Of a stretch of 52,769 nt of DNA, positions 1-52,769 are shown in pieces (positions within the stretch are counted from its first letter, which is position 1; each line of letters begins with the position of its first letter). A program made the translations under genes and the position numbers. Under the pieces are notes generated by a model that was given only the letters and a program-made list of their open reading frames with translations, ran no database searches and was not told the DNA's origin. The DNA comes from a virus, in IMG/VR virus record IMGVR_UViG_3300020034_000021, positions 1 through 52,769 of that record; one strand, 5' to 3'.

Positions 1-224
1 TGAGCACTGCTACAATAGCAGGGTCGGCCATTGTACCCAACGGACCTAATAAAATACTTACATCGTTCAATGCAGCACTAGTATTATTTTTCGCAAATTG
101 CACAAAGAATTGAACAACTCTGCCAAGTCGCAATAGTCCAGCGGGAAGCGTTGCTTGCTTCAAAATAACATCTGTTGTTACAGCGCCTTCAGTATTCAAC
201 GTCAAATCAAAAACAAAAAATGTT
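1..224. repeat. Left copy of the map-closing overlap
   Basis: These bases repeat 52545-52769. Positions 102-224 are identical to 52647-52769. Positions 1-101 differ at 36, 41, 56, 83, 92 and 101, and lack one A near position 12-13. The missing base would frameshift the tail-fibre gene that crosses here, while the right-hand copy keeps it open, so the first ~12 bases look like an assembly edge or strain variant rather than a functional repeat. The simplest reading is a circular contig or terminal redundancy; unique length is about 52,545 bp. Confidence 0.85.
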
Positions 225-1105
225 GGTGCAGTGACACGCCAATAGGTTCCGTCCCATCGCACTGTCGTACCAGCGGCACCGCCAATATCGCTAATGAGCT
301 TGGATTGTCCGACAGTAGAACCGCTACCGCGCGCTGCCCATGTAGATACAACGGTTGCAGGCTGTTTAGTTGCTAACGCTGTAACCATTGTTGCAGCAAA
401 ATCAGCATCGTCGGCTAACGAGTCAGCCAATTCCTTCAATGTATCAAGTGCACCCGGTGCACCATCAATTAGTGCAGTAATAGCCGCTTTAACAAACGCT
501 GTTGTTGCTAATTGTGTCGTATTTGTCGCGGCACTCGCAGTCGGCGCAGTTGGCGTACCTGTCAATGACGGCGATGCTAACGGCGCTTTCAACGCAAGTG
601 CCGCTACCATCGTCGTAACGAAATTAGCATCATCACCTAACGCTGCTGCTAATTCATTTAACGTATCGAGTGTTCCCGGCGCAGCAGCAACGACACTGGC
701 AATTTCAGCACGAACGAATGCTGTTGTTGCAATTTGCGTTGTATCAGTAGAAGCACTCGCAGTCGGCGCAATTGGTGTGCCTGTCAACGCAGGGGAAACT
801 AGCGGCGCTTTCAACGCTAATGCCGCTGTTGTTGCAGAATCATTTGCTTTTGTAGCTAATGCGGCTGTCGTGGCTGTTGCGCCGGCTTTCGTCGCTAGCG
901 CTGCTGTCGTAGCTGCGTCATCCGCCTTTGTTGCCAATCCTGCCGTCAACGCCGCGTCACTCGCCGCACCAATACCTGCCGCTGTAATGACAACAGCACC
1001 CGTCTGGCTATTAACAGACGTAACGTCACCGCCACCACCGCCACCAGTCGCAGCAGCGGGGCGACCTTTCGGTCGCAAATAAAACGGAAATTTTGGAAAT
1101 TGCAT
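1..1105 (-). CDS. Head/tail fibre protein, N-terminal part (continues at the right end of the window)
   Basis: Reading leftward from the ATG at 1105 the frame stays open to the window edge and continues at 52769-52292, giving about 452 residues once the circle is closed. The N-terminus is followed by a poly-Gly linker and a TSVNSQTGAVVIT stretch, then Ala/Thr-rich heptad-like 'AATTAALATKA' units. Two copies follow of the classic phage tail-fibre repeat (SPALTGTPxAPTA, then TTQxATTAFV, then GALDTLxELA). Such repeats build trimeric fibres. The gene lies directly downstream of the major capsid gene and upstream of the connector genes, not in the tail-tip cluster, so a head fibre is as likely as a tail fibre. 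No strong Shine-Dalgarno is visible at 1105; translation may be coupled to the 58-aa gene ending at 1116. Confidence 0.8.
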   Translation of the reverse strand, partial: MQFPKFPFYLRPKGRPAAATGGGGGGDVTSVNSQTGAVVITAAGIGAASDAALTAGLATKADDAATTAALATKAGATATTAALATKANDSATTAALALKAPLVSPALTGTPIAPTASASTDTTQIATTAFVRAEIASVVAAAPGTLDTLNELAAALGDDANFVTTMVAALALKAPLASPSLTGTPTAPTASAATNTTQLATTAFVKAAITALIDGAPGALDTLKELADSLADDADFAATMVTALATKQPATVVSTWAARGSGSTVGQSKLISDIGGAAGTTVRWDGTYWRVTAPTFFVFDLTLNTEGAVTTDVILKQATLPAGLLRLGRVVQFFVQFAKNNTSAALNDVSILLGPLGTMADPAIVAVL

Positions 1106-1115
1106 GACGTTCTGC

Positions 1116-1292
1116 TTATGCAGACGCCATTAAACCAGCGGCTTTTAGTTTCACTAACAGTGCATCAAACTGCACTTTTAGTGCTGCTACATCAGCCGCA
1201 GTAGCCGCAGCTTGTACTGGCATTTGTTTCGCAACGCCAGCTTTACCGGCAGTTGATCTAGCATTCGCTAATGTACGTGGGGCGCCTTTCAT
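1116..1292 (-). CDS. 58-aa Ala/Lys-rich helical protein between capsid and fibre genes
   Basis: This small frame starts at ATG 1292 with an AGGAG Shine-Dalgarno 7 nt upstream and ends in TAA at 1116-1118, just before the fibre gene start at 1105. It encodes 58 residues: a basic N-terminus (MKGAPRTLANARSTAGKAG), then an Ala-rich amphipathic helix with heptad spacing (ADVAALKVQFDALLVKLKAAG). I do not recognise a family. Its place between major capsid protein and fibre suggests a virion component such as a fibre anchor or capsid decoration peptide; that role is inference from position only. Confidence 0.65.
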   Translation of the reverse strand: MKGAPRTLANARSTAGKAGVAKQMPVQAAATAADVAALKVQFDALLVKLKAAGLMASA

Positions 1293-1381
1293 TGTCGCAA
1301 CTCCTAAGTTAAATATTTGCTTAACATCTCTCGCCGGAAATTCTCACGAATAAACCGGCAAGAGAGCAACCAACTTATCAG

Positions 1382-2407
1382 TTACGCTTTCGAAAGCAAA
1401 AACGCCATTGGTACCTGTTTACGCGCAACAATACGATTCCAGTGCGCGGCCAACGCAAGATCTGCGTTCACCGGACTAAATTCGGTTATTGCCGCGCCAG
1501 CTTCGATCCAATCGAAACCGAACGGATGCAGAATCAGCGTTCGACGTTCGCCGATTGATTCCTGACCGCCGCCTTGGCCAGCTTGTTCTACACGTTCAAC
1601 CCATACCGGATTCATAGGCGTTCCTTCGCCTAGTGCAAACTCATGACCTTCGACGCCACCAAAGCCAAACGCACCCGCGCCAAAGAATACCGACGTGTAG
1701 ACCGTTGATAGACCGCTGCCCGTCTTGGGCATATTGTCGTCAACAATGACACGCTTGCCGCGATAGAACTTAACCGGGAAACCCTGACTGTCAGGAATTA
1801 CGTCAATTAAATCGTTTTTCTCCATTCGCGCGAGAACTTGCGAATGCACGGCAATGGCAACAAAGGAACCTGCGGCGTCTCCCATCGTGAATTCGGCGTC
1901 AATGGTCGATTCGGCAGTAAAAATGCCATCGCTCACCGCAGAAATGTTCACAATCATGTCGCCGCCGTCGTTCGCCAGATTGTCGGCATAGATACCAGCA
2001 ACTGTGGCAATCAAACGACGTTGGTCACGACGCTGCCAATAAACACCAAACCGATTACGAATGCGCTGCATTGGGCTAGAACCGGCTAACTCCGCCACAA
2101 GATCCATTGCGGAATACGACTGGTTAACGAAACACTTCCGATAGTGCATCGTCGCAGAACCCAGCTTATTTGGTACGGCAAAGTCAGCCGGATCATCGTT
2201 CGATTGATTCTCTTCAATCGTCGGATCAAGGTCCAGCCAAAACGGGATGGTGCCCGTTATGCCGCCAGCACGCGCAATGGTGTCAAATAGCGCATTGCGG
2301 GCAATGACGCCAGACGAAAAGAACTGAGTAGTTTCAGGAAGGTTCAGCGCAGTGTAACTACGGTAAACCGTAGGGACGACAGCATCCGTAAGACGTACAA
2401 CAGCCAT
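1382..2407 (-). CDS. Major capsid protein
   Basis: 341 residues, beginning MAVVRLTDAVVPTVYRSY. The segment with 'GGITGTIPFWLDLD' near residues 49-62 and the following conserved block with 'VNQSYSAMDLVAELAGSSPM' resemble the HK97-fold coat proteins of siphoviruses that use DUF4055 portals. The N-terminus lacks a long delta domain, and a separate scaffold gene sits just upstream (2423-3136), consistent with scaffold-assisted assembly. An RBS (GAGGATAACCCCA) precedes the ATG at 2407. Gene order portal, MuF-like, scaffold, this gene is the standard head module, which is the strongest support. Confidence 0.88.
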   Translation of the reverse strand: MAVVRLTDAVVPTVYRSYTALNLPETTQFFSSGVIARNALFDTIARAGGITGTIPFWLDLDPTIEENQSNDDPADFAVPNKLGSATMHYRKCFVNQSYSAMDLVAELAGSSPMQRIRNRFGVYWQRRDQRRLIATVAGIYADNLANDGGDMIVNISAVSDGIFTAESTIDAEFTMGDAAGSFVAIAVHSQVLARMEKNDLIDVIPDSQGFPVKFYRGKRVIVDDNMPKTGSGLSTVYTSVFFGAGAFGFGGVEGHEFALGEGTPMNPVWVERVEQAGQGGGQESIGERRTLILHPFGFDWIEAGAAITEFSPVNADLALAAHWNRIVARKQVPMAFLLSKA

Positions 2408-2422
2408 TGGGGTTATCCTCTA

Positions 2423-3136
2423 TCAAGCCACCGGGAACATTTCATTGAACTTGGTTGGGTTCGTATTAAATAACGCAACCCGCTCTTGTTCACTGTATTC
2501 ACTGGCTTTCTTAGAGGCACCGCCCCCGTGATTGCCGCCCGATCCACCGGACCCGGACGCTTTGCTACCGATCAAAATATCCTCAAATTCCTTATTGTCA
2601 AGTGTCTCCTTTTTCAAATCAGCCAAAGTCAAGGCCGACGCCTTTCCATCCTTGTCGCGCACACGAACAATCGGCATGTCGCCGTCATAATCAATATACA
2701 CACGTTCCGCTAACAAACGTGCATCGCGTTGCGGCTTCAAAAAGATTTCAGCGGCCATTGCATCAACTGCACCTTGTACCATGACTTTTTCAAGCTGTGC
2801 CTTTAACTTCGCAACAACCTCATCAGAATCCTTCTTAGCTTTTGCAAGCTTATCTGACCAACTCTTTTCAATGTTAGTCAAATCTTCAGTCTTGTGTCGA
2901 TCACCGGGCGGCAAAGCTTTCAATTCATCAATTTGTGCTTGCAATTCCTTTGCTTTCTTTTCAGCTTCATTCGCCCGTGCTTGTTCACGTTCCTTTCCAC
3001 GTCGCAACTCTGCCGCAATTTCAACATCATCAATATCCAGCTTGTAATTATCACCATCGGTAATATACAAACTCTTCGCAGCTTCGTCCTCAAGCTTTTC
3101 CCATTCCTCTTTCGTCAACTTCAATTTACGCTTCAT
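2423..3136 (-). CDS. Scaffolding protein (phage minor structural GP20-like)
   Basis: About 237 residues from the ATG at 3136 (MKRKLKLTKEEWEKLEDEAA). An upstream ATG at 3163 in the same frame has no ribosome binding site and would overlap the leader, so I prefer 3136. Residues ~40-140 are a long charged coiled coil (repeats of E/K/A), followed by a compact region with 'FLKPQRDARLLAERVYIDYDGD' character split by loops, and a Gly/Ser-rich linker (GSGGSGGNHGGG) before a short basic-aromatic tail. This is the layout of internal scaffolds that bind the capsid protein through the C-terminus. It lies immediately upstream of the major capsid gene. Confidence 0.8.
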   Translation of the reverse strand: MKRKLKLTKEEWEKLEDEAAKSLYITDGDNYKLDIDDVEIAAELRRGKEREQARANEAEKKAKELQAQIDELKALPPGDRHKTEDLTNIEKSWSDKLAKAKKDSDEVVAKLKAQLEKVMVQGAVDAMAAEIFLKPQRDARLLAERVYIDYDGDMPIVRVRDKDGKASALTLADLKKETLDNKEFEDILIGSKASGSGGSGGNHGGGASKKASEYSEQERVALFNTNPTKFNEMFPVA

Positions 3137-3178
3137 AATAGCACCGCTAAAAAAGTCACGCACCGCATGACTGTGAAT

Positions 3179-4177
3179 TTACCCTGTGATAATCGTCTCA
3201 GCAGAGTCCTTAAACTGTTCTGTCGTAATCGCTTTCTTAAATGCAAAATTTTGCATCTTTTCTGGCTGTCGCTTGATCCATCTATTAAATGTATCCTTGA
3301 TTTCAACATCGCCGCCACGATACGGAATAATCATGCTTCTGCATCTAATGTGGGCAGGCGGATACGGCCCTGTGCCATGCTTGTAAATTTTCTGATTACG
3401 ACCGCGACAAATATCTGTTGTGCCGCTATCAATGACACTAACCCATCGATATTGACCAAACAATGCTGATTGTACACTGGCAGAAACAATCGCTTCGATA
3501 TGCTGAATCGCCGTTGATAACACAGCGTCAGCTTGATTTGTTACCTTCTCTATTTGCTTTTTCGCTTCGGCAATTGTTGTAGAAACGCTCCAGCTATTCG
3601 AATAGCCTTTGCGTATTGTATTTTCCATTGATAGCTGTGCAGAAGCACCGAATGACTTAAGAAAAGGATTTAGTAATGCACCGTTAGCGGCAATCGGTTC
3701 GCTTTGAATGTTTGCCCACAATTTATCTGAGCCAGTTGCAATCGCCGCTAGACCAAAGAGCGCAATGAAATTGTTCTTTTTGTTTTCGGCTTCAATGAAG
3801 GTTGACGCCTGTTTGTCAGTCGGAATAAAATGCGGTTCATCTTCTTCTAATTCGACAAAACTAGAGACATTGACAATGCGATTGACCGTCAATGATGCGT
3901 GCATGAAGTCATTTAATTGCTTGAATATCTTTTCCAAATAGCTGCTATAGACTTTTCGCTGTGAGGCGCGCAACGTCGCTACTAGCACATTCAATTGTGC
4001 CTTCGTCAGTGCATCTAAACTCTTTGCATCAACGCGAAATAGCAACTTACGGAACTCGAAATACACTTCTTGTGCGACCGCTCTGAATTCCGCACTTTGA
4101 TGCGCCTTAACTGCTTCGACATACAATTGCAGTCGAATAGCAATATTGAACAGGCGTTGCGAGTCGCGTAGGCTCAT
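3179..4177 (-). CDS. Minor head protein, Mu gpF / SPP1 gp7-like
   Basis: 332 residues. The C-terminal third carries the MuF-type head morphogenesis signature: 'YRWVSVIDSGTTDICRGR' followed by a short loop and 'GPYPPAHIRCRSMIIPY', with conserved Asp, Cys and the H-x-x-C-R ending. The N-terminal part is helical and family-variable. Such proteins bind the portal and enter or decorate the prohead. The start ATG at 4177 overlaps the TGA of the gene at 4174-4437 (ATGA), implying coupled translation with the portal cluster. Confidence 0.85.
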   Translation of the reverse strand: MSLRDSQRLFNIAIRLQLYVEAVKAHQSAEFRAVAQEVYFEFRKLLFRVDAKSLDALTKAQLNVLVATLRASQRKVYSSYLEKIFKQLNDFMHASLTVNRIVNVSSFVELEEDEPHFIPTDKQASTFIEAENKKNNFIALFGLAAIATGSDKLWANIQSEPIAANGALLNPFLKSFGASAQLSMENTIRKGYSNSWSVSTTIAEAKKQIEKVTNQADAVLSTAIQHIEAIVSASVQSALFGQYRWVSVIDSGTTDICRGRNQKIYKHGTGPYPPAHIRCRSMIIPYRGGDVEIKDTFNRWIKRQPEKMQNFAFKKAITTEQFKDSAETIITG

Positions 4178-4437
4178 TTTAATTTTCTCAAAGTTATTTT
4201 TGTAATTTCAAGTTGCAAGTAAGCAAACTGTTCTTCCCATTTAAGACCAGCTAAAAACGTACTAGTATCAATTTCATCATTCGATCTATCAATCAAAATT
4301 ACATACATTCCATCCGGTTTTATTTCGCCTTTTTCAATATCGTCAATTATCAATTGTAATACTTCAAGCGGTTTTGCTTGTGTATTGTCACTCATTGCAT
4401 TTAAGCGACGTTTTGTTATTTGATCTATAGCGCTCAT
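4174..4437 (-). CDS. Small head-module protein of unknown function
   Basis: 87 residues between portal and MuF-like genes, with ATGA overlaps at both ends (4434-4437 and 4174-4177), so it is clearly part of the operon. The centre contains 'DIEKGEIKPDGMYVILIDR', an alpha/beta pattern, and the C-terminus is basic. An alternative start at residue 15 (MSDNTQ) is possible. I do not recognise the family. Confidence 0.75.
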   Translation of the reverse strand: MSAIDQITKRRLNAMSDNTQAKPLEVLQLIIDDIEKGEIKPDGMYVILIDRSNDEIDTSTFLAGLKWEEQFAYLQLEITKITLRKLK

Positions 4438-5972
4438 GCCGCAGGCTCATCTAGCGTGTTATCGGCTACCGCCTTGGTGGTAGCACCAATTTCCAGCGCC
4501 GCGTCTGCAATCGCCTTAGATTGGTCCTTATCGATTTCTGCCTTGGCTTCTTCGTCCGTTTGCGACGTGCGACCGGCCTTACGTTGAATGTTGCGCATTT
4601 CCGTCCATGACAGTGCGCCGTCTTGCCAGCTCTTGACAACTAGGGCAATTTCTTCGCCGCTCATACGCGATAATTCAAAATCGGTATTCAATTCAAATTT
4701 GATATCGGTTTCAGGTACGTTCATAAACGCAGCACACCATTCCAATGCCCATTGCATAGCAACGGAAACGTTTTTAGCAACTGCTGCTAGAATGGATTCT
4801 TCGGCGGCATTCTCCATGCCGGCCTCTGTGGCGGTACGTTGTACCGTCTTCTGTTCAACAATCTTTGCGCCTAATGCGACCATTTGCCGCTCTTTCGCTT
4901 CCATGCCTTCCTTCGCTGCTGTATTGGGTTCAACTTGAATTAATTCAGCTTTAGCACCGATAGGCAACGGCAAGCCAATGCGCGATCCAAACGGCACCTT
5001 TTTATTTAAAATGGCGTTATACCATTCTGCTGTCAAACCACTAACGACTAGCATGGGTTGACCGACTACATAAATCATTTCTTCGTAGTCAGCGCTGTTG
5101 CAGTAGTGACCAATATTGACGTTGACTAAATCCTCTAGCGGCGCAGGATCAATTGACGCTTCATTATTCTTTGAGCCAACAAATGTGAATGGAATAGAAT
5201 CTAATGGTTTTCCGGCACCATCTTTAGGAAAATAAGGCGCACCAAACTTTTCAAAGTCAGTGCCTTTTGGATCTTTCGCGCGCCACAATTGCACGCTATA
5301 AACATTACTTTCACTCAAACGCAATTCGCGATATTGTGTAGCGTCCTGTGTTTCGAAACCGTCATCTTGTACCGTATAAGTTTCAACTAAGACAACTAGA
5401 CACAAGACCTTTTTAGAACCAAGAACTTTTTCACGCCAATTAATGACATTCTTCGGACCATAGATTGTGATAGTCGGTTGAACGTTACCGTTGGCTAACT
5501 CTGCTTTACTGGCAGCGCGATCAACTGGCGGATAGTCGATAAAAATGCCGCAACGGCCAAATGAGCCGGCGTACCATTCTGCTTCGCGTGAAAGTTGCTC
5601 TGCGCCGATACCGCTACCGTTGCTGTTCGTAACGACATTTTCTAATGCCGCTGGCACTTCAATAACTGGCGCGCGAATAAAAATTTGACCTTGTAGGCCG
5701 AGCGCCGTGCGTTGTGTGACGTTGTAAAAAATTGCACGTTGTATATAAGATCGATAACGCGCTAGATTATCGGTTGATGTATTCGCCGGATCAGGCATTG
5801 GCAAGTAAACAGTTTGTTTACTCTTAACTGCTTCTGCGCCTTTTAAACAGTCGTCAATTTTATCATAGGCATAAAATCGATCTGTTAATTCCGTGCGCTT
5901 AAAACTGATACCAACATTCGGAAGTGTAATAGCAATTCCAGTACCTTGTTCAGTAACAAAAGAAGCAGCCAT
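4434..5972 (-). CDS. Portal protein (DUF4055 type)
   Basis: 512 residues. The N-terminal half has features typical of DUF4055 portals: 'RYRSYIQRAIFYNVTQRT' followed by 'LGLQGQIFIRAPVIEVP', then a 'WYAGSFGRCGIFIDYP' segment, and the middle 'PFTFVGSKNNEASIDPAPLEDL'. The later helical region (AAEESILAAVAKNVSVAMQW) matches the stem/wing part of the dodecameric ring. It sits right after the terminase large subunit (12-bp gap), the usual place for the portal through which DNA is packaged. Confidence 0.9.
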   Translation of the reverse strand: MAASFVTEQGTGIAITLPNVGISFKRTELTDRFYAYDKIDDCLKGAEAVKSKQTVYLPMPDPANTSTDNLARYRSYIQRAIFYNVTQRTALGLQGQIFIRAPVIEVPAALENVVTNSNGSGIGAEQLSREAEWYAGSFGRCGIFIDYPPVDRAASKAELANGNVQPTITIYGPKNVINWREKVLGSKKVLCLVVLVETYTVQDDGFETQDATQYRELRLSESNVYSVQLWRAKDPKGTDFEKFGAPYFPKDGAGKPLDSIPFTFVGSKNNEASIDPAPLEDLVNVNIGHYCNSADYEEMIYVVGQPMLVVSGLTAEWYNAILNKKVPFGSRIGLPLPIGAKAELIQVEPNTAAKEGMEAKERQMVALGAKIVEQKTVQRTATEAGMENAAEESILAAVAKNVSVAMQWALEWCAAFMNVPETDIKFELNTDFELSRMSGEEIALVVKSWQDGALSWTEMRNIQRKAGRTSQTDEEAKAEIDKDQSKAIADAALEIGATTKAVADNTLDEPAA

Positions 5973-5984
5973 AATATTTTCACT

Positions 5985-7505
5985 CTACACAAAACTTAAG
6001 TCGATACTACTAACTAACGAATTATTGCCAGCTAGTAATCTGTATTTGATAACGTCAAACGTATGCTTTTCATAATTGCGGTCTACTTCGTCAGGTTTCT
6101 CTTCGTCGCGTGGTATCGGCGGAAGTAATTCAATCGTGGCCGGACAACGGCGCGTCACATAAAACGCTTTACCTTCACGGCGCAATGCAGCTTCCAATCG
6201 ATCCCGCAATACTTGCAAACCCATCGCATTAGATCCCGGCGACTTATCAGATTCAGTCCAGCCAATACCTTTAACGCGCATCTTGGCTTCAATCGTCTCA
6301 ACACTCACGTCATTGACGTTGCGAATCTGATTATCTGCCGGCCCTGCCTTCGGCTGTGTCTTGAATATACCCAAACGAATAAAATTGATTTCGCGTTCGC
6401 GAATACCTTCAGCAATCACCGTCGGCGACAATTTCAAACCTTTGTTCGTACCAATTTCGCGTGTGCCATACCATTCGGCTACTTGAATCAATGAACCTGC
6501 GACCGGACAAAAAATACTGCCATCAGGCATCGTCACTTCTTCGCCGTTAGCTTCTGCAAACCATGCGACTTGAAACGGTTCTGTTGATCCCCAATCGAAC
6601 CCTCGATCAATTCGCCAATTAGCAGGAATGGGAAAATCAGTAGGTAAGATATGAACGTTATCATCCCAAAGATCGTCAATAGCGCCACCAGCAGTGACAT
6701 TCCAATCACCATACAACCACGCACGACGCAAATTCGGATCGGTAATTGACTCCAATCCGGCAATGTATTCCGGTGACAAAAACGTATTCTCGCGCCAACT
6801 TCCAAAAATGTGTACATGTGTTTTAGTAACTAATTCGTCTTTCTGCGTTCGTGGATTGAATACTTCGTACGTCTTGCGAACAACTTCGCCCGGTTCTGAA
6901 CCATCAATCAAATTTCGCTTAACCCAATTTCGACCAACGCCACTAGGATTCGTCGTACTAAATACTTCAAGCGGAATTTCAGGTAATGGATGTTTCGGAT
7001 CAGGACTATTCAACTCAGGAAGAAATGACGAGCGGTTAATACTCATCATCTTAAAATACAAATCCCCTGTCGGAAACTTCGTTAACTCATTCCATCCTAA
7101 AAATGGAATTGACCAACCATGAAACCCTTCATAATCAGAAATGCGTTTGACGTGGCGAAACATCAACTCTTCGCCAGTCGGCCAAACCCATTTGTATTCC
7201 TGTGCACTCGATAAAAAATGTGCGCCGTCGCCAAACTTCGTAAAGAACCGTTCCGATTGTGCAACTAGATCAGAAAGATTCTTAAATTCACGATCAAATA
7301 TAATTCCTCGCCAAAATGCACCGTAGCCAATGCCGACGCGCCTTCGGTAGCGCATCAATTGCGCTAATGTTTTTGCAGCACCGCGCGCTCCATGATACAA
7401 CGTTGAATGACAGCGACTATCAAGCGCAATCGTTTGTGATCCCGGTAACGGTTCCCATACGACATTGATTAAATCCTGCTTACGTACTGCGGACACTGGC
7501 AACAA
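5985..7505 (-). CDS. terL: Terminase large subunit
   Basis: 506 residues. The ATPase motor has a Walker A-like loop YHGARGAAKT (about residues 37-46) and a Walker B-type segment ending in 'WSIPFLGWNEL' with the acidic residue before the helix, followed by 'LEVFSTTNPSGVGRNWVK' as the coupling motif. The C-terminal nuclease half has 'WRIDRGFDWGSTEPF', an RNase H-like first metal-binding Asp strand. It translocates DNA into the prohead and cuts it. The start overlaps the small-subunit gene end by 26 bp. Confidence 0.93.
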   Translation of the reverse strand: MLPVSAVRKQDLINVVWEPLPGSQTIALDSRCHSTLYHGARGAAKTLAQLMRYRRRVGIGYGAFWRGIIFDREFKNLSDLVAQSERFFTKFGDGAHFLSSAQEYKWVWPTGEELMFRHVKRISDYEGFHGWSIPFLGWNELTKFPTGDLYFKMMSINRSSFLPELNSPDPKHPLPEIPLEVFSTTNPSGVGRNWVKRNLIDGSEPGEVVRKTYEVFNPRTQKDELVTKTHVHIFGSWRENTFLSPEYIAGLESITDPNLRRAWLYGDWNVTAGGAIDDLWDDNVHILPTDFPIPANWRIDRGFDWGSTEPFQVAWFAEANGEEVTMPDGSIFCPVAGSLIQVAEWYGTREIGTNKGLKLSPTVIAEGIREREINFIRLGIFKTQPKAGPADNQIRNVNDVSVETIEAKMRVKGIGWTESDKSPGSNAMGLQVLRDRLEAALRREGKAFYVTRRCPATIELLPPIPRDEEKPDEVDRNYEKHTFDVIKYRLLAGNNSLVSSIDLSFV

Positions 7506-7962
7506 CCTTTTCGCGCAATTGGTTTTGTTGCTCTAATGCTCGCTTTTCCCAATTTTCATCGCTGCCATGATCCGGCACCAGCATTACATTATTTTGAATA
7601 TTGACAATGTTGCCTGTCTCCTTTGGGTAGTAGTCCATGATTTTCAAATGCATATCAAAATACTTTGCCGCTGCTGCCGGATCAGTCTTCTTTAGTATTT
7701 TATGAGTTTCAAGCGCTTCACGTGCTAAGTCGGCTTTTGTTGGCAAGAATGCAAACTCGCCTTTTTCTTCTTTTAATAACCTTTGATGTTCAATAACAAC
7801 GGGATCGCTAACCCATTCCATAGAAGCACGAAATGCACCATTAGTATCTAATCCAAATATCTCTAACGCAACTTTGAATGCATCATAAGGATTTTTAAGC
7901 AACCCTTCGGCGAACTGCAACTTGCGTTCATCAACGATGACAAATGGCGATAACAGTTTCAT
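7480..7962 (-). CDS. Terminase small subunit (probable)
   Basis: 160 residues directly upstream of TerL and overlapping it. The N-terminal part reads as a helix-turn-helix of the TerS type ('QFAEGLLKNPYDAFKVALEIF' split around Pro, then 'GAFRASMEWVSDPVV'). A helical oligomerisation segment with 'LAREALETHKILKKTDPAAAAKY' style residues follows, and then a disordered tail. These proteins recognise the packaging site and recruit TerL. Identity rests on position plus this layout, not on a diagnostic motif. Its start lies inside the Rz1 reading frame. Confidence 0.7.
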   Translation of the reverse strand: MKLLSPFVIVDERKLQFAEGLLKNPYDAFKVALEIFGLDTNGAFRASMEWVSDPVVIEHQRLLKEEKGEFAFLPTKADLAREALETHKILKKTDPAAAAKYFDMHLKIMDYYPKETGNIVNIQNNVMLVPDHGSDENWEKRALEQQNQLREKVVASVRST

Positions 7963-8152
7963 TGAAAGTTAAAATTTGCTTTGCGGTTTCCGGTGTCAAT
8001 ACGTCATCTTTGCTAATCAAAATCGGTTTAGCCCATTGACAGCTTGTATCAATGATCTCGCGTGTACTTGTCGCGCAACTGCTTACTAATAGCAGCATCA
8101 TCAAGCTTGTTAATATCTGTCGTAATTTCGTTGGCGTCGGCGATTTTTGCAT
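7931..8152 (-). CDS. Rz1-like outer-membrane spanin lipoprotein
   Basis: 73 residues from ATG 8152, chosen because AGAGG lies 8 nt upstream; the longer open frame back to 8242 is just read-through inside the Rz gene. A basic N-terminus and hydrophobic run lead to the lipobox LLVSSC (Cys26), predicting signal peptidase II cleavage and outer-membrane anchoring. Most of the frame is nested out of phase in the inner-membrane spanin gene 8049-8285. The periplasmic part is short and not clearly Pro-rich. Together with Rz it would fuse the inner and outer membranes at the last lysis step. Confidence 0.82.
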   Translation of the reverse strand: MQKSPTPTKLRQILTSLMMLLLVSSCATSTREIIDTSCQWAKPILISKDDVLTPETAKQILTFNETVIAICHR

Positions 8153-8285
8153 TGGCTTGCCTCTGTGCTTCGACTCTGCGCGCTTCGTCTTTCGCTTTGC
8201 CTGTGCTGCGACCTTTGAAATAGACGCCAATAATGCCCACAATTATTGTAACGCCTGCGATTAGGTATCCGTATAAAGCTGTCAT
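8049..8285 (-). CDS. Rz-like inner-membrane spanin
   Basis: 78 residues: an N-terminal transmembrane helix (about residues 4-23, LYGYLIAGVTIIVGIIGVYF) then a charged periplasmic coiled coil rich in Ala, Arg, Glu and Lys. This is the i-spanin architecture. Its ATG overlaps the endolysin stop (ATGA at 8282-8285), and the Rz1-like gene is embedded in its 3' half in another frame, the arrangement of lambda Rz/Rz1. Confidence 0.85.
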   Translation of the reverse strand: MTALYGYLIAGVTIIVGIIGVYFKGRSTGKAKDEARRVEAQRQANAKIADANEITTDINKLDDAAISKQLRDKYTRDH

Positions 8286-8629
8286 TTGACACCATCGCGT
8301 TCAGTTGAATAATGGTTTCCGTCTGGCTTTGTGAAGTCTCCTCCCCAACGGCAAAACGGATGCATAGATTTCCATTTGGTACCGATTGTCTTATGTGCTC
8401 TTGAATCAACTTGATACTCGCCATTGATGTACAAATCAAAATCAGCGGCTAATCCAACCAAGTGCAAGGAATTGGAAATGCCTGAACCACTCACTGCATT
8501 TGCATTTGCCTGCGCTTTGCTTCTAACGACTTCGCCGAAAGCGACTTCATAACCGGGCTGTTCAAAAATCCACACGCCTAGTTGACAAATCAACCGGCTA
8601 AACAAACAACGTTGCTCGCGTAATGTCAT
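8282..8629 (-). CDS. Endolysin, L-alanyl-D-glutamate peptidase (peptidase M15 family)
   Basis: 115 residues. The zinc site of M15/VanY-type peptidases is visible: S-x-H-x3-G-x-A-x-D as SLHLVGLAAD (His56, Asp63) and a second His in 'DGNHYS' (His106). The length matches compact T5-type endolysins that cut the L-Ala-D-Glu bond of peptidoglycan. No signal peptide is seen, so export depends on the holin. The start ATG 8629 is the only one available, because an in-frame TAA lies 7 codons upstream. It has no Shine-Dalgarno and stands only 8 nt from a strong hairpin (8638-8677). Confidence 0.88.
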   Translation of the reverse strand: MTLREQRCLFSRLICQLGVWIFEQPGYEVAFGEVVRSKAQANANAVSGSGISNSLHLVGLAADFDLYINGEYQVDSRAHKTIGTKWKSMHPFCRWGGDFTKPDGNHYSTERDGVK

Positions 8630-8637
8630 CTGAAAAC

Positions 8638-8677
8638 GGCGCGCTTCTTACCGGAGAACGTAGTATAGAAGCGCGCC
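8638..8677 (-). promoter_or_regulatory. Strong hairpin before the endolysin start (attenuator or terminator)
   Basis: An 11-bp perfect inverted repeat, GGCGCGCTTCT / AGAAGCGCGCC, with an 18-nt loop. In the transcribed (minus) direction it is followed by GTTTTC, a short T-run, and then the endolysin ATG. It could be a partial terminator separating the upstream lysis genes from endolysin, or a structure controlling translation of a start that has no Shine-Dalgarno. Confidence 0.6.
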
Positions 8678-8717
8678 GACCTATGCAGAGTAGAAGTTCA
8701 AAATACTCCGCAACGGT

Positions 8718-8969
8718 TCAGATCGGTTCAGGCGTCGGCGCGTCAGGAATCTTTTCATCCAGCTCATTCGCCTTCGCTTCGACAGCCGAAACCGCCGTTT
8801 CAAGTTCTGGCGAAACATCACCGCCAGCCGCGATCACGTCTCGCAGTTCCTGAATCGTCACTTTCAGTTCGTCGGTCGTCGTTTGCAGTCCGTCGATTTC
8901 CGTGCCAACCTTCGTCAGTTTGTCATTCAGAACGTTTACACGTCCTACCAATTCGCCTTGCGTTGCCAT
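8718..8969 (-). CDS. Small coiled-coil protein A
   Basis: 83 residues from the ATG at 8969, selected because GGAG lies 9 nt upstream; the frame upstream begins only with TTG. Heptad-patterned sequence throughout (VNVLNDKLTKVGTEIDGL, then LKVTIQELRDVIAAGG) and a C-terminal block 'SPELETAVSAVEAKANELDE' followed by a Pro-rich tail. The C-terminal block resembles that of its neighbour at 9000-9182, suggesting a tandem duplication. Function unknown; it sits in the lysis region. Confidence 0.75.
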   Translation of the reverse strand: MATQGELVGRVNVLNDKLTKVGTEIDGLQTTTDELKVTIQELRDVIAAGGDVSPELETAVSAVEAKANELDEKIPDAPTPEPI

Positions 8970-8999
8970 GTGATTAAGCTCCAAATAAAAAAAAATAAA

Positions 9000-9182
9000 C
9001 TACTGCTTCGTCCGCCTATGAATCTTTCGATTCAATTCTTTCACCTTTGCCTCCATAGCTTCAATTGCGGCTTCCATTTCTGGCGTTGCTTGGCCAGCAA
9101 CTTGATGAAAATGAATGTCACAGCGGATATTGACATTCAAATCTTGCACGTCATCGTCGCCGTGTTCGTGATCTCGTGCCAT
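9000..9182 (-). CDS. Small coiled-coil protein B, paralogue of its neighbour
   Basis: 60 residues from ATG 9182 (GAGGA 9 nt upstream). The acidic/His-rich N-terminus (MARDHEHGDDDVQDLNVNI) precedes 'TPEMEAAIEAMEAKVKELNR', which aligns with 'SPELETAVSAVEAKANELDE' of the 8718-8969 product: shared P-E-x-E-x-A-x-x-A-x-E-A-K-x-x-E-L. Unknown function; its position within the lysis/late block suggests a virion or lysis accessory role. Confidence 0.7.
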   Translation of the reverse strand: MARDHEHGDDDVQDLNVNIRCDIHFHQVAGQATPEMEAAIEAMEAKVKELNRKIHRRTKQ

Positions 9183-9212
9183 AAATAAATTCCTCAAAAA
9201 CTTAAACATAAA

Positions 9213-9491
9213 TTACAATCCGTAGTTAGCCCAATTGCCTCTGTTACCTGACTGCTTCCTATTCGGACGAATTTTCAGAAGCTTCCGTTTCTGTTGCTCT
9301 TCCAAAGTTAAAGGAATCACTTTAGTTAGCGGACACATAATGTTGTCGCGAATTTTTCGCCATTGTTCTGGCGAGACTTTCAACTGATCAATGTTTTCCT
9401 CAACAGTATAACTACGATTTTCTTCGTAGTTATACCATTTGCATTTTCGCTCTAATCGACGTTTATTGTAACTTGCAGTTGGCGACAACAT
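9213..9491 (-). CDS. Basic protein of unknown function
   Basis: 92 residues, strongly basic, rich in Arg/Lys and aromatic residues (RRLERKCKWYNYEENRSYT), with a C-terminal Gly/Asn/Arg tail. Its start overlaps the end of the lipoprotein gene at 9463 by 29 bp. I do not recognise a domain. Confidence 0.6.
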   Translation of the reverse strand: MLSPTASYNKRRLERKCKWYNYEENRSYTVEENIDQLKVSPEQWRKIRDNIMCPLTKVIPLTLEEQQKRKLLKIRPNRKQSGNRGNWANYGL

Positions 9492-10269
9492 AGGTTTTTT
9501 TGGAACCTGTCCAACTAACAGAAGTCACCGCAATACGATAATAGCTACTCGCGGCAACTTGATATGTGGGCATACAAGCAATACCTGTTTTAATGGTGCC
9601 GACCTTGCTACCGTTACGCCAACTGAACTTGCTGGGAACGCTAGCTGTAATCGTCGCGTTATAATCAGCAATGGCCTCAAATACGTCACCGCCAATCGTC
9701 TTGAGCGTTTGCGTACCGACCGTACAGGACTGGAAAATGGTCTGTGTCTTCGTCAGAGGCGGACAGGCCGCACCGCCATTACTGGCCGGAGTAACGACCG
9801 TGGCAGTTGCTTGCTGCGTCTTAGACTGCGCCCCATTGGTACAGACAGACCAGCCGCTGATATCCGTCCATGGTCCGAATGTTGAAATGACACAATTGAC
9901 TGGCGTTGGCGTGCCGCCGCTAATTGATTTACTGTCAATATTGGATAGATCAGACGACGCACCCGCGCTAGTAATCGCTCTCGCCGCAAAATACCAAGTA
10001 CCCGGCGCTAATCCTGTAATGACTGTGCCGCACGTTTTTCCAATAGTAGTAACCGTCTTATTTAACGTCGTTGGCGACGTGCCATAAAAATACGCAAAGC
10101 TGGCAAGATTGGTTAGTGGTGAGCCATCGGTGTTTTGTGTCGGTGCAATACAAATTAACGTTGCAGAGTCACTTTCAACCGCCAACGATGCAAAGCTTTG
10201 GCGCGCCTGTTCGACTTTCTTACAACCGACGACTGCTAAACAACATAGCAATGCGATAAGGATTTTCAT
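9463..10269 (-). CDS. Phage-encoded lipoprotein with FN3-like and TSP1-like segments
   Basis: 268 residues from ATG 10269, the start that places a signal sequence at the N-terminus: MKILIALLCCLAVVGCKK with lipobox AVVGC (Cys16). Residues ~35-120 have a fibronectin type III pattern (YFYGTSPTTLNKT followed by 'LAPGTWYFAARAITSAGASS'). Next comes a Cys/Trp segment like a thrombospondin type 1 repeat (FGPWTDISGWSVCTNGAQS, then a CPPLTKTQT turn). Lipid anchoring places it on the outer membrane or inner membrane surface. Roles could be superinfection exclusion or receptor masking, but this is inference. ATGA overlap with the 34-aa gene upstream. Confidence 0.75.
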   Translation of the reverse strand: MKILIALLCCLAVVGCKKVEQARQSFASLAVESDSATLICIAPTQNTDGSPLTNLASFAYFYGTSPTTLNKTVTTIGKTCGTVITGLAPGTWYFAARAITSAGASSDLSNIDSKSISGGTPTPVNCVISTFGPWTDISGWSVCTNGAQSKTQQATATVVTPASNGGAACPPLTKTQTIFQSCTVGTQTLKTIGGDVFEAIADYNATITASVPSKFSWRNGSKVGTIKTGIACMPTYQVAASSYYRIAVTSVSWTGSKKTYVVANCKLQ

Positions 10270-10370
10270 GAGTTCCGTTTCTCCCATTTCGCAATGCCCC
10301 ACTTATACACAGCGGGAACCGTAATGGTAACGACAAAGCCAATGACAATTCCGATAATAAGATTGATCAT
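10266..10370 (-). CDS. 34-aa single-pass membrane peptide in the lysis cassette
   Basis: Sequence begins MINLIIGIVIGFVVTITVPAV: one hydrophobic helix of ~20 residues followed by a positively charged tail (KWGIAKWEKRNS). Both ends overlap neighbours as ATGA (10367-10370 with the holin stop, 10266-10269 with the lipoprotein start), which argues strongly that it is translated. It could be an antiholin, pinholin-like peptide or other lysis-timing factor; nothing in the sequence decides. Confidence 0.72.
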   Translation of the reverse strand: MINLIIGIVIGFVVTITVPAVYKWGIAKWEKRNS

Positions 10371-10660
10371 GATTTCAATTCCTCTTTGACTGCGGCTGCT
10401 TCTTTAACAACTTCAATCTGCGCTTGCACTTTCGGTTGCGGAATAAGTTTCGCAACGATTGATGAAAAGAAAATCACCGCAGTTATGATCTGCGTATATT
10501 GTTGTGGAATTAAAATTCGTAGATTCTCCGGTAAATAAACCCATGCTTGAGTTATCACGTCAGGAAATGTCGAAAAAAAAGTGCTAATCAAAATTCCAAA
10601 TGTAGCGATACGAACGCTCCATGTTTTCCAAAGTAACTTCCACCACGGAACAACGTTCAC
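10367..10660 (-). CDS. Holin (class II-like, two membrane segments)
   Basis: 97 residues. Trp-rich cytoplasmic N-terminus (MNVVPWWKLLWKTW), a first hydrophobic segment (~16-38), a polar turn 'LPENLRILIPQQY', a second segment 'ITAVIFFSSIVAKLI', then a charged C-terminal helix. The 'YLPENLR...IPQQYTQIITAVI' pattern is common to holin-annotated proteins of proteobacterial siphophages. It lies with spanins and endolysin and would form the lesion that releases the M15 endolysin. Confidence 0.75.
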   Translation of the reverse strand: MNVVPWWKLLWKTWSVRIATFGILISTFFSTFPDVITQAWVYLPENLRILIPQQYTQIITAVIFFSSIVAKLIPQPKVQAQIEVVKEAAAVKEELKS

Positions 10661-10663
10661 AAT

Positions 10664-11086
10664 TCAATCCTTTTCGATATTAGTAATGCGCCGCTCTAAA
10701 TCCATAATGGCACGAGGAACATAAGGGTCAACAATTGTATGTTTCCAATGCTGCATAACAATGTTGCGATCTTCTAAAAGCTTTATGCGTACATCCATTT
10801 TGCCAATATCAATTGCCTGTGCAAAAATCGCTTTTGTTGTAGATCCAATTTCATCTAACTTTTTCAAATTCTCAGCATAAAAATGTTCACGCTGTTTATC
10901 CATTGCAGTTAGTCGTCTATCAAGATGCTCTGTGGTGACAATGTGTTTAGCATCAGCCAAAATCTTTTGAATATCAGCATCCAATTTATTCTGACGATGA
11001 TTGAACCACGCACCAATAACCGCACCGAGTACAGTGATAATTCCTATTGCCCAACTTGCAACAACTCGATATAACTCTTCGTTCAT
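10664..11086 (-). CDS. Membrane-anchored coiled-coil protein (N-terminal TM)
   Basis: 140 residues. One transmembrane helix at about residues 9-27 (VASWAIGIITVLGAVIGAW), then a long charged helix with heptads (ADIQKILADAKHIVTTEHL and onward). It stands beside the mirrored protein 11093-11581, which has its TM helix at the C-terminus, so the two may interact across or along the membrane. Lysis-region location suggests a lysis accessory, but no family is recognised. Confidence 0.7.
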   Translation of the reverse strand: MNEELYRVVASWAIGIITVLGAVIGAWFNHRQNKLDADIQKILADAKHIVTTEHLDRRLTAMDKQREHFYAENLKKLDEIGSTTKAIFAQAIDIGKMDVRIKLLEDRNIVMQHWKHTIVDPYVPRAIMDLERRITNIEKD

Positions 11087-11092
11087 TAGATT

Positions 11093-11581
11093 TCATTTCA
11101 TCAACACTATTGCAATTGCAATGACTGCACCGATACTAATAGTAACTAAAAATATCGTTGCTATGAAATTCTTAGATCCTTTGTCTTGACCTTCAATTCT
11201 TACAAATCGCTCTTTCAAATCATCTATTTTTGCATTAGTAGCGACGTTGGTTGTGTCAATCAATAACACTTGCTGATCAATTTGCTTTCCTATTGTCGTT
11301 TCAAATTTCCTAATTGACTCTTGAAGAGTTTCGATTTGTTTAGTGACCGACTCTTTCTGTGCCACTAATGTGATATCAACTACGTCATGTAAATGCGATA
11401 TAGCTTTATCAACTTCAGTCGGAACGCGAACTAAATTCTCATGCGCTACGATCACCGCTCTATCGACCGAATCAATTCGTTGCGTCAACAACTTCTCTAA
11501 ATGTTTTATCTCACGTTCTAAGTATTGAGTTGTCAATAACGAAGAATCGTTATATGCAACGGTATCCGGTTTGCCGTTCAT
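11093..11581 (-). CDS. Membrane-anchored coiled-coil protein (C-terminal TM)
   Basis: 162 residues. Long alpha-helical coiled coil ('YLEREIKHLEKLLTQRIDSV', further heptads to residue ~135), ending in a hydrophobic helix (FIATIFLVTISIGAVIAIAI) with a two-residue tail, i.e. tail-anchored topology. Similar proteins are common near phage lysis genes but lack an assigned function. It is the first gene of the long leftward late block; no clear sigma70-like promoter is visible in front of it, so it may depend on a late activator. Confidence 0.7.
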   Translation of the reverse strand: MNGKPDTVAYNDSSLLTTQYLEREIKHLEKLLTQRIDSVDRAVIVAHENLVRVPTEVDKAISHLHDVVDITLVAQKESVTKQIETLQESIRKFETTIGKQIDQQVLLIDTTNVATNAKIDDLKERFVRIEGQDKGSKNFIATIFLVTISIGAVIAIAIVLMK

Positions 11582-11619
11582 CAGCCCGCACCATACACTT
11601 GCATTATGACAAACGCAAA

Positions 11620-11651
11620 AAACCCCTAGCCAGTTGCCCAGCTAGGGGTTT
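11620..11651 (-). terminator. Rho-independent terminator of the 11696-12277 gene
   Basis: Inverted repeat AAACCCCTAGC / GCTAGGGGTTT with a 10-nt loop. On the minus strand the stem is followed by TTTTTTGCG, a proper U-tract. It lies 45 bp past the stop of the leftward gene at 11696. The stem is nearly the same as that of the rightward terminator at 24819-24856. Confidence 0.92.
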
Positions 11652-11695
11652 CGTCTTCCTGCGCCCCTACCAAGAGCGCGGCGCGAATCTTACGC

Positions 11696-12277
11696 TTATT
11701 CGGCGGAAGGATCAACGCGCCAAATGCGCGAGCCACCTTCGACCGTGCGTACGACAAACTTCCGTTCCTGCCGCGTAGCTGGCACCGAAATGCCTTTGCG
11801 CGTCAGTCGCATTTCGCCGGGGATATCCACCGCATACCGCTTGTTTGCACTCGCAATCGTAGACGCCAGATTCTTCGCAGGTTTGAGTACCTTAAAAGAC
11901 TGACCGACTTGCAGCGCATCGAACGGATAGGAACTGCCAACGCGACCGCGACCGACAATTGCCGGCATTTCAATACCATCCTCAATCAGAAACTGCGGCT
12001 TACCAAAATCACCAGCAGATACCGTACCAACGTCGCTAGCGCCAATCGTCTGAGACTGAGCCGCTTTGGCTGCTTTGTTCATAACTTCGATACCTTTGGG
12101 GGTGACTCGTGTGGCAATGTTGCCTACTTCGTCAGGAAAACCCTTATTCACTTCAATCAGCTTATCCGCCAACAATGGTGCATTAGCTACCGGTGAAGTG
12201 TAAATCCCCTGTTCGCCTGCCGCAGCAATGGTTGCCAACAGAGCCATGGTTGTTTCGTCATATCGCTTCTTAGCCAT
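11696..12277 (-). CDS. Conserved phage protein with winged-helix-like N-terminus (DUF7303-like C-terminus)
   Basis: 193 residues. The N-terminal ~65 residues look like a winged helix ('TTMALLATIAAAGEQGIYTS' then 'GNIATRVTPKGIEVM'). The C-terminal part has the pattern often seen in phage proteins of the DUF7303 kind: 'SYPFDALQVGQSFKV', 'ASTIASANKRY', 'RKFVVRTVEGGSRIWRV'. Such modules are suspected to bind nucleic acid; no activity is proven. It is a monocistronic unit with consensus promoter, good RBS (AGAGG, 7 nt) and strong terminator, which suggests abundant and independently timed expression, for example as a regulator or DNA-coating protein. Confidence 0.8.
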   Translation of the reverse strand: MAKKRYDETTMALLATIAAAGEQGIYTSPVANAPLLADKLIEVNKGFPDEVGNIATRVTPKGIEVMNKAAKAAQSQTIGASDVGTVSAGDFGKPQFLIEDGIEMPAIVGRGRVGSSYPFDALQVGQSFKVLKPAKNLASTIASANKRYAVDIPGEMRLTRKGISVPATRQERKFVVRTVEGGSRIWRVDPSAE

Positions 12278-12325
12278 TTTGTAAATCCTCTATAGTTGAA
12301 AAATCAAAATCAATACGCCATTCAA

Positions 12326-12353
12326 ATAATACCCTCTAATCCGTCAATGTCAA
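12326..12353 (-). promoter_or_regulatory. Sigma70-type promoter of the 11696-12277 gene
   Basis: On the minus strand, TTGACA (12348-12353), 16-nt spacer, TATTAT (12326-12331). It lies ~50 bp before the ATG at 12277. The adjacent TTGACG four to six bases on gives an alternative -35. The 12354-12450 stretch beyond it holds no gene that I can support. Confidence 0.75.
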
Positions 12354-12450
12354 TATGTAATTGCTTCGATTTGAAAAAAGAATCGGCCTACAGTCCTAGC
12401 GCGATCCAACTTGCCTTGTGGCATCTCTCTTCTAGCCATGCGGTTACGAC

Positions 12451-12648
12451 TTATAGGCGGTTGCTGCGAGAGTATATGATTCGGTTGACAGGGTTATTAG
12501 AACGATAAATAACGTCCTTGTCAACAAAATAAGCAACATGATATCGATTTGTTAAGTGCGTCGCAATTTCAGAAAGTGATTTGCCCACAATTACCATACT
12601 GCGAGCTATTGCCGTAGCCTGTACGATTTCACAGCGCTGGCAATTCAT
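12451..12648 (-). CDS. Small protein of unknown function, last gene of the left early operon
   Basis: 65 residues beginning with a CxxC (MNCQRCEIVQATAIARS), a helix-turn-helix-like middle ('VGKSLSEIATHLTNRYHV') and a basic tail. The start overlaps the GNAT gene stop (12645-12648, ATGA). No identifiable family. Confidence 0.65.
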   Translation of the reverse strand: MNCQRCEIVQATAIARSMVIVGKSLSEIATHLTNRYHVAYFVDKDVIYRSNNPVNRIIYSRSNRL

Positions 12649-12965
12649 GATCGGGCAACGTCGTTAGGATAGCGTACTAGGTACAACGTCCTTTCTTCGA
12701 CGAACCCTAAGCGCTTGTACCAGCGCACGAGCTGCGAATAGGACAACCCGCCGCTAGGAGCTACATGAAGCGCCAGAATCGTTCCAGATGCGTCTGCGTC
12801 GCGCAGTACCTTGGCCATGAGTGTACGCGCGTGACCTTGGCCACGAAATTCTAGTGGAACGTTAATGCGGTTAATGATCAGCCGCCTACGCGACACACGT
12901 TGCATTTCGTCGTCTGTCAGATCGACAATAGAACGTGTAGGAATGTCAAAATAGCAAGTTTTCAT
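12645..12965 (-). CDS. GNAT-family N-acetyltransferase
   Basis: 106 residues from ATG 12965 (MKTCYFDIPTRSIVDL), which overlaps the stop of the VRR-NUC gene as ATGA. The acetyl-CoA binding motif A is present: 'INVPLEFRGQGHARTLMAKV' with R-x-x-G-x-G/A, and the C-terminal 'LVRWYKRLGFVEERTLYLV' is the usual 'YxxxGF' end of GNATs. Substrate unknown; phage GNATs modify host proteins or DNA bases. A 19-bp stretch here (12882-12900) recurs at 14131-14149. Confidence 0.82.
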   Translation of the reverse strand: MKTCYFDIPTRSIVDLTDDEMQRVSRRRLIINRINVPLEFRGQGHARTLMAKVLRDADASGTILALHVAPSGGLSYSQLVRWYKRLGFVEERTLYLVRYPNDVARS

Positions 12966-13456
12966 GTGAGATACGCTTGGATCACGTCTCGCGCTTGTTG
13001 CCAGCCAAAGCAAACTTTCCATAAATAACCTTGTGACGTTACGAATGCACCAAATTCATTTTGTTTGTCTGATACGTCAGATGGCACACCATCTTTGCGC
13101 TTCAGTTCGATATACAATCCAAATCCAAACGCAATTAAACTTTCAATGTATTTATCCTTTGAATCGTATTTAGTCACCGGCAAACAGATATCCGCCACAC
13201 CGCTTTTTAAACCTTCCGCTTTCAACTGTCCTGCCGCTACCTTATTGCCTCGTGCACCAGCATTTGGTATGGCATAAATCCATTTCAATTGTGGATAATG
13301 ATAATGTGCTTCAGGCTGCGTATATGGTCCATTATTATAACAACTCATATCATTAGCTGTTTTAAATCCATATTTCATCGCCATATTACACCAGCACATA
13401 AGCGCCATTTGTTCGCCATGTTCTGTACCGCTCTTGGCCAATTGTTCAGGATTCAT
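12962..13456 (-). CDS. VRR-NUC domain nuclease
   Basis: 164 residues. The PD-(D/E)XK-type VRR-NUC core is visible: 'AIPNAGARGNKVAAGQLKAE' followed by 'GLKSGVADICLP' (catalytic Asp after G-V-A) and 'GLYIELKRKDGVPS' (E-x-K), then the closing 'FVTSQGYLWKVCFGWQQARD'. Stand-alone VRR-NUC proteins are structure-specific nucleases with Holliday-junction or flap activity, frequent in phages. ATGA overlap with the acetyltransferase suggests co-expression. Confidence 0.85.
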   Translation of the reverse strand: MNPEQLAKSGTEHGEQMALMCWCNMAMKYGFKTANDMSCYNNGPYTQPEAHYHYPQLKWIYAIPNAGARGNKVAAGQLKAEGLKSGVADICLPVTKYDSKDKYIESLIAFGFGLYIELKRKDGVPSDVSDKQNEFGAFVTSQGYLWKVCFGWQQARDVIQAYLT

Positions 13457-13458
13457 AA

Positions 13459-13653
13459 CTATCCTTCGATTCGATCTACAACGTCGTTACAGTAAATATG
13501 CTTGTTCCCTTTCGACAGACGCCAAAGCACAATATTCCCTAACGGCGGGGCTTCGCTCTTGCTATGACTCGGTTCCGTCACTGCTAATGCAATCCCATGC
13601 TTTTCACAAATCATACGCAAGTCATGCAGAAAGCTTTCACATTGTGGACTCAT
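13459..13653 (-). CDS. Small early protein of unknown function
   Basis: 64 residues, starts MSPQCESFLHDLRMICEKHG, then a beta-like segment with 'GNIVLWRLSKGNKHIYCNDV'. The start overlaps the 13650 stop as ATGA. Fold may be alpha plus beta hairpin; no family recognised. Confidence 0.65.
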   Translation of the reverse strand: MSPQCESFLHDLRMICEKHGIALAVTEPSHSKSEAPPLGNIVLWRLSKGNKHIYCNDVVDRIEG

Positions 13654-13871
13654 GATTGCCGCTCCCCATAAATAGCTTCGCGGGATTGTTTCACTAAAGC
13701 AATAAATAAATTGGCTGTGAAGCTATTAGAAAATACTCCGACCCATGTCTGACCATCTTCGCCGCCGGTGACAACTTCTTCGCCATCAAAAATATGTGTC
13801 ACAGTTAACGTTGACTTGTCAACCTTGACAACAACAGTATTTTTATATCTTTGTTTGGTTACGTTATTCAT
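13650..13871 (-). CDS. Small early protein of unknown function
   Basis: 73 residues: basic N-terminus, beta-rich middle (NTVVVKVDKSTLTVTHIF), then a helix. Joined to both neighbours by 4-bp ATGA overlaps at 13868-13871 and 13650-13653. Unknown family. Confidence 0.65.
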   Translation of the reverse strand: MNNVTKQRYKNTVVVKVDKSTLTVTHIFDGEEVVTGGEDGQTWVGVFSNSFTANLFIALVKQSREAIYGERQS

Positions 13872-14125
13872 TGTTTCATCCTCTCGCGTAAGCTGCGTGT
13901 CAGTTCCTTCATACGCTTCAATGTCCAGCCGACGCCAGTATGACCAGCGTCTAGTACACGAATGAAACCGGTTTTGTTATCGTAGCTCCATTCAGTCGGA
14001 CGACGAATGTAAGCGATCTCATAAGCACTGGCGTACGCCTTAAAGATCCTGCGAGCCGTTTTCATATACAACGGCTCTTTGTCTTTTGGCATCTTGATAT
14101 GGCTGTCAATTTGAATGTCGTTCAT
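13868..14125 (-). CDS. Small basic early protein of unknown function
   Basis: 85 residues, rich in Arg/Lys and aromatics, with a C-terminal amphipathic basic helix (LKRMKELTRSLRERMKQ). Possibly nucleic-acid binding. It begins on the ATGA overlap with the 26-aa gene upstream. Not recognised. Confidence 0.65.
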   Translation of the reverse strand: MNDIQIDSHIKMPKDKEPLYMKTARRIFKAYASAYEIAYIRRPTEWSYDNKTGFIRVLDAGHTGVGWTLKRMKELTRSLRERMKQ

Positions 14126-14202
14126 CCCGACCGCCTACGCGACACACGTCGCATTGCTTGTGCTAAGGATTCGCCCTTGCGCGGTTTAAACCAATCTTTC
14201 AT
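14122..14202 (-). CDS. 26-aa basic peptide
   Basis: Reads MKDWFKPRKGESLAQAMRRV plus SRRRSG. It starts at ATG 14202 and its TGA overlaps the next ATG (14122-14125), as most neighbours do. The encoding DNA shares 19 identical bases with the acetyltransferase gene (14131-14149 versus 12882-12900), in the same frame, so both proteins contain RVSRRR. Upstream sequence has only a weak GGAGC-like RBS. Confidence 0.5.
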   Translation of the reverse strand: MKDWFKPRKGESLAQAMRRVSRRRSG

Positions 14203-14236
14203 GTGCCTAGCTCCGTTGTTTATAGGAGCTGTGATG

Positions 14237-14497
14237 TTACCTTCTTTTATTCAATTCGTCAAACTTTTTCTGAAGCGACGTTGCAGCCGCTTGATTGAAA
14301 CGCGCTGCTGCGACCATCTGTTCATGCGTTGGCAAAAGCGCCAATATAACAGCCGACGCTTGCCATAGTTGTACCGCTAATCCCTTCGTACCGCGCAACT
14401 GCGCACTATCTCCGGCTTCGCGTAATCCTTTCGCAACATGCTTTGCATTAGCAATCAAATCAGCCGCGCTCATCTGTGTATAAGAATTGTCAGTCAT
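14237..14497 (-). CDS. Small helical early protein
   Basis: 86 residues from ATG 14497, which overlaps the stop of 14494-14733 as ATGA; this coupling is why I reject the longer start at 14524. All-helical, Ala-rich (MTDNSYTQMSAADLIANAKH and 'FNQAAATSLQKKFDELNKRR'). Not recognised. Confidence 0.65.
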   Translation of the reverse strand: MTDNSYTQMSAADLIANAKHVAKGLREAGDSAQLRGTKGLAVQLWQASAVILALLPTHEQMVAAARFNQAAATSLQKKFDELNKRR

Positions 14498-14733
14498 GCT
14501 TTTACCCTCGCGCCTTGAATCCATTTGTACTTCGGTTTGACTTCACGCGTCGGTCCGCTAAGTATGAGTCTTTCTGATTCCAGAATGTAAGGCATACATA
14601 AATTATGCAATCGCTCTAATGCAACAGCACGTTCTAATACCGAATGCTTTTGATCTAATCCCATAGCTGACAACGCTCTTGCCAGTTTAAGCTTTTCAGG
14701 TTCCTTTGCCATCAATGTCAAAAAAGTATCCAT
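14494..14733 (-). CDS. Small early protein of unknown function
   Basis: 79 residues, helical N-terminal half (EPEKLKLARALSAMGLDQKH) then 'RLHNLCMPYILESERLIL' and a basic tail ending KWIQGARVKA. Coupled to the next gene by ATGA. Not recognised. Confidence 0.65.
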   Translation of the reverse strand: MDTFLTLMAKEPEKLKLARALSAMGLDQKHSVLERAVALERLHNLCMPYILESERLILSGPTREVKPKYKWIQGARVKA

Positions 14734-14740
14734 ACGTCAC

Positions 14741-14896
14741 CTATAAGTGCGGAGGCCAAACTTTGCCCTGCGGCAACGGGAGAGGCGCAGCGAGGCGCAA
14801 ATCCCCGGCCAGTGCCCATGCAAGGGCATAGGCTGAAAAGGGAACCTGCGGCACCGTATGCACGCTGGTAGCATCTGGCAAGGCTTTCTTGTTCAT
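14741..14896 (-). CDS. 51-aa Pro/Ala/Leu-rich protein
   Basis: Start ATG 14896 has AGAGG 7 nt upstream and overlaps the upstream gene's TGA. Residues run MNKKALPDATSVHTVPQVPF, then a hydrophobic SAYALAWALAGDL stretch and a Pro-rich tail. The frame is open further upstream but that part is the overlapping gene 14893-15054 in another phase. Possibly weakly membrane-associated; unknown. Confidence 0.55.
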   Translation of the reverse strand: MNKKALPDATSVHTVPQVPFSAYALAWALAGDLRLAAPLPLPQGKVWPPHL

Positions 14897-15054
14897 GTGC
14901 GACACCTCTGCGGCACGGCGGCCACTTCTAACGTCACTTTCTGCGCTTCGACGTGCGCCAGATGACTTTTGCATTCGCGCCAGTGCGGGCCCGCCAATGG
15001 GCTAAACGTCTGACCGCAGAATGCACACAGGACTAATTTCACTTGATTCTTCAT
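14893..15054 (-). CDS. 53-aa zinc-finger-like protein
   Basis: Starts MKNQVKLVLCAFCGQTFSPL and continues to 'HWRECKSHLAHVEAQ'. The CxxC...C-x-x-H arrangement (Cys10, Cys13, Cys28, His31) resembles a single treble-clef or C2CH finger. The stop overlaps the next ATG. One of about ten small Cys-pair proteins in the early regions. Confidence 0.6.
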   Translation of the reverse strand: MKNQVKLVLCAFCGQTFSPLAGPHWRECKSHLAHVEAQKVTLEVAAVPQRCRT

Positions 15055-15097
15055 ACCTCATTATCGGTGCGACTGTCAAATACTTAAGTGATCTATG

Positions 15098-15406
15098 TCA
15101 CACTTCGATATCAAATCTTCGATCAAATCCCATGTCCCATTGTCGAAACAATTCTACCTTGCGACAAGCGCGCTTATCAATCGCTTCGGTATCTAATTCT
15201 AATTTATTCGCAACAAACTCCAATGCTGCAATCACGTCGGCCATTTCTTCCTGCAAGCGGTGACGCAAATTCGTGCCGTCCGGGTGCAACAGTCGGTCGT
15301 CAGTCGTCAATTGCAATTTTGGATACTGCAATAGCTTGCCCACAATTTGAAGCAATTCGCCCGACTCTTCCGTGAGTTTAGAAAGGCCGTTGTTTGTCAT
15401 CGCCAC
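15098..15406 (-). CDS. MazG-like nucleotide pyrophosphohydrolase
   Basis: 102 residues from the GTG at 15406 (AAGGA 8 nt upstream). The all-alpha NTP-pyrophosphatase signature is present: 'LTEESGELLQIVGKLL' (E-x-x-E of the first helix) and 'RLQEEMADVIAALEFVANKL' (E-x-x-D of the second), which coordinate Mg2+. These enzymes hydrolyse (d)NTPs or alarmones; in phages they are thought to relieve nutrient-stress signals or clean nucleotide pools. It overlaps the 3' end of the membrane peptide gene 15378-15554. Confidence 0.83.
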   Translation of the reverse strand: MAMTNNGLSKLTEESGELLQIVGKLLQYPKLQLTTDDRLLHPDGTNLRHRLQEEMADVIAALEFVANKLELDTEAIDKRACRKVELFRQWDMGFDRRFDIEV

Positions 15407-15554
15407 GATAGTATTCCTTTAAAAGTTTCTTCTCTTTGCACACTTCGTTCCAATAAGCAAGGCCGAGTGCGCCGACGCTAGCAACAAATATACCAGCTAT
15501 TAAACAGAACCATTGCCAAAAGTAAGGCTGATTGATGAGTATTTCATCCATCAT
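15378..15554 (-). CDS. 58-aa single-pass membrane protein
   Basis: Begins MMDEILINQPYFWQWFCLIA followed by GIFVASVGALGLAYW, one transmembrane helix, and a basic tail (KEKKLLKEYYRGDDKQRPF). RBS AGAGGATAAAC before the ATG at 15554. It overlaps both neighbours (15544 and 15406). An inner-membrane early protein; superinfection exclusion or host takeover are possible but unproven. Confidence 0.65.
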   Translation of the reverse strand: MMDEILINQPYFWQWFCLIAGIFVASVGALGLAYWNEVCKEKKLLKEYYRGDDKQRPF

Positions 15555-15750
15555 GTTTATCCTCTAGTGATTTTAAAAACCTATCGGCCTTCTCAATTGC
15601 TTTCGCCATGTAATAGTCATTGTCGCGCATGAATACGTCTTCTGACTTCTGACTCATGTAGAAGGCCGACAGGAACTGCGCCGCGACAACTTCGCGCTTC
15701 GTCATGAGCGACGCTAACTTATCAGCATTCGATTTACCCGGTGCCATCAT
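15544..15750 (-). CDS. Small helical early protein
   Basis: 68 residues, helical, beginning with two consecutive ATGs, the first overlapping the previous TGA. Contains 'KREVVAAQFLSAFYMSQKSE' and an acidic-basic C-terminus. Not recognised. Confidence 0.62.
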   Translation of the reverse strand: MMAPGKSNADKLASLMTKREVVAAQFLSAFYMSQKSEDVFMRDNDYYMAKAIEKADRFLKSLEDKHDG

Positions 15751-16175
15751 TTTCCATTCTCCTTCTTCGGTCCCACATTCAGCTTCATATCATTGGCGAC
15801 ATTCTCCTGACCTTCTAACGTGATACGCATGGTCATGGCATTTAAGTCCAATAGCTGCTCTAGCTTACTCGATAACTCCTTATAAAATGGTTGCGAAATA
15901 TCCTTACTCAATACCGCGTGATCGATTTCTTTTAACAAGTGCTGCAAACCGATCATGTTGCGCGCGACCATCTGATAATTGTGTATCGATGCGAGCAATG
16001 TATTGTGGGCATCTGGCAGTACGTCAGTGAGCTTGAACACGTTCACGACTTCCATCGGATGACTTTTAGCGAACAACTTCAATTCGAATGCCACACAGTA
16101 TTCGTTCGCATTGTCTGTCGTCAGACCATGCGTCACCAAATAGCCATGGGTAAATGGATTCTTTAATTCAGTCAT
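15747..16175 (-). CDS. Early protein of unknown function
   Basis: 142 residues, largely helical, with 'AHNTLLASIHNYQMVARNMI' and 'YKELSSKLEQLLDLNAMTMR' segments that could form a small helical bundle. ATGA overlaps at both ends (16172-16175, 15747-15750). Not recognised. Confidence 0.68.
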   Translation of the reverse strand: MTELKNPFTHGYLVTHGLTTDNANEYCVAFELKLFAKSHPMEVVNVFKLTDVLPDAHNTLLASIHNYQMVARNMIGLQHLLKEIDHAVLSKDISQPFYKELSSKLEQLLDLNAMTMRITLEGQENVANDMKLNVGPKKENGK

Positions 16176-16372
16176 TGCGCCATCCTCTTCGTTTCAATCA
16201 AATGGTCAATAAATACCTTTCGTGACAACCACGCTAGTTTTCCGCAATGATCGCACTTCACAAAGTCGCCATATAAATTCCATATTGCATGGTTCATACT
16301 ACATGGTGTCGTATTACGTTCCTGCCAGTAGTGAGTGCACGTCAATTGCTTCCATAGCTGCCACATTTTCAT
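16172..16372 (-). CDS. Small zinc-binding-like protein
   Basis: 66 residues, Trp-rich, with C-x-H near the start (QLTCTHYWQERN) and a CxxC (FVKCDHCGKLAWLS), the spacing of a small zinc ribbon. Overlaps the neighbour starts by 4 bp. Typical of phage zinc-ribbon accessory proteins; partner unknown. Confidence 0.65.
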   Translation of the reverse strand: MKMWQLWKQLTCTHYWQERNTTPCSMNHAIWNLYGDFVKCDHCGKLAWLSRKVFIDHLIETKRMAQ

Positions 16373-16560
16373 ATCGATTCCTTACCTAATGCTTGCCCTA
16401 CTTCAATGCCTTCCTGATAACCAGCTTCATAGCCACGCTGGTGTGCTTCTTCTAGCAAACGTTCTGCGTCTATTAATAAAACATATCTAACGCAATCAGA
16501 TTGTGGTATTCGTGTCATACCATTACGATGATAATACCATACTTGTGTATCAACTATCAC
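16369..16560 (-). CDS. Small early protein of unknown function (GTG start)
   Basis: 63 residues starting at GTG 16560, which overlaps the preceding TGA (GTGA). Contains a charged helix with Gly pairs ('EEAHQRGYEAGYQEGIEVGQ'), the kind of E/G/Y helix seen in phage and secretion adaptor proteins. Not recognised. Confidence 0.62.
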   Translation of the reverse strand: MIVDTQVWYYHRNGMTRIPQSDCVRYVLLIDAERLLEEAHQRGYEAGYQEGIEVGQALGKESI

Positions 16561-16658
16561 GGTACTTCTTCCTTCGGCATCGATTGATTAGCGAGTTCCC
16601 ACAATTCAGTAACGCGGCATGGACCGCACTGTTTGGTTACGAATTGATCCACCTTCAT
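16557..16658 (-). CDS. 33-aa CGPC-containing peptide
   Basis: MKVDQFVTKQCGPCRVTELW then ELANQSMPKEEVP. The C-G-P-C pair looks like a thioredoxin-type or zinc-knuckle turn, but the peptide is far too short for a thioredoxin fold. Its stop overlaps the GTG of the next gene. No good RBS, and its 5' part overlaps the 48-aa frame 16606-16752 by 53 nt; a frameshift joining the two is possible. Confidence 0.5.
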   Translation of the reverse strand: MKVDQFVTKQCGPCRVTELWELANQSMPKEEVP

Positions 16659-16752
16659 GCCGGCATACAAAGACGTTGTGCTGGCAACTACAAGGCATGT
16701 TTTTCAATGTAATGTACATCTGTTGAGCGGCTATGCGTTGTGCTGGCGTCAT
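16606..16752 (-). CDS. 48-aa Cys-rich peptide
   Basis: Starts at ATG 16752 on the stop of the 21-aa acidic gene (ATGA), with GAGGA 10 nt upstream. MTPAQRIAAQQMYITLKN is followed by PCSCQHNVFVCRH, a Cys/His cluster. It ends inside the CGPC-peptide gene in another frame. Either both are translated separately, or ribosomes shift frame to make one zinc-binding protein. Confidence 0.45.
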   Translation of the reverse strand: MTPAQRIAAQQMYITLKNMPCSCQHNVFVCRHEGGSIRNQTVRSMPRY

Positions 16753-16814
16753 GGTTCGCAATCCTCAAAAGGATCATAGTCGTCATCGAAGATGGTGTAA
16801 GCGTCGTCAATCAT
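16749..16814 (-). CDS. 21-aa highly acidic peptide
   Basis: MIDDAYTIFDDDYDPFEDCE plus P: nine acidic residues and several aromatics. RBS GGAG, 7-8 nt before ATG 16814, lies in the last codons of the winged-helix gene, and the TGA overlaps the next ATG. The composition suggests a DNA-mimic or an adaptor peptide such as a small host-enzyme inhibitor; this is only an inference. Confidence 0.5.
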   Translation of the reverse strand: MIDDAYTIFDDDYDPFEDCEP

Positions 16815-16818
16815 TCGA

Positions 16819-17034
16819 TCACTCCGCAATGTAGTATCGAACGCTAATCGGTGTGCTGAGTTTGTTAAAATCTTGAGTGACGACGCGACGAATCAACCCG
16901 GCGTTTTCCATTCGGCCAAGGTAAATATAAATCTGTGCCTGCCATATACCGGTGACGTTGGATAATTCAAATCCGCGCATTCCCGGCTCACGTTGCAGGC
17001 ACCATAGAATTGCTTTTTGCTTTCGTTCGTTCAT
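16819..17034 (-). CDS. Winged-helix DNA-binding protein
   Basis: 71 residues from ATG 17034 (ATGA overlap with the gene upstream); the longer open frame to 17175 is overlap with that gene. Reads as a minimal winged helix: 'KQKAILWCLQREPGMRGFEL', recognition helix 'SNVTGIWQAQIYIYLGRMEN', wing 'GLIRRVVTQDFNKLSTPISV'. This is the PadR/MarR-like layout without a dimerisation domain. Likely a transcription regulator of early genes. Confidence 0.7.
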   Translation of the reverse strand: MNERKQKAILWCLQREPGMRGFELSNVTGIWQAQIYIYLGRMENAGLIRRVVTQDFNKLSTPISVRYYIAE

Positions 17035-17366
17035 GAGAGTGACCCTATAATTTCGTTCAATACCGCCTTCGTGCGCTGTAGCTTGTGACGCAGGATTTGA
17101 TTCATGGAGTTGAGGCAGTAGGGGCATTCGATGGTCGAATACGCTTCGCGGTAGTAGCGATGCCCGCGCTTGCACGTCATTGGGATTGCCAACTTCATGA
17201 CGCCACTAACCTCTTTTGACTTTATCTTCAATTCTACTGTCGGCCTTCGTGCATCCTGAGCTTGGCAATATTGGTTAGGAGCAAGACTAAGATTATCACA
17301 CACTGCGCCGACACAATCGCAAGGTTTCCGAACGTCAAGCGGAGCTAATGGTATGGTGTCGTTCAT
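17031..17366 (-). CDS. Cys-rich protein with zinc ribbon
   Basis: 111 residues from ATG 17366, supported by GGAG 4-5 nt upstream; an internal start at 17201 is possible. N-terminal CxC and Cys cluster (KPCDCVGAVCDNL) and a clear ribbon in the second half: 'MTCKRGHRYYREAYSTIECP' plus YC, i.e. C-x3-H ... C-x2-C. Helical basic C-terminus. Probable nucleic-acid or protein-binding adaptor. Confidence 0.62.
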   Translation of the reverse strand: MNDTIPLAPLDVRKPCDCVGAVCDNLSLAPNQYCQAQDARRPTVELKIKSKEVSGVMKLAIPMTCKRGHRYYREAYSTIECPYCLNSMNQILRHKLQRTKAVLNEIIGSLS

Positions 17367-17542
17367 TTTATCTCCAGTCGCTTCAGGATCTTGACGGCAT
17401 GAATAACCATGTCTTCGCGATAGCGCAGTAGATCGGCATATGCCGCTGCGTGATCGTCTTTCCATGTTGACTTAGCCATACCCTTGTCAAGAATGTTGTT
17501 GACGACAGCGCGAGCTATTAGACCGGCTTGTTCCTGCGTCAT
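17363..17542 (-). CDS. 59-aa helical early protein
   Basis: MTQEQAGLIARAVVNNILDK with ATGA overlaps at both ends (17539-17542 and 17363-17366), then 'AAAYADLLRYREDMVIHAVK'. All-alpha. Not recognised, but the double coupling makes translation likely. Confidence 0.6.
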   Translation of the reverse strand: MTQEQAGLIARAVVNNILDKGMAKSTWKDDHAAAYADLLRYREDMVIHAVKILKRLEIK

Positions 17543-17736
17543 AGCGTTATACCTTGCTTAAGCATGGATTGCGACACCATGTTAAACGCCTCGCGCTTGC
17601 CACAATACGAACAGATCAGCGTCTTATTGTCGTGACGTGACAATGACACACCGGGCTTGCCGTATTTGTTCGGTATATACGTCATACAGTCGATATACGC
17701 GCACTTGACTTTCTTCGGATCTTTATGCATTTTCAT
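17539..17736 (-). CDS. 65-aa zinc-finger-like protein
   Basis: Start ATG 17736 chosen because GGAGGA stands 9 nt upstream and the upstream gene's TAA overlaps it (TAATG). Two Cys pairs, 'VKCAYIDCMTYIPNKYGK' and 'LICSYCGKREAFN', make a four-Cys zinc site. Basic. Function unknown. Confidence 0.63.
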   Translation of the reverse strand: MKMHKDPKKVKCAYIDCMTYIPNKYGKPGVSLSRHDNKTLICSYCGKREAFNMVSQSMLKQGITL

Positions 17737-17918
17737 TACTTGCATTCCTCCAGTGTGACCGTCAGTAATTCGCCTAACTGATCTTTGTCCAGACTTAACA
17801 TAATGCGTTCCAACATAGTGGCGCGCGGTATGACGTTGACTTCGATACAGTTATCTAATTGTACCTCATGATAGACTTGTTCGTCAAGACGTTTTCTAGC
17901 TGCGATGAAGTCAATCAT
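17736..17918 (-). CDS. Small early protein of unknown function
   Basis: 60 residues, starts MIDFIAARKRLDEQVYHEVQ, helical ends with a beta-like 'NCIEVNVIPRATMLERIML' middle. ATGA overlap at 17915-17918. Not recognised. Confidence 0.6.
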   Translation of the reverse strand: MIDFIAARKRLDEQVYHEVQLDNCIEVNVIPRATMLERIMLSLDKDQLGELLTVTLEECK

Positions 17919-18127
17919 ACGTCACTCGGGCCGTGTATGGCGTAGAATTCGTCGCGCACAATGTCAAGCGCTTTATCAGTGTCATCATTGTCAAGCAATG
18001 TCTTGAGTTGACCTATCATGCGCTCGTGCGCATACTGCTTGTTACGATAGTATTCGATCAGGTCTTTCTGATCTTTCATAGCGCGCTTCGCTACTTCTAA
18101 AACAGCCTTGCCATATGCGTTTGCCAT
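17915..18127 (-). CDS. Small helical early protein, first gene after promoter P6
   Basis: 70 residues, helical, charged (MANAYGKAVLEVAKRAMKDQ). RBS GGAG ~10 nt before the ATG at 18127; the promoter at 18158-18186 starts transcription ~24 nt upstream. Not recognised. Confidence 0.62.
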   Translation of the reverse strand: MANAYGKAVLEVAKRAMKDQKDLIEYYRNKQYAHERMIGQLKTLLDNDDTDKALDIVRDEFYAIHGPSDV

Positions 18128-18157
18128 CTCGTGTCACTCCGTTGTTTCAATACCTGT

Positions 18158-18186
18158 AATGTACTACCTATAACGGCACAAGTCAA
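18158..18186 (-). promoter_or_regulatory. Promoter P6, leftward early
   Basis: Minus strand TTGACT (18181-18186), 17-nt spacer, TACATT (18158-18163). The spacer holds GCCGTTATAG, followed by GTAGTA, matching the GTCGTTATAG-ATAGTA stretch of the rightward promoter at 21522-21550. A short leftward frame (42 aa from 18225) overlaps it and is not supported. Confidence 0.7.
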
Positions 18187-18245
18187 TACATCTTTAGGAA
18201 GTGTGTCACATTCCATAAAACTCATTTGGTTCTTTCGGTTTGCCG

Positions 18246-18461
18246 TCACATTTCTCCATAAGGTTCAGGCAGTGAGCCGTCATTCAAAGATACACGCTTG
18301 ACGATATGGCATATGCCGTCGATGGTGTACAACGCCATTTCATCCTGATTGAGCATCGGCACGGCAATCAACGGCGGAATGTACAGTCTTGACTTCGGTA
18401 CGTTGTGATCAATATGACGTTGACGTTCAACGCCATCAATAATGACGGTCATGGTAGCCAT
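18246..18461 (-). CDS. Small early protein of unknown function
   Basis: 71 residues starting at 18461 with AGAGG 8 nt upstream. Beta-rich with aliphatic stretches ('SRLYIPPLIAVPMLNQDEMA' then 'LYTIDGICHIVKRV'). The 118 bp beyond it up to 18127 contain promoter P6. Not recognised. Confidence 0.62.
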   Translation of the reverse strand: MATMTVIIDGVERQRHIDHNVPKSRLYIPPLIAVPMLNQDEMALYTIDGICHIVKRVSLNDGSLPEPYGEM

Positions 18462-18464
18462 AGG

Positions 18465-18758
18465 TTAATCCTCTAGTACATCTGGGACCATTCGGTCAAT
18501 TTCTTTCATGTCCTTTTCAATGCGTTTAAATGCCTTGTCAAGTGTTTTCTTGATCTCTTTGTCAATCGGTTCCTGCATCATCTCTCTTATATCATGCTGC
18601 CCACCGATCTCGCTACGCTTATTGAAATCCTTGTCTAGCGCTTTCTCAGCTCTGCGACAAGCCGCGCGAGCTTTGTCCCATGCTCGCGTTGCTCGCAAAA
18701 GGTCTGCTTCCTTACGCACGAGCTTGTCGCGTAGAATGACGTATCGTTCAGGTGTCAT
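18465..18758 (-). CDS. Charged coiled-coil early protein
   Basis: 97 residues from ATG 18758 (GGGAG 9 nt upstream; the longer frame starts with TTG). Highly charged helices: 'LLRATRAWDKARAACRRAEK', later 'KKTLDKAFKRIEKDMKEIDR'. Probably an elongated coiled coil. Function unknown. Confidence 0.63.
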   Translation of the reverse strand: MTPERYVILRDKLVRKEADLLRATRAWDKARAACRRAEKALDKDFNKRSEIGGQHDIREMMQEPIDKEIKKTLDKAFKRIEKDMKEIDRMVPDVLED

Positions 18759-18788
18759 TATGTTAACTCCCAATGTGACATAACGTAA

Positions 18789-19028
18789 TTACATAACTAC
18801 GTCAAATTTCAGTACCGCTGTGTCCTGTGGTACTTCATACCGCAGATCGGCACCGGCAGTAATCATAATGTACTCAGGTTCGCAACTGAATGCATGGATG
18901 CGCAGATTACTTTGCTTTGTTATGCCGCCTTCCATACGACAGCGCTTCACAGCGTCACGTATAGTATTGGCTTTGCCATAGCTACCATTGGTCAGTGATA
19001 CCGCGAGAAACGCTTTAGCTTCGCTCAT
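18789..19028 (-). CDS. Early protein of unknown function, first gene after promoter P5
   Basis: 79 residues from ATG 19028 with AGGAG 7 nt upstream; the frame extending to 19052 has no RBS. Alternating alpha/beta: 'AKAFLAVSLTNGSYGKANTI' and a strand-rich C-terminus. Preceded by a ~90-nt folded leader (19053-19109) and promoter P5. Confidence 0.63.
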   Translation of the reverse strand: MSEAKAFLAVSLTNGSYGKANTIRDAVKRCRMEGGITKQSNLRIHAFSCEPEYIMITAGADLRYEVPQDTAVLKFDVVM

Positions 19029-19052
19029 GTTGTCTCCTAGTTGTGTATCCAT

Positions 19053-19109
19053 ACCGGTTACCGTGTCCGGTGCTACCCATTTAACGCCTGTTGTTACGGC
19101 GTTGGTAGC
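19053..19109 (-). promoter_or_regulatory. Folded 5' leader between promoter P5 and its gene
   Basis: On the minus strand the leader can form GCTACC/GGTAGC (19104-19109 with 19072-19077) stacked directly on AACGCC/GGCGTT (19098-19103 with 19083-19088) with a 9-nt loop, then a second hairpin ACCGG/CCGGT (19067-19071 with 19053-19057) ending ~25 nt before the ATG at 19028. Two adjacent stems make a continuous 12-bp helix with a 5-nt bulge. Possible cis-regulatory RNA. Confidence 0.5.
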
Positions 19110-19124
19110 GGAAATCTAGTTCGG

Positions 19125-19153
19125 AGTATAACAGCGCCAACGCTACTTGTCAA
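19125..19153 (-). promoter_or_regulatory. Promoter P5, leftward early, near consensus
   Basis: Minus strand TTGACA (19148-19153), 17-nt spacer, TATACT (19125-19130). The -10 is embedded in CGCTGTTATAC then TCCGAACTAG, closely matching CGCTGTTATAC then CCGATACTAG of the promoter at 22020-22061. The strongest sigma70-like promoter in the window. The -35 overlaps the last codons of gene 19143-19367. Confidence 0.85.
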
Positions 19154-19367
19154 CTCCTGTAGCATCAATTAAGCGCGCATTCTTAACTTCATACGGCATG
19201 CAGTTAACCTTGTCACCAACCTGCCATGAGGAACGTTCCTCTAACATGACAATAGTTAGCCCACCTGTGCGCGGCGACTTCGCTATGACCTTGCCGCGCA
19301 GTCCTACGATGACACCACCGGTAAACACAACTTCATCGCCTATCACAATCACAAATGGATTTTTCAT
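19143..19367 (-). CDS. KOW-like beta-barrel early protein
   Basis: 74 residues: 'VIGDEVVFTGGVIVGLRGKV' and 'GLTIVMLEERSSWQVGDKVN'. The pattern G-D-x-V-x-(V/F)-x-G-x-x-x-G-x-x-G-x-V resembles a KOW motif, the RNA/protein-binding strand-loop of NusG and ribosomal proteins. A NusG-like role in processive antitermination is an attractive guess but untested; a generic SH3-like barrel is the alternative. Confidence 0.6.
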   Translation of the reverse strand: MKNPFVIVIGDEVVFTGGVIVGLRGKVIAKSPRTGGLTIVMLEERSSWQVGDKVNCMPYEVKNARLIDATGVDK

Positions 19368-19633
19368 TTTCCTTCCCCTTCCTCTACGATAAGCACGTTC
19401 GCCAGCGCGTTGTTAAAGATCAGCTTGAGGCGTTCTATCTGCACGTCTCGGTCGTTCGTCTTAAGTCCGGTCATTGCCTTGGCCAGCTTCAGGCAATTGA
19501 CGCCGCGCGATACGCGCATGCCGGTCTTTTCAAGCTTCAAACCGCTAATGAGTACCTTGATCCGGTAGGCTTCAATTGCCTGCGGACCTTCGACCGATCT
19601 AAGCTGGCCATTGTCGTTCGTGATGATATCCAT
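19364..19633 (-). CDS. Early protein of unknown function
   Basis: 89 residues, starts MDIITNDNGQLRSVEGPQAI with GAGGG ~7 nt upstream. Alpha/beta with 'VNCLKLAKAMTGLKTNDRDV'. ATGA overlap with the KOW-like gene (19364-19367). Not recognised. Confidence 0.63.
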   Translation of the reverse strand: MDIITNDNGQLRSVEGPQAIEAYRIKVLISGLKLEKTGMRVSRGVNCLKLAKAMTGLKTNDRDVQIERLKLIFNNALANVLIVEEGEGK

Positions 19634-19636
19634 GAT

Positions 19637-19816
19637 TTAACCCTCGTCTGCGTTATCGTCAATTTCCGATTCACAAGCGCCACAAGGCGCGTCGAACATA
19701 CCGTTAGACGTTACTTCGCCGGGATGACGCGGACAACCGCGAATCAGCTCACAACCGCGCATCGCCCAAAAGGCTTCATCCTGTGCGGCGTTATAATCTT
19801 CCTGAGTCATGAACAT
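19637..19816 (-). CDS. 59-aa Cys-containing protein, first gene after promoter P7
   Basis: Start ATG 19816 with GGAG 8 nt upstream. MFMTQEDYNAAQDEAFWAMR then 'GCELIRGCPRHPGEV' and 'DAPCGACESEIDDNADEG'. Cys at four positions with C-x-x-C and C-x6-C spacing would bind one zinc. Acidic C-terminus. Confidence 0.65.
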   Translation of the reverse strand: MFMTQEDYNAAQDEAFWAMRGCELIRGCPRHPGEVTSNGMFDAPCGACESEIDDNADEG

Positions 19817-19848
19817 TTCGCTTTCTCCAATTCGTTTACTGAGTACAT

Positions 19849-19878
19849 AGTATAACGGCGTCGAACGTCAGAAGTAAA
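19849..19878 (-). promoter_or_regulatory. Promoter P7, leftward early
   Basis: Minus strand TTTACT (19873-19878), 18-nt spacer, TATACT (19849-19854). Its upstream half AAATAACGCTTTACTTCT matches AAATAGCACTTTACTTCT of promoter P4 at 20514-20542, showing a common origin. RBS and ATG of the 59-aa gene follow at the right distance. Confidence 0.75.
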
Positions 19879-19889
19879 GCGTTATTTCG

Positions 19890-19909
19890 ATTTATTTTCA
19901 GAAATAAAT
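19890..19909. promoter_or_regulatory. Inverted repeat upstream of promoter P7
   Basis: ATTTATTT-TCAG-AAATAAAT, 8-bp perfect arms, 11 bp upstream of the P7 -35. Candidate operator. Three TTATGTC motifs follow at 19920, 19938 and 19984, and a TCAGCG-TTT-CGCTGA hairpin at 19946-19960. Confidence 0.5.
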
Positions 19910-19985
19910 ACATACCGCATTATGTCTTACTTGTCGATTATGTCATCAGCGTTTCGCTGAACGTCATACATTATATCACTACGTT

Positions 19986-20237
19986 ATGTCAAATTGCCGC
20001 CAAAGTAAGACAAAGCCTACGCACACCAGACGCAATAGGAAGCCACAGGCGACGCGATCTTCGACCCGGACCCGCTATAAGGGTCTCAGGCCAAGCGACG
20101 CGCCTTGGCCTATGCCGTTTCGTCTAACTGCCATTCCCGGTCAACATCAAAAACCACGTCCACGTTCCAATCGCGACCGCCAGCCATTCGAGCGGGCACC
20201 GACTGATGAACTTATTGATGACGTTCATGACTTGTGA
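19986..20237 (+). CDS. Uncertain 83-aa basic protein, or a structured RNA
   Basis: The only long frame on the rightward strand inside the left early region. The product is Arg/Lys/Pro-rich (SKTKPTHTRRNRKPQATRSS) with an acidic end (TDELIDDVHDL). There is no Shine-Dalgarno and no clear promoter, and the 3' end overlaps the convergent gene by 13 bp. The DNA folds instead into two back-to-back hairpins: GACCC-GCTATAA-GGGTC at 20069-20085 and AGGCCAAG-CGACGCGC-CTTGGCCT at 20088-20111. I cannot decide between gene and RNA. Confidence 0.3.
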   Translation: MSNCRQSKTKPTHTRRNRKPQATRSSTRTRYKGLRPSDAPWPMPFRLTAIPGQHQKPRPRSNRDRQPFERAPTDELIDDVHDL

Positions 20238-20476
20238 TTCACGTAGCTATAAATATAAGGACAAACTATTTTCGCGGCAGACATGATTGCAGCCTTGCGC
20301 TTTGATTGCGCCAACGTTCGACCGTCAAGCGTATTGATTAACCACATATCATGCTTTGTCTTAACGACATAAGCGAAGGTATAGCGACCATCTCTGCCCA
20401 CATGTTCAACAGCAACCCGGTTTGGCATGCTGCGATTCGGGATCAATTCTACTGCGACTTCTACTAATGTATTCAT
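20225..20476 (-). CDS. First gene of the leftward early operon, unknown function
   Basis: 83 residues from ATG 20476 (GAGGA 9 nt upstream; the ATG at 20485 touches the RBS). Beta-rich: 'EVAVELIPNRSMPNRVAVEH' then 'GRYTFAYVVKTKHDMWLINT' and a basic helix. TSS from promoter P4 would be ~30 nt upstream, making this one of the first phage proteins made. Not recognised. Confidence 0.65.
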   Translation of the reverse strand: MNTLVEVAVELIPNRSMPNRVAVEHVGRDGRYTFAYVVKTKHDMWLINTLDGRTLAQSKRKAAIMSAAKIVCPYIYSYVNHKS

Positions 20477-20513
20477 TGCCGTCATTCCTCTGTTGTGTTG
20501 CTCCAATGAATTA

Positions 20514-20567
20514 AGTATCGGCCAATAACAGCGAGAAGTAAAGTGCTATTTACGTGACGAACGTCAC
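20514..20567 (-). promoter_or_regulatory. Promoter P4 with palindromic upstream site
   Basis: Minus strand TTTACT (20537-20542), 17-nt spacer, GATACT (20514-20519). The spacer contains TCGCTGTTAT. Directly upstream lies the inverted repeat GTGACG-AA-CGTCAC (20554-20567). CGGCCAATAA (20519-20528) is repeated at the divergent rightward promoter (20975-20984). Probably the main leftward early promoter with its operator. Confidence 0.75.
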
Positions 20568-20956
20568 AAATAACACCACCACTATTTTAAAGCTCAATTA
20601 GTAGGCCAGCCAATTCGATGCAAGTCTCTGATCTTGACTCTTTTTCTTATATAAATAGTATATATAGTATAGTAGTAGTATGAGAGAGAGAGAAATTTAT
20701 ATATAGCGTCGACGCATTTATAAGTGACGTTCATGACGTCGTGAAGCGTAGGGAATTTACTCTCTTTTTGGTAGTAATCTCTAGGAAATCTACTATTTCG
20801 ACTTATGCTTAGTAATCAATGAGTTACCCATACTATTTTGGTAGAAATAGTATTTTAAGGTAGATTTTATAAGAAATTTGTTAAGTTATGTCAAGAAAAA
20901 GGAGTCATATTAACGTCATTTGTAAACGTCATTTGTACATCAGGAGACAAAATAAG
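20568..20956. other. Non-coding AT-rich control region, candidate replication origin
   Basis: About 390 bp without a supportable gene between the divergent early operons. It contains a very AT-rich stretch with TATA/TAGTA repeats (20645-20681, 20694-20705), a GA dinucleotide run (20682-20693), an inverted repeat TACTATTT-TGGTAG-AAATAGTA (20831-20852), a GAGTTACCC site at 20821 and a doubled ACGTCATTTGTA at ~20916-20940. The composition resembles a DNA-unwinding element; origin function is inferred. Confidence 0.45.
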
Positions 20957-20996
20957 CTAAAGTTCTATTGACAACGGCCAATAAAGCATTTACAGT
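20957..20996 (+). promoter_or_regulatory. Promoter P0, first rightward promoter
   Basis: CTAAAG (20957-20962), 5 nt, TTGACA (20968-20973), 17-nt spacer, TACAGT (20991-20996). The same CTAAAG-5-TTG-17 geometry is found at 21511 and 22723. The spacer carries CGGCCAATAA shared with the divergent promoter P4. Confidence 0.78.
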
Positions 20997-21018
20997 CTAC
21001 TTACTGAACGACACAAGC

Positions 21019-21052
21019 CTGTAGCGCCTTAGATACAAACCTGTAGCGCCTT
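21019..21052. repeat. 12-bp direct repeat in the leader of the first rightward gene
   Basis: CTGTAGCGCCTT at 21019-21030 and again at 21041-21052, a 22-bp period (about two helical turns), between promoter P0 and the gene at 21084. Suits a dimeric protein binding one DNA face or a leader regulatory site. Confidence 0.65.
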
Positions 21053-21083
21053 TCAACACAACGGACCAATGGAGTTATTTAAA

Positions 21084-21485
21084 ATGTCAATCATCATCAC
21101 ACCGAAGTCAAGAGTGATCGAGTTTGTTCAATTGTGGGCACAAGCTGAAACCGCTGGCAAATTGGCCGCTGCGAACGTCAAGGTTAAAGACTATTTGATA
21201 ACGTCAGTTGACTTTCTGAATAAGCCTATCGCCAATGCGCCGCAATACGTCATGAATGGAACCTGTGGCTTTGCTTGGCTCATTATCAAGCCCGCTAACA
21301 GTCGCTTTGGGAAATGGCTACTGGCGGGTGGGTTAGGCCGGAAGTCGTCCTATGAGGGCGGTGTGCGCGTCTCGATCTACCAGTATGGCCAGTGCATGGA
21401 ACAGAAAGAGGCACACGCACATGCTATGTCGGCTGTGATCGCAGCGGCTGGCCTGCGATGCTATGCTGATTCAAGGATGGATTGA
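21084..21485 (+). CDS. First rightward early protein, unknown function
   Basis: 133 residues from ATG 21084, chosen over the ATG at 21069 because GGAG lies 9 nt before it. 'SRVIEFVQLWAQAETAGKLA' opens a mixed alpha/beta protein with a Gly-rich 'FGKWLLAGGLGRKSSYEGGV' loop and 'AHAHAMSAVIAAAGLRCYAD' end. It resembles conserved early phage proteins of unknown role. Position right after P0 marks it as an immediate-early product. Confidence 0.72.
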   Translation: MSIIITPKSRVIEFVQLWAQAETAGKLAAANVKVKDYLITSVDFLNKPIANAPQYVMNGTCGFAWLIIKPANSRFGKWLLAGGLGRKSSYEGGVRVSIYQYGQCMEQKEAHAHAMSAVIAAAGLRCYADSRMD

Positions 21486-21497
21486 ATTTAATTAAAT

Positions 21498-21550
21498 GTG
21501 ACGTAAGTCGCTAAAGAAAGATTGCAATGTGTCGTTATAGATAGTATTGT
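21498..21550 (+). promoter_or_regulatory. Promoter P1, rightward early
   Basis: GTGACG box (21498-21503), CTAAAG (21511-21516), 5 nt, TTGCAA (21522-21527), 17-nt spacer with GTCGTTATAG, TATTGT (21545-21550). Nearly every element recurs in the same order at 22711-22762. Confidence 0.75.
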
Positions 21551-21583
21551 AACGACACTGAATAACGGAACGGAGCGAATGAA

Positions 21584-21772
21584 ATGATTCAACTTCAATA
21601 CAGACAGACGACCATCATAGGCGAAGCACCAAAAGCGTGGAACGTGTATGCTGAGTCACGAATCATCACAAAGGATATGCGCAAGTTCGCTCTAAACCTA
21701 AATAGAGATGCTATTTATTTCAGCGAATGTCGCTACGTTGACACTAGAAATAGTCCTGAGTTGAAACTGTGA
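21584..21772 (+). CDS. Small early protein of unknown function
   Basis: 62 residues, MIQLQYRQTTIIGEAPKAWN, beta-rich. GGAGCGAA precedes the ATG; TSS of P1 lies ~27 nt upstream. The stop overlaps the GTG of the next gene. Not recognised. Confidence 0.63.
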   Translation: MIQLQYRQTTIIGEAPKAWNVYAESRIITKDMRKFALNLNRDAIYFSECRYVDTRNSPELKL

Positions 21773-22023
21773 GTAAAAGAATACGCGCGCCGCGACGTGA
21801 AGTATTACGGCGCACTAGATACGATAGAACATGGTTTTTTGATCTATCGTGTGGTCACAGTTTGTCAAAATTATACTGTGACGATGTATACAAAACAGCA
21901 AAAACAATGCAATGCCAACCATGTGCGGCGGGTTGGTGTACAAAACATGATATTATCGATGATGCTGAAACCGGCGAACAACGTTGCAGTAAATGTAAAT
22001 TTCCAAATATGAGTAAACTGTGA
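21769..22023 (+). CDS. Zinc-finger-like protein (GTG start)
   Basis: 84 residues starting at GTG 21769, overlapping the preceding TGA. Several Cys/His sites: 'FDLSCGHSLSKLYCDD', 'MQCQPCAAGWCTKHD' and 'QRCSKCKFPN'. Likely two zinc sites. Basic N-terminus (SKRIRAPRREVLRRTRYDR). Possible nucleic-acid binder. Confidence 0.65.
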   Translation: MSKRIRAPRREVLRRTRYDRTWFFDLSCGHSLSKLYCDDVYKTAKTMQCQPCAAGWCTKHDIIDDAETGEQRCSKCKFPNMSKL

Positions 22024-22061
22024 CGTAATTGGCTTTAGTTTTCGCTGTTATACCCGATACT
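22020..22061 (+). promoter_or_regulatory. Promoter P3, rightward early
   Basis: GTGACG (22020-22025), TTTAGT (22034-22039), 16-nt spacer with TCGCTGTTAT, GATACT (22056-22061). It aligns almost base for base with the leftward promoter P4 (CTTTA-TT-TCGCTGTTAT, then CCGATACT). Confidence 0.7.
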
Positions 22062-22094
22062 AGACTCACTGAATCGAAACGCACACAGGAACAA

Positions 22095-22265
22095 ATGACC
22101 ATGAACGCATACGCACAACACAACGCAACCAAGCTTTACGGCAACACACAGAAGCCGGTTCGCGAATATCAGCGCAATGACTACCAGTTGCAGGGTGTCA
22201 AGGCGCACAGCGTTGCACAGACCGCGTTCGCAACGCGCCTTAGTGCTGGCCTGTCGCTGATCTGA
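22095..22265 (+). CDS. Small early protein of unknown function
   Basis: 56 residues from ATG 22095 (AGGA 4 nt upstream); ATG 22101 is an equal alternative. The open frame back to 22029 overlaps promoter P3 and is not used. Contains 'AYAQHNATKLYGNTQKPVRE' and 'GVKAHSVAQTAFATRLSAGL'. Not recognised. Confidence 0.58.
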   Translation: MTMNAYAQHNATKLYGNTQKPVREYQRNDYQLQGVKAHSVAQTAFATRLSAGLSLI

Positions 22266-22299
22266 AGTCTGCCCACACTCAACCACAGGAAGCGAGAAC

Positions 22300-22533
22300 A
22301 TGACAAGCAAACAAAACAGCAAAGAGTACGATGCAGCGCTTGAAGCGTCGCGGATCGCAACGCGCAAGTACAACGTCGCTGTGAAAGATTATCGCGAGGG
22401 TAAGATTACAGACGAAGAATACCTTACGGCGCGCAAGGATTATTATTTGGCGCAGAGTATTTTTGATGACGCACTGCTAATTGAATTGGGAGTTAGCCCG
22501 CCATCGCTTGACAACACATATTCGCGCTGGTAA
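22300..22533 (+). CDS. Small helical early protein
   Basis: 77 residues with AGGAAG upstream of ATG 22300. Helical, charged: 'KEYDAALEASRIATRKYNVA' and 'DEEYLTARKDYYLAQSIFDD', ending in Ser/Pro-rich 'SPPSLDNTYSRW'. Not recognised. Confidence 0.63.
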   Translation: MTSKQNSKEYDAALEASRIATRKYNVAVKDYREGKITDEEYLTARKDYYLAQSIFDDALLIELGVSPPSLDNTYSRW

Positions 22534-22544
22534 TCTAGCGTCAT

Positions 22545-22598
22545 AGATCGGACGCAGCGTTAGCGTCGAAAGAGCGGCACCGAACCCCGCTCCGATCT
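22545..22598 (+). ncRNA. Compact three-way-junction RNA element
   Basis: 54 nt fold perfectly: P1 AGATCG/CGATCT (22545-22550 with 22593-22598), P2 GACGC/GCGTC (22551-22555 with 22563-22567, 7-nt loop), single-stranded GAAA, P3 GAGCGG/CCGCTC (22572-22577 with 22587-22592, 9-nt loop). No unpaired bases at the other two junction strands. No U-tract follows, so it is not an intrinsic terminator, and the CUGAUGA of hammerhead ribozymes is absent. Downstream to 22710 there are AGAGGTT repeats and an ACGCTT-CT-AAGCGT palindrome (22633-22646) but no gene. Confidence 0.5.
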
Positions 22599-22710
22599 AG
22601 GGAGAGTTACAGAGGTTTATAGAGGTTACAAGACGCTTCTAAGCGTTGGCCCCACAACATTTCTAAGGGAACTTGCACGTTATGTTAAATAACTCTAAAT
22701 AATCCAATCT

Positions 22711-22762
22711 GTGACGCAATACCTAAAGAATAGTTGCACAACGTCGTTATAAGATGTATTCT
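22711..22762 (+). promoter_or_regulatory. Promoter P2, rightward early
   Basis: GTGACG (22711-22716), CTAAAG (22723-22728), 5 nt, TTGCAC (22734-22739), 17-nt spacer with GTCGTTATAA, TATTCT (22757-22762). A diverged duplicate of promoter P1. Confidence 0.75.
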
Positions 22763-22795
22763 AAATGCACTTACCAACTGAACGGAATAAACGAA

Positions 22796-22951
22796 ATGAA
22801 CATGTACAGTTTCACATTCGAAGACAGCGCCGACACGATGCAGCAGTTTGATTACAGCATTGCATCTGCGACCGAAATGGTTAAAGCGCGCCGTGCTGCA
22901 TTTGGTCTCAGCACGATCATAACGCATGTTTCTGTACAGGCTGGTCGCTAA
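22796..22951 (+). CDS. 51-aa early protein of unknown function
   Basis: From ATG 22796 (CGGAATAAACGAA upstream): MNMYSFTFEDSADTMQQFDY then 'SIASATEMVKARRAAFGLST'. The frame back to 22754 would lie at or before the P2 start site. Not recognised. Confidence 0.58.
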   Translation: MNMYSFTFEDSADTMQQFDYSIASATEMVKARRAAFGLSTIITHVSVQAGR

Positions 22952-22953
22952 TC

Positions 22954-23100
22954 ATGAGCGAACGCAAAAGAGAAATTTTGGATTATCGCGCTGCGATGAA
23001 AGCCGCAACGTTGCGGTACGTTCCTAAAAAGACAGCGCGTGGTCGCAGTCGTGAGTTGCATAGCGCGACTATTGCAGAACGCAAAACGGTGCAATCATGA
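22954..23100 (+). CDS. 48-aa basic peptide preceding the helicase
   Basis: MSERKREILDYRAAMKAATL, then 'RYVPKKTARGRSRELHSATI'. Strongly basic, helical start. Its TGA overlaps the helicase ATG (23097-23100), so it is probably coupled with the helicase and may be a nucleic-acid-binding partner. Confidence 0.6.
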   Translation: MSERKREILDYRAAMKAATLRYVPKKTARGRSRELHSATIAERKTVQS

Positions 23101-24566
23101 ACGCAGTAGTTAAAGAATGGTCACCGTATCAAACAAGCGTCTTTGCGTTCGTCACCGAAGGCACTGGCAACTGCATCATTGAAGCAGTTGCAGGTTCGGG
23201 CAAGACGACCACCATTGTCGAAGCGATGCGCCGCACATTTGGCACGTCGATTTTCCTCGCATTCAACAAAGCGATTCAGGTTGAGTTGTCGTCACGTGGT
23301 GTGAACGCTAAGACGTTCCACGGTTTGACGTTCAAGCCGGTGATGACGTTTAAGAAGCAGAAACAAATCACACAAGACAAACTGCGCCAGATTGTTGATG
23401 CTAACCTAGGCGATGACGACGTGCGTACCTACGGCTCATTCATCTGCAAACTGGTAAGCCTCGCACGTAACAATGGCGTTGGTTGCCTTGTGGCAGACGT
23501 AGAATCAGAATGGTATGATTTGATTGACAAGCATGATATGGAACTGCCGACCGAAGAAGCGTCATTAGAAAAGGCAGTCATGTATGCACGCAAGTTGCTG
23601 TCAACGTCGAATGAGTCACCGCTAGTTGACTTCGATGACTTGCTGTATCTCGCGGTCAAAGAAGGTTTGACGCTTGACAAATACGATCACATTTTCGGCG
23701 ATGAAATGCAGGACACCAATGCAATACAGCGCGCGATTCTACGAAAGATCATGAAGCCAACCAGCCGCTTTTATGGCGTTGGTGACCCCTCGCAGGCGAT
23801 CTACGGTTTCCGTGGCGCAGATAGCAACAGCATGGGACTACTGGCGACAGAATTCCAGTGCGTCAAGCTTCCGCTCACCGTATCGTATCGCTGCCCGACG
23901 TCGGTTGTTGAGTATGCACGCCGCTGGGTTTCCCACATTGAAGCCGCACCGAACGCCATTGCAGGCGAAGTCGAATCGCTCGGCACTGACTGGATTACGG
24001 GCGACTTTGAAGCGAACGATTTAGTGGTATGTCGCACGACGAAGCCGCTTATATCCCTGGCGTTCAAGTTGCTAAAAGCGCGCGTCCCGGTCCGCATCAT
24101 GGGCAAGGAAATCGGTGACAGCTTGATTACACTCATTGAGCGCATGAAGGCGAAAGGCATTGACGCACTGGCTGTGAAACTTGAAGTGTGGGCAAGCCGC
24201 GAAGCGGAGAAGGCCATTGCGAAGAAGCAGGAAACCAAAGCGGAAGCCATTCGTGATCGCGTTGACGCTATCCTGTGTCTGATCGAAGGATTAGACGAAA
24301 CGGAGCGCACCATCCCTGCGTTGTGTGAGATTATTCGCGGCATGTTCGATAGTGGTCCGAACCAAGTCATACTGGCCACGATCCACAAAGCAAAGGGTTT
24401 GGAGTCGCCTCACGTTTTCTGGCTGAATAGCAGCAAGTGTCCTTCACCCTACGCGCGGCAAGAATGGCAGATGCAGCAGGAAGCCAATTTGTGTTATGTC
24501 GCGGTGACACGAGCACAGCGCACATTGACTTTGATCGAAGAGAAAGATCAGCGTAAGGTTGCCTAA
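23097..24566 (+). CDS. UvrD/Rep-like superfamily 1 DNA helicase
   Basis: 489 residues. SF1 motifs in order: I 'IIEAVAGSGKTTTIVEA' (residues ~27-43), II 'DHIFGDEMQDTNAIQR', III 'FYGVGDPSQAIYGFRGA', IV 'LPLTVSYRCPTSVVEYAR', V 'LATIHKAKGLESPHVFWL', VI 'NLCYVAVTRAQRTLTLI'. A 3'-5' translocase shorter than host UvrD (lacking much of 1B/2B), as in phage versions. Likely role in replication fork restart or recombination. Confidence 0.93.
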   Translation: MNAVVKEWSPYQTSVFAFVTEGTGNCIIEAVAGSGKTTTIVEAMRRTFGTSIFLAFNKAIQVELSSRGVNAKTFHGLTFKPVMTFKKQKQITQDKLRQIVDANLGDDDVRTYGSFICKLVSLARNNGVGCLVADVESEWYDLIDKHDMELPTEEASLEKAVMYARKLLSTSNESPLVDFDDLLYLAVKEGLTLDKYDHIFGDEMQDTNAIQRAILRKIMKPTSRFYGVGDPSQAIYGFRGADSNSMGLLATEFQCVKLPLTVSYRCPTSVVEYARRWVSHIEAAPNAIAGEVESLGTDWITGDFEANDLVVCRTTKPLISLAFKLLKARVPVRIMGKEIGDSLITLIERMKAKGIDALAVKLEVWASREAEKAIAKKQETKAEAIRDRVDAILCLIEGLDETERTIPALCEIIRGMFDSGPNQVILATIHKAKGLESPHVFWLNSSKCPSPYARQEWQMQQEANLCYVAVTRAQRTLTLIEEKDQRKVA

Positions 24567-24575
24567 GGCACGATC

Positions 24576-24827
24576 ATGAAAAAGCAACCCACTAGCGACG
24601 GCCTATTAAGCGCGTGCAACCATCGCGCGCCTATCGTCTTTGGCAAGTGTTCTAAATGCGGAAAGGTATTTGGGAAAACATTCGAGCCGGGGAACTTGAC
24701 ACCGGGCAAGCACGTTGACATAATGCAGTTAGCTTCTCAGCTATCCGATGGTGACACCGGCGAACCCGGTCCGCGTCAAACGTCACCCGATGCAGCCGAT
24801 GCGCGGGCAGGCATCACGAAACCCTAG
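24576..24827 (+). CDS. Zinc-ribbon-like protein whose stop codon lies in a terminator stem
   Basis: 83 residues: one C-x-H plus CxxC ('LLSACNHRAPIVFGKCSKCG', then KVFGKTFEPG) forming a small ribbon, followed by a Gly/Pro/Asp-rich disordered tail. It ends AAA CCC TAG inside the 5' arm of the terminator at 24819-24856, so terminating ribosomes could affect transcription termination. Confidence 0.65.
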   Translation: MKKQPTSDGLLSACNHRAPIVFGKCSKCGKVFGKTFEPGNLTPGKHVDIMQLASQLSDGDTGEPGPRQTSPDAADARAGITKP

Positions 24828-24856
24828 CCGGTCAAGCTCCCGAGCTAGGGTTTTTT
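24819..24856 (+). terminator. Rho-independent terminator of the first rightward block
   Basis: AAACCCTAGC / GCTAGGGTTT (24819-24828 with 24844-24853), 15-nt loop, T-run TTTTTT to 24856. Same stem as the leftward terminator at 11620-11651. It closes the transcription unit that includes the SF1 helicase. Confidence 0.92.
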
Positions 24857-24857
24857 C

Positions 24858-24891
24858 TTATGTCATGACGTTATGTCACTACGTTATGACA
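24858..24891. repeat. TTATGTCA / ACGTTATG motif cluster
   Basis: TTATGTCA at 24858 and 24871 and TTATGACA at 24884, with ACGTTATG occurring twice 13 bp apart (24868, 24881). The 13-mer TCACTACGTTATG (24876-24888) is also present at 19976-19988 beside a second TTATGTC cluster. Candidate protein-binding sites. Confidence 0.5.
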
Positions 24892-24949
24892 GCGCTGGCG
24901 AAAATGGATTCTGGCGAAATTAAAATAACTCGCAAACGTCAAACCCATC

Positions 24950-25032
24950 TTACCCTCGCGAATTCAAAATGTCAAACACAAGTTACCCTTGACATCAAAT
25001 CGAAGTTACCCTTCCGATTTCAAAATTTGAAA
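24950..25032. repeat. Iteron-like TTACCCT array
   Basis: Three tandem imperfect units beginning TTACCCT at 24950, 24983 and 25006 (spacing 33 and 23 bp). Units 1 and 3 continue GA(A/T)TTCAAAAT(G/T)T(C/G)AAA; unit 2 has TCAAAT at the matching place. They lie in the convergent gap between the terminator and the 3' end of the primase-helicase gene, not at a promoter. This suits an origin or partition-type binding site. Confidence 0.6.
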
Positions 25033-25053
25033 ACGAAATTTAGCTCTTGACAT

Positions 25054-27342
25054 TTACAAATCGAAAGCACGAGGAATTAGAATTGCGTAAGCGGTTCCGC
25101 CTTCATTGTATTTTGATTTCGTTTCACCGCGACCTATTAACTGAATATCGCCACGATCTGTAAGTATTTTCAAAGTTCTATGCAATGCAGCGGTCGCACC
25201 TTGTCTATCGCTTTTAAAACATATTAGCTTTGCCGCTCTACCTTGAATAAATTTGAACGGTACAATTTTATCGTTATGCATTTTAGTGTAGTCAGTACCT
25301 TGTAAATATCCTTTCAATTCGCCGTATGGTCTAACAACCCATTCTCTAATAACGTTTATCAATTTATCGAGTTGTTGCGACTCATCCGTATGCGATCCGA
25401 TAGCGCCTGTATTAAAACGACTCAATAAGTTTTGAACGTCGTTAACGACAATGCCTATTGCCCAATTAGCAGCAAACAAATCAATCAATGGCGTCATAAA
25501 GTTAATACCAATGGCCACGAGCGCCGCTAACTTCATAGCCTTTAAATGGGCACGATTCCATAAATCACGAACAATATCGTTTTCAGTACTGTTAATTTGC
25601 TGAGTACAGTAGGTTTCAAATTTATCAAAAAGCGAATGTACTTCTTCTGTTAATTGTACATTGACAATTTTATTCTGATTGTTGAGTGACAAACAATTCG
25701 CACATAGCGTTGCAAGTTTTTCTGCCAATTCAAACGATGGAGAAGCGTTGACGTGCTGTTTATTAAGTGCAACTCGCACTCCTAGATATTCAAAACATAA
25801 AAAGCGCGGCAACAATCCTCCGCTAATCATAGATTCACTTAACGCTTCGTAAAATGTTTCTGGCGTTGACTCTCCAAGTAAACTAAAAGCCGGACTAAAA
25901 AGTATTGGTGTATTCTTTTCTTTTTCGCTGTAAACGATTGGTCGCAATGCATTGCCATAACCACTCTTGTGATACAAATCTAAGAACACACTACGTAAGC
26001 CAATCAAATGCGACGGTGCATCTTTGTTGCTCATCTGTTGTAACGCTAAACCAAATTCGCCCACAATAGAACAGAAGCTAGGCGATGTATTGCACAGGTA
26101 TTTAATCAACGCTTCTTTAGAAGCAATTGTACCCGGTCCAATGAACTCAGCAGCAGCGGGAACCGTTCTAACAACCGCGTTCATCAATTTATCAATGCCG
26201 CTTGCCATCGCTTCCTTACCAATACCAGTCTTTGCTAACAGAATGACGTATTGATTTAAACCGGTCCCTGAGACGTTATAGGCGCGGCCACAGATCCCCG
26301 ATAGGAAGGCCACGGCACCCGCTAGCGCGATCTCAGGGACGGGTCTAGGGGCCGCAGCGTAGATAAATTCAGCAATCGAACCCAATAGACCGGGCGGCAA
26401 GCTGTAAACAGGGATTTTTTCAATGAGCTTATTACTAGGCGGCGGTTTCGCTTTGATCTTTTCAGCAATCGCCGCATTGATATTGTTAATGACACTATCG
26501 ATATCAACGGGCGGCAACATTCGATCGAAACAACGGTTGAGCATATAAGCAATACGATAAGGCGCACGTGACTTCGGTCGCTGCCCTAACTTCGACTTCA
26601 AAAATAAATCGTTTACTTGCTGTTTATTCTCGCTATAGAAAGCAAGAATATCAATCAGTGCGAAGTCAGCTTCTGACTGCGAAGGGTAATACTTGCTCCA
26701 ATCGCCTTTATAATACAAATCATCAAACTTCTCAGCATTGGCCGCTGTCGCTGCAATTTCTAAAATCTTTTCGTCACTGTATCTTGCAACGTCTAATCCA
26801 GCATAGAAAGAAATGGCGTGCTTACCTTCGCCCATTTGTTCCCACAATTGATTCAGAAGTACATTGTAGTCGCCAATAATCTGATTGCGATAAATATCAC
26901 CAGTAAACGTCATGTATCGCGTGTCAGAGTAAAGCTCAATAGAACTGCGCCGCCGCCCGCTTGGAACTTTGCCTCTAACGACAATATGCAAGCCAAAGCC
27001 AGACGGCGAACGTTCAGCGTAGCTATCGAATTCACTGTAAATTTTTAATTGTCTTTCGAGCGAAGCGGGGTCAGTCGTTTTGTCCAGATCAATAATAGAA
27101 TATGGATCTTTTTCTGATAGCACAAATCCAATGCCATTGTATCGTTCTGGATTCTTTTTTATAGCAGCAACAGTTTCATCATAAGTACACCATGTTGACG
27201 GTTCATTAACACTGCACATTTTTCCCGTTCGTGGATCATATGGAACCTTAGTAGGTTTTTCTGCTTCAGTGTCCTCATAGCGCCAATTGCACCAACTTTT
27301 ATACATCCGCAATTCCAGCGGAATGTTATCGTAATTGAGCAC
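25054..27342 (-). CDS. Primase-helicase (primase-polymerase N-terminus, DUF3987-type ATPase)
   Basis: 762 residues. N-terminal ~250 residues are of the PrimPol/archaeo-eukaryotic primase type: 'KSWCNWRYEDTEAEKPTKVP', metal-binding 'DPYSIIDLDKTTDP' (D-x-D) and 'ERSPSGFGLHIVVRGKVP' (catalytic His). The C-terminal half has a P-loop 'YVILLAKTGIGKEAMASGID' after 'IALAGAVAFLSGICGRAY', typical of DUF3987 proteins, a helicase-like module. Likely primes and unwinds phage DNA. It points opposite to the other replication genes. Start ATG 27342 is 6 bp from the HTH gene stop. Confidence 0.85.
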   Translation of the reverse strand: MLNYDNIPLELRMYKSWCNWRYEDTEAEKPTKVPYDPRTGKMCSVNEPSTWCTYDETVAAIKKNPERYNGIGFVLSEKDPYSIIDLDKTTDPASLERQLKIYSEFDSYAERSPSGFGLHIVVRGKVPSGRRRSSIELYSDTRYMTFTGDIYRNQIIGDYNVLLNQLWEQMGEGKHAISFYAGLDVARYSDEKILEIAATAANAEKFDDLYYKGDWSKYYPSQSEADFALIDILAFYSENKQQVNDLFLKSKLGQRPKSRAPYRIAYMLNRCFDRMLPPVDIDSVINNINAAIAEKIKAKPPPSNKLIEKIPVYSLPPGLLGSIAEFIYAAAPRPVPEIALAGAVAFLSGICGRAYNVSGTGLNQYVILLAKTGIGKEAMASGIDKLMNAVVRTVPAAAEFIGPGTIASKEALIKYLCNTSPSFCSIVGEFGLALQQMSNKDAPSHLIGLRSVFLDLYHKSGYGNALRPIVYSEKEKNTPILFSPAFSLLGESTPETFYEALSESMISGGLLPRFLCFEYLGVRVALNKQHVNASPSFELAEKLATLCANCLSLNNQNKIVNVQLTEEVHSLFDKFETYCTQQINSTENDIVRDLWNRAHLKAMKLAALVAIGINFMTPLIDLFAANWAIGIVVNDVQNLLSRFNTGAIGSHTDESQQLDKLINVIREWVVRPYGELKGYLQGTDYTKMHNDKIVPFKFIQGRAAKLICFKSDRQGATAALHRTLKILTDRGDIQLIGRGETKSKYNEGGTAYAILIPRAFDL

Positions 27343-27348
27343 GGTTTC

Positions 27349-27600
27349 TTATTCGCTTCTTTTAATGCTTAATAGGAATTCGTGAACTTGTCTAACTCTT
27401 GAATAACCCGGATTTTCAAATCTCCCTATAACAAGAGTTTTTAACCACGGCAATTCAACGTTTGCCCCTTTTGCAACGTCTTCTAAAGATACATTACTAG
27501 GACGACTTGCAATCAACACTCGCACTTCGTCAAGTGTGGGCAGTCGCAATTGATTGACAGGAGGAATAAACCAAGGAGATTGCGGTTGTGTTGCACTCAT
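27349..27600 (-). CDS. HTH transcription regulator
   Basis: 83 residues. A Cro/XRE-like helix-turn-helix is visible: 'RVLIASRPSNVSLEDVAKGA' then 'NVELPWLKTLVIGRFENPGY' and 'SRVRQVHEFLLSIKRSE', with the N-x-S-x-E-D-V-A ... W-L-K helix pair. It precedes the primase gene in one operon. An inverted repeat (27646-27660) sits ~50 bp upstream, so autoregulation and control of the divergent replication operon are likely. Confidence 0.75.
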   Translation of the reverse strand: MSATQPQSPWFIPPVNQLRLPTLDEVRVLIASRPSNVSLEDVAKGANVELPWLKTLVIGRFENPGYSRVRQVHEFLLSIKRSE

Positions 27601-27645
27601 CCGCCGAAGGTACTAGCAAGCAAAGAAATTCACAAGAAAATATTT

Positions 27646-27660
27646 ATTTGACAAGCAAAT
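27646..27660. promoter_or_regulatory. Inverted repeat between divergent HTH and replication operons
   Basis: ATTTG-ACAAG-CAAAT, perfect 5-bp arms, overlapping a TTGACA (27648-27653) that could be a rightward -35, although the matching -10 (CAGTCT) is poor. Candidate operator of the HTH protein. Confidence 0.45.
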
Positions 27661-27685
27661 CAGGCAGGCGCAGTCTCCCGCTTCG

Positions 27686-27759
27686 GCCTATCCCGGTCGC
27701 TTTGCATTGAGCGATAGTTCCTAGGCAACACTAGCGGGTGATACCCGTTTGGGATAGGC
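27686..27759 (+). ncRNA. 74-nt cloverleaf-like RNA upstream of the replication operon
   Basis: 9-bp closing stem GCCTATCCC/GGGATAGGC (27686-27694 with 27751-27759) around three hairpins: TCGCT/AGCGA (27697-27714, 8-nt loop), a middle arm TAGT/ACTA or CTAG/CTAG (27715-27734), and CGGGT-GAT-ACCCG (27735-27747). Length and four-arm layout recall a tRNA, but the T-arm loop is 3 nt with no TTC motif and no CCA follows, so it is not a functional tRNA. No U-tract. Ends 28 nt before the ATG at 27787. Confidence 0.5.
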
Positions 27760-27786
27760 TGATTCACTTACTACTGAGGGAAGACA

Positions 27787-28323
27787 ATGAGCGTATTACA
27801 GATCGGCACACTTGCGTATGAAACGGAAGCGCAGCGAATTGAAGAAATGATTGAACGGCAACAATCATTGTCACCAACTGAAAAAATCTTTTATCGTGAC
27901 TTCCTATTGCTAGAATGGGACGAAGCGAAGAAAGAACTTGAAAAAGCCAAAGCCGAAGAAATGAGTTTGCGTAAGCAAGTTGTACATTTGGCATTTGACA
28001 CAACCAAACTTTCAGGCACCGAACGTGTGCCGCTATACAACGGTTATGAGTTAAAAGGCGTCAAGAAACTCAATTATGGATTCATTCACAACGCCGAAGA
28101 CAAAGTAGACAAAGCACGCATTGACAATGCGCTAACGCTTATCGAGAAGGCAGACCCTAACGGCGCTTTCATTGCCGAACGTCTGGTGAAATGGACGCCT
28201 GAACTCTCCAAGACGGAATACAACCAACTTTCCAAACCGCTGAAAACGATTATTGATGCAGTGATCGTAACCAGCGAAGGCGCACCGACATTAGAAATTG
28301 TAGCTCCTAAAGGAGCAAAATAA
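27787..28323 (+). CDS. Conserved phage early protein (DUF7173-like)
   Basis: 178 residues with GAGGGAAGACA upstream of the ATG. N-terminal helices 'IEEMIERQQSLSPTEKIFYR' and a charged coiled coil, then a beta-containing half: 'LAFDTTKLSGTERVPLYNGY' and 'YELKGVKKLNYGFIHNAED'. Proteins of this kind are found at the head of replication operons in siphophages; the biochemical role is unknown. First gene of the rightward replication operon. Confidence 0.7.
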   Translation: MSVLQIGTLAYETEAQRIEEMIERQQSLSPTEKIFYRDFLLLEWDEAKKELEKAKAEEMSLRKQVVHLAFDTTKLSGTERVPLYNGYELKGVKKLNYGFIHNAEDKVDKARIDNALTLIEKADPNGAFIAERLVKWTPELSKTEYNQLSKPLKTIIDAVIVTSEGAPTLEIVAPKGAK

Positions 28324-28324
28324 C

Positions 28325-28564
28325 ATGAACGGCAAGAAATGCGTTTATGAAAACTGCGTGAGACTGTCCAGCAAGAAAGAAGACAGTTGCACCGCGTGCC
28401 GTGCGCGTCATCGCTATTGGGATAAAAAGAGTCCCGGACGACGCATTGAACGACGGCGCAAGTTGTCATTGTCTGGCGAGACCATGCGCGAGTTTGTTGG
28501 CGACATTCAGCTAAAGCAGTTCATTCGTAAAGGATACAAGAAAGAGGTTAGGCTAAATGGATAA
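28325..28564 (+). CDS. Basic zinc-finger-like protein
   Basis: 79 residues: 'MNGKKCVYENCVRLSSKKED' and 'SCTACRARHRYWDKKSPGRR', i.e. C-x4-C ... C-x2-C, the spacing of a small zinc finger, then a very basic tail. AAAGGAG is upstream. It may bind nucleic acid. Overlaps the next gene by 8 bp. Confidence 0.65.
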   Translation: MNGKKCVYENCVRLSSKKEDSCTACRARHRYWDKKSPGRRIERRRKLSLSGETMREFVGDIQLKQFIRKGYKKEVRLNG

Positions 28565-28871
28565 CATACATAAATCGAACGGTCACGACAAAAAGCGTTC
28601 GCCTCTCTTCGGTCGCAAACAGAGTGTCGCCACCATCGCTAAACGTAAACTGACCATGGCAACAAAACGCGCATTGAAAACAGCAGCCAGTGAAGCTAAC
28701 TATCATGCGCACAAAGCATTGCCTAGTGCAGAGAAGCGCGAAGACGCGCGTATCTATTTGCGCCATGCGAAGCGCGTCATTAACGAATACATTGCAAACG
28801 GCAAGTTAAAAGAGATGGACGAAGCACATCTTTATACCTTGCTGGCTTTGAAAGTGCTAGAGAAAGGCTAA
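28557..28871 (+). CDS. Basic helical early protein
   Basis: 104 residues, Lys/Arg/Ala-rich: 'SVATIAKRKLTMATKRALKT', later 'EDARIYLRHAKRVINEYIAN'. Helical and DNA-binding in composition. Not recognised. Confidence 0.63.
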   Translation: MDNIHKSNGHDKKRSPLFGRKQSVATIAKRKLTMATKRALKTAASEANYHAHKALPSAEKREDARIYLRHAKRVINEYIANGKLKEMDEAHLYTLLALKVLEKG

Positions 28872-28887
28872 ACATTGGGAGAACATC

Positions 28888-29715
28888 ATGAAGTTCATTT
28901 TCATTATCATTGCGGCATTGATGGCAATGCCCACAATTGCATCAACTCGTTACTTACCGCAACAGCAGATGAAACACCATGAATTGTTTCTGAGCCGCAT
29001 ACAGGAGAACTTACAAAGACCAGACATCAACGGCGTCGTCAGTCGGTTATCGGATTTGGAATTGGCAGATCTTGTAACGTTATACGGTGCTGCGTCAGGC
29101 GGCAGGCAGCACGAACTGGTAACGGTACTCGGCAATCGAATCAGCAATGCGCAGATGACGCGCTTGTCATCAGCATTCAATCAGCCCACTACGTTGATGC
29201 AAAGTGCTCCGAAAGGCGCAACGGTGAATGGTCCTGAAGTAACGTTAGATATGTCGATATACGAAGTCTACCTAGAATTTCGTACCGCAACGGTTGGCAG
29301 CTTGAGTGTGGGCGCGTCAATGGCACAGACTGCTATGTACACTGCCGGCTGGGTATCAGCAGCATGGGGGGCAGGGTATACTGCGGGAACAGGCGCAGCG
29401 ATATTGATGGAACGTTATATGCCGGGCACATGGGAAGGCATCGGCAATACCATCGGCGCTGCTGTAAATGGATTCAACAGCGCTACTAACTTTCTAGCTC
29501 AAGGTAGCTATCAGCAGCAAATTGATGCAACGTTCGGCGGTACCATTTCGATATACGGCAGAACACATAGCAACTACAACACACAGTATAATGCTTCGTC
29601 ACCAGACTATTCCGGTGACTTCAGTGTTGCCTCTGCTTTTGATTATCGGATGGACGCCAACTATTTTAGTGGCGGTATGCCATCCTGTCGCATTCGACAT
29701 TGTTCACAGTTTTAA
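28888..29715 (+). CDS. Secreted (periplasmic) phage protein with signal peptide
   Basis: 275 residues. Classic Sec signal: MKFIFIIIAALMAMPTIAST with an A-x-A-like site near residue 18-20. The mature part starts with helices ('HHELFLSRIQENLQRPDING'). A Gly/Ala/Thr-rich hydrophobic stretch follows ('VSAAWGAGYTAGTGAAILME' and 'GIGNTIGAAVNGFNSATNFL'), and the Tyr/Asn/Ser-rich tail ends with two Cys. The glycine-rich amphipathic middle resembles membrane-inserting or channel-forming segments. Gene sits in a replication operon, so it acts early; superinfection exclusion is one hypothesis. Confidence 0.65.
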   Translation: MKFIFIIIAALMAMPTIASTRYLPQQQMKHHELFLSRIQENLQRPDINGVVSRLSDLELADLVTLYGAASGGRQHELVTVLGNRISNAQMTRLSSAFNQPTTLMQSAPKGATVNGPEVTLDMSIYEVYLEFRTATVGSLSVGASMAQTAMYTAGWVSAAWGAGYTAGTGAAILMERYMPGTWEGIGNTIGAAVNGFNSATNFLAQGSYQQQIDATFGGTISIYGRTHSNYNTQYNASSPDYSGDFSVASAFDYRMDANYFSGGMPSCRIRHCSQF

Positions 29716-29723
29716 GGAACGTC

Positions 29724-29945
29724 ATGAGTACGTCATTTGTTTTAATGTTAGTCGGTATGCTGTTTACCGTCACGGCGGAAATTATTTATCCCCTTGTGTT
29801 TTCAAAACAGCACGTCAGTAAAACATTGCCTGAATATTACGAAGGTATCAGAGAGAAGGATATTGCCTTTCCCTTCGTCGTTCGGTTCATGCATTACATT
29901 GCAATGGGGATGTATATTTCCGCTGTAATTCTGTTGTTCTGGTAG
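29724..29945 (+). CDS. Two-pass membrane protein
   Basis: 73 residues from ATG 29724 (AAGGAACGTC upstream). Two hydrophobic helices, 'FVLMLVGMLFTVTAEIIYPL' and 'HYIAMGMYISAVILLFW', joined by a charged loop. It directly follows the secreted protein, 8 bp apart, and may act with it at the inner membrane. Confidence 0.65.
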   Translation: MSTSFVLMLVGMLFTVTAEIIYPLVFSKQHVSKTLPEYYEGIREKDIAFPFVVRFMHYIAMGMYISAVILLFW

Positions 29946-29946
29946 A

Positions 29947-30081
29947 GTGCTTACCCGCCGAACCCTCTAGCCGGCGCACGTCTGCCAAGCGCCATGTCCC
30001 AAAAGGCTAGAGCATGTGACAGCTCGGTAAGCACAGCCGCGCTGGTAGACCGCTAGGCTCTAACGAAATAGTCTACTATTT
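29947..30081 (+). ncRNA. Structured intergenic RNA B
   Basis: No reading frame is supportable in 29946-30093. Nested stems: outer GTGCTTACC/GGTAAGCAC (29947-29955 with 30026-30034), middle CTCTAGCC/GGCTAGAG (29965-29972 with 30005-30012), inner GGCGC/GCGCC (29973-29977 with 29989-29993). Downstream GTAGAC/GTCTAC closes another arm, and AAATAGT-CT-ACTATTT (30066-30081) is an overlapping palindrome. It contains GTGACAGCTCGG (30016-30027), identical to 31708-31719. No U-tract after the outer stem. Confidence 0.5.
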
Positions 30082-30093
30082 ATAGGGTGAAAT

Positions 30094-30303
30094 ATGTTTG
30101 AACCAAACATCGAAAAAATTGAATGGCCAGTAATTGAAGAGAAAGCGAAATTTCAAATTACTGTTGCTCAATTGATTTTGCAATTAAAAGCGTTTCCTTC
30201 CAATGCACTTATATATGTAGAAGGATGCGATTGTATTGGCGAAGGTTCCGGCGCTACTTACGATCCGAACGATAACACCGTATTAGTTGAAAGAATTCCA
30301 TGA
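30094..30303 (+). CDS. Small early protein of unknown function
   Basis: 69 residues with AGGGTGA upstream. 'FQITVAQLILQLKAFPSNAL' then 'IYVEGCDCIGEGSGATYDPN', a helix plus beta-hairpin common in small phage proteins annotated as hypothetical. Its stop overlaps the next ATG. Confidence 0.65.
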   Translation: MFEPNIEKIEWPVIEEKAKFQITVAQLILQLKAFPSNALIYVEGCDCIGEGSGATYDPNDNTVLVERIP

Positions 30304-30758
30304 AACAAGAAATTTATACATCGTCAACGAAAGGCGAAATTCCTTTGTCGTTCACTGGTCGGCATCTATTGCAGTCATTACGCGAAGCTATTATAGAGGC
30401 AATCGACAAAGAAGATTACAATATCAATGCCGATCAACTATCACGAATCAGAGGTGATATTGCTCAATACATGAGTACACTGGAAAGGAAAAACATTTTA
30501 CTAGGACAGATCGCAAAAGAAAATTCTGCATTACGAGAATATTTAAAAAAATTGTCAGATGAAAAAATAGCATGGAGTAGCAACGAAGAATTGAAAGAAA
30601 GCACCAACTCGTTTTACACATTATTAAATGACTATCGAGACGCATTAATTCGTCAAAGTTGCGAATGGAAACCCGATGATATAGGTTTAAATATAAGGCT
30701 TCAAGAAAACGTTGATAAGGCACGTATTGAAGTTGTGCAAGCATTCGAGAAGAAATGA
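30300..30758 (+). CDS. Helical early protein of unknown function
   Basis: 152 residues, long helices: 'LLQSLREAIIEAIDKEDYNI' and coiled coil 'LERKNILLGQIAKENSALRE'. ATGA overlaps at both ends. Not recognised. Confidence 0.65.
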   Translation: MKQEIYTSSTKGEIPLSFTGRHLLQSLREAIIEAIDKEDYNINADQLSRIRGDIAQYMSTLERKNILLGQIAKENSALREYLKKLSDEKIAWSSNEELKESTNSFYTLLNDYRDALIRQSCEWKPDDIGLNIRLQENVDKARIEVVQAFEKK

Positions 30759-30853
30759 ACAAACAAGACGTAATTATTTATTTGCTGCTGAGTGCAAATA
30801 GCGGCATTGGTTTAATCATAGGTTATATGTTTGGTCGCTTCAATCGCAAATGA
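30755..30853 (+). CDS. 32-aa membrane peptide
   Basis: MNKQDVIIYLLLSANSGIGL then IIGYMFGRFNRK: one hydrophobic helix with a basic C-terminus. Coupled by ATGA on both sides (30755-30758 and 30850-30853) directly in front of the recombination ATPase. Membrane peptide in a replication operon; role unknown. Confidence 0.6.
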   Translation: MNKQDVIIYLLLSANSGIGLIIGYMFGRFNRK

Positions 30854-31521
30854 ATATTTCACAGCTACGTCCGGCGTCGCAGTTGGCCCAAAGATTCGGA
30901 GTCAAGTCAATCCTGTATGGCGGTCCGGGCACTGGCAAAACGCCGTTGACGAACACCGCGCCGCGCCCTGTGCTGTGTGCAGCGGAACCGGGTTTGCTGT
31001 CAATGCGTGGCTCATCAGTGCCCACATTTGAAGCGTACACAGTGCCGAAGTTAGAAGAATTCTGGCAATGGTTGTTCACGTCGGCAGAGGCCAAAAATTA
31101 CGATACCGTCGCTATTGATTCAGTGTCACAAGTTGCTGAAATCTATTTAACGAAGTATTTGCATGAAAACAAAGACGGTCGTAAAGCCTACGGCGAGTTG
31201 TCGCGTAAGGTCATGGAGATAGCGAACGCACTGTATTACCTGCCGCAGAAACATATTTACTTAATTGCAAAACAAGGCACAGACGACGGAGGTATAAAGA
31301 AGCGGCCTTGGTTGCCCGGTCAAGATTTGAACGTCAAAATACCGCACTTGTATGACGAAATTTTGCACATTGGAAATGTGCAAATTGTGGGAATACCAAA
31401 ACCTGTTTTAGCCATTCGTACTAAAGACAGCTTTGACGTAGTGGCGCGTGATCGGAGCGGAATGTTAGAAGAGTTTGAGGAACCGCATATTGGACGTTTA
31501 TTTGAAAAGTGTATGAAATGA
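30850..31521 (+). CDS. Sak4-like recombination ATPase (AAA_24 family)
   Basis: 223 residues. RecA-like core: Walker A 'SILYGGPGTGKTPLTNTAP', Walker B-type strand 'YDTVAIDSVSQVAEIYLT', then 'ALYYLPQKHIYLIAKQGTDD' and 'RPWLPGQDLNVKIPHLYDEI' as sensor regions. This matches the Sak4/AAA_24 family of phage single-strand annealing or recombination ATPases, which are usually encoded next to an SSB. Here a DUF669 protein follows 240 bp downstream. Probable role in homologous recombination and replication. Confidence 0.85.
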   Translation: MNISQLRPASQLAQRFGVKSILYGGPGTGKTPLTNTAPRPVLCAAEPGLLSMRGSSVPTFEAYTVPKLEEFWQWLFTSAEAKNYDTVAIDSVSQVAEIYLTKYLHENKDGRKAYGELSRKVMEIANALYYLPQKHIYLIAKQGTDDGGIKKRPWLPGQDLNVKIPHLYDEILHIGNVQIVGIPKPVLAIRTKDSFDVVARDRSGMLEEFEEPHIGRLFEKCMK

Positions 31522-31527
31522 GTCCCG

Positions 31528-31719
31528 CCCCGCTGTTGTCCGCTAAGAGCATGGAAATTTGCGGGTCCATGACGCGACAGCGGGGAAATGGGCAAATGAA
31601 TCGACCGCTTGCGCTACTGTGACAGTACCGGTCCGCAACGTAAGCAAGATAGCGTTGCATCAAGCTAATACGGTGTTCATGCAAAACGGGCGCAAGTAGT
31701 TAGTACCGTGACAGCTCGG
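31528..31719 (+). ncRNA. Structured intergenic RNA C
   Basis: The 239-bp gap 31522-31760 has no supportable gene. Stem CCCCGCTGT/ACAGCGGGG (31528-31536 with 31577-31585) encloses hairpin CATGGA/TCCATG (31550-31555 with 31566-31571), whose loop GCGG can pair with CCGC at 31540-31543, a pseudoknot. Further on, GCAACG/CGTTGC (31635-31640 with 31653-31658) makes a second domain. GTGACAGTACCGG (31619) and GTGACAGCTCGG (31708) are related motifs, the latter shared with RNA B. Confidence 0.5.
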
Positions 31720-31760
31720 AGAGACGGCAAGTTTCGTACAATCTATTAAGGTGAAAATTT

Positions 31761-32447
31761 ATGGTAGCTTTAACACAACCATTTGATGCAAACACGGTTG
31801 ATCCATCACAACAATTGCCACAATTGCCTATCGGTAGGCATCCGGTTGTGATTATAGAATCAGGCGGTAAAACGACAAAATCTGGTGACGGCGGATTTCT
31901 TGAATTTCTTTTACAGATTATAGACGGACCAGCGAAAGGCGTTAAAGGCACGTATCGTTTGAATATCTATAATCAAAATGCAGACACCGTTAGAATTGCG
32001 TATCAGCAATTCTCAGCGTTGTGTCACGTCTGCGGCATTTATGTCGTGCAAAACACTGAACAATTGCACAACCTACCGTTTATTATTGACGTTGATTTCC
32101 AGAAGGGAGAAGAAGCGCGACAGAAAGGCTATACCCAAGTGACGCGCGTCTATGATCGCAACATGCAGGAACCGGGCAAACAAGGCCAAGCTCCCGCCGC
32201 TGCGCAGCCTGTACCCGTGGCGAACGCTCCCGCTGCGGCATGGCCAGCGCAGCCACAAGCCGCAGCACCCGCTCAGGCCGCACCAGCGCCCGCCACAGCA
32301 TCGCAACCAAGCTGGGCAGGTGGTAACGGCGGCGGCGCGCCGCCCGCGCAACAGCAAGCGCCTGCATGGGGCGCTCCTACACAGCAAGCCCCGCCGCCCG
32401 CTGCTGCCGCCCCGCCCGCTGGTGCCATGCCTTGGACGCCTCGCTAA
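31761..32447 (+). CDS. DUF669 single-stranded DNA-binding-like protein
   Basis: 228 residues. The N-terminal ~130 residues follow the DUF669 pattern: 'LPQLPIGRHPVVIIESGGKT', 'GDGGFLEFLLQIIDGPAKG', 'KGTYRLNIYNQNADTVRIAY' and 'PFIIDVDFQKGEEARQKGYT', an OB-fold-like core. The rest is a low-complexity Ala/Pro/Gln tail as in SSBs, ending in MPWTPR rather than an acidic tip. It would coat ssDNA and work with the Sak4-like ATPase. Confidence 0.85.
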   Translation: MVALTQPFDANTVDPSQQLPQLPIGRHPVVIIESGGKTTKSGDGGFLEFLLQIIDGPAKGVKGTYRLNIYNQNADTVRIAYQQFSALCHVCGIYVVQNTEQLHNLPFIIDVDFQKGEEARQKGYTQVTRVYDRNMQEPGKQGQAPAAAQPVPVANAPAAAWPAQPQAAAPAQAAPAPATASQPSWAGGNGGGAPPAQQQAPAWGAPTQQAPPPAAAAPPAGAMPWTPR

Positions 32448-32480
32448 ACTAGCCAAGCGTCTAACGTGGCAAGGGAACGT

Positions 32481-32533
32481 ATACGGTTCGGTAAAAGTCC
32501 GATTAAATCTCCCTCATCGAGCTGGAGCCGTAT
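32481..32533 (+). ncRNA. Small three-way-junction leader D
   Basis: ATACGG/CCGTAT (32481-32486 with 32528-32533) encloses TCGG-TAAAAGT-CCGA (32488-32502) and CTCC/GGAG (32509-32512 with 32524-32527). It ends 3 nt before the GGAGG Shine-Dalgarno of the next gene at 32546, so it is well placed to affect translation. Confidence 0.45.
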
Positions 32534-32545
32534 TTGGAGGATTAA

Positions 32546-32689
32546 ATGCGAATAGACGAAACGTTAGCCAGACGTAAGGCGAAGCGCGAAGCAAAGTTAT
32601 TAAAGCGAGAGAAACGAGAGCTAGAAAATGTCCTCAAACGAAAGTCACAAGGTGGACCTAGATTCCCCCGGAACCGCAAGACTAGTTAG
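32546..32689 (+). CDS. 47-aa highly basic peptide
   Basis: MRIDETLARRKAKREAKLLK then 'REKRELENVLKRKSQGGPRF' and a basic end. Excellent RBS (GGAGG, 5 nt). It overlaps the first 62 bp of the nuclease gene in another frame. A strongly basic helix, probably nucleic-acid or protein binding; not recognised. Confidence 0.6.
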   Translation: MRIDETLARRKAKREAKLLKREKRELENVLKRKSQGGPRFPRNRKTS

Positions 32690-33548
32690 TCGTAAACTTT
32701 TATACGACATTGACGAGTATGCAATTCGTACTTATGGCGATGATCATCGCTGGCATTTAGGCGCATCCGTTATCGGTCATGATTGTAGTCGCTTTCTATG
32801 GTATACATTTCGCTGGTGTTTCAAAGAAGAATTTAAAGGCGAGAATGACGAAGAAAAACACGGTAATGCCGGACGTATGCAACGTCTTTGGAACCGTGGC
32901 CATAGAGAAGAAGACAGGTATGTAGAATTTCTGAAAGGCATCGGCGCGACGGTATGGACACTTGACCCACAGACCGGCAAACAATTTCGCATGAGCGCTT
33001 TGCATGGTCATTACGGTGGATCGATGGATGGTGCTTTGCTCTTGCCACCACTCTACAACATTACTCAACCGCTGTTAACCGAATTCAAAACCAACAACAC
33101 CGGTAAGAGTTTTGGCGATCTGATAGAAGGCGGTGTTAACGCGAGTAAAGCGCAGCACTATACACAAATGAGCTGCTATGGAGAAGAATATAAATTAGAA
33201 TACGCTGCGTATTTCAATACTAACAAAAATGACGACGATATGTATATTGAAGTCGTCAAGCTTGACTTTAATTTGGCCGTTCAGATGAAAGCCAAAGCGG
33301 AACGCATCATCACGTCGCAACTCCCGCCGCCTAAACTTTCTGAGAATCCTACGTATTACAAATGCGTCTATTGTCCAGCAAAGTTAGTTTGTCATCAGAA
33401 TAAAAAACCCGAAGTTAATTGCCGCGCATGTATTCATGCGCATCCGGTAGAAAATGCCGAATGGTATTGTAGTTTATATAAAGCAGTGATTCCGCGCGAA
33501 ATTGTATTGACTGGTTGCCCACAATATTTTCAATTAGTGAACACATGA
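32628..33548 (+). CDS. PD-(D/E)XK exonuclease (Cas4/RecB-like)
   Basis: 306 residues. Nuclease core: 'MQRLWNRGHREEDRYVEFLK' (G-H-x-x-E), 'LHGHYGGSMDGALLLPP' (motif with catalytic Asp), 'QPLLTEFKTNNTGKSFGDLI' (E-x-K), 'SKAQHYTQMSCYGEEYKLEY' (Q-x-x-x-Y). A Cys-rich end ('YYKCVYCPAKLVCHQNKKPE' and 'NCRACIHAHPV') could bind an Fe-S cluster or zinc, as in Cas4/AddB types. Likely the 5'-3' resection exonuclease of the phage recombination system. Confidence 0.85.
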   Translation: MSSNESHKVDLDSPGTARLVSRKLLYDIDEYAIRTYGDDHRWHLGASVIGHDCSRFLWYTFRWCFKEEFKGENDEEKHGNAGRMQRLWNRGHREEDRYVEFLKGIGATVWTLDPQTGKQFRMSALHGHYGGSMDGALLLPPLYNITQPLLTEFKTNNTGKSFGDLIEGGVNASKAQHYTQMSCYGEEYKLEYAAYFNTNKNDDDMYIEVVKLDFNLAVQMKAKAERIITSQLPPPKLSENPTYYKCVYCPAKLVCHQNKKPEVNCRACIHAHPVENAEWYCSLYKAVIPREIVLTGCPQYFQLVNT

Positions 33549-33754
33549 GTCATTTAACTTGTCCGAAGTGTGGCAGCAAAGATCATATTAGCGGTTATGG
33601 TTTAGCTGCCGGCCCAATAGGTTTTTATACATTTTGTGACAATTGTAACGTAATATTGGAATTTACTCCAGATCTTGAAGGAGTGCCAGAAGAAGCAGCA
33701 AAAAAGATTCTTGCTGAAGTTGAGAAACAGCGAATTGAAGTGTGGGGTAAATGA
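33545..33754 (+). CDS. Zinc-ribbon protein
   Basis: 69 residues from ATG 33545 (ATGA overlap with the nuclease stop). Four-Cys ribbon: 'LTCPKCGSKDHISGYG' and 'FYTFCDNCNVILEF', then an acidic helix. Typical small phage ribbon of the Lar/restriction-alleviation size class, but not identified as such. Confidence 0.68.
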   Translation: MSHLTCPKCGSKDHISGYGLAAGPIGFYTFCDNCNVILEFTPDLEGVPEEAAKKILAEVEKQRIEVWGK

Positions 33755-35355
33755 TCCCGTATTACTTCCAAGAGGACGCAATCAATTCACTGTTAAATTA
33801 CTTTAGCAGCGGACGCAGAGGCAATCCTATCGTGGCGATGCCACCTAGTACCGGCAAGAGCTTAGTCATTGCATTTTTTATTTATCGAGTGTTGATGGCA
33901 TGGCCGCATGTACGCTTTCTAGTGTTGACGCACGTAAAGGAATTGATACAACAGAATTCGGCTGAGTTGTTGAAAGTGTGGCCGACTGCGCCTATGGGCA
34001 TTTACAGCGCCGGTTTGAAGCAACGCGATACTATATTGCCAATTATTTTTGGTGGCATTGCTAGCGTAAATAAGAATGTGGGCATATTTGGATTTCGCGA
34101 TGTAGTCATGATTGATGAATGTGATTTAGTTTCACCAAACGACGCAAGTATGTATCAAGTAGCACTTGCACAACTTAAGTTAGTCAATCCTAATCTAGTC
34201 GTGATTGGATTGAGTGCAACGCCGTGGCGATTGAAACAAGGACTGCTAACGGACAATGGTTTATTCACCGATATCTGTTACGATAATACCGATTATCAAT
34301 CGTATAACCGTCTTGTGGCCGAAGGCTACATTTGTCCGCTCATACCCAAACGTACTAATACCGTTATTGATATTGGCAACGTTGGCATCAGTAAAGGGGA
34401 CTATAACAAACACGAATTAGAAGTAGCGGTTGATAAAGAGGATATCACTTTCGGCGCTGTTAAAGAAATGGTCGAATTAGGTTATGATCGCAATTGTTTC
34501 TTAGTTTTTGCTGCCGGTATTAACAATTCTGAACACATAGCATCCATGTTGCAAAGCTTTGGTGTGTCAGCTTGCGCCGTACATTCTAAGTTGCCAATTG
34601 CTGAAAACGACATGCGAATAAAAGCATTCAAGAATAACGAATTTCGCGCACTGGTTAACAACAACAAATTGACGGCGGGATTCAACCATCCGCCTATTGA
34701 TTTAATCGGTATGTTGCGCCCGACAATATCAGCGCGGCTATGGGTTCAGATGGCAGGACGTGGCGGACGTATGTCGCCAGCGACAGGCAAGATCAATTGC
34801 AAGCTACTCGACTTCGCCGGCAACACCAAGCGCCTAGGGCCGGTGAATGACCCTAGGATACCCGGCAGACCGGGCAAAGGCACGGGCGACGTTCCCGTGC
34901 GCTTGTGCGACGCCTGCGGGGCATACAATCATGCATCCGCGCGCTTCTGCTGTGACTGTGGCATGGAGTTCAAATTTGAAACAAAGTTATTTAGAAACGC
35001 ATCCGAAGAAGAAGTATTAAGAACCGATGCGCCAGTGATTGAAACGTTTGAAGTCAAAAAAGTTCTCTATCATTTGCATGAGAAGCGTAACGCGGCTGGC
35101 ATTCTAACGTCACCACCATCTATGCGCATTTCGTATTTCTGCATCATGCAAATGTTCCAAGAATGGGTTTGTTTAGAGCATCCGGGTTTGATTGGTAAAC
35201 GTGCGCGCGATTGGTGGCGTCTGCGTCATAAAGAAGAACCGCCGGCAACAACGTTTGAAGCACTTAAGCGTTGTAGCGAGTTGCGCGAGCCTAGTCATAT
35301 TCGCGTGCATATCAACAAAAAATATCCTGAAATTAAAAACGTGGAATTTAGATGA
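33751..35355 (+). CDS. SF2 DEAD/DEAH-type helicase with C-terminal zinc finger
   Basis: 534 residues. Motif I 'PIVAMPPSTGKSLVIAFFIY' (residues ~26-45), II 'DVVMIDECDLVSP' (DECD), III 'LVVIGLSATPWRLKQG', V-VI 'NNNKLTAGFNHPPIDLIGML' and 'LWVQMAGRGGRMSP' with the arginine fingers. A zinc finger follows ('RLCDACGAYNHASARFCCDC', then G). SSL2/RecG-like phage helicases of this type remodel forks or R-loops. Coupled by ATGA with the ribbon protein. Confidence 0.9.
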   Translation: MIPYYFQEDAINSLLNYFSSGRRGNPIVAMPPSTGKSLVIAFFIYRVLMAWPHVRFLVLTHVKELIQQNSAELLKVWPTAPMGIYSAGLKQRDTILPIIFGGIASVNKNVGIFGFRDVVMIDECDLVSPNDASMYQVALAQLKLVNPNLVVIGLSATPWRLKQGLLTDNGLFTDICYDNTDYQSYNRLVAEGYICPLIPKRTNTVIDIGNVGISKGDYNKHELEVAVDKEDITFGAVKEMVELGYDRNCFLVFAAGINNSEHIASMLQSFGVSACAVHSKLPIAENDMRIKAFKNNEFRALVNNNKLTAGFNHPPIDLIGMLRPTISARLWVQMAGRGGRMSPATGKINCKLLDFAGNTKRLGPVNDPRIPGRPGKGTGDVPVRLCDACGAYNHASARFCCDCGMEFKFETKLFRNASEEEVLRTDAPVIETFEVKKVLYHLHEKRNAAGILTSPPSMRISYFCIMQMFQEWVCLEHPGLIGKRARDWWRLRHKEEPPATTFEALKRCSELREPSHIRVHINKKYPEIKNVEFR

Positions 35356-35555
35356 ACACACCAGCAGAGAAGACGACGATTCAAAATCTGATCAATCATC
35401 AAAACACAGTTATTAAGGATCAAGGTTGGCAATGCTGTTTGAACTGTATGAATTGGGATAAAAAGAAACAACAATGTGGATTATTCAATGCAAATCCGCC
35501 ATTGCAAGTTATTGTTGTTGGTTGTGTTGAATATGAAGGCGATATTCCTTTTTAA
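35352..35555 (+). CDS. Small Cys-rich protein
   Basis: 67 residues, 'KDQGWQCCLNCMNWDKKKQQ' then 'CGLFNANPPLQVIVVGCVEY'. C-C-x2-C ... C ... C would bind a zinc ion. ATGA overlap with the SF2 helicase stop; it may be a helicase accessory. Confidence 0.63.
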   Translation: MNTPAEKTTIQNLINHQNTVIKDQGWQCCLNCMNWDKKKQQCGLFNANPPLQVIVVGCVEYEGDIPF

Positions 35556-35568
35556 TATGGAGAACAGA

Positions 35569-35883
35569 ATGAGAGACTATGAAAAAATTAGAGCGTTGGC
35601 AGAAGAAATAACAAAGAAACTTGCCGACGACGGAAGCTTGATTGAAGCAGGCTTTAGAGCAATGTGTATTTTATATTTACCTAGAGAAGTATCGTCAGAA
35701 CAACTTGACGATATGCGATGCGTTTATTATTTAGGCGCAGATCACATTTTTACTAGCGTATTATCTGTATTGGAACCTGATGCAGAACCAACAGACAAAG
35801 ATTTAGAGCGCATGACAAAAGTCTATAGAGAATTAGAAGCATTTAGAAAAACATTCAATGGAGGAATAAGCGATGGAAATTGA
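35569..35883 (+). CDS. Early protein of unknown function
   Basis: 104 residues from ATG 35569 (GGAG 6 nt upstream; the upstream part of the frame overlaps the previous gene). Helical: 'MRDYEKIRALAEEITKKLAD', 'LIEAGFRAMCILYLPREVSS', 'LERMTKVYRELEAFRKTFNG'. Not recognised. Confidence 0.65.
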   Translation: MRDYEKIRALAEEITKKLADDGSLIEAGFRAMCILYLPREVSSEQLDDMRCVYYLGADHIFTSVLSVLEPDAEPTDKDLERMTKVYRELEAFRKTFNGGISDGN

Positions 35884-36931
35884 AAACAACGTGCCAATGC
35901 CAGCCACTAAAGCAGTTGCAAAGCGCGCTAGAAAACCGAAAGGCGAGACCAAGCCAGCCACTAGTGCGGCGTCACTAATTGCCGCCTTGAAATTCGTTAG
36001 CCTCGCACAGAAACCTATTGGAACACCCTATCAAGCACACTGCACGATGTATGGTAATTGGTGTATAGCGTTCGACGGTGTGTTGACGATTGGCGCCAGA
36101 ATAGAAGAGAACATTACCGCCTGTCCAAAGACATTCGATTTACTCGCAGCGCTGCAAAAATGTGGGGATCAATTCGCGATTACACAACTTAATGAAATGG
36201 TATTATCCGTAAAGTCAGGCAAATTCAAAGCAACTATTAAATGCGTTCCCTTCTCAGACATTCCTAAGTCAGCGCCTGACGAACCCGTTACCGTCATTGG
36301 CGATGAAATTAGAACGGCATTTGATAACTTAGCATGGCTAGCTATTGAAGGCGCAACGGATGCATTTTGCGCGTCTGTCATGTTACAGGCACAATCTTGC
36401 GTCGCGACGAATCGTCACGTCTTGCTTGAATATTGGCACGGACTAGACATGCCGCCCGGAATACAATTACTCATACCGCGCGCCAGCGTCAATGCTATTA
36501 TCAAAAGTGATCGCAAGCTAACTAACTTTGGTTTTTCTGACAATTCTGCAACATTCTTTTTTGGCAATGACGGATTTATAAAGACGCAATTATTCAAAGA
36601 TCAATACCCAAATTATCAAGCGATCTTTGCGCAAAACACTGGTAATGTTTCGCCATTGCCGCCAGACTTTTTTACTGGCGTTGATGCAGTGTCGCCATTC
36701 TCCGAAAACAAATTTATCTATTTGCGTGGTGACAAGATCATGTCACACAAAGCAGAAGAGTTAGGCGCTGTCTATGAGTTACCCGGTATCCCTGACGGAA
36801 TGTCATTCAATCACGAATACTTGAAAGCTGTAGAGGCACATTTTAAAAACACTATCTTTATTGAAAACAAAAAAGTGTTTTTTTCTAACGGTATGGTGCG
36901 CGGTGCACTCATGGGCGGCGACTATTTATGA
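35873..36931 (+). CDS. DnaN-like DNA sliding clamp
   Basis: 352 residues, close to the ~366 of bacterial beta clamps. After a basic leader (AVAKRARKPKGETKP) comes a three-domain alternation of strands and helices: 'YGNWCIAFDGVLTIGARIEE', 'FAITQLNEMVLSVKSGKFKA', then 'LLIPRASVNAIIKSDRKLTN' with 'GFSDNSATFFFGNDGFIKTQ' and 'LFKDQYPNYQAIFA', which correspond to the beta-clamp 'LI-x-G-x-Y-P-x-Y' motif. It would tether the PolB encoded next. Weak identity means a fold search is needed, hence moderate confidence. Confidence 0.75.
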   Translation: MEIENNVPMPATKAVAKRARKPKGETKPATSAASLIAALKFVSLAQKPIGTPYQAHCTMYGNWCIAFDGVLTIGARIEENITACPKTFDLLAALQKCGDQFAITQLNEMVLSVKSGKFKATIKCVPFSDIPKSAPDEPVTVIGDEIRTAFDNLAWLAIEGATDAFCASVMLQAQSCVATNRHVLLEYWHGLDMPPGIQLLIPRASVNAIIKSDRKLTNFGFSDNSATFFFGNDGFIKTQLFKDQYPNYQAIFAQNTGNVSPLPPDFFTGVDAVSPFSENKFIYLRGDKIMSHKAEELGAVYELPGIPDGMSFNHEYLKAVEAHFKNTIFIENKKVFFSNGMVRGALMGGDYL

Positions 36932-37164
36932 GCAATTGGAATTATCAATTGTTTGTGCCAAACGACATTCGTATTGTCAAGGAACCTAATACTAGAAAAT
37001 ATCAATTCAAAGGCGGACCATATGACAGACAAAATGGATCGTTACGATTATGCGGTGAATGTACATTTACATTTACAGCCGCAGGTTTTACCGGACGCTA
37101 TAGAAAAGCTGGTGAAATGTTAAAATGGGAGCCAAGATATGTCGATGGATTTGAATACATATAA
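36928..37164 (+). CDS. Small protein between clamp and polymerase
   Basis: 78 residues: 'RKYQFKGGPYDRQNGSLRLC' and 'GFTGRYRKAGEMLKWEPRYV', beta-rich. Overlaps the clamp gene by 4 bp and the polymerase by 26 bp. Not recognised; possibly a polymerase accessory by position. Confidence 0.63.
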   Translation: MSNWNYQLFVPNDIRIVKEPNTRKYQFKGGPYDRQNGSLRLCGECTFTFTAAGFTGRYRKAGEMLKWEPRYVDGFEYI

Positions 37165-39019
37165 CGACATAGAGCTATCGCAGCTTCCAACGGGAGCGAC
37201 ATTTGTATTTGATATTGAAAGTTATCCGAATTATTTCTTAATTGCCTTTCGCAATATTGTTACAGACAAATGTATTCTGTTTGAGTCATCACCTGACAAA
37301 CAAATCAACGTCGCGTTGCTTAGTTGGATCGTATGGCGCGCCTGCCTAGTCGGATTCAATTCAAATACCTATGACATACTGTTATTGACACTGGCATTAC
37401 ATGGACATACAAATCCAGCATACATAAAAAGCATATCTGATCTGATCATATTCGAAGACTTACGACCGCGCGACTTCGAACGACAATGCAACGTTCACAT
37501 ACCAACTACAATTAACCATATTGACTTGATCGAAGTTGCGCCGTTACACGCTTCTTTGAAATTATACGGCGCTAGACTGCACTGCCCACACTTACAGGAT
37601 TTGCCGTATCCTGACAAAACCTATTTGACGCAAGAGCAAGCGGCAAACGTCGCAACGTATTGCATCAATGACCTAGAACTGACGAAGTTGCTGTTAATCG
37701 AGCTAGCGCCCCATATTGACCTTCGGCAAGATCTCGGGAGGGAGTATGGCCGCGATCTGCGCTCCCTGTCGGACGCACAGGTGGCCGAAGCGATCATCAC
37801 CAGCGAGTTGCACAAGGCCAGCGGCTTCTACCCGCGCCGTCCCAGCGGCCCGCTAATGCGCGTCTGCCGATATACGGTCCCGTCCTACATGTACTTCCAA
37901 ACGCCTGCCTTACAAGCCGCGCTAGAAGTTGTGCGCAACGCTGAGTTCCCTGTCAATGAAAAGGGCACCGTCACTATACCTAAGTCGATTTCACAATTGA
38001 CGTTACGAATCGGCCGCAATCATTACAAAATGGGTATTGGTGGTTTGCATAGTCAAGAAAAGGAAATTGCTTACCTTGCCGACGCAGACACCGATTTAAT
38101 TGATAGAGACGTTGCTGGATACTATCCAGCTATCATTTTAAATCAAGGTTTATATCCGTCACACTTAGGACCGGCTTTCTTGACGGTTTTTAAATCCATT
38201 GTAGACCGTCGTCTAGCCGCTAAGAAAGCAGGCAACAAAAAAATCAGCGAAGGATTGAAAATTGCGTCTAATGGTACGTTTGGCAAACTCGGCAATCAAT
38301 GGAGCATTTTATTTGCGCCGGATCTCATGTTGCAAGTGACGTTGAGCGGTCAACTATCCTTGCTCATGCTGATTGAAATGATAGATGATTCCTTCGGCAT
38401 TCCAATTGTATCAGGCAATACCGACGGCATTGTTATCCGCTGTCCAAAAAATCGTTACGCTGAATTAAATTTCATCATTGAAGCTTGGGAAAAGTTCACT
38501 GGCTTCGTCACAGAAGAGACACGCTATAAAGCACTCTACTGTCGCGACGTGAACAACTATATCGCAGTGAAAGAAGATGATACGTGCAAAGTCAAAGGAG
38601 TTTATTGTGAAAGAGGTTCAGCGCAGAATTCCATCTTATCCAAAAATCCCGAAATGCTCATATGCTCCGATGCAGTACAGTTATTTCTTACACGGCAAAC
38701 ACCTATTCAAAAGACAATCAGAGAATGCACAGACATTCGACGATTTGTTGCAGTCAGAGCAGTCAAAGGCGGCGCAGAAAAAGACGGCGAATATTTAGGT
38801 AAGTCGATTCGCTGGTATTACGCTAAAAAGATTGTAGGCACCATCAATTATTGCATCAGCGGTAATAAAGTTCCAAAGAGCGACGGCGCAAAACCGCTCA
38901 TGACGTTGCCTGATAAAATTCCTGATGATCTCAATTATGATTACTACATCGAAGAAGCCGTTAAAATGCTTTTTGATATTGGTTACTACGTTAAAGAAAA
39001 AACACCAAGCTTCTTTTAA
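37139..39019 (+). CDS. Family B DNA polymerase with 3'-5' exonuclease
   Basis: 626 residues. Exo I 'FVFDIESYPNYF' (Asp25, Glu27), Exo II 'VGFNSNTYDILLL' (Asn/Asp ~74-79), Exo III 'ATYCINDLELTKLL' (Tyr174, Asp178). Polymerase motif A 'DLIDRDVAGYYPAIILN', motif B 'GLKIASNGTFGKLGNQ', motif C 'IVSGNTDGIVIRC', where the usual YGDTDS is GNTDGI. Short for PolB, as in several siphophages. The last residues, KEKTPSFF, look like a clamp-binding tail. It ends overlapping the convergent tail gene by 4 bp. Confidence 0.9.
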   Translation: MSMDLNTYNDIELSQLPTGATFVFDIESYPNYFLIAFRNIVTDKCILFESSPDKQINVALLSWIVWRACLVGFNSNTYDILLLTLALHGHTNPAYIKSISDLIIFEDLRPRDFERQCNVHIPTTINHIDLIEVAPLHASLKLYGARLHCPHLQDLPYPDKTYLTQEQAANVATYCINDLELTKLLLIELAPHIDLRQDLGREYGRDLRSLSDAQVAEAIITSELHKASGFYPRRPSGPLMRVCRYTVPSYMYFQTPALQAALEVVRNAEFPVNEKGTVTIPKSISQLTLRIGRNHYKMGIGGLHSQEKEIAYLADADTDLIDRDVAGYYPAIILNQGLYPSHLGPAFLTVFKSIVDRRLAAKKAGNKKISEGLKIASNGTFGKLGNQWSILFAPDLMLQVTLSGQLSLLMLIEMIDDSFGIPIVSGNTDGIVIRCPKNRYAELNFIIEAWEKFTGFVTEETRYKALYCRDVNNYIAVKEDDTCKVKGVYCERGSAQNSILSKNPEMLICSDAVQLFLTRQTPIQKTIRECTDIRRFVAVRAVKGGAEKDGEYLGKSIRWYYAKKIVGTINYCISGNKVPKSDGAKPLMTLPDKIPDDLNYDYYIEEAVKMLFDIGYYVKEKTPSFF

Positions 39020-42000
39020 GTTACTGTAAAATCAAAACTCAATGTATCATAAAAATATCCATCTGTAGACAAAATAGGCCATATCCATACTTTAACTAAA
39101 CCGTCACTATTAAACGGTTCCGAATCTACTGTACTTATTGTTGCAGCCGACGCTAAATAAGTTCGTGTGACTGAGATAGAATCAACATAGCTTATTGAAA
39201 TAAATGCATTATCAGGAGGCGCGACACTTACACCTTGCAAAGCTACACGAAAATATTGATCTGATGGATTATTAGAATTAACAATACTTCGTATTTGATA
39301 TCCAGCTAAAAGATTACCAGCAAAATCTGATGCTAAAGTACCTATATTAAATCCATTCAAGTAAGGATCGGTAGCACCATAAGCACCGTCATTGAATCCA
39401 CCATAAGGAATAAATCCAAATGCATTAAATTGACCTGCAATCATATCAGGTTCTGCAAAAGGATTATCAGGTGTAAATCCACCTGTACAACCATAACCAT
39501 TTTCATCAATAACTTCGTTAATAAAGTCTTTATCATTCGCATAATATCTTGCGTCATAATTGATTCCTTTGACGCTAGAAACAAATCGACCGTTAGGCAA
39601 TTTTTCAGCCGTCAAGAAAGCGGTTTGCTTTACATCATCGCTGCCCACAATTATATAAGTCGTCTTGGCGTATCTATCATCATCAATGACAAGCGGCAAA
39701 GCTGGCGCTTCACCAAGTATTACTTTGTTAGCTGCTGATCCTGCGGTAATAGCAATGGATTGCGTTGTACCGTCGTACAGTTGCAAAAAAATGGAATAAG
39801 ACGGCGAGACAGACAAATCAACTAACTGTGACAAAGTAATTTCAGTACCGTCAACTTCGATCACTTCGCCGTCTTGTGTATTTGGTCTAGTGTTATCGCT
39901 TACTAAAATACGATCATTAATAACTAACAAATCTGCTTCTTGAGTAGCGTCAAATTCAATTGTTGTGTTCTGATATAAAATACGATTCCATACACGCCAT
40001 ACATGGAAATAAGCGTGCAAATGATCTCTAACACCAATGCTTTCTACTTTCTTGGGATTGATTGAGGCGTAGTCTTGTGGCAAGAAAACTGTATTTATCG
40101 AATCATCAGCCGGATCAACATAACTATACTGCACACCGTCATTGTCATTGTTCTGACCAAAATTAATTGTGCGTTTTTCTGTATGTGGAATTTTGTTACG
40201 ATGATTAAATAAAATGGTGCTGTCATCTGTTTCTTTTTCAAACGACAAACGAATCACATTGCCGCGACGATACGCAACACAAAACATTGCATTAACAATA
40301 GTTGCAACAGTTTCTTCAAATGACAAACCGTCTTTATCGAAAGTATAATTAAATTCTCTAACTCGTGGCGTTCCAAAATAATCCTCAACTTCTTGCGCTA
40401 CTGCAAAGAAATTCGTTATATCCAATTCAGCCAATGAGCGATTACCAATATACCGATCGCGGCACACTTCTGAAAGGATCAACGCAGAATCGTTTGTACC
40501 AGCAGGCGCACCAAATGAAGTACCGTCATAACTAGGAATAATTCTCTGTCCAATCAAATTAAGCTTACGTTCTTTAACTGCTAAGGCACTAGCAGTTGCA
40601 TAAGTTACACTTTGTATAGTTGTTATATTACCAAAATCAAGTTCATTTACAGGCGCGACTGACGTGGCATCACGCCAGCGAACTTCATCAACAACAGTAC
40701 CTTCAAAATCTAAATCCGTTTCACTGACTCGCCGTGCTCTAATTTGTGTGCGACCAAAGAAGCCACTAAAATGCGCTTTCAAAGTTATAGCAACAGTTTC
40801 TTTAAGCGTGCTAGAGCCTTTCAATATAATTCTAAAAAGCTCAGGATCATCTAAAGCTATGTCATCTAAATCAATTGGCGTAGCTTCAAATTCAATTTCA
40901 ACTTCGCCGGCAATTTGGTCAACACCATCATCTTTGTAAATACCATTTGCAGCAACAAAATTATTTAAAACTTCATTGATACCCGGACTGCAATTAAAAT
41001 CATCTAGTACAAACGGACCAACCCATTTTAAACCACTAGCAACCATTGTAGGGCTGATGAATGGCGTTGCAACATTAGGCAACACAACGTCTTCCCAATC
41101 TGTATTGACTGAATTTGGATTATCTAAAACTATCTGCCATTGTGTAACAGAAACTACTGGATATACACCATTCAAATCTAAATCATAAGCACCCGCGCCG
41201 TCAAAAACTACATCAAAGAAAACGTTATAAGCAAAATGCAATTGATTATGCGAAGTCTCCATGTGATCCCAATTAGAATTTACGACATTGGGTGCAACCA
41301 ACTTCACAATAAATAATGTGGGCACAGCATATTTTGTTTCAGTCGGATTATCCGGTCCCTCAATGTGCACACTATCAATTTCGTATGTACCACCTAAATC
41401 ACCAAATGCGCCAACATAACCGCCAGTTAAAGTAATTGTACCTCCCGGTACGAATAGACCGTTAACAACAGATTCATAATCAGCAGTGAATATCAACGCG
41501 CCGCCAGCGGTATCATAAGCATGATGTGCGCCGTCAGTTGGATAACGCTGCTGTACAGCAATCATTGTTGCACGACACACAATACTTTGCGTTACATCTA
41601 CTCCAGCCGTCATAGTCGCATCGGTAATTGTTAGTTCATCTCCTTCAACAAAATATTTTGTGAAGTCTTCAAGTGAACCATTCGGCAACTCAATTAAATT
41701 TGGTGTGCGAAAACGAACGTTGCCTAAACCAACAAACGTCATTGCGTTTGGTGGGCGCAATACTTGACCATTAACTGAGTTAGAACGTTTAGTATTTAAT
41801 ACAGGAATACGCAATAACTGTCCGACGACTAACTCAGGATCACCAATGCCCGGCGCGTTTGGATCAAAAGAATTTGGTGACGTGTAAGGACCGTACACCA
41901 TAACTGTTGTACCGGGAATATTTTCAACTTTTGTCGCACCGTCACGAATACTAGCCGCTAAAATTGCATAAGCGCCGCGACCGACGCACATGTAAGCATA

Positions 42001-42501
42001 TTCGACTTCTCGATTATTTTCAAAAATCTTGTATGGCGCTGCAATCAAATCTGGCGTAGCTCGCACCGTCCCGAAAGGATCAGGTATGCGCCCGTTAATT
42101 CGCGCGCGATTCGTTCGGTCTGACAGTTCGTTATTAGGCGACGATTGTTGCTGATTTCGACTTAACGAAATTGGCGGAGGTTGTGCCACCGTTGGCGCAG
42201 CACTTAAGACATATGCAGCAACAGCAAGCAAAACGCCAACAATAGCAAAGACGGCTGTTACTGGATCACCGGGATATACGACAACGTAAAACGGTCCCGG
42301 CAATTCACCTAAAATTTCAATTCCATTTTCATCAGCCGGTGTTACATCAGTAATTTGTGAAACTTGTTCATGATATAAACGTGCATTTACGGGAAACGCA
42401 TTAAATTGCGATACCAAAAATTCACGCACGTCTTCGACTTCATGGCGCGTCCACGTATCAGGTTCAAGATTATTAAGCGCTAGTATGACTTGCTTTAACA
42501 T
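39016..42501 (-). CDS. Tail tip / host-specificity protein (lambda J-like)
   Basis: 1161 residues. A helical start, then a hydrophobic segment 'AVFAIVGVLLAVAAYVLSAA' and 'PISLSRNQQQSSPNNELSDR' with 'GRIPDPFGTVRATPDLIAAP', the arrangement seen in central tip (gpJ-type) proteins where a short membrane-like stretch precedes the hub domain. 'YAYMCVGRGAYAILAASIRD' and the later 'HDLHAY'-type region belong to the hub; the C-terminus is beta-rich with FN3-like repeats and likely determines receptor binding. Last gene of the late block. Confidence 0.82.
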   Translation of the reverse strand: MLKQVILALNNLEPDTWTRHEVEDVREFLVSQFNAFPVNARLYHEQVSQITDVTPADENGIEILGELPGPFYVVVYPGDPVTAVFAIVGVLLAVAAYVLSAAPTVAQPPPISLSRNQQQSSPNNELSDRTNRARINGRIPDPFGTVRATPDLIAAPYKIFENNREVEYAYMCVGRGAYAILAASIRDGATKVENIPGTTVMVYGPYTSPNSFDPNAPGIGDPELVVGQLLRIPVLNTKRSNSVNGQVLRPPNAMTFVGLGNVRFRTPNLIELPNGSLEDFTKYFVEGDELTITDATMTAGVDVTQSIVCRATMIAVQQRYPTDGAHHAYDTAGGALIFTADYESVVNGLFVPGGTITLTGGYVGAFGDLGGTYEIDSVHIEGPDNPTETKYAVPTLFIVKLVAPNVVNSNWDHMETSHNQLHFAYNVFFDVVFDGAGAYDLDLNGVYPVVSVTQWQIVLDNPNSVNTDWEDVVLPNVATPFISPTMVASGLKWVGPFVLDDFNCSPGINEVLNNFVAANGIYKDDGVDQIAGEVEIEFEATPIDLDDIALDDPELFRIILKGSSTLKETVAITLKAHFSGFFGRTQIRARRVSETDLDFEGTVVDEVRWRDATSVAPVNELDFGNITTIQSVTYATASALAVKERKLNLIGQRIIPSYDGTSFGAPAGTNDSALILSEVCRDRYIGNRSLAELDITNFFAVAQEVEDYFGTPRVREFNYTFDKDGLSFEETVATIVNAMFCVAYRRGNVIRLSFEKETDDSTILFNHRNKIPHTEKRTINFGQNNDNDGVQYSYVDPADDSINTVFLPQDYASINPKKVESIGVRDHLHAYFHVWRVWNRILYQNTTIEFDATQEADLLVINDRILVSDNTRPNTQDGEVIEVDGTEITLSQLVDLSVSPSYSIFLQLYDGTTQSIAITAGSAANKVILGEAPALPLVIDDDRYAKTTYIIVGSDDVKQTAFLTAEKLPNGRFVSSVKGINYDARYYANDKDFINEVIDENGYGCTGGFTPDNPFAEPDMIAGQFNAFGFIPYGGFNDGAYGATDPYLNGFNIGTLASDFAGNLLAGYQIRSIVNSNNPSDQYFRVALQGVSVAPPDNAFISISYVDSISVTRTYLASAATISTVDSEPFNSDGLVKVWIWPILSTDGYFYDTLSFDFTVT

Positions 42502-42845
42502 ACAAAAAACCTTACTCGCTTAAATCCTAATCGAACGATCTCTAGCGGCTGATAGAAAACTCCCTGTCTAGTAATATGCAATACCTTGCCATGCCACCAT
42601 ATGCCCACATGTGCCGGCGTCTTATTGGCTTGCAACCAAATGACACAAGGATCAATTGGCTTATCTAGCAACGTCACTGTACGACGCAAGCTAAATGAAA
42701 CGCGCCTTTCATATGCAGCACATAAAAAGCCAGCGAGGATTTCAGCAATTTGAGGATTCTTTAATTCCGCCCATACTTCGCATACCAAATGCGCGCAATT
42801 ATAAGTGCGTTCTTTATATTGTCGATTTAAATACTTGTCGATCAC
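42495..42845 (-). CDS. NlpC/P60-like tail-tip cysteine peptidase (lambda K-like)
   Basis: 116 residues. Papain-like NlpC/P60 signature: 'RTYNCAHLVCEVWAEL' (catalytic Cys17) and 'KTPAHVGIWWHGKVLHI' (His79). In lambda the equivalent gpK sits between L and J. It probably cuts peptidoglycan during DNA entry or processes the tip. Start overlaps the DUF1833 gene stop (ATGA). Confidence 0.8.
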   Translation of the reverse strand: MIDKYLNRQYKERTYNCAHLVCEVWAELKNPQIAEILAGFLCAAYERRVSFSLRRTVTLLDKPIDPCVIWLQANKTPAHVGIWWHGKVLHITRQGVFYQPLEIVRLGFKRVRFFVC

Positions 42846-43342
42846 AGCAAGCCACGTAACATCGGGAAACGAGGCAAAGAATATATCTCGCCTGTTTTGT
42901 TGACATTCAAAGACGGCGCGGACGCATTGAACGCTGCGCCTTCGTCAGTAAAAACAAATGTTTTTAATTCTAGTACAATCGGACCATATAAAACAGTTGT
43001 TAAATCGTCTGATCTATACACGCGATAAATAACTTTTGGCAATTCATTAAAACCGCTTGCAGCTTTGATATTATCTAATTCTGTTGGAATAGTTTCACCT
43101 AAGTCGCCTAATTCAACTTTTAAAATTTGATCTAAATCGTCGCGCGGTCCTGTCAATGATAGGCGTAATGGATAGTAAACGTATTCATGTTCACTGGCGT
43201 CTTCGTGTGTGACTGTAATGCCTAACGTAGCATTACGCACAATGTAGTACGTATGCGAAAAAGCACTGTGTGAAATTTCAAGGCATTCTAGTTGCACTAT
43301 ATGCGAAGGAGAATTCAAAAAGAATTCGCTATAAGTACTCAT
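42842..43342 (-). CDS. Minor tail protein, DUF1833 (lambda L-like)
   Basis: 166 residues, beta-rich: 'HIVQLECLEISHSAFSHTYY' and 'YYPLRLSLTGPRDDLDQILK' followed by 'VELGDLGETIPTELDNI', the DUF1833 pattern. It sits between the M-like and K-like genes exactly as in lambdoid tail tips. Confidence 0.8.
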   Translation of the reverse strand: MSTYSEFFLNSPSHIVQLECLEISHSAFSHTYYIVRNATLGITVTHEDASEHEYVYYPLRLSLTGPRDDLDQILKVELGDLGETIPTELDNIKAASGFNELPKVIYRVYRSDDLTTVLYGPIVLELKTFVFTDEGAAFNASAPSLNVNKTGEIYSLPRFPMLRGLL

Positions 43343-43767
43343 GGATGTGCCGCTGCAAATGCAATTTCAAATGCTTCAATAATTGTAGTGTCTTCTGTCT
43401 CTTCGTCAACGTTTATATGTCCATGCACTTCTAACTGTGCATCCACACCATAACCTTGTCCACTTTGCGAACTGAGTTGAATACTACCGGGAATAAAATG
43501 GACTGTATATTCTACTAAATCTGGAGTGTCGATAATCAAATCAATAGTAAATGGCAATGCACCATGTTTCGTTATAGTTCGATAAAAAGCCATCAAATAT
43601 TCATACTCATCAGGATGCAATAACCATTTAACATTAACCATTGTTGACGAATTCAAAATATCAGAACGATAACGACCGGCACCACCATCTAATTGTATGC
43701 GTTTAGTCTCTTCGCCAAACTGCGCACCATAGCCAGCTTGTTCAGGCGGTATTAAAAACTTCGTCAT
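43339..43767 (-). CDS. Minor tail protein (lambda M-like)
   Basis: 142 residues. 'GAGRYRSDILNSSTMVNVKW' and 'EYEYLMAFYRTITKHGALPF' resemble gpM-type tip proteins, which bind the tape measure end. It overlaps neighbours at ATGA on both sides. Confidence 0.72.
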   Translation of the reverse strand: MTKFLIPPEQAGYGAQFGEETKRIQLDGGAGRYRSDILNSSTMVNVKWLLHPDEYEYLMAFYRTITKHGALPFTIDLIIDTPDLVEYTVHFIPGSIQLSSQSGQGYGVDAQLEVHGHINVDEETEDTTIIEAFEIAFAAAHP

Positions 43768-46700
43768 CGTCTTCGCCCTGCATCAGTACTTTTAGATAGC
43801 GCCTTAGAAACTTTTGAATTAGGCTGTGATATTTCAGACGCCACTAAACTAGGCGTATGTTTTACTACAGCCTTTGTCGCTTCGTCACGCGCAATAATTC
43901 TAATTTCTTCTGGTGATACTTGTTCGACTTCAAATTGTTTTGACGTTCCGTAATTTTTGATATTAACGGCAACTTTGGTTCCGCCGCCATTAGATGCAGC
44001 TTGTTTGTTGCCAACAACCTGCGCTGCGCCACTTCGGAGCGCATCAAGGTTTGCAACACCAACTCTAGCGGTTGTTTGCGCGTCGTGAACGTACTCTTGA
44101 CCATGCACCGCTCCTGCAATCATGTTTGTTGGGCCGTTACCCGTCCATCCGCCCTTCTGATATCCCTTGACCAAAGACAGCGCCTCAGATAGCGCCACGG
44201 TTGAGGCAATGCCAGCGCTCGCTGGGATCGCGTTCGCGCCAAAGCTGGCCAAGGACACCAACGCAGCCGGCGCGGCCCATGCAGCGCCCGTCGCAGCCGC
44301 AGCGGCCACGCTGGCAGCAGTCTGCACGGCTAGGGCGCTGGCAGCAAGTGTCTGGCCAAGCGCGGCATTGATGACGTATTGAATTCCTAGCTTGATAAAA
44401 CCGCTAATCAATTCGGAAATACCATCTCGCGCCACAGATCGCAACGTCTCTTTTAAGTTCTCGCCTTTCGCAATCGCATTACCAATACTGTTCGCGACAG
44501 CATCGGTAAAACCTTGCATTGTACTACCGATAATTTCGCTAATACCTGCCATGACACCGCGAAAATTAGTCACATAGGATTCAAGTGCAGCAATCTGTAT
44601 ATCTGCCCATGTCGCATCGCCAAGCAACATATTCAACTTCGCTTGTTCAACGCCAATTTGATTGACACTGATTGCATAAGCTTCATTCGAAATAATGCCA
44701 TTAGCACGCGCTGCGTCCAACGCTTGCAGCGTCATATACAGTTCTTGCTGTTTACCTATTGTCTCGCCGTAAATGCCGTTATAAATATCCTGAAATTGCG
44801 CGTCTAACTGATTCGCAATCAAATGTTCGCGAATTAAATCAAGACTAGCTTTTAACTGTTCATTGCCTTTTGCATTTATATCGCGACCTTTAGCGCGTAG
44901 ATCATTTGTAATTTGCATCATCTGTTGTTCAACAGCACGCTCCGCTGGCAACATACGCAACAGTTTTGTTTCTTCGTCAAGCTCCTTATTGACTTGCCGC
45001 AACGGATCAACCGAATTCAAATAGTCTTCGCTGGCTTTGAATACTGCTGCGCCGGCTTGCTGCGCTGAAATAACATGCTTGGCAAGTAGAATTTCCGTCG
45101 CTGTCTGCACAGCATTGTATGTGCGCAATGGTCCACTAGCTTCTTCGTAGATACGGTCTAATTCAACTTGTACCGCCGCCGATTGTTGAATCAATCTAAT
45201 TTTACGTTCGATCTCGGCAGATTCTGCCGCTGTCATTGCTTTATGCTTTGACGAAAACTGAATTTCAATCTGATCTAGCTTACTTTGAATTTCGCGCGCA
45301 TCTTTCAACATGAACAAACGCGACAATTCAGCATCTAACGTGCTGTTAATCTTTTCCATCGCTTTGCGCCGGTCTTCAATTGCTTTCAATTCGGCTGGTG
45401 TTGGACCAACTTTAGGAGGTGTACCAGCGCCACGCAAATTGCTGCCGCCACTACCGGCGACTTTATCCTTGCCATGAAAGTCAAGCAACTTGCCAAACGT
45501 ACCGCCTTGCGCGTCGAAACCTTTCTTAAGCGATTCTGCCCACAATTGACCAGCGGTTTTAAATTCCGTTTTGCCTTCGTTAATGATCAAACCAAAGTCA
45601 ACCGGTTGCCATTTCTCTAAGCCAACTTTCTCGCGCAAGAAATTTGCAGCGTCAATGCCTTTGTTAATAAAGTCTTCAATGAATTGCAATGCCTTGACCA
45701 ATACATTTCTAATCGACTGACCAATACCGCCACCCCAATTAAGGAATGCTGCATCGGCAAATATTTTCAAAGCGCGTAAATAACTAATGACAGTATCAAT
45801 CGATTCGCCAATCACATGCAACGCTTTGCGCGCATTCATCATCCCGTCTTCGAAAAATACAAGGTAACCGATAGCAGCACTTAACGCGACCACTAACAAA
45901 CCAAGCGGATTACTAGCAATCGCTAATGTAAATACTCTGACTGCTTTAGCAGCATTGACCATCATCGTAACGAGCGATTCGCCAAACGTCGCCAGTAATA
46001 AACCGCCGACAATAGACAGTGCAAATCCAAGCTTGTCTAAGTTGTTTGCCACAGCAATAATGGCTGTTGATAGTCCCGCTGTGAATCCTGTGGCTTTATT
46101 GAACTCGCCAAACGCCTGTACAAAGTTATTTCGCAGTACCGTAAAGGATTGTCCTAGTGTGGGGATTGTTTTGCCAAATGTTCTATCAACTTCTTCCGCT
46201 GCTGCTTTGAATGCATCGGCCAAGACACCGGCAGTAATCTTGCCTTGTGGCGCAAGTAGCAATAACTCGCCGCGCGTCACTTTCATTTGCTTGGCAATTG
46301 CATCAGCGGCGCTCGGCATGAGTTCCATGACGGTGCGAAATTCGTCGCCGTCTAACTTGCCTTTATTAAATGCTTGTGATAACTGCAACAATCCTGCCGC
46401 TGCTTCGCCACCCGTCGCGCCAGAAATAATTAACATTTTGTTAACTGTTTCTGTTAGTCTTAAAGACTCGGTTTGCGAACGTCCAAGCTGCTGCAACGCG
46501 CGGTCGAATCGTGTAAATGCGGTCGCTGTCTCTTCGACTGGCGCACGAGTGCGGTTTGCAACTTCAAATAGCTTTGTCGTGAGTTCGACAACTTGCGCTT
46601 CGCTGCTACTGACAACTTGCAATTTGTTTTGCAATGTCGTGTAAGCGTCTGCCGTTCGCAGAATGGCCGCTGCTGATACCGTGATCCCGGCCAGTGCCAG

Positions 46701-47126
46701 CGCGGAGCGCACATAGGTGGCAAGGCCGGCGCTCGCGGCGCGCGTAGACAGGGCCTGCTTTGCCTGCGCTTGCTGGAGCTTCAGGGCGGCCAAGGTGGCG
46801 CGATTGGTCGCTGCCGTGGCATTGGCCGTCTGTACGGCGGTTTGTTGCGTGGCGGTCGCTAGGCGGGCTTGAGCCGTGGCCGTAGCAACGGTCGCCGTCT
46901 GCAAACGTTGCTGTGCCGTCGCCGCTTGGAACGCGGCCTGTGCGCTCTTGGACTCTGCCGCCGCTAATCGATCAATAGCAGAAACGTTGATGGTTGCTAA
47001 CGCTTGTTTCAAACGCTCAATAGCGTCATAACTGTTACGCGCTTGCGTCGCAATCAATTCCAACTTCGTCGGAATAGAAGCGGCAACCTTATCGGTTATC
47101 TCTATAACAATCTTTTCGTCAGACAT
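43764..47126 (-). CDS. Tail tape measure protein
   Basis: 1120 residues, which at ~0.15 nm per residue predicts a tail near 170 nm. Ala/Thr/Gln-rich coiled coil at residues ~55-155 (AQARLATATQQTAVQTAN), then the tape-measure N-terminal domain 'VEETATAFTRFDRALQQLGR' with 'ATGGEAAAGLLQLSQAFNKG' and 'LDGDEFRTVMELMPSAADAI'. Hydrophobic segments follow (~360-430 and ~960-1010), and long helices lie between. The coding sequence has two GC-rich patches (46650-46960, 44160-44350) unlike the rest. Confidence 0.9.
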   Translation of the reverse strand: MSDEKIVIEITDKVAASIPTKLELIATQARNSYDAIERLKQALATINVSAIDRLAAAESKSAQAAFQAATAQQRLQTATVATATAQARLATATQQTAVQTANATAATNRATLAALKLQQAQAKQALSTRAASAGLATYVRSALALAGITVSAAAILRTADAYTTLQNKLQVVSSSEAQVVELTTKLFEVANRTRAPVEETATAFTRFDRALQQLGRSQTESLRLTETVNKMLIISGATGGEAAAGLLQLSQAFNKGKLDGDEFRTVMELMPSAADAIAKQMKVTRGELLLLAPQGKITAGVLADAFKAAAEEVDRTFGKTIPTLGQSFTVLRNNFVQAFGEFNKATGFTAGLSTAIIAVANNLDKLGFALSIVGGLLLATFGESLVTMMVNAAKAVRVFTLAIASNPLGLLVVALSAAIGYLVFFEDGMMNARKALHVIGESIDTVISYLRALKIFADAAFLNWGGGIGQSIRNVLVKALQFIEDFINKGIDAANFLREKVGLEKWQPVDFGLIINEGKTEFKTAGQLWAESLKKGFDAQGGTFGKLLDFHGKDKVAGSGGSNLRGAGTPPKVGPTPAELKAIEDRRKAMEKINSTLDAELSRLFMLKDAREIQSKLDQIEIQFSSKHKAMTAAESAEIERKIRLIQQSAAVQVELDRIYEEASGPLRTYNAVQTATEILLAKHVISAQQAGAAVFKASEDYLNSVDPLRQVNKELDEETKLLRMLPAERAVEQQMMQITNDLRAKGRDINAKGNEQLKASLDLIREHLIANQLDAQFQDIYNGIYGETIGKQQELYMTLQALDAARANGIISNEAYAISVNQIGVEQAKLNMLLGDATWADIQIAALESYVTNFRGVMAGISEIIGSTMQGFTDAVANSIGNAIAKGENLKETLRSVARDGISELISGFIKLGIQYVINAALGQTLAASALAVQTAASVAAAAATGAAWAAPAALVSLASFGANAIPASAGIASTVALSEALSLVKGYQKGGWTGNGPTNMIAGAVHGQEYVHDAQTTARVGVANLDALRSGAAQVVGNKQAASNGGGTKVAVNIKNYGTSKQFEVEQVSPEEIRIIARDEATKAVVKHTPSLVASEISQPNSKVSKALSKSTDAGRRR

Positions 47127-47560
47127 TACGGCAGTCTCAGCTTTAACGTACGTACAAACTTACGGCCAAGATAGACCGAACGTTCTACAAACCCTGCCGG
47201 CGCTTGTGCGCTGCTACCCTGATTCAACTCACGAATGTATTCTGCGTTATTCGATAAGAAAATCGTTTCACTGGGCTTCTTCTGCGATAACACTTGTTTA
47301 TGCTGTATCAACGCTTCTTCGGCGCTGGCTTCATACGTTGAACCTTGACTGCCTAACCGATACGCATCTATTTTTAAATCCCAAGGTTCTTCTAAATGCA
47401 ATATCCAATTTGATAATGCAGTTGATTCGTCAACGGGAGTTGTATGAACTAAATCAGTGCCGATAACTGTTGCAACTTCTGACGCTGCGAGACTCGCCGC
47501 GATAGGAATATCAACGGCGAGTTTTTCCATCCTTATAGCTAAGTCTAATAATGTTTTCAT
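47126..47560 (-). CDS. Tail completion / neck-type protein (HK97 gp10-like)
   Basis: 144 residues: 'ASEVATVIGTDLVHTTPVDE' and 'STALSNWILHLEEPWDLKID', then 'TIFLSNNAEYIRELNQGSSA' and 'FVERSVYLG'. The V-x-T-P-V-D-x-G/S-x-x-x-x-x-W and 'NN-x-x-Y-x-x-x-L-x-x-G' motifs are those of gp10/HK97-type connector or tail-completion proteins. It is oddly placed between the chaperones and the tape measure rather than in the connector cluster. Confidence 0.75.
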   Translation of the reverse strand: MKTLLDLAIRMEKLAVDIPIAASLAASEVATVIGTDLVHTTPVDESTALSNWILHLEEPWDLKIDAYRLGSQGSTYEASAEEALIQHKQVLSQKKPSETIFLSNNAEYIRELNQGSSAQAPAGFVERSVYLGRKFVRTLKLRLP

Positions 47561-47862
47561 CTCGCCTGTGAAGCCATGCGTGTCAGATACGCTTTATCCA
47601 TCGCCTTTATAAAATAAATCAAATCCTCTGTTTGCTCATTATCAAATTCAAACGCTACTGCATACTGTTTAATGCTTGTCCACGGAATTGGTCCGGTACT
47701 AAACCCATACGAACGTTCTGAATCCAAATCAAAAAATGCAGTTATATAAAGTTGCAAACCTAACGACAGTTCTGGCGCATTAACAATGCTGTCTGGAATA
47801 GGTTGTCCCATTTGCATTGCTTGCTTGATAATCTTAAGTTCATCCTTACCGATACCAAGCAT
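47557..47862 (-). CDS. Tail assembly chaperone, frameshift part (T-like)
   Basis: 101 residues from the in-frame ATG 47862, but most likely made as the C-terminal extension of the upstream chaperone by a -1 frameshift at 47883-47889. 'TGPIPWTSIKQYAVAFEFDN' and 'LIYFIKAMDKAYLTRMASQ' follow the typical P-W-x-x-I-x-x-Y-A ... I-x-x-M-D-x-x-Y-L pattern of GT-type second parts. Fusion product ~245 residues. Confidence 0.87.
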   Translation of the reverse strand: MLGIGKDELKIIKQAMQMGQPIPDSIVNAPELSLGLQLYITAFFDLDSERSYGFSTGPIPWTSIKQYAVAFEFDNEQTEDLIYFIKAMDKAYLTRMASQAR

Positions 47863-47876
47863 GTACGTCAGAACTG

Positions 47877-48293
47877 TTACAAGTTTTTTGCTTCTTCTTC
47901 CCTCGCTTCATCTTTGAACAATTCAGACGACTGTGCATATGTTTGCAAAAAATCATACAAACGTGGCAACTTCTTAAACAACTCAATTGCATTTGGTTCA
48001 GAAAACGTAATTGTGCTGCCATCTCTATCCTGCACATTGCGCCAATCTTTCAACACGCAACTTACAAAGATTTCCATAAAAATCTTTTCAGCAAAATCAT
48101 TTCCCATTGATTGAAGGTTTCCACGAAAAGGCTTCGTCGCCTTGTCCAACGCCTTCGCATACTTCTTATTAGCGCGTCCCATTGACGCCAAGACAAACAC
48201 AGGAACAGTGCTGTCATCGTTCGGCGGACCTTCAACTTCTACGCCTTCGGTTTCTTTTTTCTCATCAGTTTCAAATGTTTTAAATAACGACAT
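47877..48293 (-). CDS. Tail assembly chaperone, first part (G-like)
   Basis: 138 residues from ATG 48293 (MSLFKTFETDEKKETEGVEV); the longer frame to 48353 overlaps a leader. Acidic N-terminus, then 'ANKKYAKALDKATKPFRGNL' and a helical C-terminus ending EEEAKNL. The last codons GCA AAA AAC form a slippery heptamer. It binds the tape measure during tail assembly; the short form is made in excess over the frameshifted form. Confidence 0.87.
   Translation of the reverse strand: MSLFKTFETDEKKETEGVEVEGPPNDDSTVPVFVLASMGRANKKYAKALDKATKPFRGNLQSMGNDFAEKIFMEIFVSCVLKDWRNVQDRDGSTITFSEPNAIELFKKLPRLYDFLQTYAQSSELFKDEAREEEAKNL
47883..47889 (-). promoter_or_regulatory. -1 programmed ribosomal frameshift site A AAA AAC
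   Basis: The minus strand reads A AAA AAC in the X XXY YYZ register, two codons before the TAA at 47877. A -1 slip continues as CTT GTA ACA GTT CTG ACG TAC ATG, joining in frame to the T-like ORF. This conserved device sets the G to GT ratio in siphovirus and myovirus tails. Confidence 0.92.
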
Positions 48294-48352
48294 ACGCTGT
48301 ACTCCGGTTTTAGGACTGCGAAAAAAGATCGCAGCCCCATAGAGTACAAGCA

Positions 48353-49921
48353 TTATGCAGGCATTGCTATAGTCGGCAAGTAGGGGAAAATGACTTCCAT
48401 AAACGTATAGCCGTTGATGTTCTCTGCGCCTGCCGGTTCCAGCGGTACCATAATCGCCGCATCCTTTTCGACATTCAGCCGACCGCCACCAAGGCCAAGC
48501 AACGGAATATCCAGCACCATGCCAGCGTTCGCCGCTGCAACGATAATGTTGAAACCAACATCAGAGTTATTACGAACAGCACGCACCGCTGGCACCGTTG
48601 TAAAGTATGCCGTGATACTGCCACCAACTACAAAGTTACCTGCGGTCGCTTCAAACGCGCCAAGCACACCAATTGCCTTGTTTGGTGTGACGTTATTATT
48701 GATTGAAATTTCGCCTTCCGTGACGTAACCAAACAGCGCCGTAGGCAACGACGTTGTAGGATCAAGAATATTCATCTTGATCCGATAAACATTTGACGTG
48801 CTATTTTGTGCAGCTTCACCAAGTGAAGCAATGCGCGTACCAGCTTTGATCGTATCGCCAACTTCGCCAGAACGTTGCGAATTAGCTGCCGCTACATACG
48901 TCAAATCGGCATTGAACTTTTCAGCTTCAGGAATGTGCAGCGTGAATTCATTTGGCACCGCTCCCTCAAGGTATTCCGCTTGTGTCGCGGTTGGACCTTG
49001 GCCTAACGTTCGTTCAATGTTGTATGAACGCCGTTTAATTAAGCCAGAAGCAAACGTTTCATTGCGCAGCACATCGCCAAAAAAGATTTGAATCTTTTTA
49101 CCGGTACTGACTTCGGCAACCGAAGTAAACGTTGTGTCGTCAAACACAATGGCCGCAGCGGCAATCGATGCAATACGCGCATAGCCCACATTGTTTGCAA
49201 ATCGACCGCTGGCCAGCACGTCGCCGCCGATGAAAATCCACTCACCGACAATCAGACCTAGCGTATTTAGATTTGCCGCTGTAGAAGTCAAGCGCGCGAC
49301 GTTACCGGTTTTAACAATAGCAACGTCGGCTGTTGGAAATTCAAATCCAACAACTTCGACTTTAGCTGCTGTCGGCGGCGCGGCTTCATCTACCAAACCA
49401 TCAGCGACAACGATTCCAGTAGCATCAGCGCTAACAACAGCATGCAAACCGTTATTAGCAGCGTTGCTAAAGCCAGTACCTTTAACCAAGTAGCCAGCCT
49501 TATTGAAAGCAACCGCCGTTGCGCCAGTCGTGTATTTATCCGTCGCAGCCGCTGCCGCACTGACAACAATTTTAGCCGCATTCAATGGTCCCGTTGTTGG
49601 CTTCTCGCGCAGATCAGCAAAAAAGAAACCCTGCATTAAACGTGTCAGGTTATTAGCCGTAACGTCAATATTGAAACCGCCGCTAGCGTCAAGATTGGTA
49701 ATGACACCGCGCTTATTCTGGCGATTCGCACTGATCGGCGAACGCGCTACCATCGTCAGTTCGCCGCCAAAATCAGCGTAACTGTTCGGTTCCAATCCGT
49801 ACCAATTCGGATCAGCACCGTCAGCAGCTATTGTGGGCAGAACCTTATAGCAAATTTCTTCAGCAAACGAAAGTCCCGTAACGTTGCTGTCGATTTTGTT
49901 GATCGGGCATGGAAGAGGCAT
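48353..49921 (-). CDS. Major tail tube protein
   Basis: 522 residues, large for a tube protein. 'LDASGGFNIDVTANNLTRLM' and 'QGFFFADLREKPTTGPLNAA' form the tube start; the region with 'SYNIERTLGQGPTATQAEYL' and 'EGAVPNEFTLHIPEAEKFNA' is typical of phage tail tube proteins. Inserted Ala/Val/Thr-rich beta segments (residues ~100-260) look like extra Ig-like or surface domains. 'GVLGAFEATAGNFVVGGSIT' closes the tube fold. It lies next to the chaperones. Confidence 0.83.
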   Translation of the reverse strand: MPLPCPINKIDSNVTGLSFAEEICYKVLPTIAADGADPNWYGLEPNSYADFGGELTMVARSPISANRQNKRGVITNLDASGGFNIDVTANNLTRLMQGFFFADLREKPTTGPLNAAKIVVSAAAAATDKYTTGATAVAFNKAGYLVKGTGFSNAANNGLHAVVSADATGIVVADGLVDEAAPPTAAKVEVVGFEFPTADVAIVKTGNVARLTSTAANLNTLGLIVGEWIFIGGDVLASGRFANNVGYARIASIAAAAIVFDDTTFTSVAEVSTGKKIQIFFGDVLRNETFASGLIKRRSYNIERTLGQGPTATQAEYLEGAVPNEFTLHIPEAEKFNADLTYVAAANSQRSGEVGDTIKAGTRIASLGEAAQNSTSNVYRIKMNILDPTTSLPTALFGYVTEGEISINNNVTPNKAIGVLGAFEATAGNFVVGGSITAYFTTVPAVRAVRNNSDVGFNIIVAAANAGMVLDIPLLGLGGGRLNVEKDAAIMVPLEPAGAENINGYTFMEVIFPYLPTIAMPA

Positions 49922-49935
49922 AATAGTTACTCCAA

Positions 49936-50397
49936 TTAACCTATATCATCAAATTCGTATTCAGACACAACGTTGTAACGGTAGAACAAAGCTTCAGGCG
50001 GCAATTCGTTTATTGTCGTGTTTCTAAACCAAACCCTGCCCGGTTCAGTTTGTTTTCCACGAAACGCATTGCGCGCAATTATTGCAAGCTTCTTTCCTAA
50101 CTCCGATGCGGTCGCTAATTGCTTCGGACAAAAAATCTGTACAAACACTAAACCGGAAATTTCATAACGTCGCAACCCCGGTTGTTCAACACAAGCTGAC
50201 ATTGAACACTGTTCTTCTAATACTGTTTTATTTGAAACACGCGCCCAAAACTTATCGCTTGGCGGTTTCGCAGGTTCCTCAATATTCGGCCAACGCACGT
50301 CAGGCATATAACCAACTATCGCCGGAGTATTAGCCAGCCAAGCTGTACTAAACAACGCGAATATTTCATCTAACCCTTCGTCGTAAGCAACCGTCAT
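49936..50397 (-). CDS. Tail terminator-like protein (DUF4128, gpU-like)
   Basis: 153 residues: 'NIEEPAKPPSDKFWARVSNK', then 'RRYEISGLVFVQIFCPKQLA' and 'LGKKLAIIARNAFRGKQTEP', the gpU/DUF4128 pattern in which a P-P strand leads to an R-x-x-x-x-G-x-x-x-V/I strand and a helix. It caps the tail tube at the head-proximal end. Confidence 0.78.
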   Translation of the reverse strand: MTVAYDEGLDEIFALFSTAWLANTPAIVGYMPDVRWPNIEEPAKPPSDKFWARVSNKTVLEEQCSMSACVEQPGLRRYEISGLVFVQIFCPKQLATASELGKKLAIIARNAFRGKQTEPGRVWFRNTTINELPPEALFYRYNVVSEYEFDDIG

Positions 50398-50780
50398 CCT
50401 TCAAACTCTATCGTGTATAAAATCTTTTGACCATTTGGCGACAACAAATCAATTGATGTAATTCGTAATATAGTACCGTCTCTGTCAACTACATCTTTCA
50501 ACGTCGGTTCAAATGATACTTGTCCCATCAATCCGGCAAGCTTGCCTGTCGGTACTTCAGTGCCTTTCAAATACGCCAACAACTTTCGCCATTGCGTGTC
50601 ATTTGTAGGCACAAAACAAATCTTAATGTCAGGATGCAATACGGCTATAGCTTCAGTCGGTTTCCACGGTTTTAAAGGATCAACAGCCACACCATCGGCT
50701 ACACTATTCCATATGACTGATTGACCATACTTCGCTATCAGTCGTAACGCCGTCGCAATCTGTCTATCAAATTGACCCAT
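50394..50780 (-). CDS. Head-tail connector / stopper-like protein
   Basis: 128 residues: an N-terminal helix 'QIATALRLIAKYGQSVIWNS' followed by beta strands, with 'DRDGTILRITSIDLLSPNGQ' at the end. Size and position between the DnaT-like adaptor and the tail terminator match a head-closure or connector protein. ATGA overlap with the terminator gene. Confidence 0.65.
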   Translation of the reverse strand: MGQFDRQIATALRLIAKYGQSVIWNSVADGVAVDPLKPWKPTEAIAVLHPDIKICFVPTNDTQWRKLLAYLKGTEVPTGKLAGLMGQVSFEPTLKDVVDRDGTILRITSIDLLSPNGQKILYTIEFEG

Positions 50781-51265
50781 TAGCCGCGAAACACACTAAA
50801 GGTAAATGGGTTCCCACAGTTATCGCCAATGAGCGCCGCCAACAAAGCATCAACTGCAATAAACGTTGCTTGTCCGCTAAACTGCGAACCGCTGGCGTAC
50901 TCTGTTTCAATCGGTCCAACCTTTTCACGAATGACGTAATCGCTAGAGTTACCTGAAATGATCGGCAACAAATCAACCCCTTCTAGTACTGCTATCGCTA
51001 AACGAATTTGAGCAATCTTTAGATTCTTCGGAATGCCTGTAAATGCATCTCGCGGAAACGCTAAAGATTGTTCCTCATTTATTTTGTAACCGGCATAACA
51101 AGGTTTGATTTCCAAATAATCAATAGCCTTAAGCAATGCAACGTCAATTTCCGCATCAGACGGTACGGTGATACCGCGCGCAAGCGCATACGTCTTAAAC
51201 TCATCAGTTGTAACGTATGAATTCGCGTCGACAACGCCCGTACCGTCTTCGATGATTAACGGCAT
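50780..51265 (-). CDS. Head-tail adaptor (putative DnaT-like domain)
   Basis: 161 residues from ATG 51265 (AGG 6 nt upstream and TGATATG overlap with the upstream stop). 'GVVDANSYVTTDEFKTYALA' and 'RGITVPSDAEIDVALLKAID', then 'AFPRDAFTGIPKNLKIAQIR'. This is the pattern of the 'putative DnaT-like ssDNA binding' family, which in phages acts as a head completion adaptor (gp15/gp6-like). Confidence 0.75.
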   Translation of the reverse strand: MPLIIEDGTGVVDANSYVTTDEFKTYALARGITVPSDAEIDVALLKAIDYLEIKPCYAGYKINEEQSLAFPRDAFTGIPKNLKIAQIRLAIAVLEGVDLLPIISGNSSDYVIREKVGPIETEYASGSQFSGQATFIAVDALLAALIGDNCGNPFTFSVFRG

Positions 51266-51266
51266 A

Positions 51267-51563
51267 TCAGCCTGCGTTATTATCCCATACTGTGCCAGCA
51301 GCGCGACGATTCTTTTCAACAATCAGCGCATCCAATACCGCCGCACGTTTCTTACCGGCTTTCTCGGCAGGTTCCAACTTGGCAAAATCAGCTTCGTTCA
51401 GTCCTTGCAATCCTTTTGAAATGGTTTCAGGTGTACCATTTAAATAGGTAACAGCATTGAATGCAAATGCTGCCGCAGCCGTTTTCTTAACTGGCTTATT
51501 TGCTTCCTCACGGTCCGCTACCTGCTTTGCGCGAAACGCCTTTCTCTCTTCTAGCGACTTCAT
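51267..51563 (-). CDS. Small head-module protein of unknown function
   Basis: 98 residues, charged helices with Ala/Lys-rich middle (RKAFRAKQVADREEANKP, then KTAAAAFAFNAVTYLNG). 'EKAGKKRAAVLDALIVEKNR' gives a second helix. Lies between the structural protein 51576 and the adaptor. Not recognised. Confidence 0.62.
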   Translation of the reverse strand: MKSLEERKAFRAKQVADREEANKPVKKTAAAAFAFNAVTYLNGTPETISKGLQGLNEADFAKLEPAEKAGKKRAAVLDALIVEKNRRAAGTVWDNNAG

Positions 51564-51575
51564 AAATGCCTCCGA

Positions 51576-51875
51576 TTAAACGTCTTGGGTATCAACACCA
51601 GCGGGCAACATGCCCAGACTCCGCAAATAAGTAACAATCGAGTTGTGAAAATTACGCAACGATGTTTGCGCGCCAGCCGACATTGCCGACGTTTTAATAA
51701 CCAAATCCGTTTGATATTCTACGGTGCCATCCGCAAGACGAAAACCAATTGTGGCAGTGAATTGAGTATCACCGTTGATAGTCAAATCAGCGTTGCGACG
51801 AATATCTAACTTCCAATTGTCAACCGTCGCTTTCGTAACGCTTTTTACAATTGGTGTCGTCAATGTAGTAGGCAT
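51576..51875 (-). CDS. Beta-rich structural protein of unknown function
   Basis: 99 residues: 'TKATVDNWKLDIRRNADLTI' and 'FTATIGFRLADGTVEYQTDL' then 'SLRNFHNSIVTYLRSLGMLP'. A beta-sandwich with a final helix; similar small proteins occur near capsid-fibre genes. A decoration or connector role is likely but unproved. Confidence 0.65.
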   Translation of the reverse strand: MPTTLTTPIVKSVTKATVDNWKLDIRRNADLTINGDTQFTATIGFRLADGTVEYQTDLVIKTSAMSAGAQTSLRNFHNSIVTYLRSLGMLPAGVDTQDV

Positions 51876-51887
51876 ATCAAATATCCT

Positions 51888-52295
51888 TTAAGCAACCGGC
51901 TCTTTAATTTCCCAAGCAATCACACTGGTGTCAGTCGCGCTGCTACTAGTAAGTGTGAAACCCACACCAGCAACGCGCGAAGTACGCAAGAAACCTTGCG
52001 CGCCGCCAGCGGTTTGCACACTATAATTGATCAATGATTTATCAGTAATGCTTGGCGCACTAACCGTTGCTGTGCCTGCGACTAGCGTTACCAACCCGCT
52101 TTTGCCTGCGACAGTATCTGCCGGCTTACGCACAACAATGCTCGGCGGATTAACTTCAATTGGGATCACGTCGCCAGTTTGATAGACCGTTACGCTATTA
52201 TCTCCATACACAAGTGCAATAGCGTCCGATGGTATCGGATCTTGTGTCGTATACCTGCCTGTTACTGCGCTATAAGTTGAGGGAATAACAATCAT
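51888..52295 (-). CDS. Virion structural protein, fibre-associated (probable)
   Basis: 135 residues, beta-rich: 'YGDNSVTVYQTGDVIPIEVN' and 'TATVSAPSITDKSLINYSVQ', then 'FLRTSRVAGVGFTLTSSSAT' and 'DTSVIAWEIKEPVA'. The last ~60 residues match a decoration-like module (TVSxPxIT, then GxGFTxTSSxxTDTSxxxWxI). Start overlaps the fibre gene stop (ATGA at 52292-52295). Probably on the virion surface with the fibre. Confidence 0.65.
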   Translation of the reverse strand: MIVIPSTYSAVTGRYTTQDPIPSDAIALVYGDNSVTVYQTGDVIPIEVNPPSIVVRKPADTVAGKSGLVTLVAGTATVSAPSITDKSLINYSVQTAGGAQGFLRTSRVAGVGFTLTSSSATDTSVIAWEIKEPVA

Positions 52296-52769
52296 GGCGA
52301 TATTTCCATCAACATGTGGGCAACTTGACCAGCGGTCGCTGTTGATGCAGAACGTACACTTGCCGATAGCACTAAAGCATTTGCATCAAGATCCGATATT
52401 GTAACATTTTTTGGATACGGCGATGTAATTGCCAAGCCAGTAAAATCGGATATAGCATCTTGCCTACCAAGTGAACGCAACGTTGTTGCGTCTATAACTG
52501 TCATCATAGGATTAACGCCGTAACTTCGATTTGCTGCTATAAATTGAGCACTGCTAACAATAGCAGGGTCGGCCATTGTGCCCAATGGACCTAATAAAAT
52601 GCTTACATCGTTCAATGCAGCACTAGTGTTATTTTTAGCAAATTGTACAAAGAATTGAACAACTCTGCCAAGTCGCAATAGTCCAGCGGGAAGCGTTGCT
52701 TGCTTCAAAATAACATCTGTTGTTACAGCGCCTTCAGTATTCAACGTCAAATCAAAAACAAAAAATGTT
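52292..52769 (-). CDS. Head/tail fibre protein, C-terminal part
   Basis: Continuation of the gene that begins at 1105 and leaves the window at its left edge; the reading frame matches across the closing overlap. The first codons seen here are not a true start (TTG only). The C-terminal ~150 residues are beta-rich: 'EGAVTTDVILKQATLPAGLL', 'GRVVQFFVQFAKNNTSAALN' and 'SYPKN'-like turns up to 'TATAGQVAHMLMEISP'. This would be the tip or chaperone-like end of the fibre. Confidence 0.8.
   Translation of the reverse strand, partial: TFFVFDLTLNTEGAVTTDVILKQATLPAGLLRLGRVVQFFVQFAKNNTSAALNDVSILLGPLGTMADPAIVSSAQFIAANRSYGVNPMMTVIDATTLRSLGRQDAISDFTGLAITSPYPKNVTISDLDANALVLSASVRSASTATAGQVAHMLMEISP
52545..52769. 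repeat. Right copy of the map-closing overlap
   Basis: Counterpart of bases 1-224. This copy keeps the fibre reading frame open, so it is the reliable one where the two differ. Confidence 0.85.

Follow-up and report, generated by a model that had tools for sequence, protein, structure and literature searches.

Lytic phages are thought to take over host transcription via very strong sigma-70 promoters. CRP activates sigma-70 promoters from sites centred at -41.5 or -61.5, and the -35 element of SigD promoters is CTAAA; in T4 middle promoters, the box of a phage activator (MotA) replaces the -35 element. The early promoters of phage T4 occur in many copies, are read by host sigma-70 and show further conserved bases, among them an upstream element (PMC2988021), with UP, -35, TGn and -10 elements that are near consensus. 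The sigma-28 (FliA/SigD) consensus, in the form used here, is TAAAGTTT-N11-GCCGATAA, and the proven E. coli promoter aer (TAAAGATA-n11-GCCGACAT) is activated by CRP from -49.5 but not from -41.5 (PMC2859248). The Septimatrevirus-like phages 73 and LPPA15 carry families of paralogous TTGNNN-17-TANNNT promoters before small genes (e.g. TTGACG-N17-TATATT), with near-consensus -35 and -10 elements, a TTCGAAG-like spacer box and a conserved leader. These repeated promoters (L052 35799, 37870, 39977, 41939; L054 40698, 35716, 34154) have the box within the 17-nt spacer, often with CG just before the -10; an analogous leader of relatives is TGAACCATCGAAACGAACAAAGG.

The early promoters described here share with phages 73 and LPPA15 the duplicated TTG-17-TA arrangement with its conserved spacer box and leader, but the latter phages have no CTAAAG, TGTGAC box or sigma-28 fit. 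They differ from T4 early promoters in that the sigma-70 elements are mediocre and are accompanied by elements of a second sigma factor, and from the T4 middle type in that the TTG of the -35 is kept at 4/4 sites. With sigma-28 promoters they have in common the -35 and -10 elements at N11 and a CRP-like half-site upstream; the copy termed L1 below (TAAAGATG-n11-GCCGTTAT) is close to aer. Unlike in aer, the phage cores are interleaved with a sigma-70 core, and the CRP-like box is ~8 bp nearer, at a position that is inactive in E. coli. The preliminary description had taken the rigid geometry to suggest a dedicated activator or an altered-specificity polymerase contact; by itself, such geometry is not unusual, since the rigid 17-nt spacer and a lineage-specific spacer box are also found in named relatives, Pseudomonas phage 73 among them. 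Repeated rigid promoters are already normal for this phage group, and the unusual part is the complete signature of a second sigma factor.

The phage and its early region

The window, i.e. the whole 52,769-nt stretch analysed (a 52.8-kb virus record), encodes a siphophage with terminase, portal, tape measure, J-like tail protein, PolA-type polymerase, primase, Cas4-type exonuclease and helicases. Among named phages, those nearest by terminase, polymerase and primase are XAJ2, Pseudomonas phage 73 (Septimatrevirus), LPPA15 and the like, in most cases with 51-64% protein identity; the phage is a distant relative of Septimatrevirus, and probably lytic as judged from these relatives. No RNA families or tRNAs were found in the window, and searches of bacterial genomes for relatives that could name the host returned none.

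The early genes diverge from an AT-rich non-coding centre: those read leftward begin at ~20.5 kb, those read rightward at ~21.07 kb. Several TGACGT / AACGTCATTTRTAA repeats lie in this centre (20906-20940, 20722-20745) and, in a different arrangement, in a sister phage (contig L002, 31.5 kb; 7895-7945). Two rightward genes serve as landmarks:

21069-21485, plus strand: first rightward gene, 138 aa, function not assigned; 69% identical in L004
23097-24566, plus strand: UvrD-like DNA helicase gene, downstream of P3; 86% identical in L002

The CTAAAG promoter family

Three rightward promoters had been described, at 20957-20996, 21511-21550 and 22723-22762. All three are present as described, with CTAAAG, exactly 5 nt, TTGACA/TTGCAA/TTGCAC, exactly 17 nt and TACAGT/TATTGT/TATTCT; the family is larger, with a fourth copy running leftward (18197-18158, minus strand). 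The sites and the two cores that can be drawn in each are as follows:

20957-20996, plus strand: P1, preceding the gene at 21069-21485; conserved in L002 at 8088
P1, plus strand, sigma-28-type core: -35 TAAAGTTC at 20958-20965, N11, -10 GCCAATAA at 20977-20984; 14/16, best in the window
P1, plus strand, sigma-70-type core: TTGACA at 20968-20973, N17, TACAGT at 20991-20996
21497-21550, plus strand: P2 with TGTGACG box (21497-21503), preceding the gene at 21584-21772
P2, plus strand, sigma-28-type core: TAAAGAAA at 21512-21519, N11, GTCGTTAT at 21531-21538
P2, plus strand, sigma-70-type core: TTGCAA at 21522-21527, N17, TATTGT at 21545-21550
22710-22762, plus strand: P3 with TGTGACG box (22710-22716), preceding the gene at 22797-22951 and the helicase gene
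P3, plus strand, sigma-28-type core: TAAAGAAT at 22724-22731, N11, GTCGTTAT at 22743-22750
P3, plus strand, sigma-70-type core: TTGCAC at 22734-22739, N17, TATTCT at 22757-22762
18158-18210, minus strand: L1, the fourth CTAAAG copy, with TGTGAC box at 18210-18205, preceding the gene at 17915-18127
L1, minus strand, sigma-28-type core: TAAAGATG at 18196-18189, N11, GCCGTTAT at 18177-18170
L1, minus strand, sigma-70-type core: TTGACT at 18186-18181, N17, TACATT at 18163-18158

By 300 dinucleotide-shuffled versions of the window, the pattern CTAAAG-N5-TTG-N20-TA is expected 0.02 times, and by 1000 shuffles of its intergenic DNA 0.001 times, the latter being the comparison proposed in the preliminary description; 4 copies were found, all intergenic and each facing a gene. 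With a site matrix the four copies score 40-49 bits and the next best place in the window 15, and every lineage omitted from the matrix was still recovered above all other places. The earlier reading of duplicated, rigid promoters before small early genes is supported, and CTAAAG is a real element. The columns that are invariant in the four sites aligned at CTAAAG (CTAAAG, TTG, G.C...A.A and TA) fall almost wholly inside two -35 and two -10 boxes; in the spacer element, G20, C22, A26 and A28 are invariant in 4/4 sites. GTGACG and GTCGTTATA, previously assigned to two promoters, both occur in P2 and P3, with a GTGACG-CTAAAG distance that differs by 1 nt; P1, in turn, has a diverged spacer element (GCCAATAAA) at the position of GYCGTTATA in the other copies.

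The four sites are not independent, because three of them are close paralogs. That the family reflects chance or a functionless recent duplication, in favour of which stands the 70% similarity of P2 to P3 over 77 nt (leader included), we regard as hardly credible in view of the number of copies over expectation, their uniform intergenic position and correct orientation, and their retention in the sister phage amid diverged DNA. The sister phage keeps 3/4 copies (P1, P3 and L1) while the surrounding non-coding DNA has diverged: P3 is 95.7% identical over 94 nt and lies there directly before the helicase gene, L1 is found at 5785 (minus strand), and P1 has two bases changed in each -10. L002 has no counterpart of P2 at the syntenic position, which, with P3 directly before the helicase gene, indicates that the cassette was gained or moved among small genes.

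Among 2.9 million viral contigs (IMG/VR), scanned with the full pattern, the P1 pattern and a composite of TGTGAC/TAAAG/YCGWTA, the CTAAAG family was on no contig besides the window and the sister contig. More than one match per contig was obtained for the sister contig only, and composite-pattern matches elsewhere all overlap an open frame of at least 123 residues. In 37 more distant IMG/VR relatives, sigma-28-type sites were not enriched over reversed sequence. No CTAAAG promoters were found in XAJ2, 73, VPv64 and LPPA15; plain sigma-70 sites were found in three of these four.

Further observations concern the promoters' surroundings. A strong plain sigma-70-type promoter (TTGACA-17-TATACT; 19153-19125, minus strand) has neither CTAAAG nor TGTGAC; the CTAAAG set is therefore a subclass of the early promoters. 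Most promoters (P1-P4, L1; P4 is listed below) share a leader box like ACTGAACGGA ~12-20 nt past the -10 (e.g. 21562-21575, 22774-22790). The first rightward gene has two tandem copies of GAYACAARCCTGTAGCGCCTT in its leader (21010-21052); these were not seen in the sister phage.

Fit to sigma-factor consensuses

The four-row CTAAAG alignment was compared with ten bacterial sigma consensuses, each against a null of 3000 column shuffles; of the ten, the sigma-28 consensus was the one taken from a paper (PMC2859248). Sigma-28 gave the best fit of the ten (47/64; null 30.0, sd 2.7; 0/3000 shuffles as high), and the sole other fits above chance were those of sigma-70 (34/48, p=0.0013) and sigma-38 (35/52, p=0.0010). 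The consensuses of sigma 32, 24, 54, B, H and F/G were rejected, with no fit to the aligned quartet by column shuffles. When GCCGATAA was tried at 60 offsets from TAAAG, the canonical 8+11 placement was best (23/32; next 13/32), and at this N11 spacing the -10 match has p=0.0001 by column shuffle, with only 5/8 each in P2 and P3. The -35, TAAAG(TTT), lies in a CTAAAG that is invariant at 4 window and 3 sister sites, and reaches 7/8 in P1 (TAAAGTTC); P1 alone is not genome-wide significant for sigma-28, as 9/200 Markov genomes reach 14/16. The sigma-70 elements are found as well, i.e. a TTGACA-like and a TATAAT-like hexamer 17 nt apart, with individual -10s at 4/6.

Since sigma-28 fits the quartet best, and at canonical spacing, CTAAAG would be a sigma-28-type -35 and GYCGTTATA its -10. 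CTAAAG does not stand alone and is best read as one half of a sigma-28-type pair, with the spacer box as the other half, interleaved with the sigma-70-type -35/-10 pair. This reading is the best supported, if unproven.

A serious rival is that these are plain sigma-70 early promoters, as drawn in the preliminary description, because the -46 to -41 position of CTAAAG would put it in the proximal UP interval (-45 to -37; PMC2613000), where it could be a proximal UP-like alpha-CTD site or an activator box, with GYCGTTATA as a spacer sequence kept by recent duplication or DNA shape. TTG and TA never vary, nor does their 17-nt spacing, with the significant fit given above, the named relatives have clear TTGACA-17-TATAAT families with conserved spacer boxes of their own before small genes, and extra conserved positions are known from T4 early promoters too (PMC2988021). 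We nevertheless hold this rival to be unlikely, though it weighs more than the others: it leaves unexplained that the CTAAAG/spacer-box pair agrees with sigma-28 even in its exact spacing, and the divergent sites L4 and P4 (below) keep TGTGAC and GATAA-type boxes without the TTG/TA core. CTAAAG and/or GTCGTTATA might instead be operators of a phage repressor that silences the early promoters later. GTCGTTA...TAACGAC indeed flanks the -10 of P2, and spacer boxes recur in promoters of relatives (e.g. TTCGAAG in phage 73), but the inverted repeat is not kept in P3, L1 or the sister phage and no dyad is family-wide, which makes such operators very improbable.

Sigma-70 and sigma-28 cores interleaved in the early promoters, and read by host RNA polymerase, are the explanation that we prefer, at slightly better than an even chance. 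Each copy would combine, on one strand, a sigma-70-type TTGNNN-17-TANNNT and a sigma-28 (FliA/SigD)-type TAAAG-N14-GYCGWTAW, with the TGTGAC box upstream at a nearly fixed distance, and the cassette would have been copied to positions before several small early genes left and right of the divergent centre. Sigma-70 would drive immediate early transcription, and sigma-28, where the host has it, would start ~12 bp upstream of the sigma-70 start. Two holoenzymes cannot bind simultaneously, and the mixture of starts would therefore depend on the state of the host. We infer that both cores are used, the second by host sigma-28, on the assumption that FliA is present in the host.

The preliminary description had offered an altered-specificity polymerase contact or a dedicated activator. 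The former was a good guess; the latter finds no candidate in the phage, as the record has no match to the Sigma70_r2 or Sigma70_r4 domains, i.e. no phage sigma factor, searches for FlgM and for a Crp-type HTH domain in the phage found neither, and no MotA-like protein is among the family matches listed. With no sigma factor or Crp-type HTH domain in the phage, host holoenzymes should read these promoters.

The TGTGAC box and divergent members

P2, P3 and L1 each carry a TGTGAC box 14-15 nt before the sigma-28 -35. A scan of the window with the published sigma-28 consensus alone gave 15 matches of at least 12/16, and 3 of these have TGTGA 14-15 nt upstream (L1, L4 and P4). L4 and P4 are outside the CTAAAG set and have TGTGA at the same distance. 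These two and two further leftward promoters are listed here:

15061-15102, minus strand: L4, a divergent member that lacks the sigma-70 core of the CTAAAG set; 13/16 to the sigma-28 consensus
L4 elements, minus strand: dyad TGTGACATAGATCACT, then TTAAGTAT at 15087-15080, N11, ACCGATAA at 15068-15061
22019-22061, plus strand: P4, a divergent member with TGTGACG box; 12/16 to the sigma-28 consensus
P4 elements, plus strand: TTTAGTTT at 22034-22041, N11, CCCGATAC at 22053-22060
20514-20568, minus strand: L2, leftward promoter of the divergent region for the gene at 20225-20506; CRP-like dyad TGTGACGTTCGTCACG, then TTTACT, N17, GATACT
19849-19879, minus strand: L3, leftward sigma-70-type TTTACT-18-TATACT for the gene at 19364-19633, with GCCGTTATA spanning the -10; conserved in L002 at 7068 (minus strand)

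P4 can alternatively be read as TTTAGT-16-GATACT. The ortholog of L4 in the sister phage (L002 2094-2053, minus strand) is TGTGACGTACGTCACTTAAGTTA-N11-GTCGATAA; both phages keep the TGTGA-N6-TCACT dyad, TTAAGT, YCGATAA and the spacing, while the sigma-70-type core of L4 is not kept. A P4-related site (L002 9115-9170) has AAATGTGATTAAGATCACTAAAT and GTCGTTAT, and L2 is conserved at L002 7743 (minus strand) with TGTGACGTTCATCACA. In the sister phage 2/4 such sigma-28 matches have the TGTGA box, the L4 ortholog among them, as against 0/80 matches with TGTGA 14-15 nt upstream in 41 related loci and phages. These matches support the sigma-28 reading independently of the CTAAAG alignment. A weak point of L4 is that its predicted start coincides with the ATG of its gene. 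This short unlisted gene (15054 leftward; L002 ~2045 leftward) encodes a small C-x-x-C zinc-ribbon-like protein (MKNQVKLVLCAFCGQ...), and the coincidence of the two starts suggests a leaderless message.

The TGTGAC box resembles half a CRP site and may bind a CRP-family protein. Full or near-full TGTGA-N6-TCACA dyads occur in L2, L4 and L002 9115; CRP-like dyads are AAATGTGATTAAGATCACTAAA at L002 9112, TGTGACGTTCATCACA at L002 7743 (minus strand) and TGTGACGTTCGTCACG at 20568 of the window (minus strand). The centre of the TGTGAC box is at ~-52 from the start predicted in the sigma-70 frame and at ~-41 in the sigma-28 frame; going by the distances that work for CRP in E. coli, neither frame would be expected to give simple activation. 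An aer-like partnership of CRP with sigma-28 was considered and rejected, as the box is at the distance of the inactive E. coli construct.

It is conceivable that a host Crp/Vfr-like protein binds TGTGA-N6-TCACA in a class II arrangement, and that sigma-70 uses YCGWTAWT as -10 with no real -35. As in class II promoters, the TGTGA centre is ~29.5 bp upstream of GATAAT (L4, both phages) or GATACT (P4), and TGTGA-N27..30-YCGWTAW was observed 4 times against 0.21 expected, besides the dyads given above. Most copies, however, differ from class II promoters in having the left half-site only (P2, P3, L1 and P4, with a poor right half in the first three), P1 lacks the box altogether, GTTATA would make a poor -10 for sigma-70 in this register, and the invariant CTAAAG, TTG and TA are left without explanation. 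We consider this arrangement quite improbable as an account of the family.

As to the interleaved cores, the early programme may run partly from host sigma-28 promoters, with the sigma-70 core and the CRP-like box beside them, such that dosage tracks a motile, cAMP-rich host; this extension is tentative, and we would sooner doubt than expect it. If true, the phage would sense motility and nutrition of the host within the first minutes by way of the flagellar-sigma core and perhaps of a cAMP-responsive site, an unusual link between early infection and the physiological state of a swimming host via a sigma-28 core beside the core of the everyday sigma factor. A literature search, whose coverage lay mostly outside subscription journals, gave no account of a lytic phage whose early promoters are sigma-28-driven.

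Two other sets of repeats were observed in the record. Tandem 13-bp repeats on ACGTTATGTCA (ACGTTATGTCACT) are found at 24855-24891 and 19968-19991, and the unit also occurs singly, scattered over further intergenic gaps (ACGTTATGTTAA at 22677); they are kept in the sister phage, where three copies in tandem follow the helicase gene (L002 11825-11861), and are possible origin iterons or sites of a phage protein. Near-identical 35-base stretches lie close to both record ends (47-81 and 52592-52626, both minus strand); they may represent a repeat of the ends or else paralogous segments.
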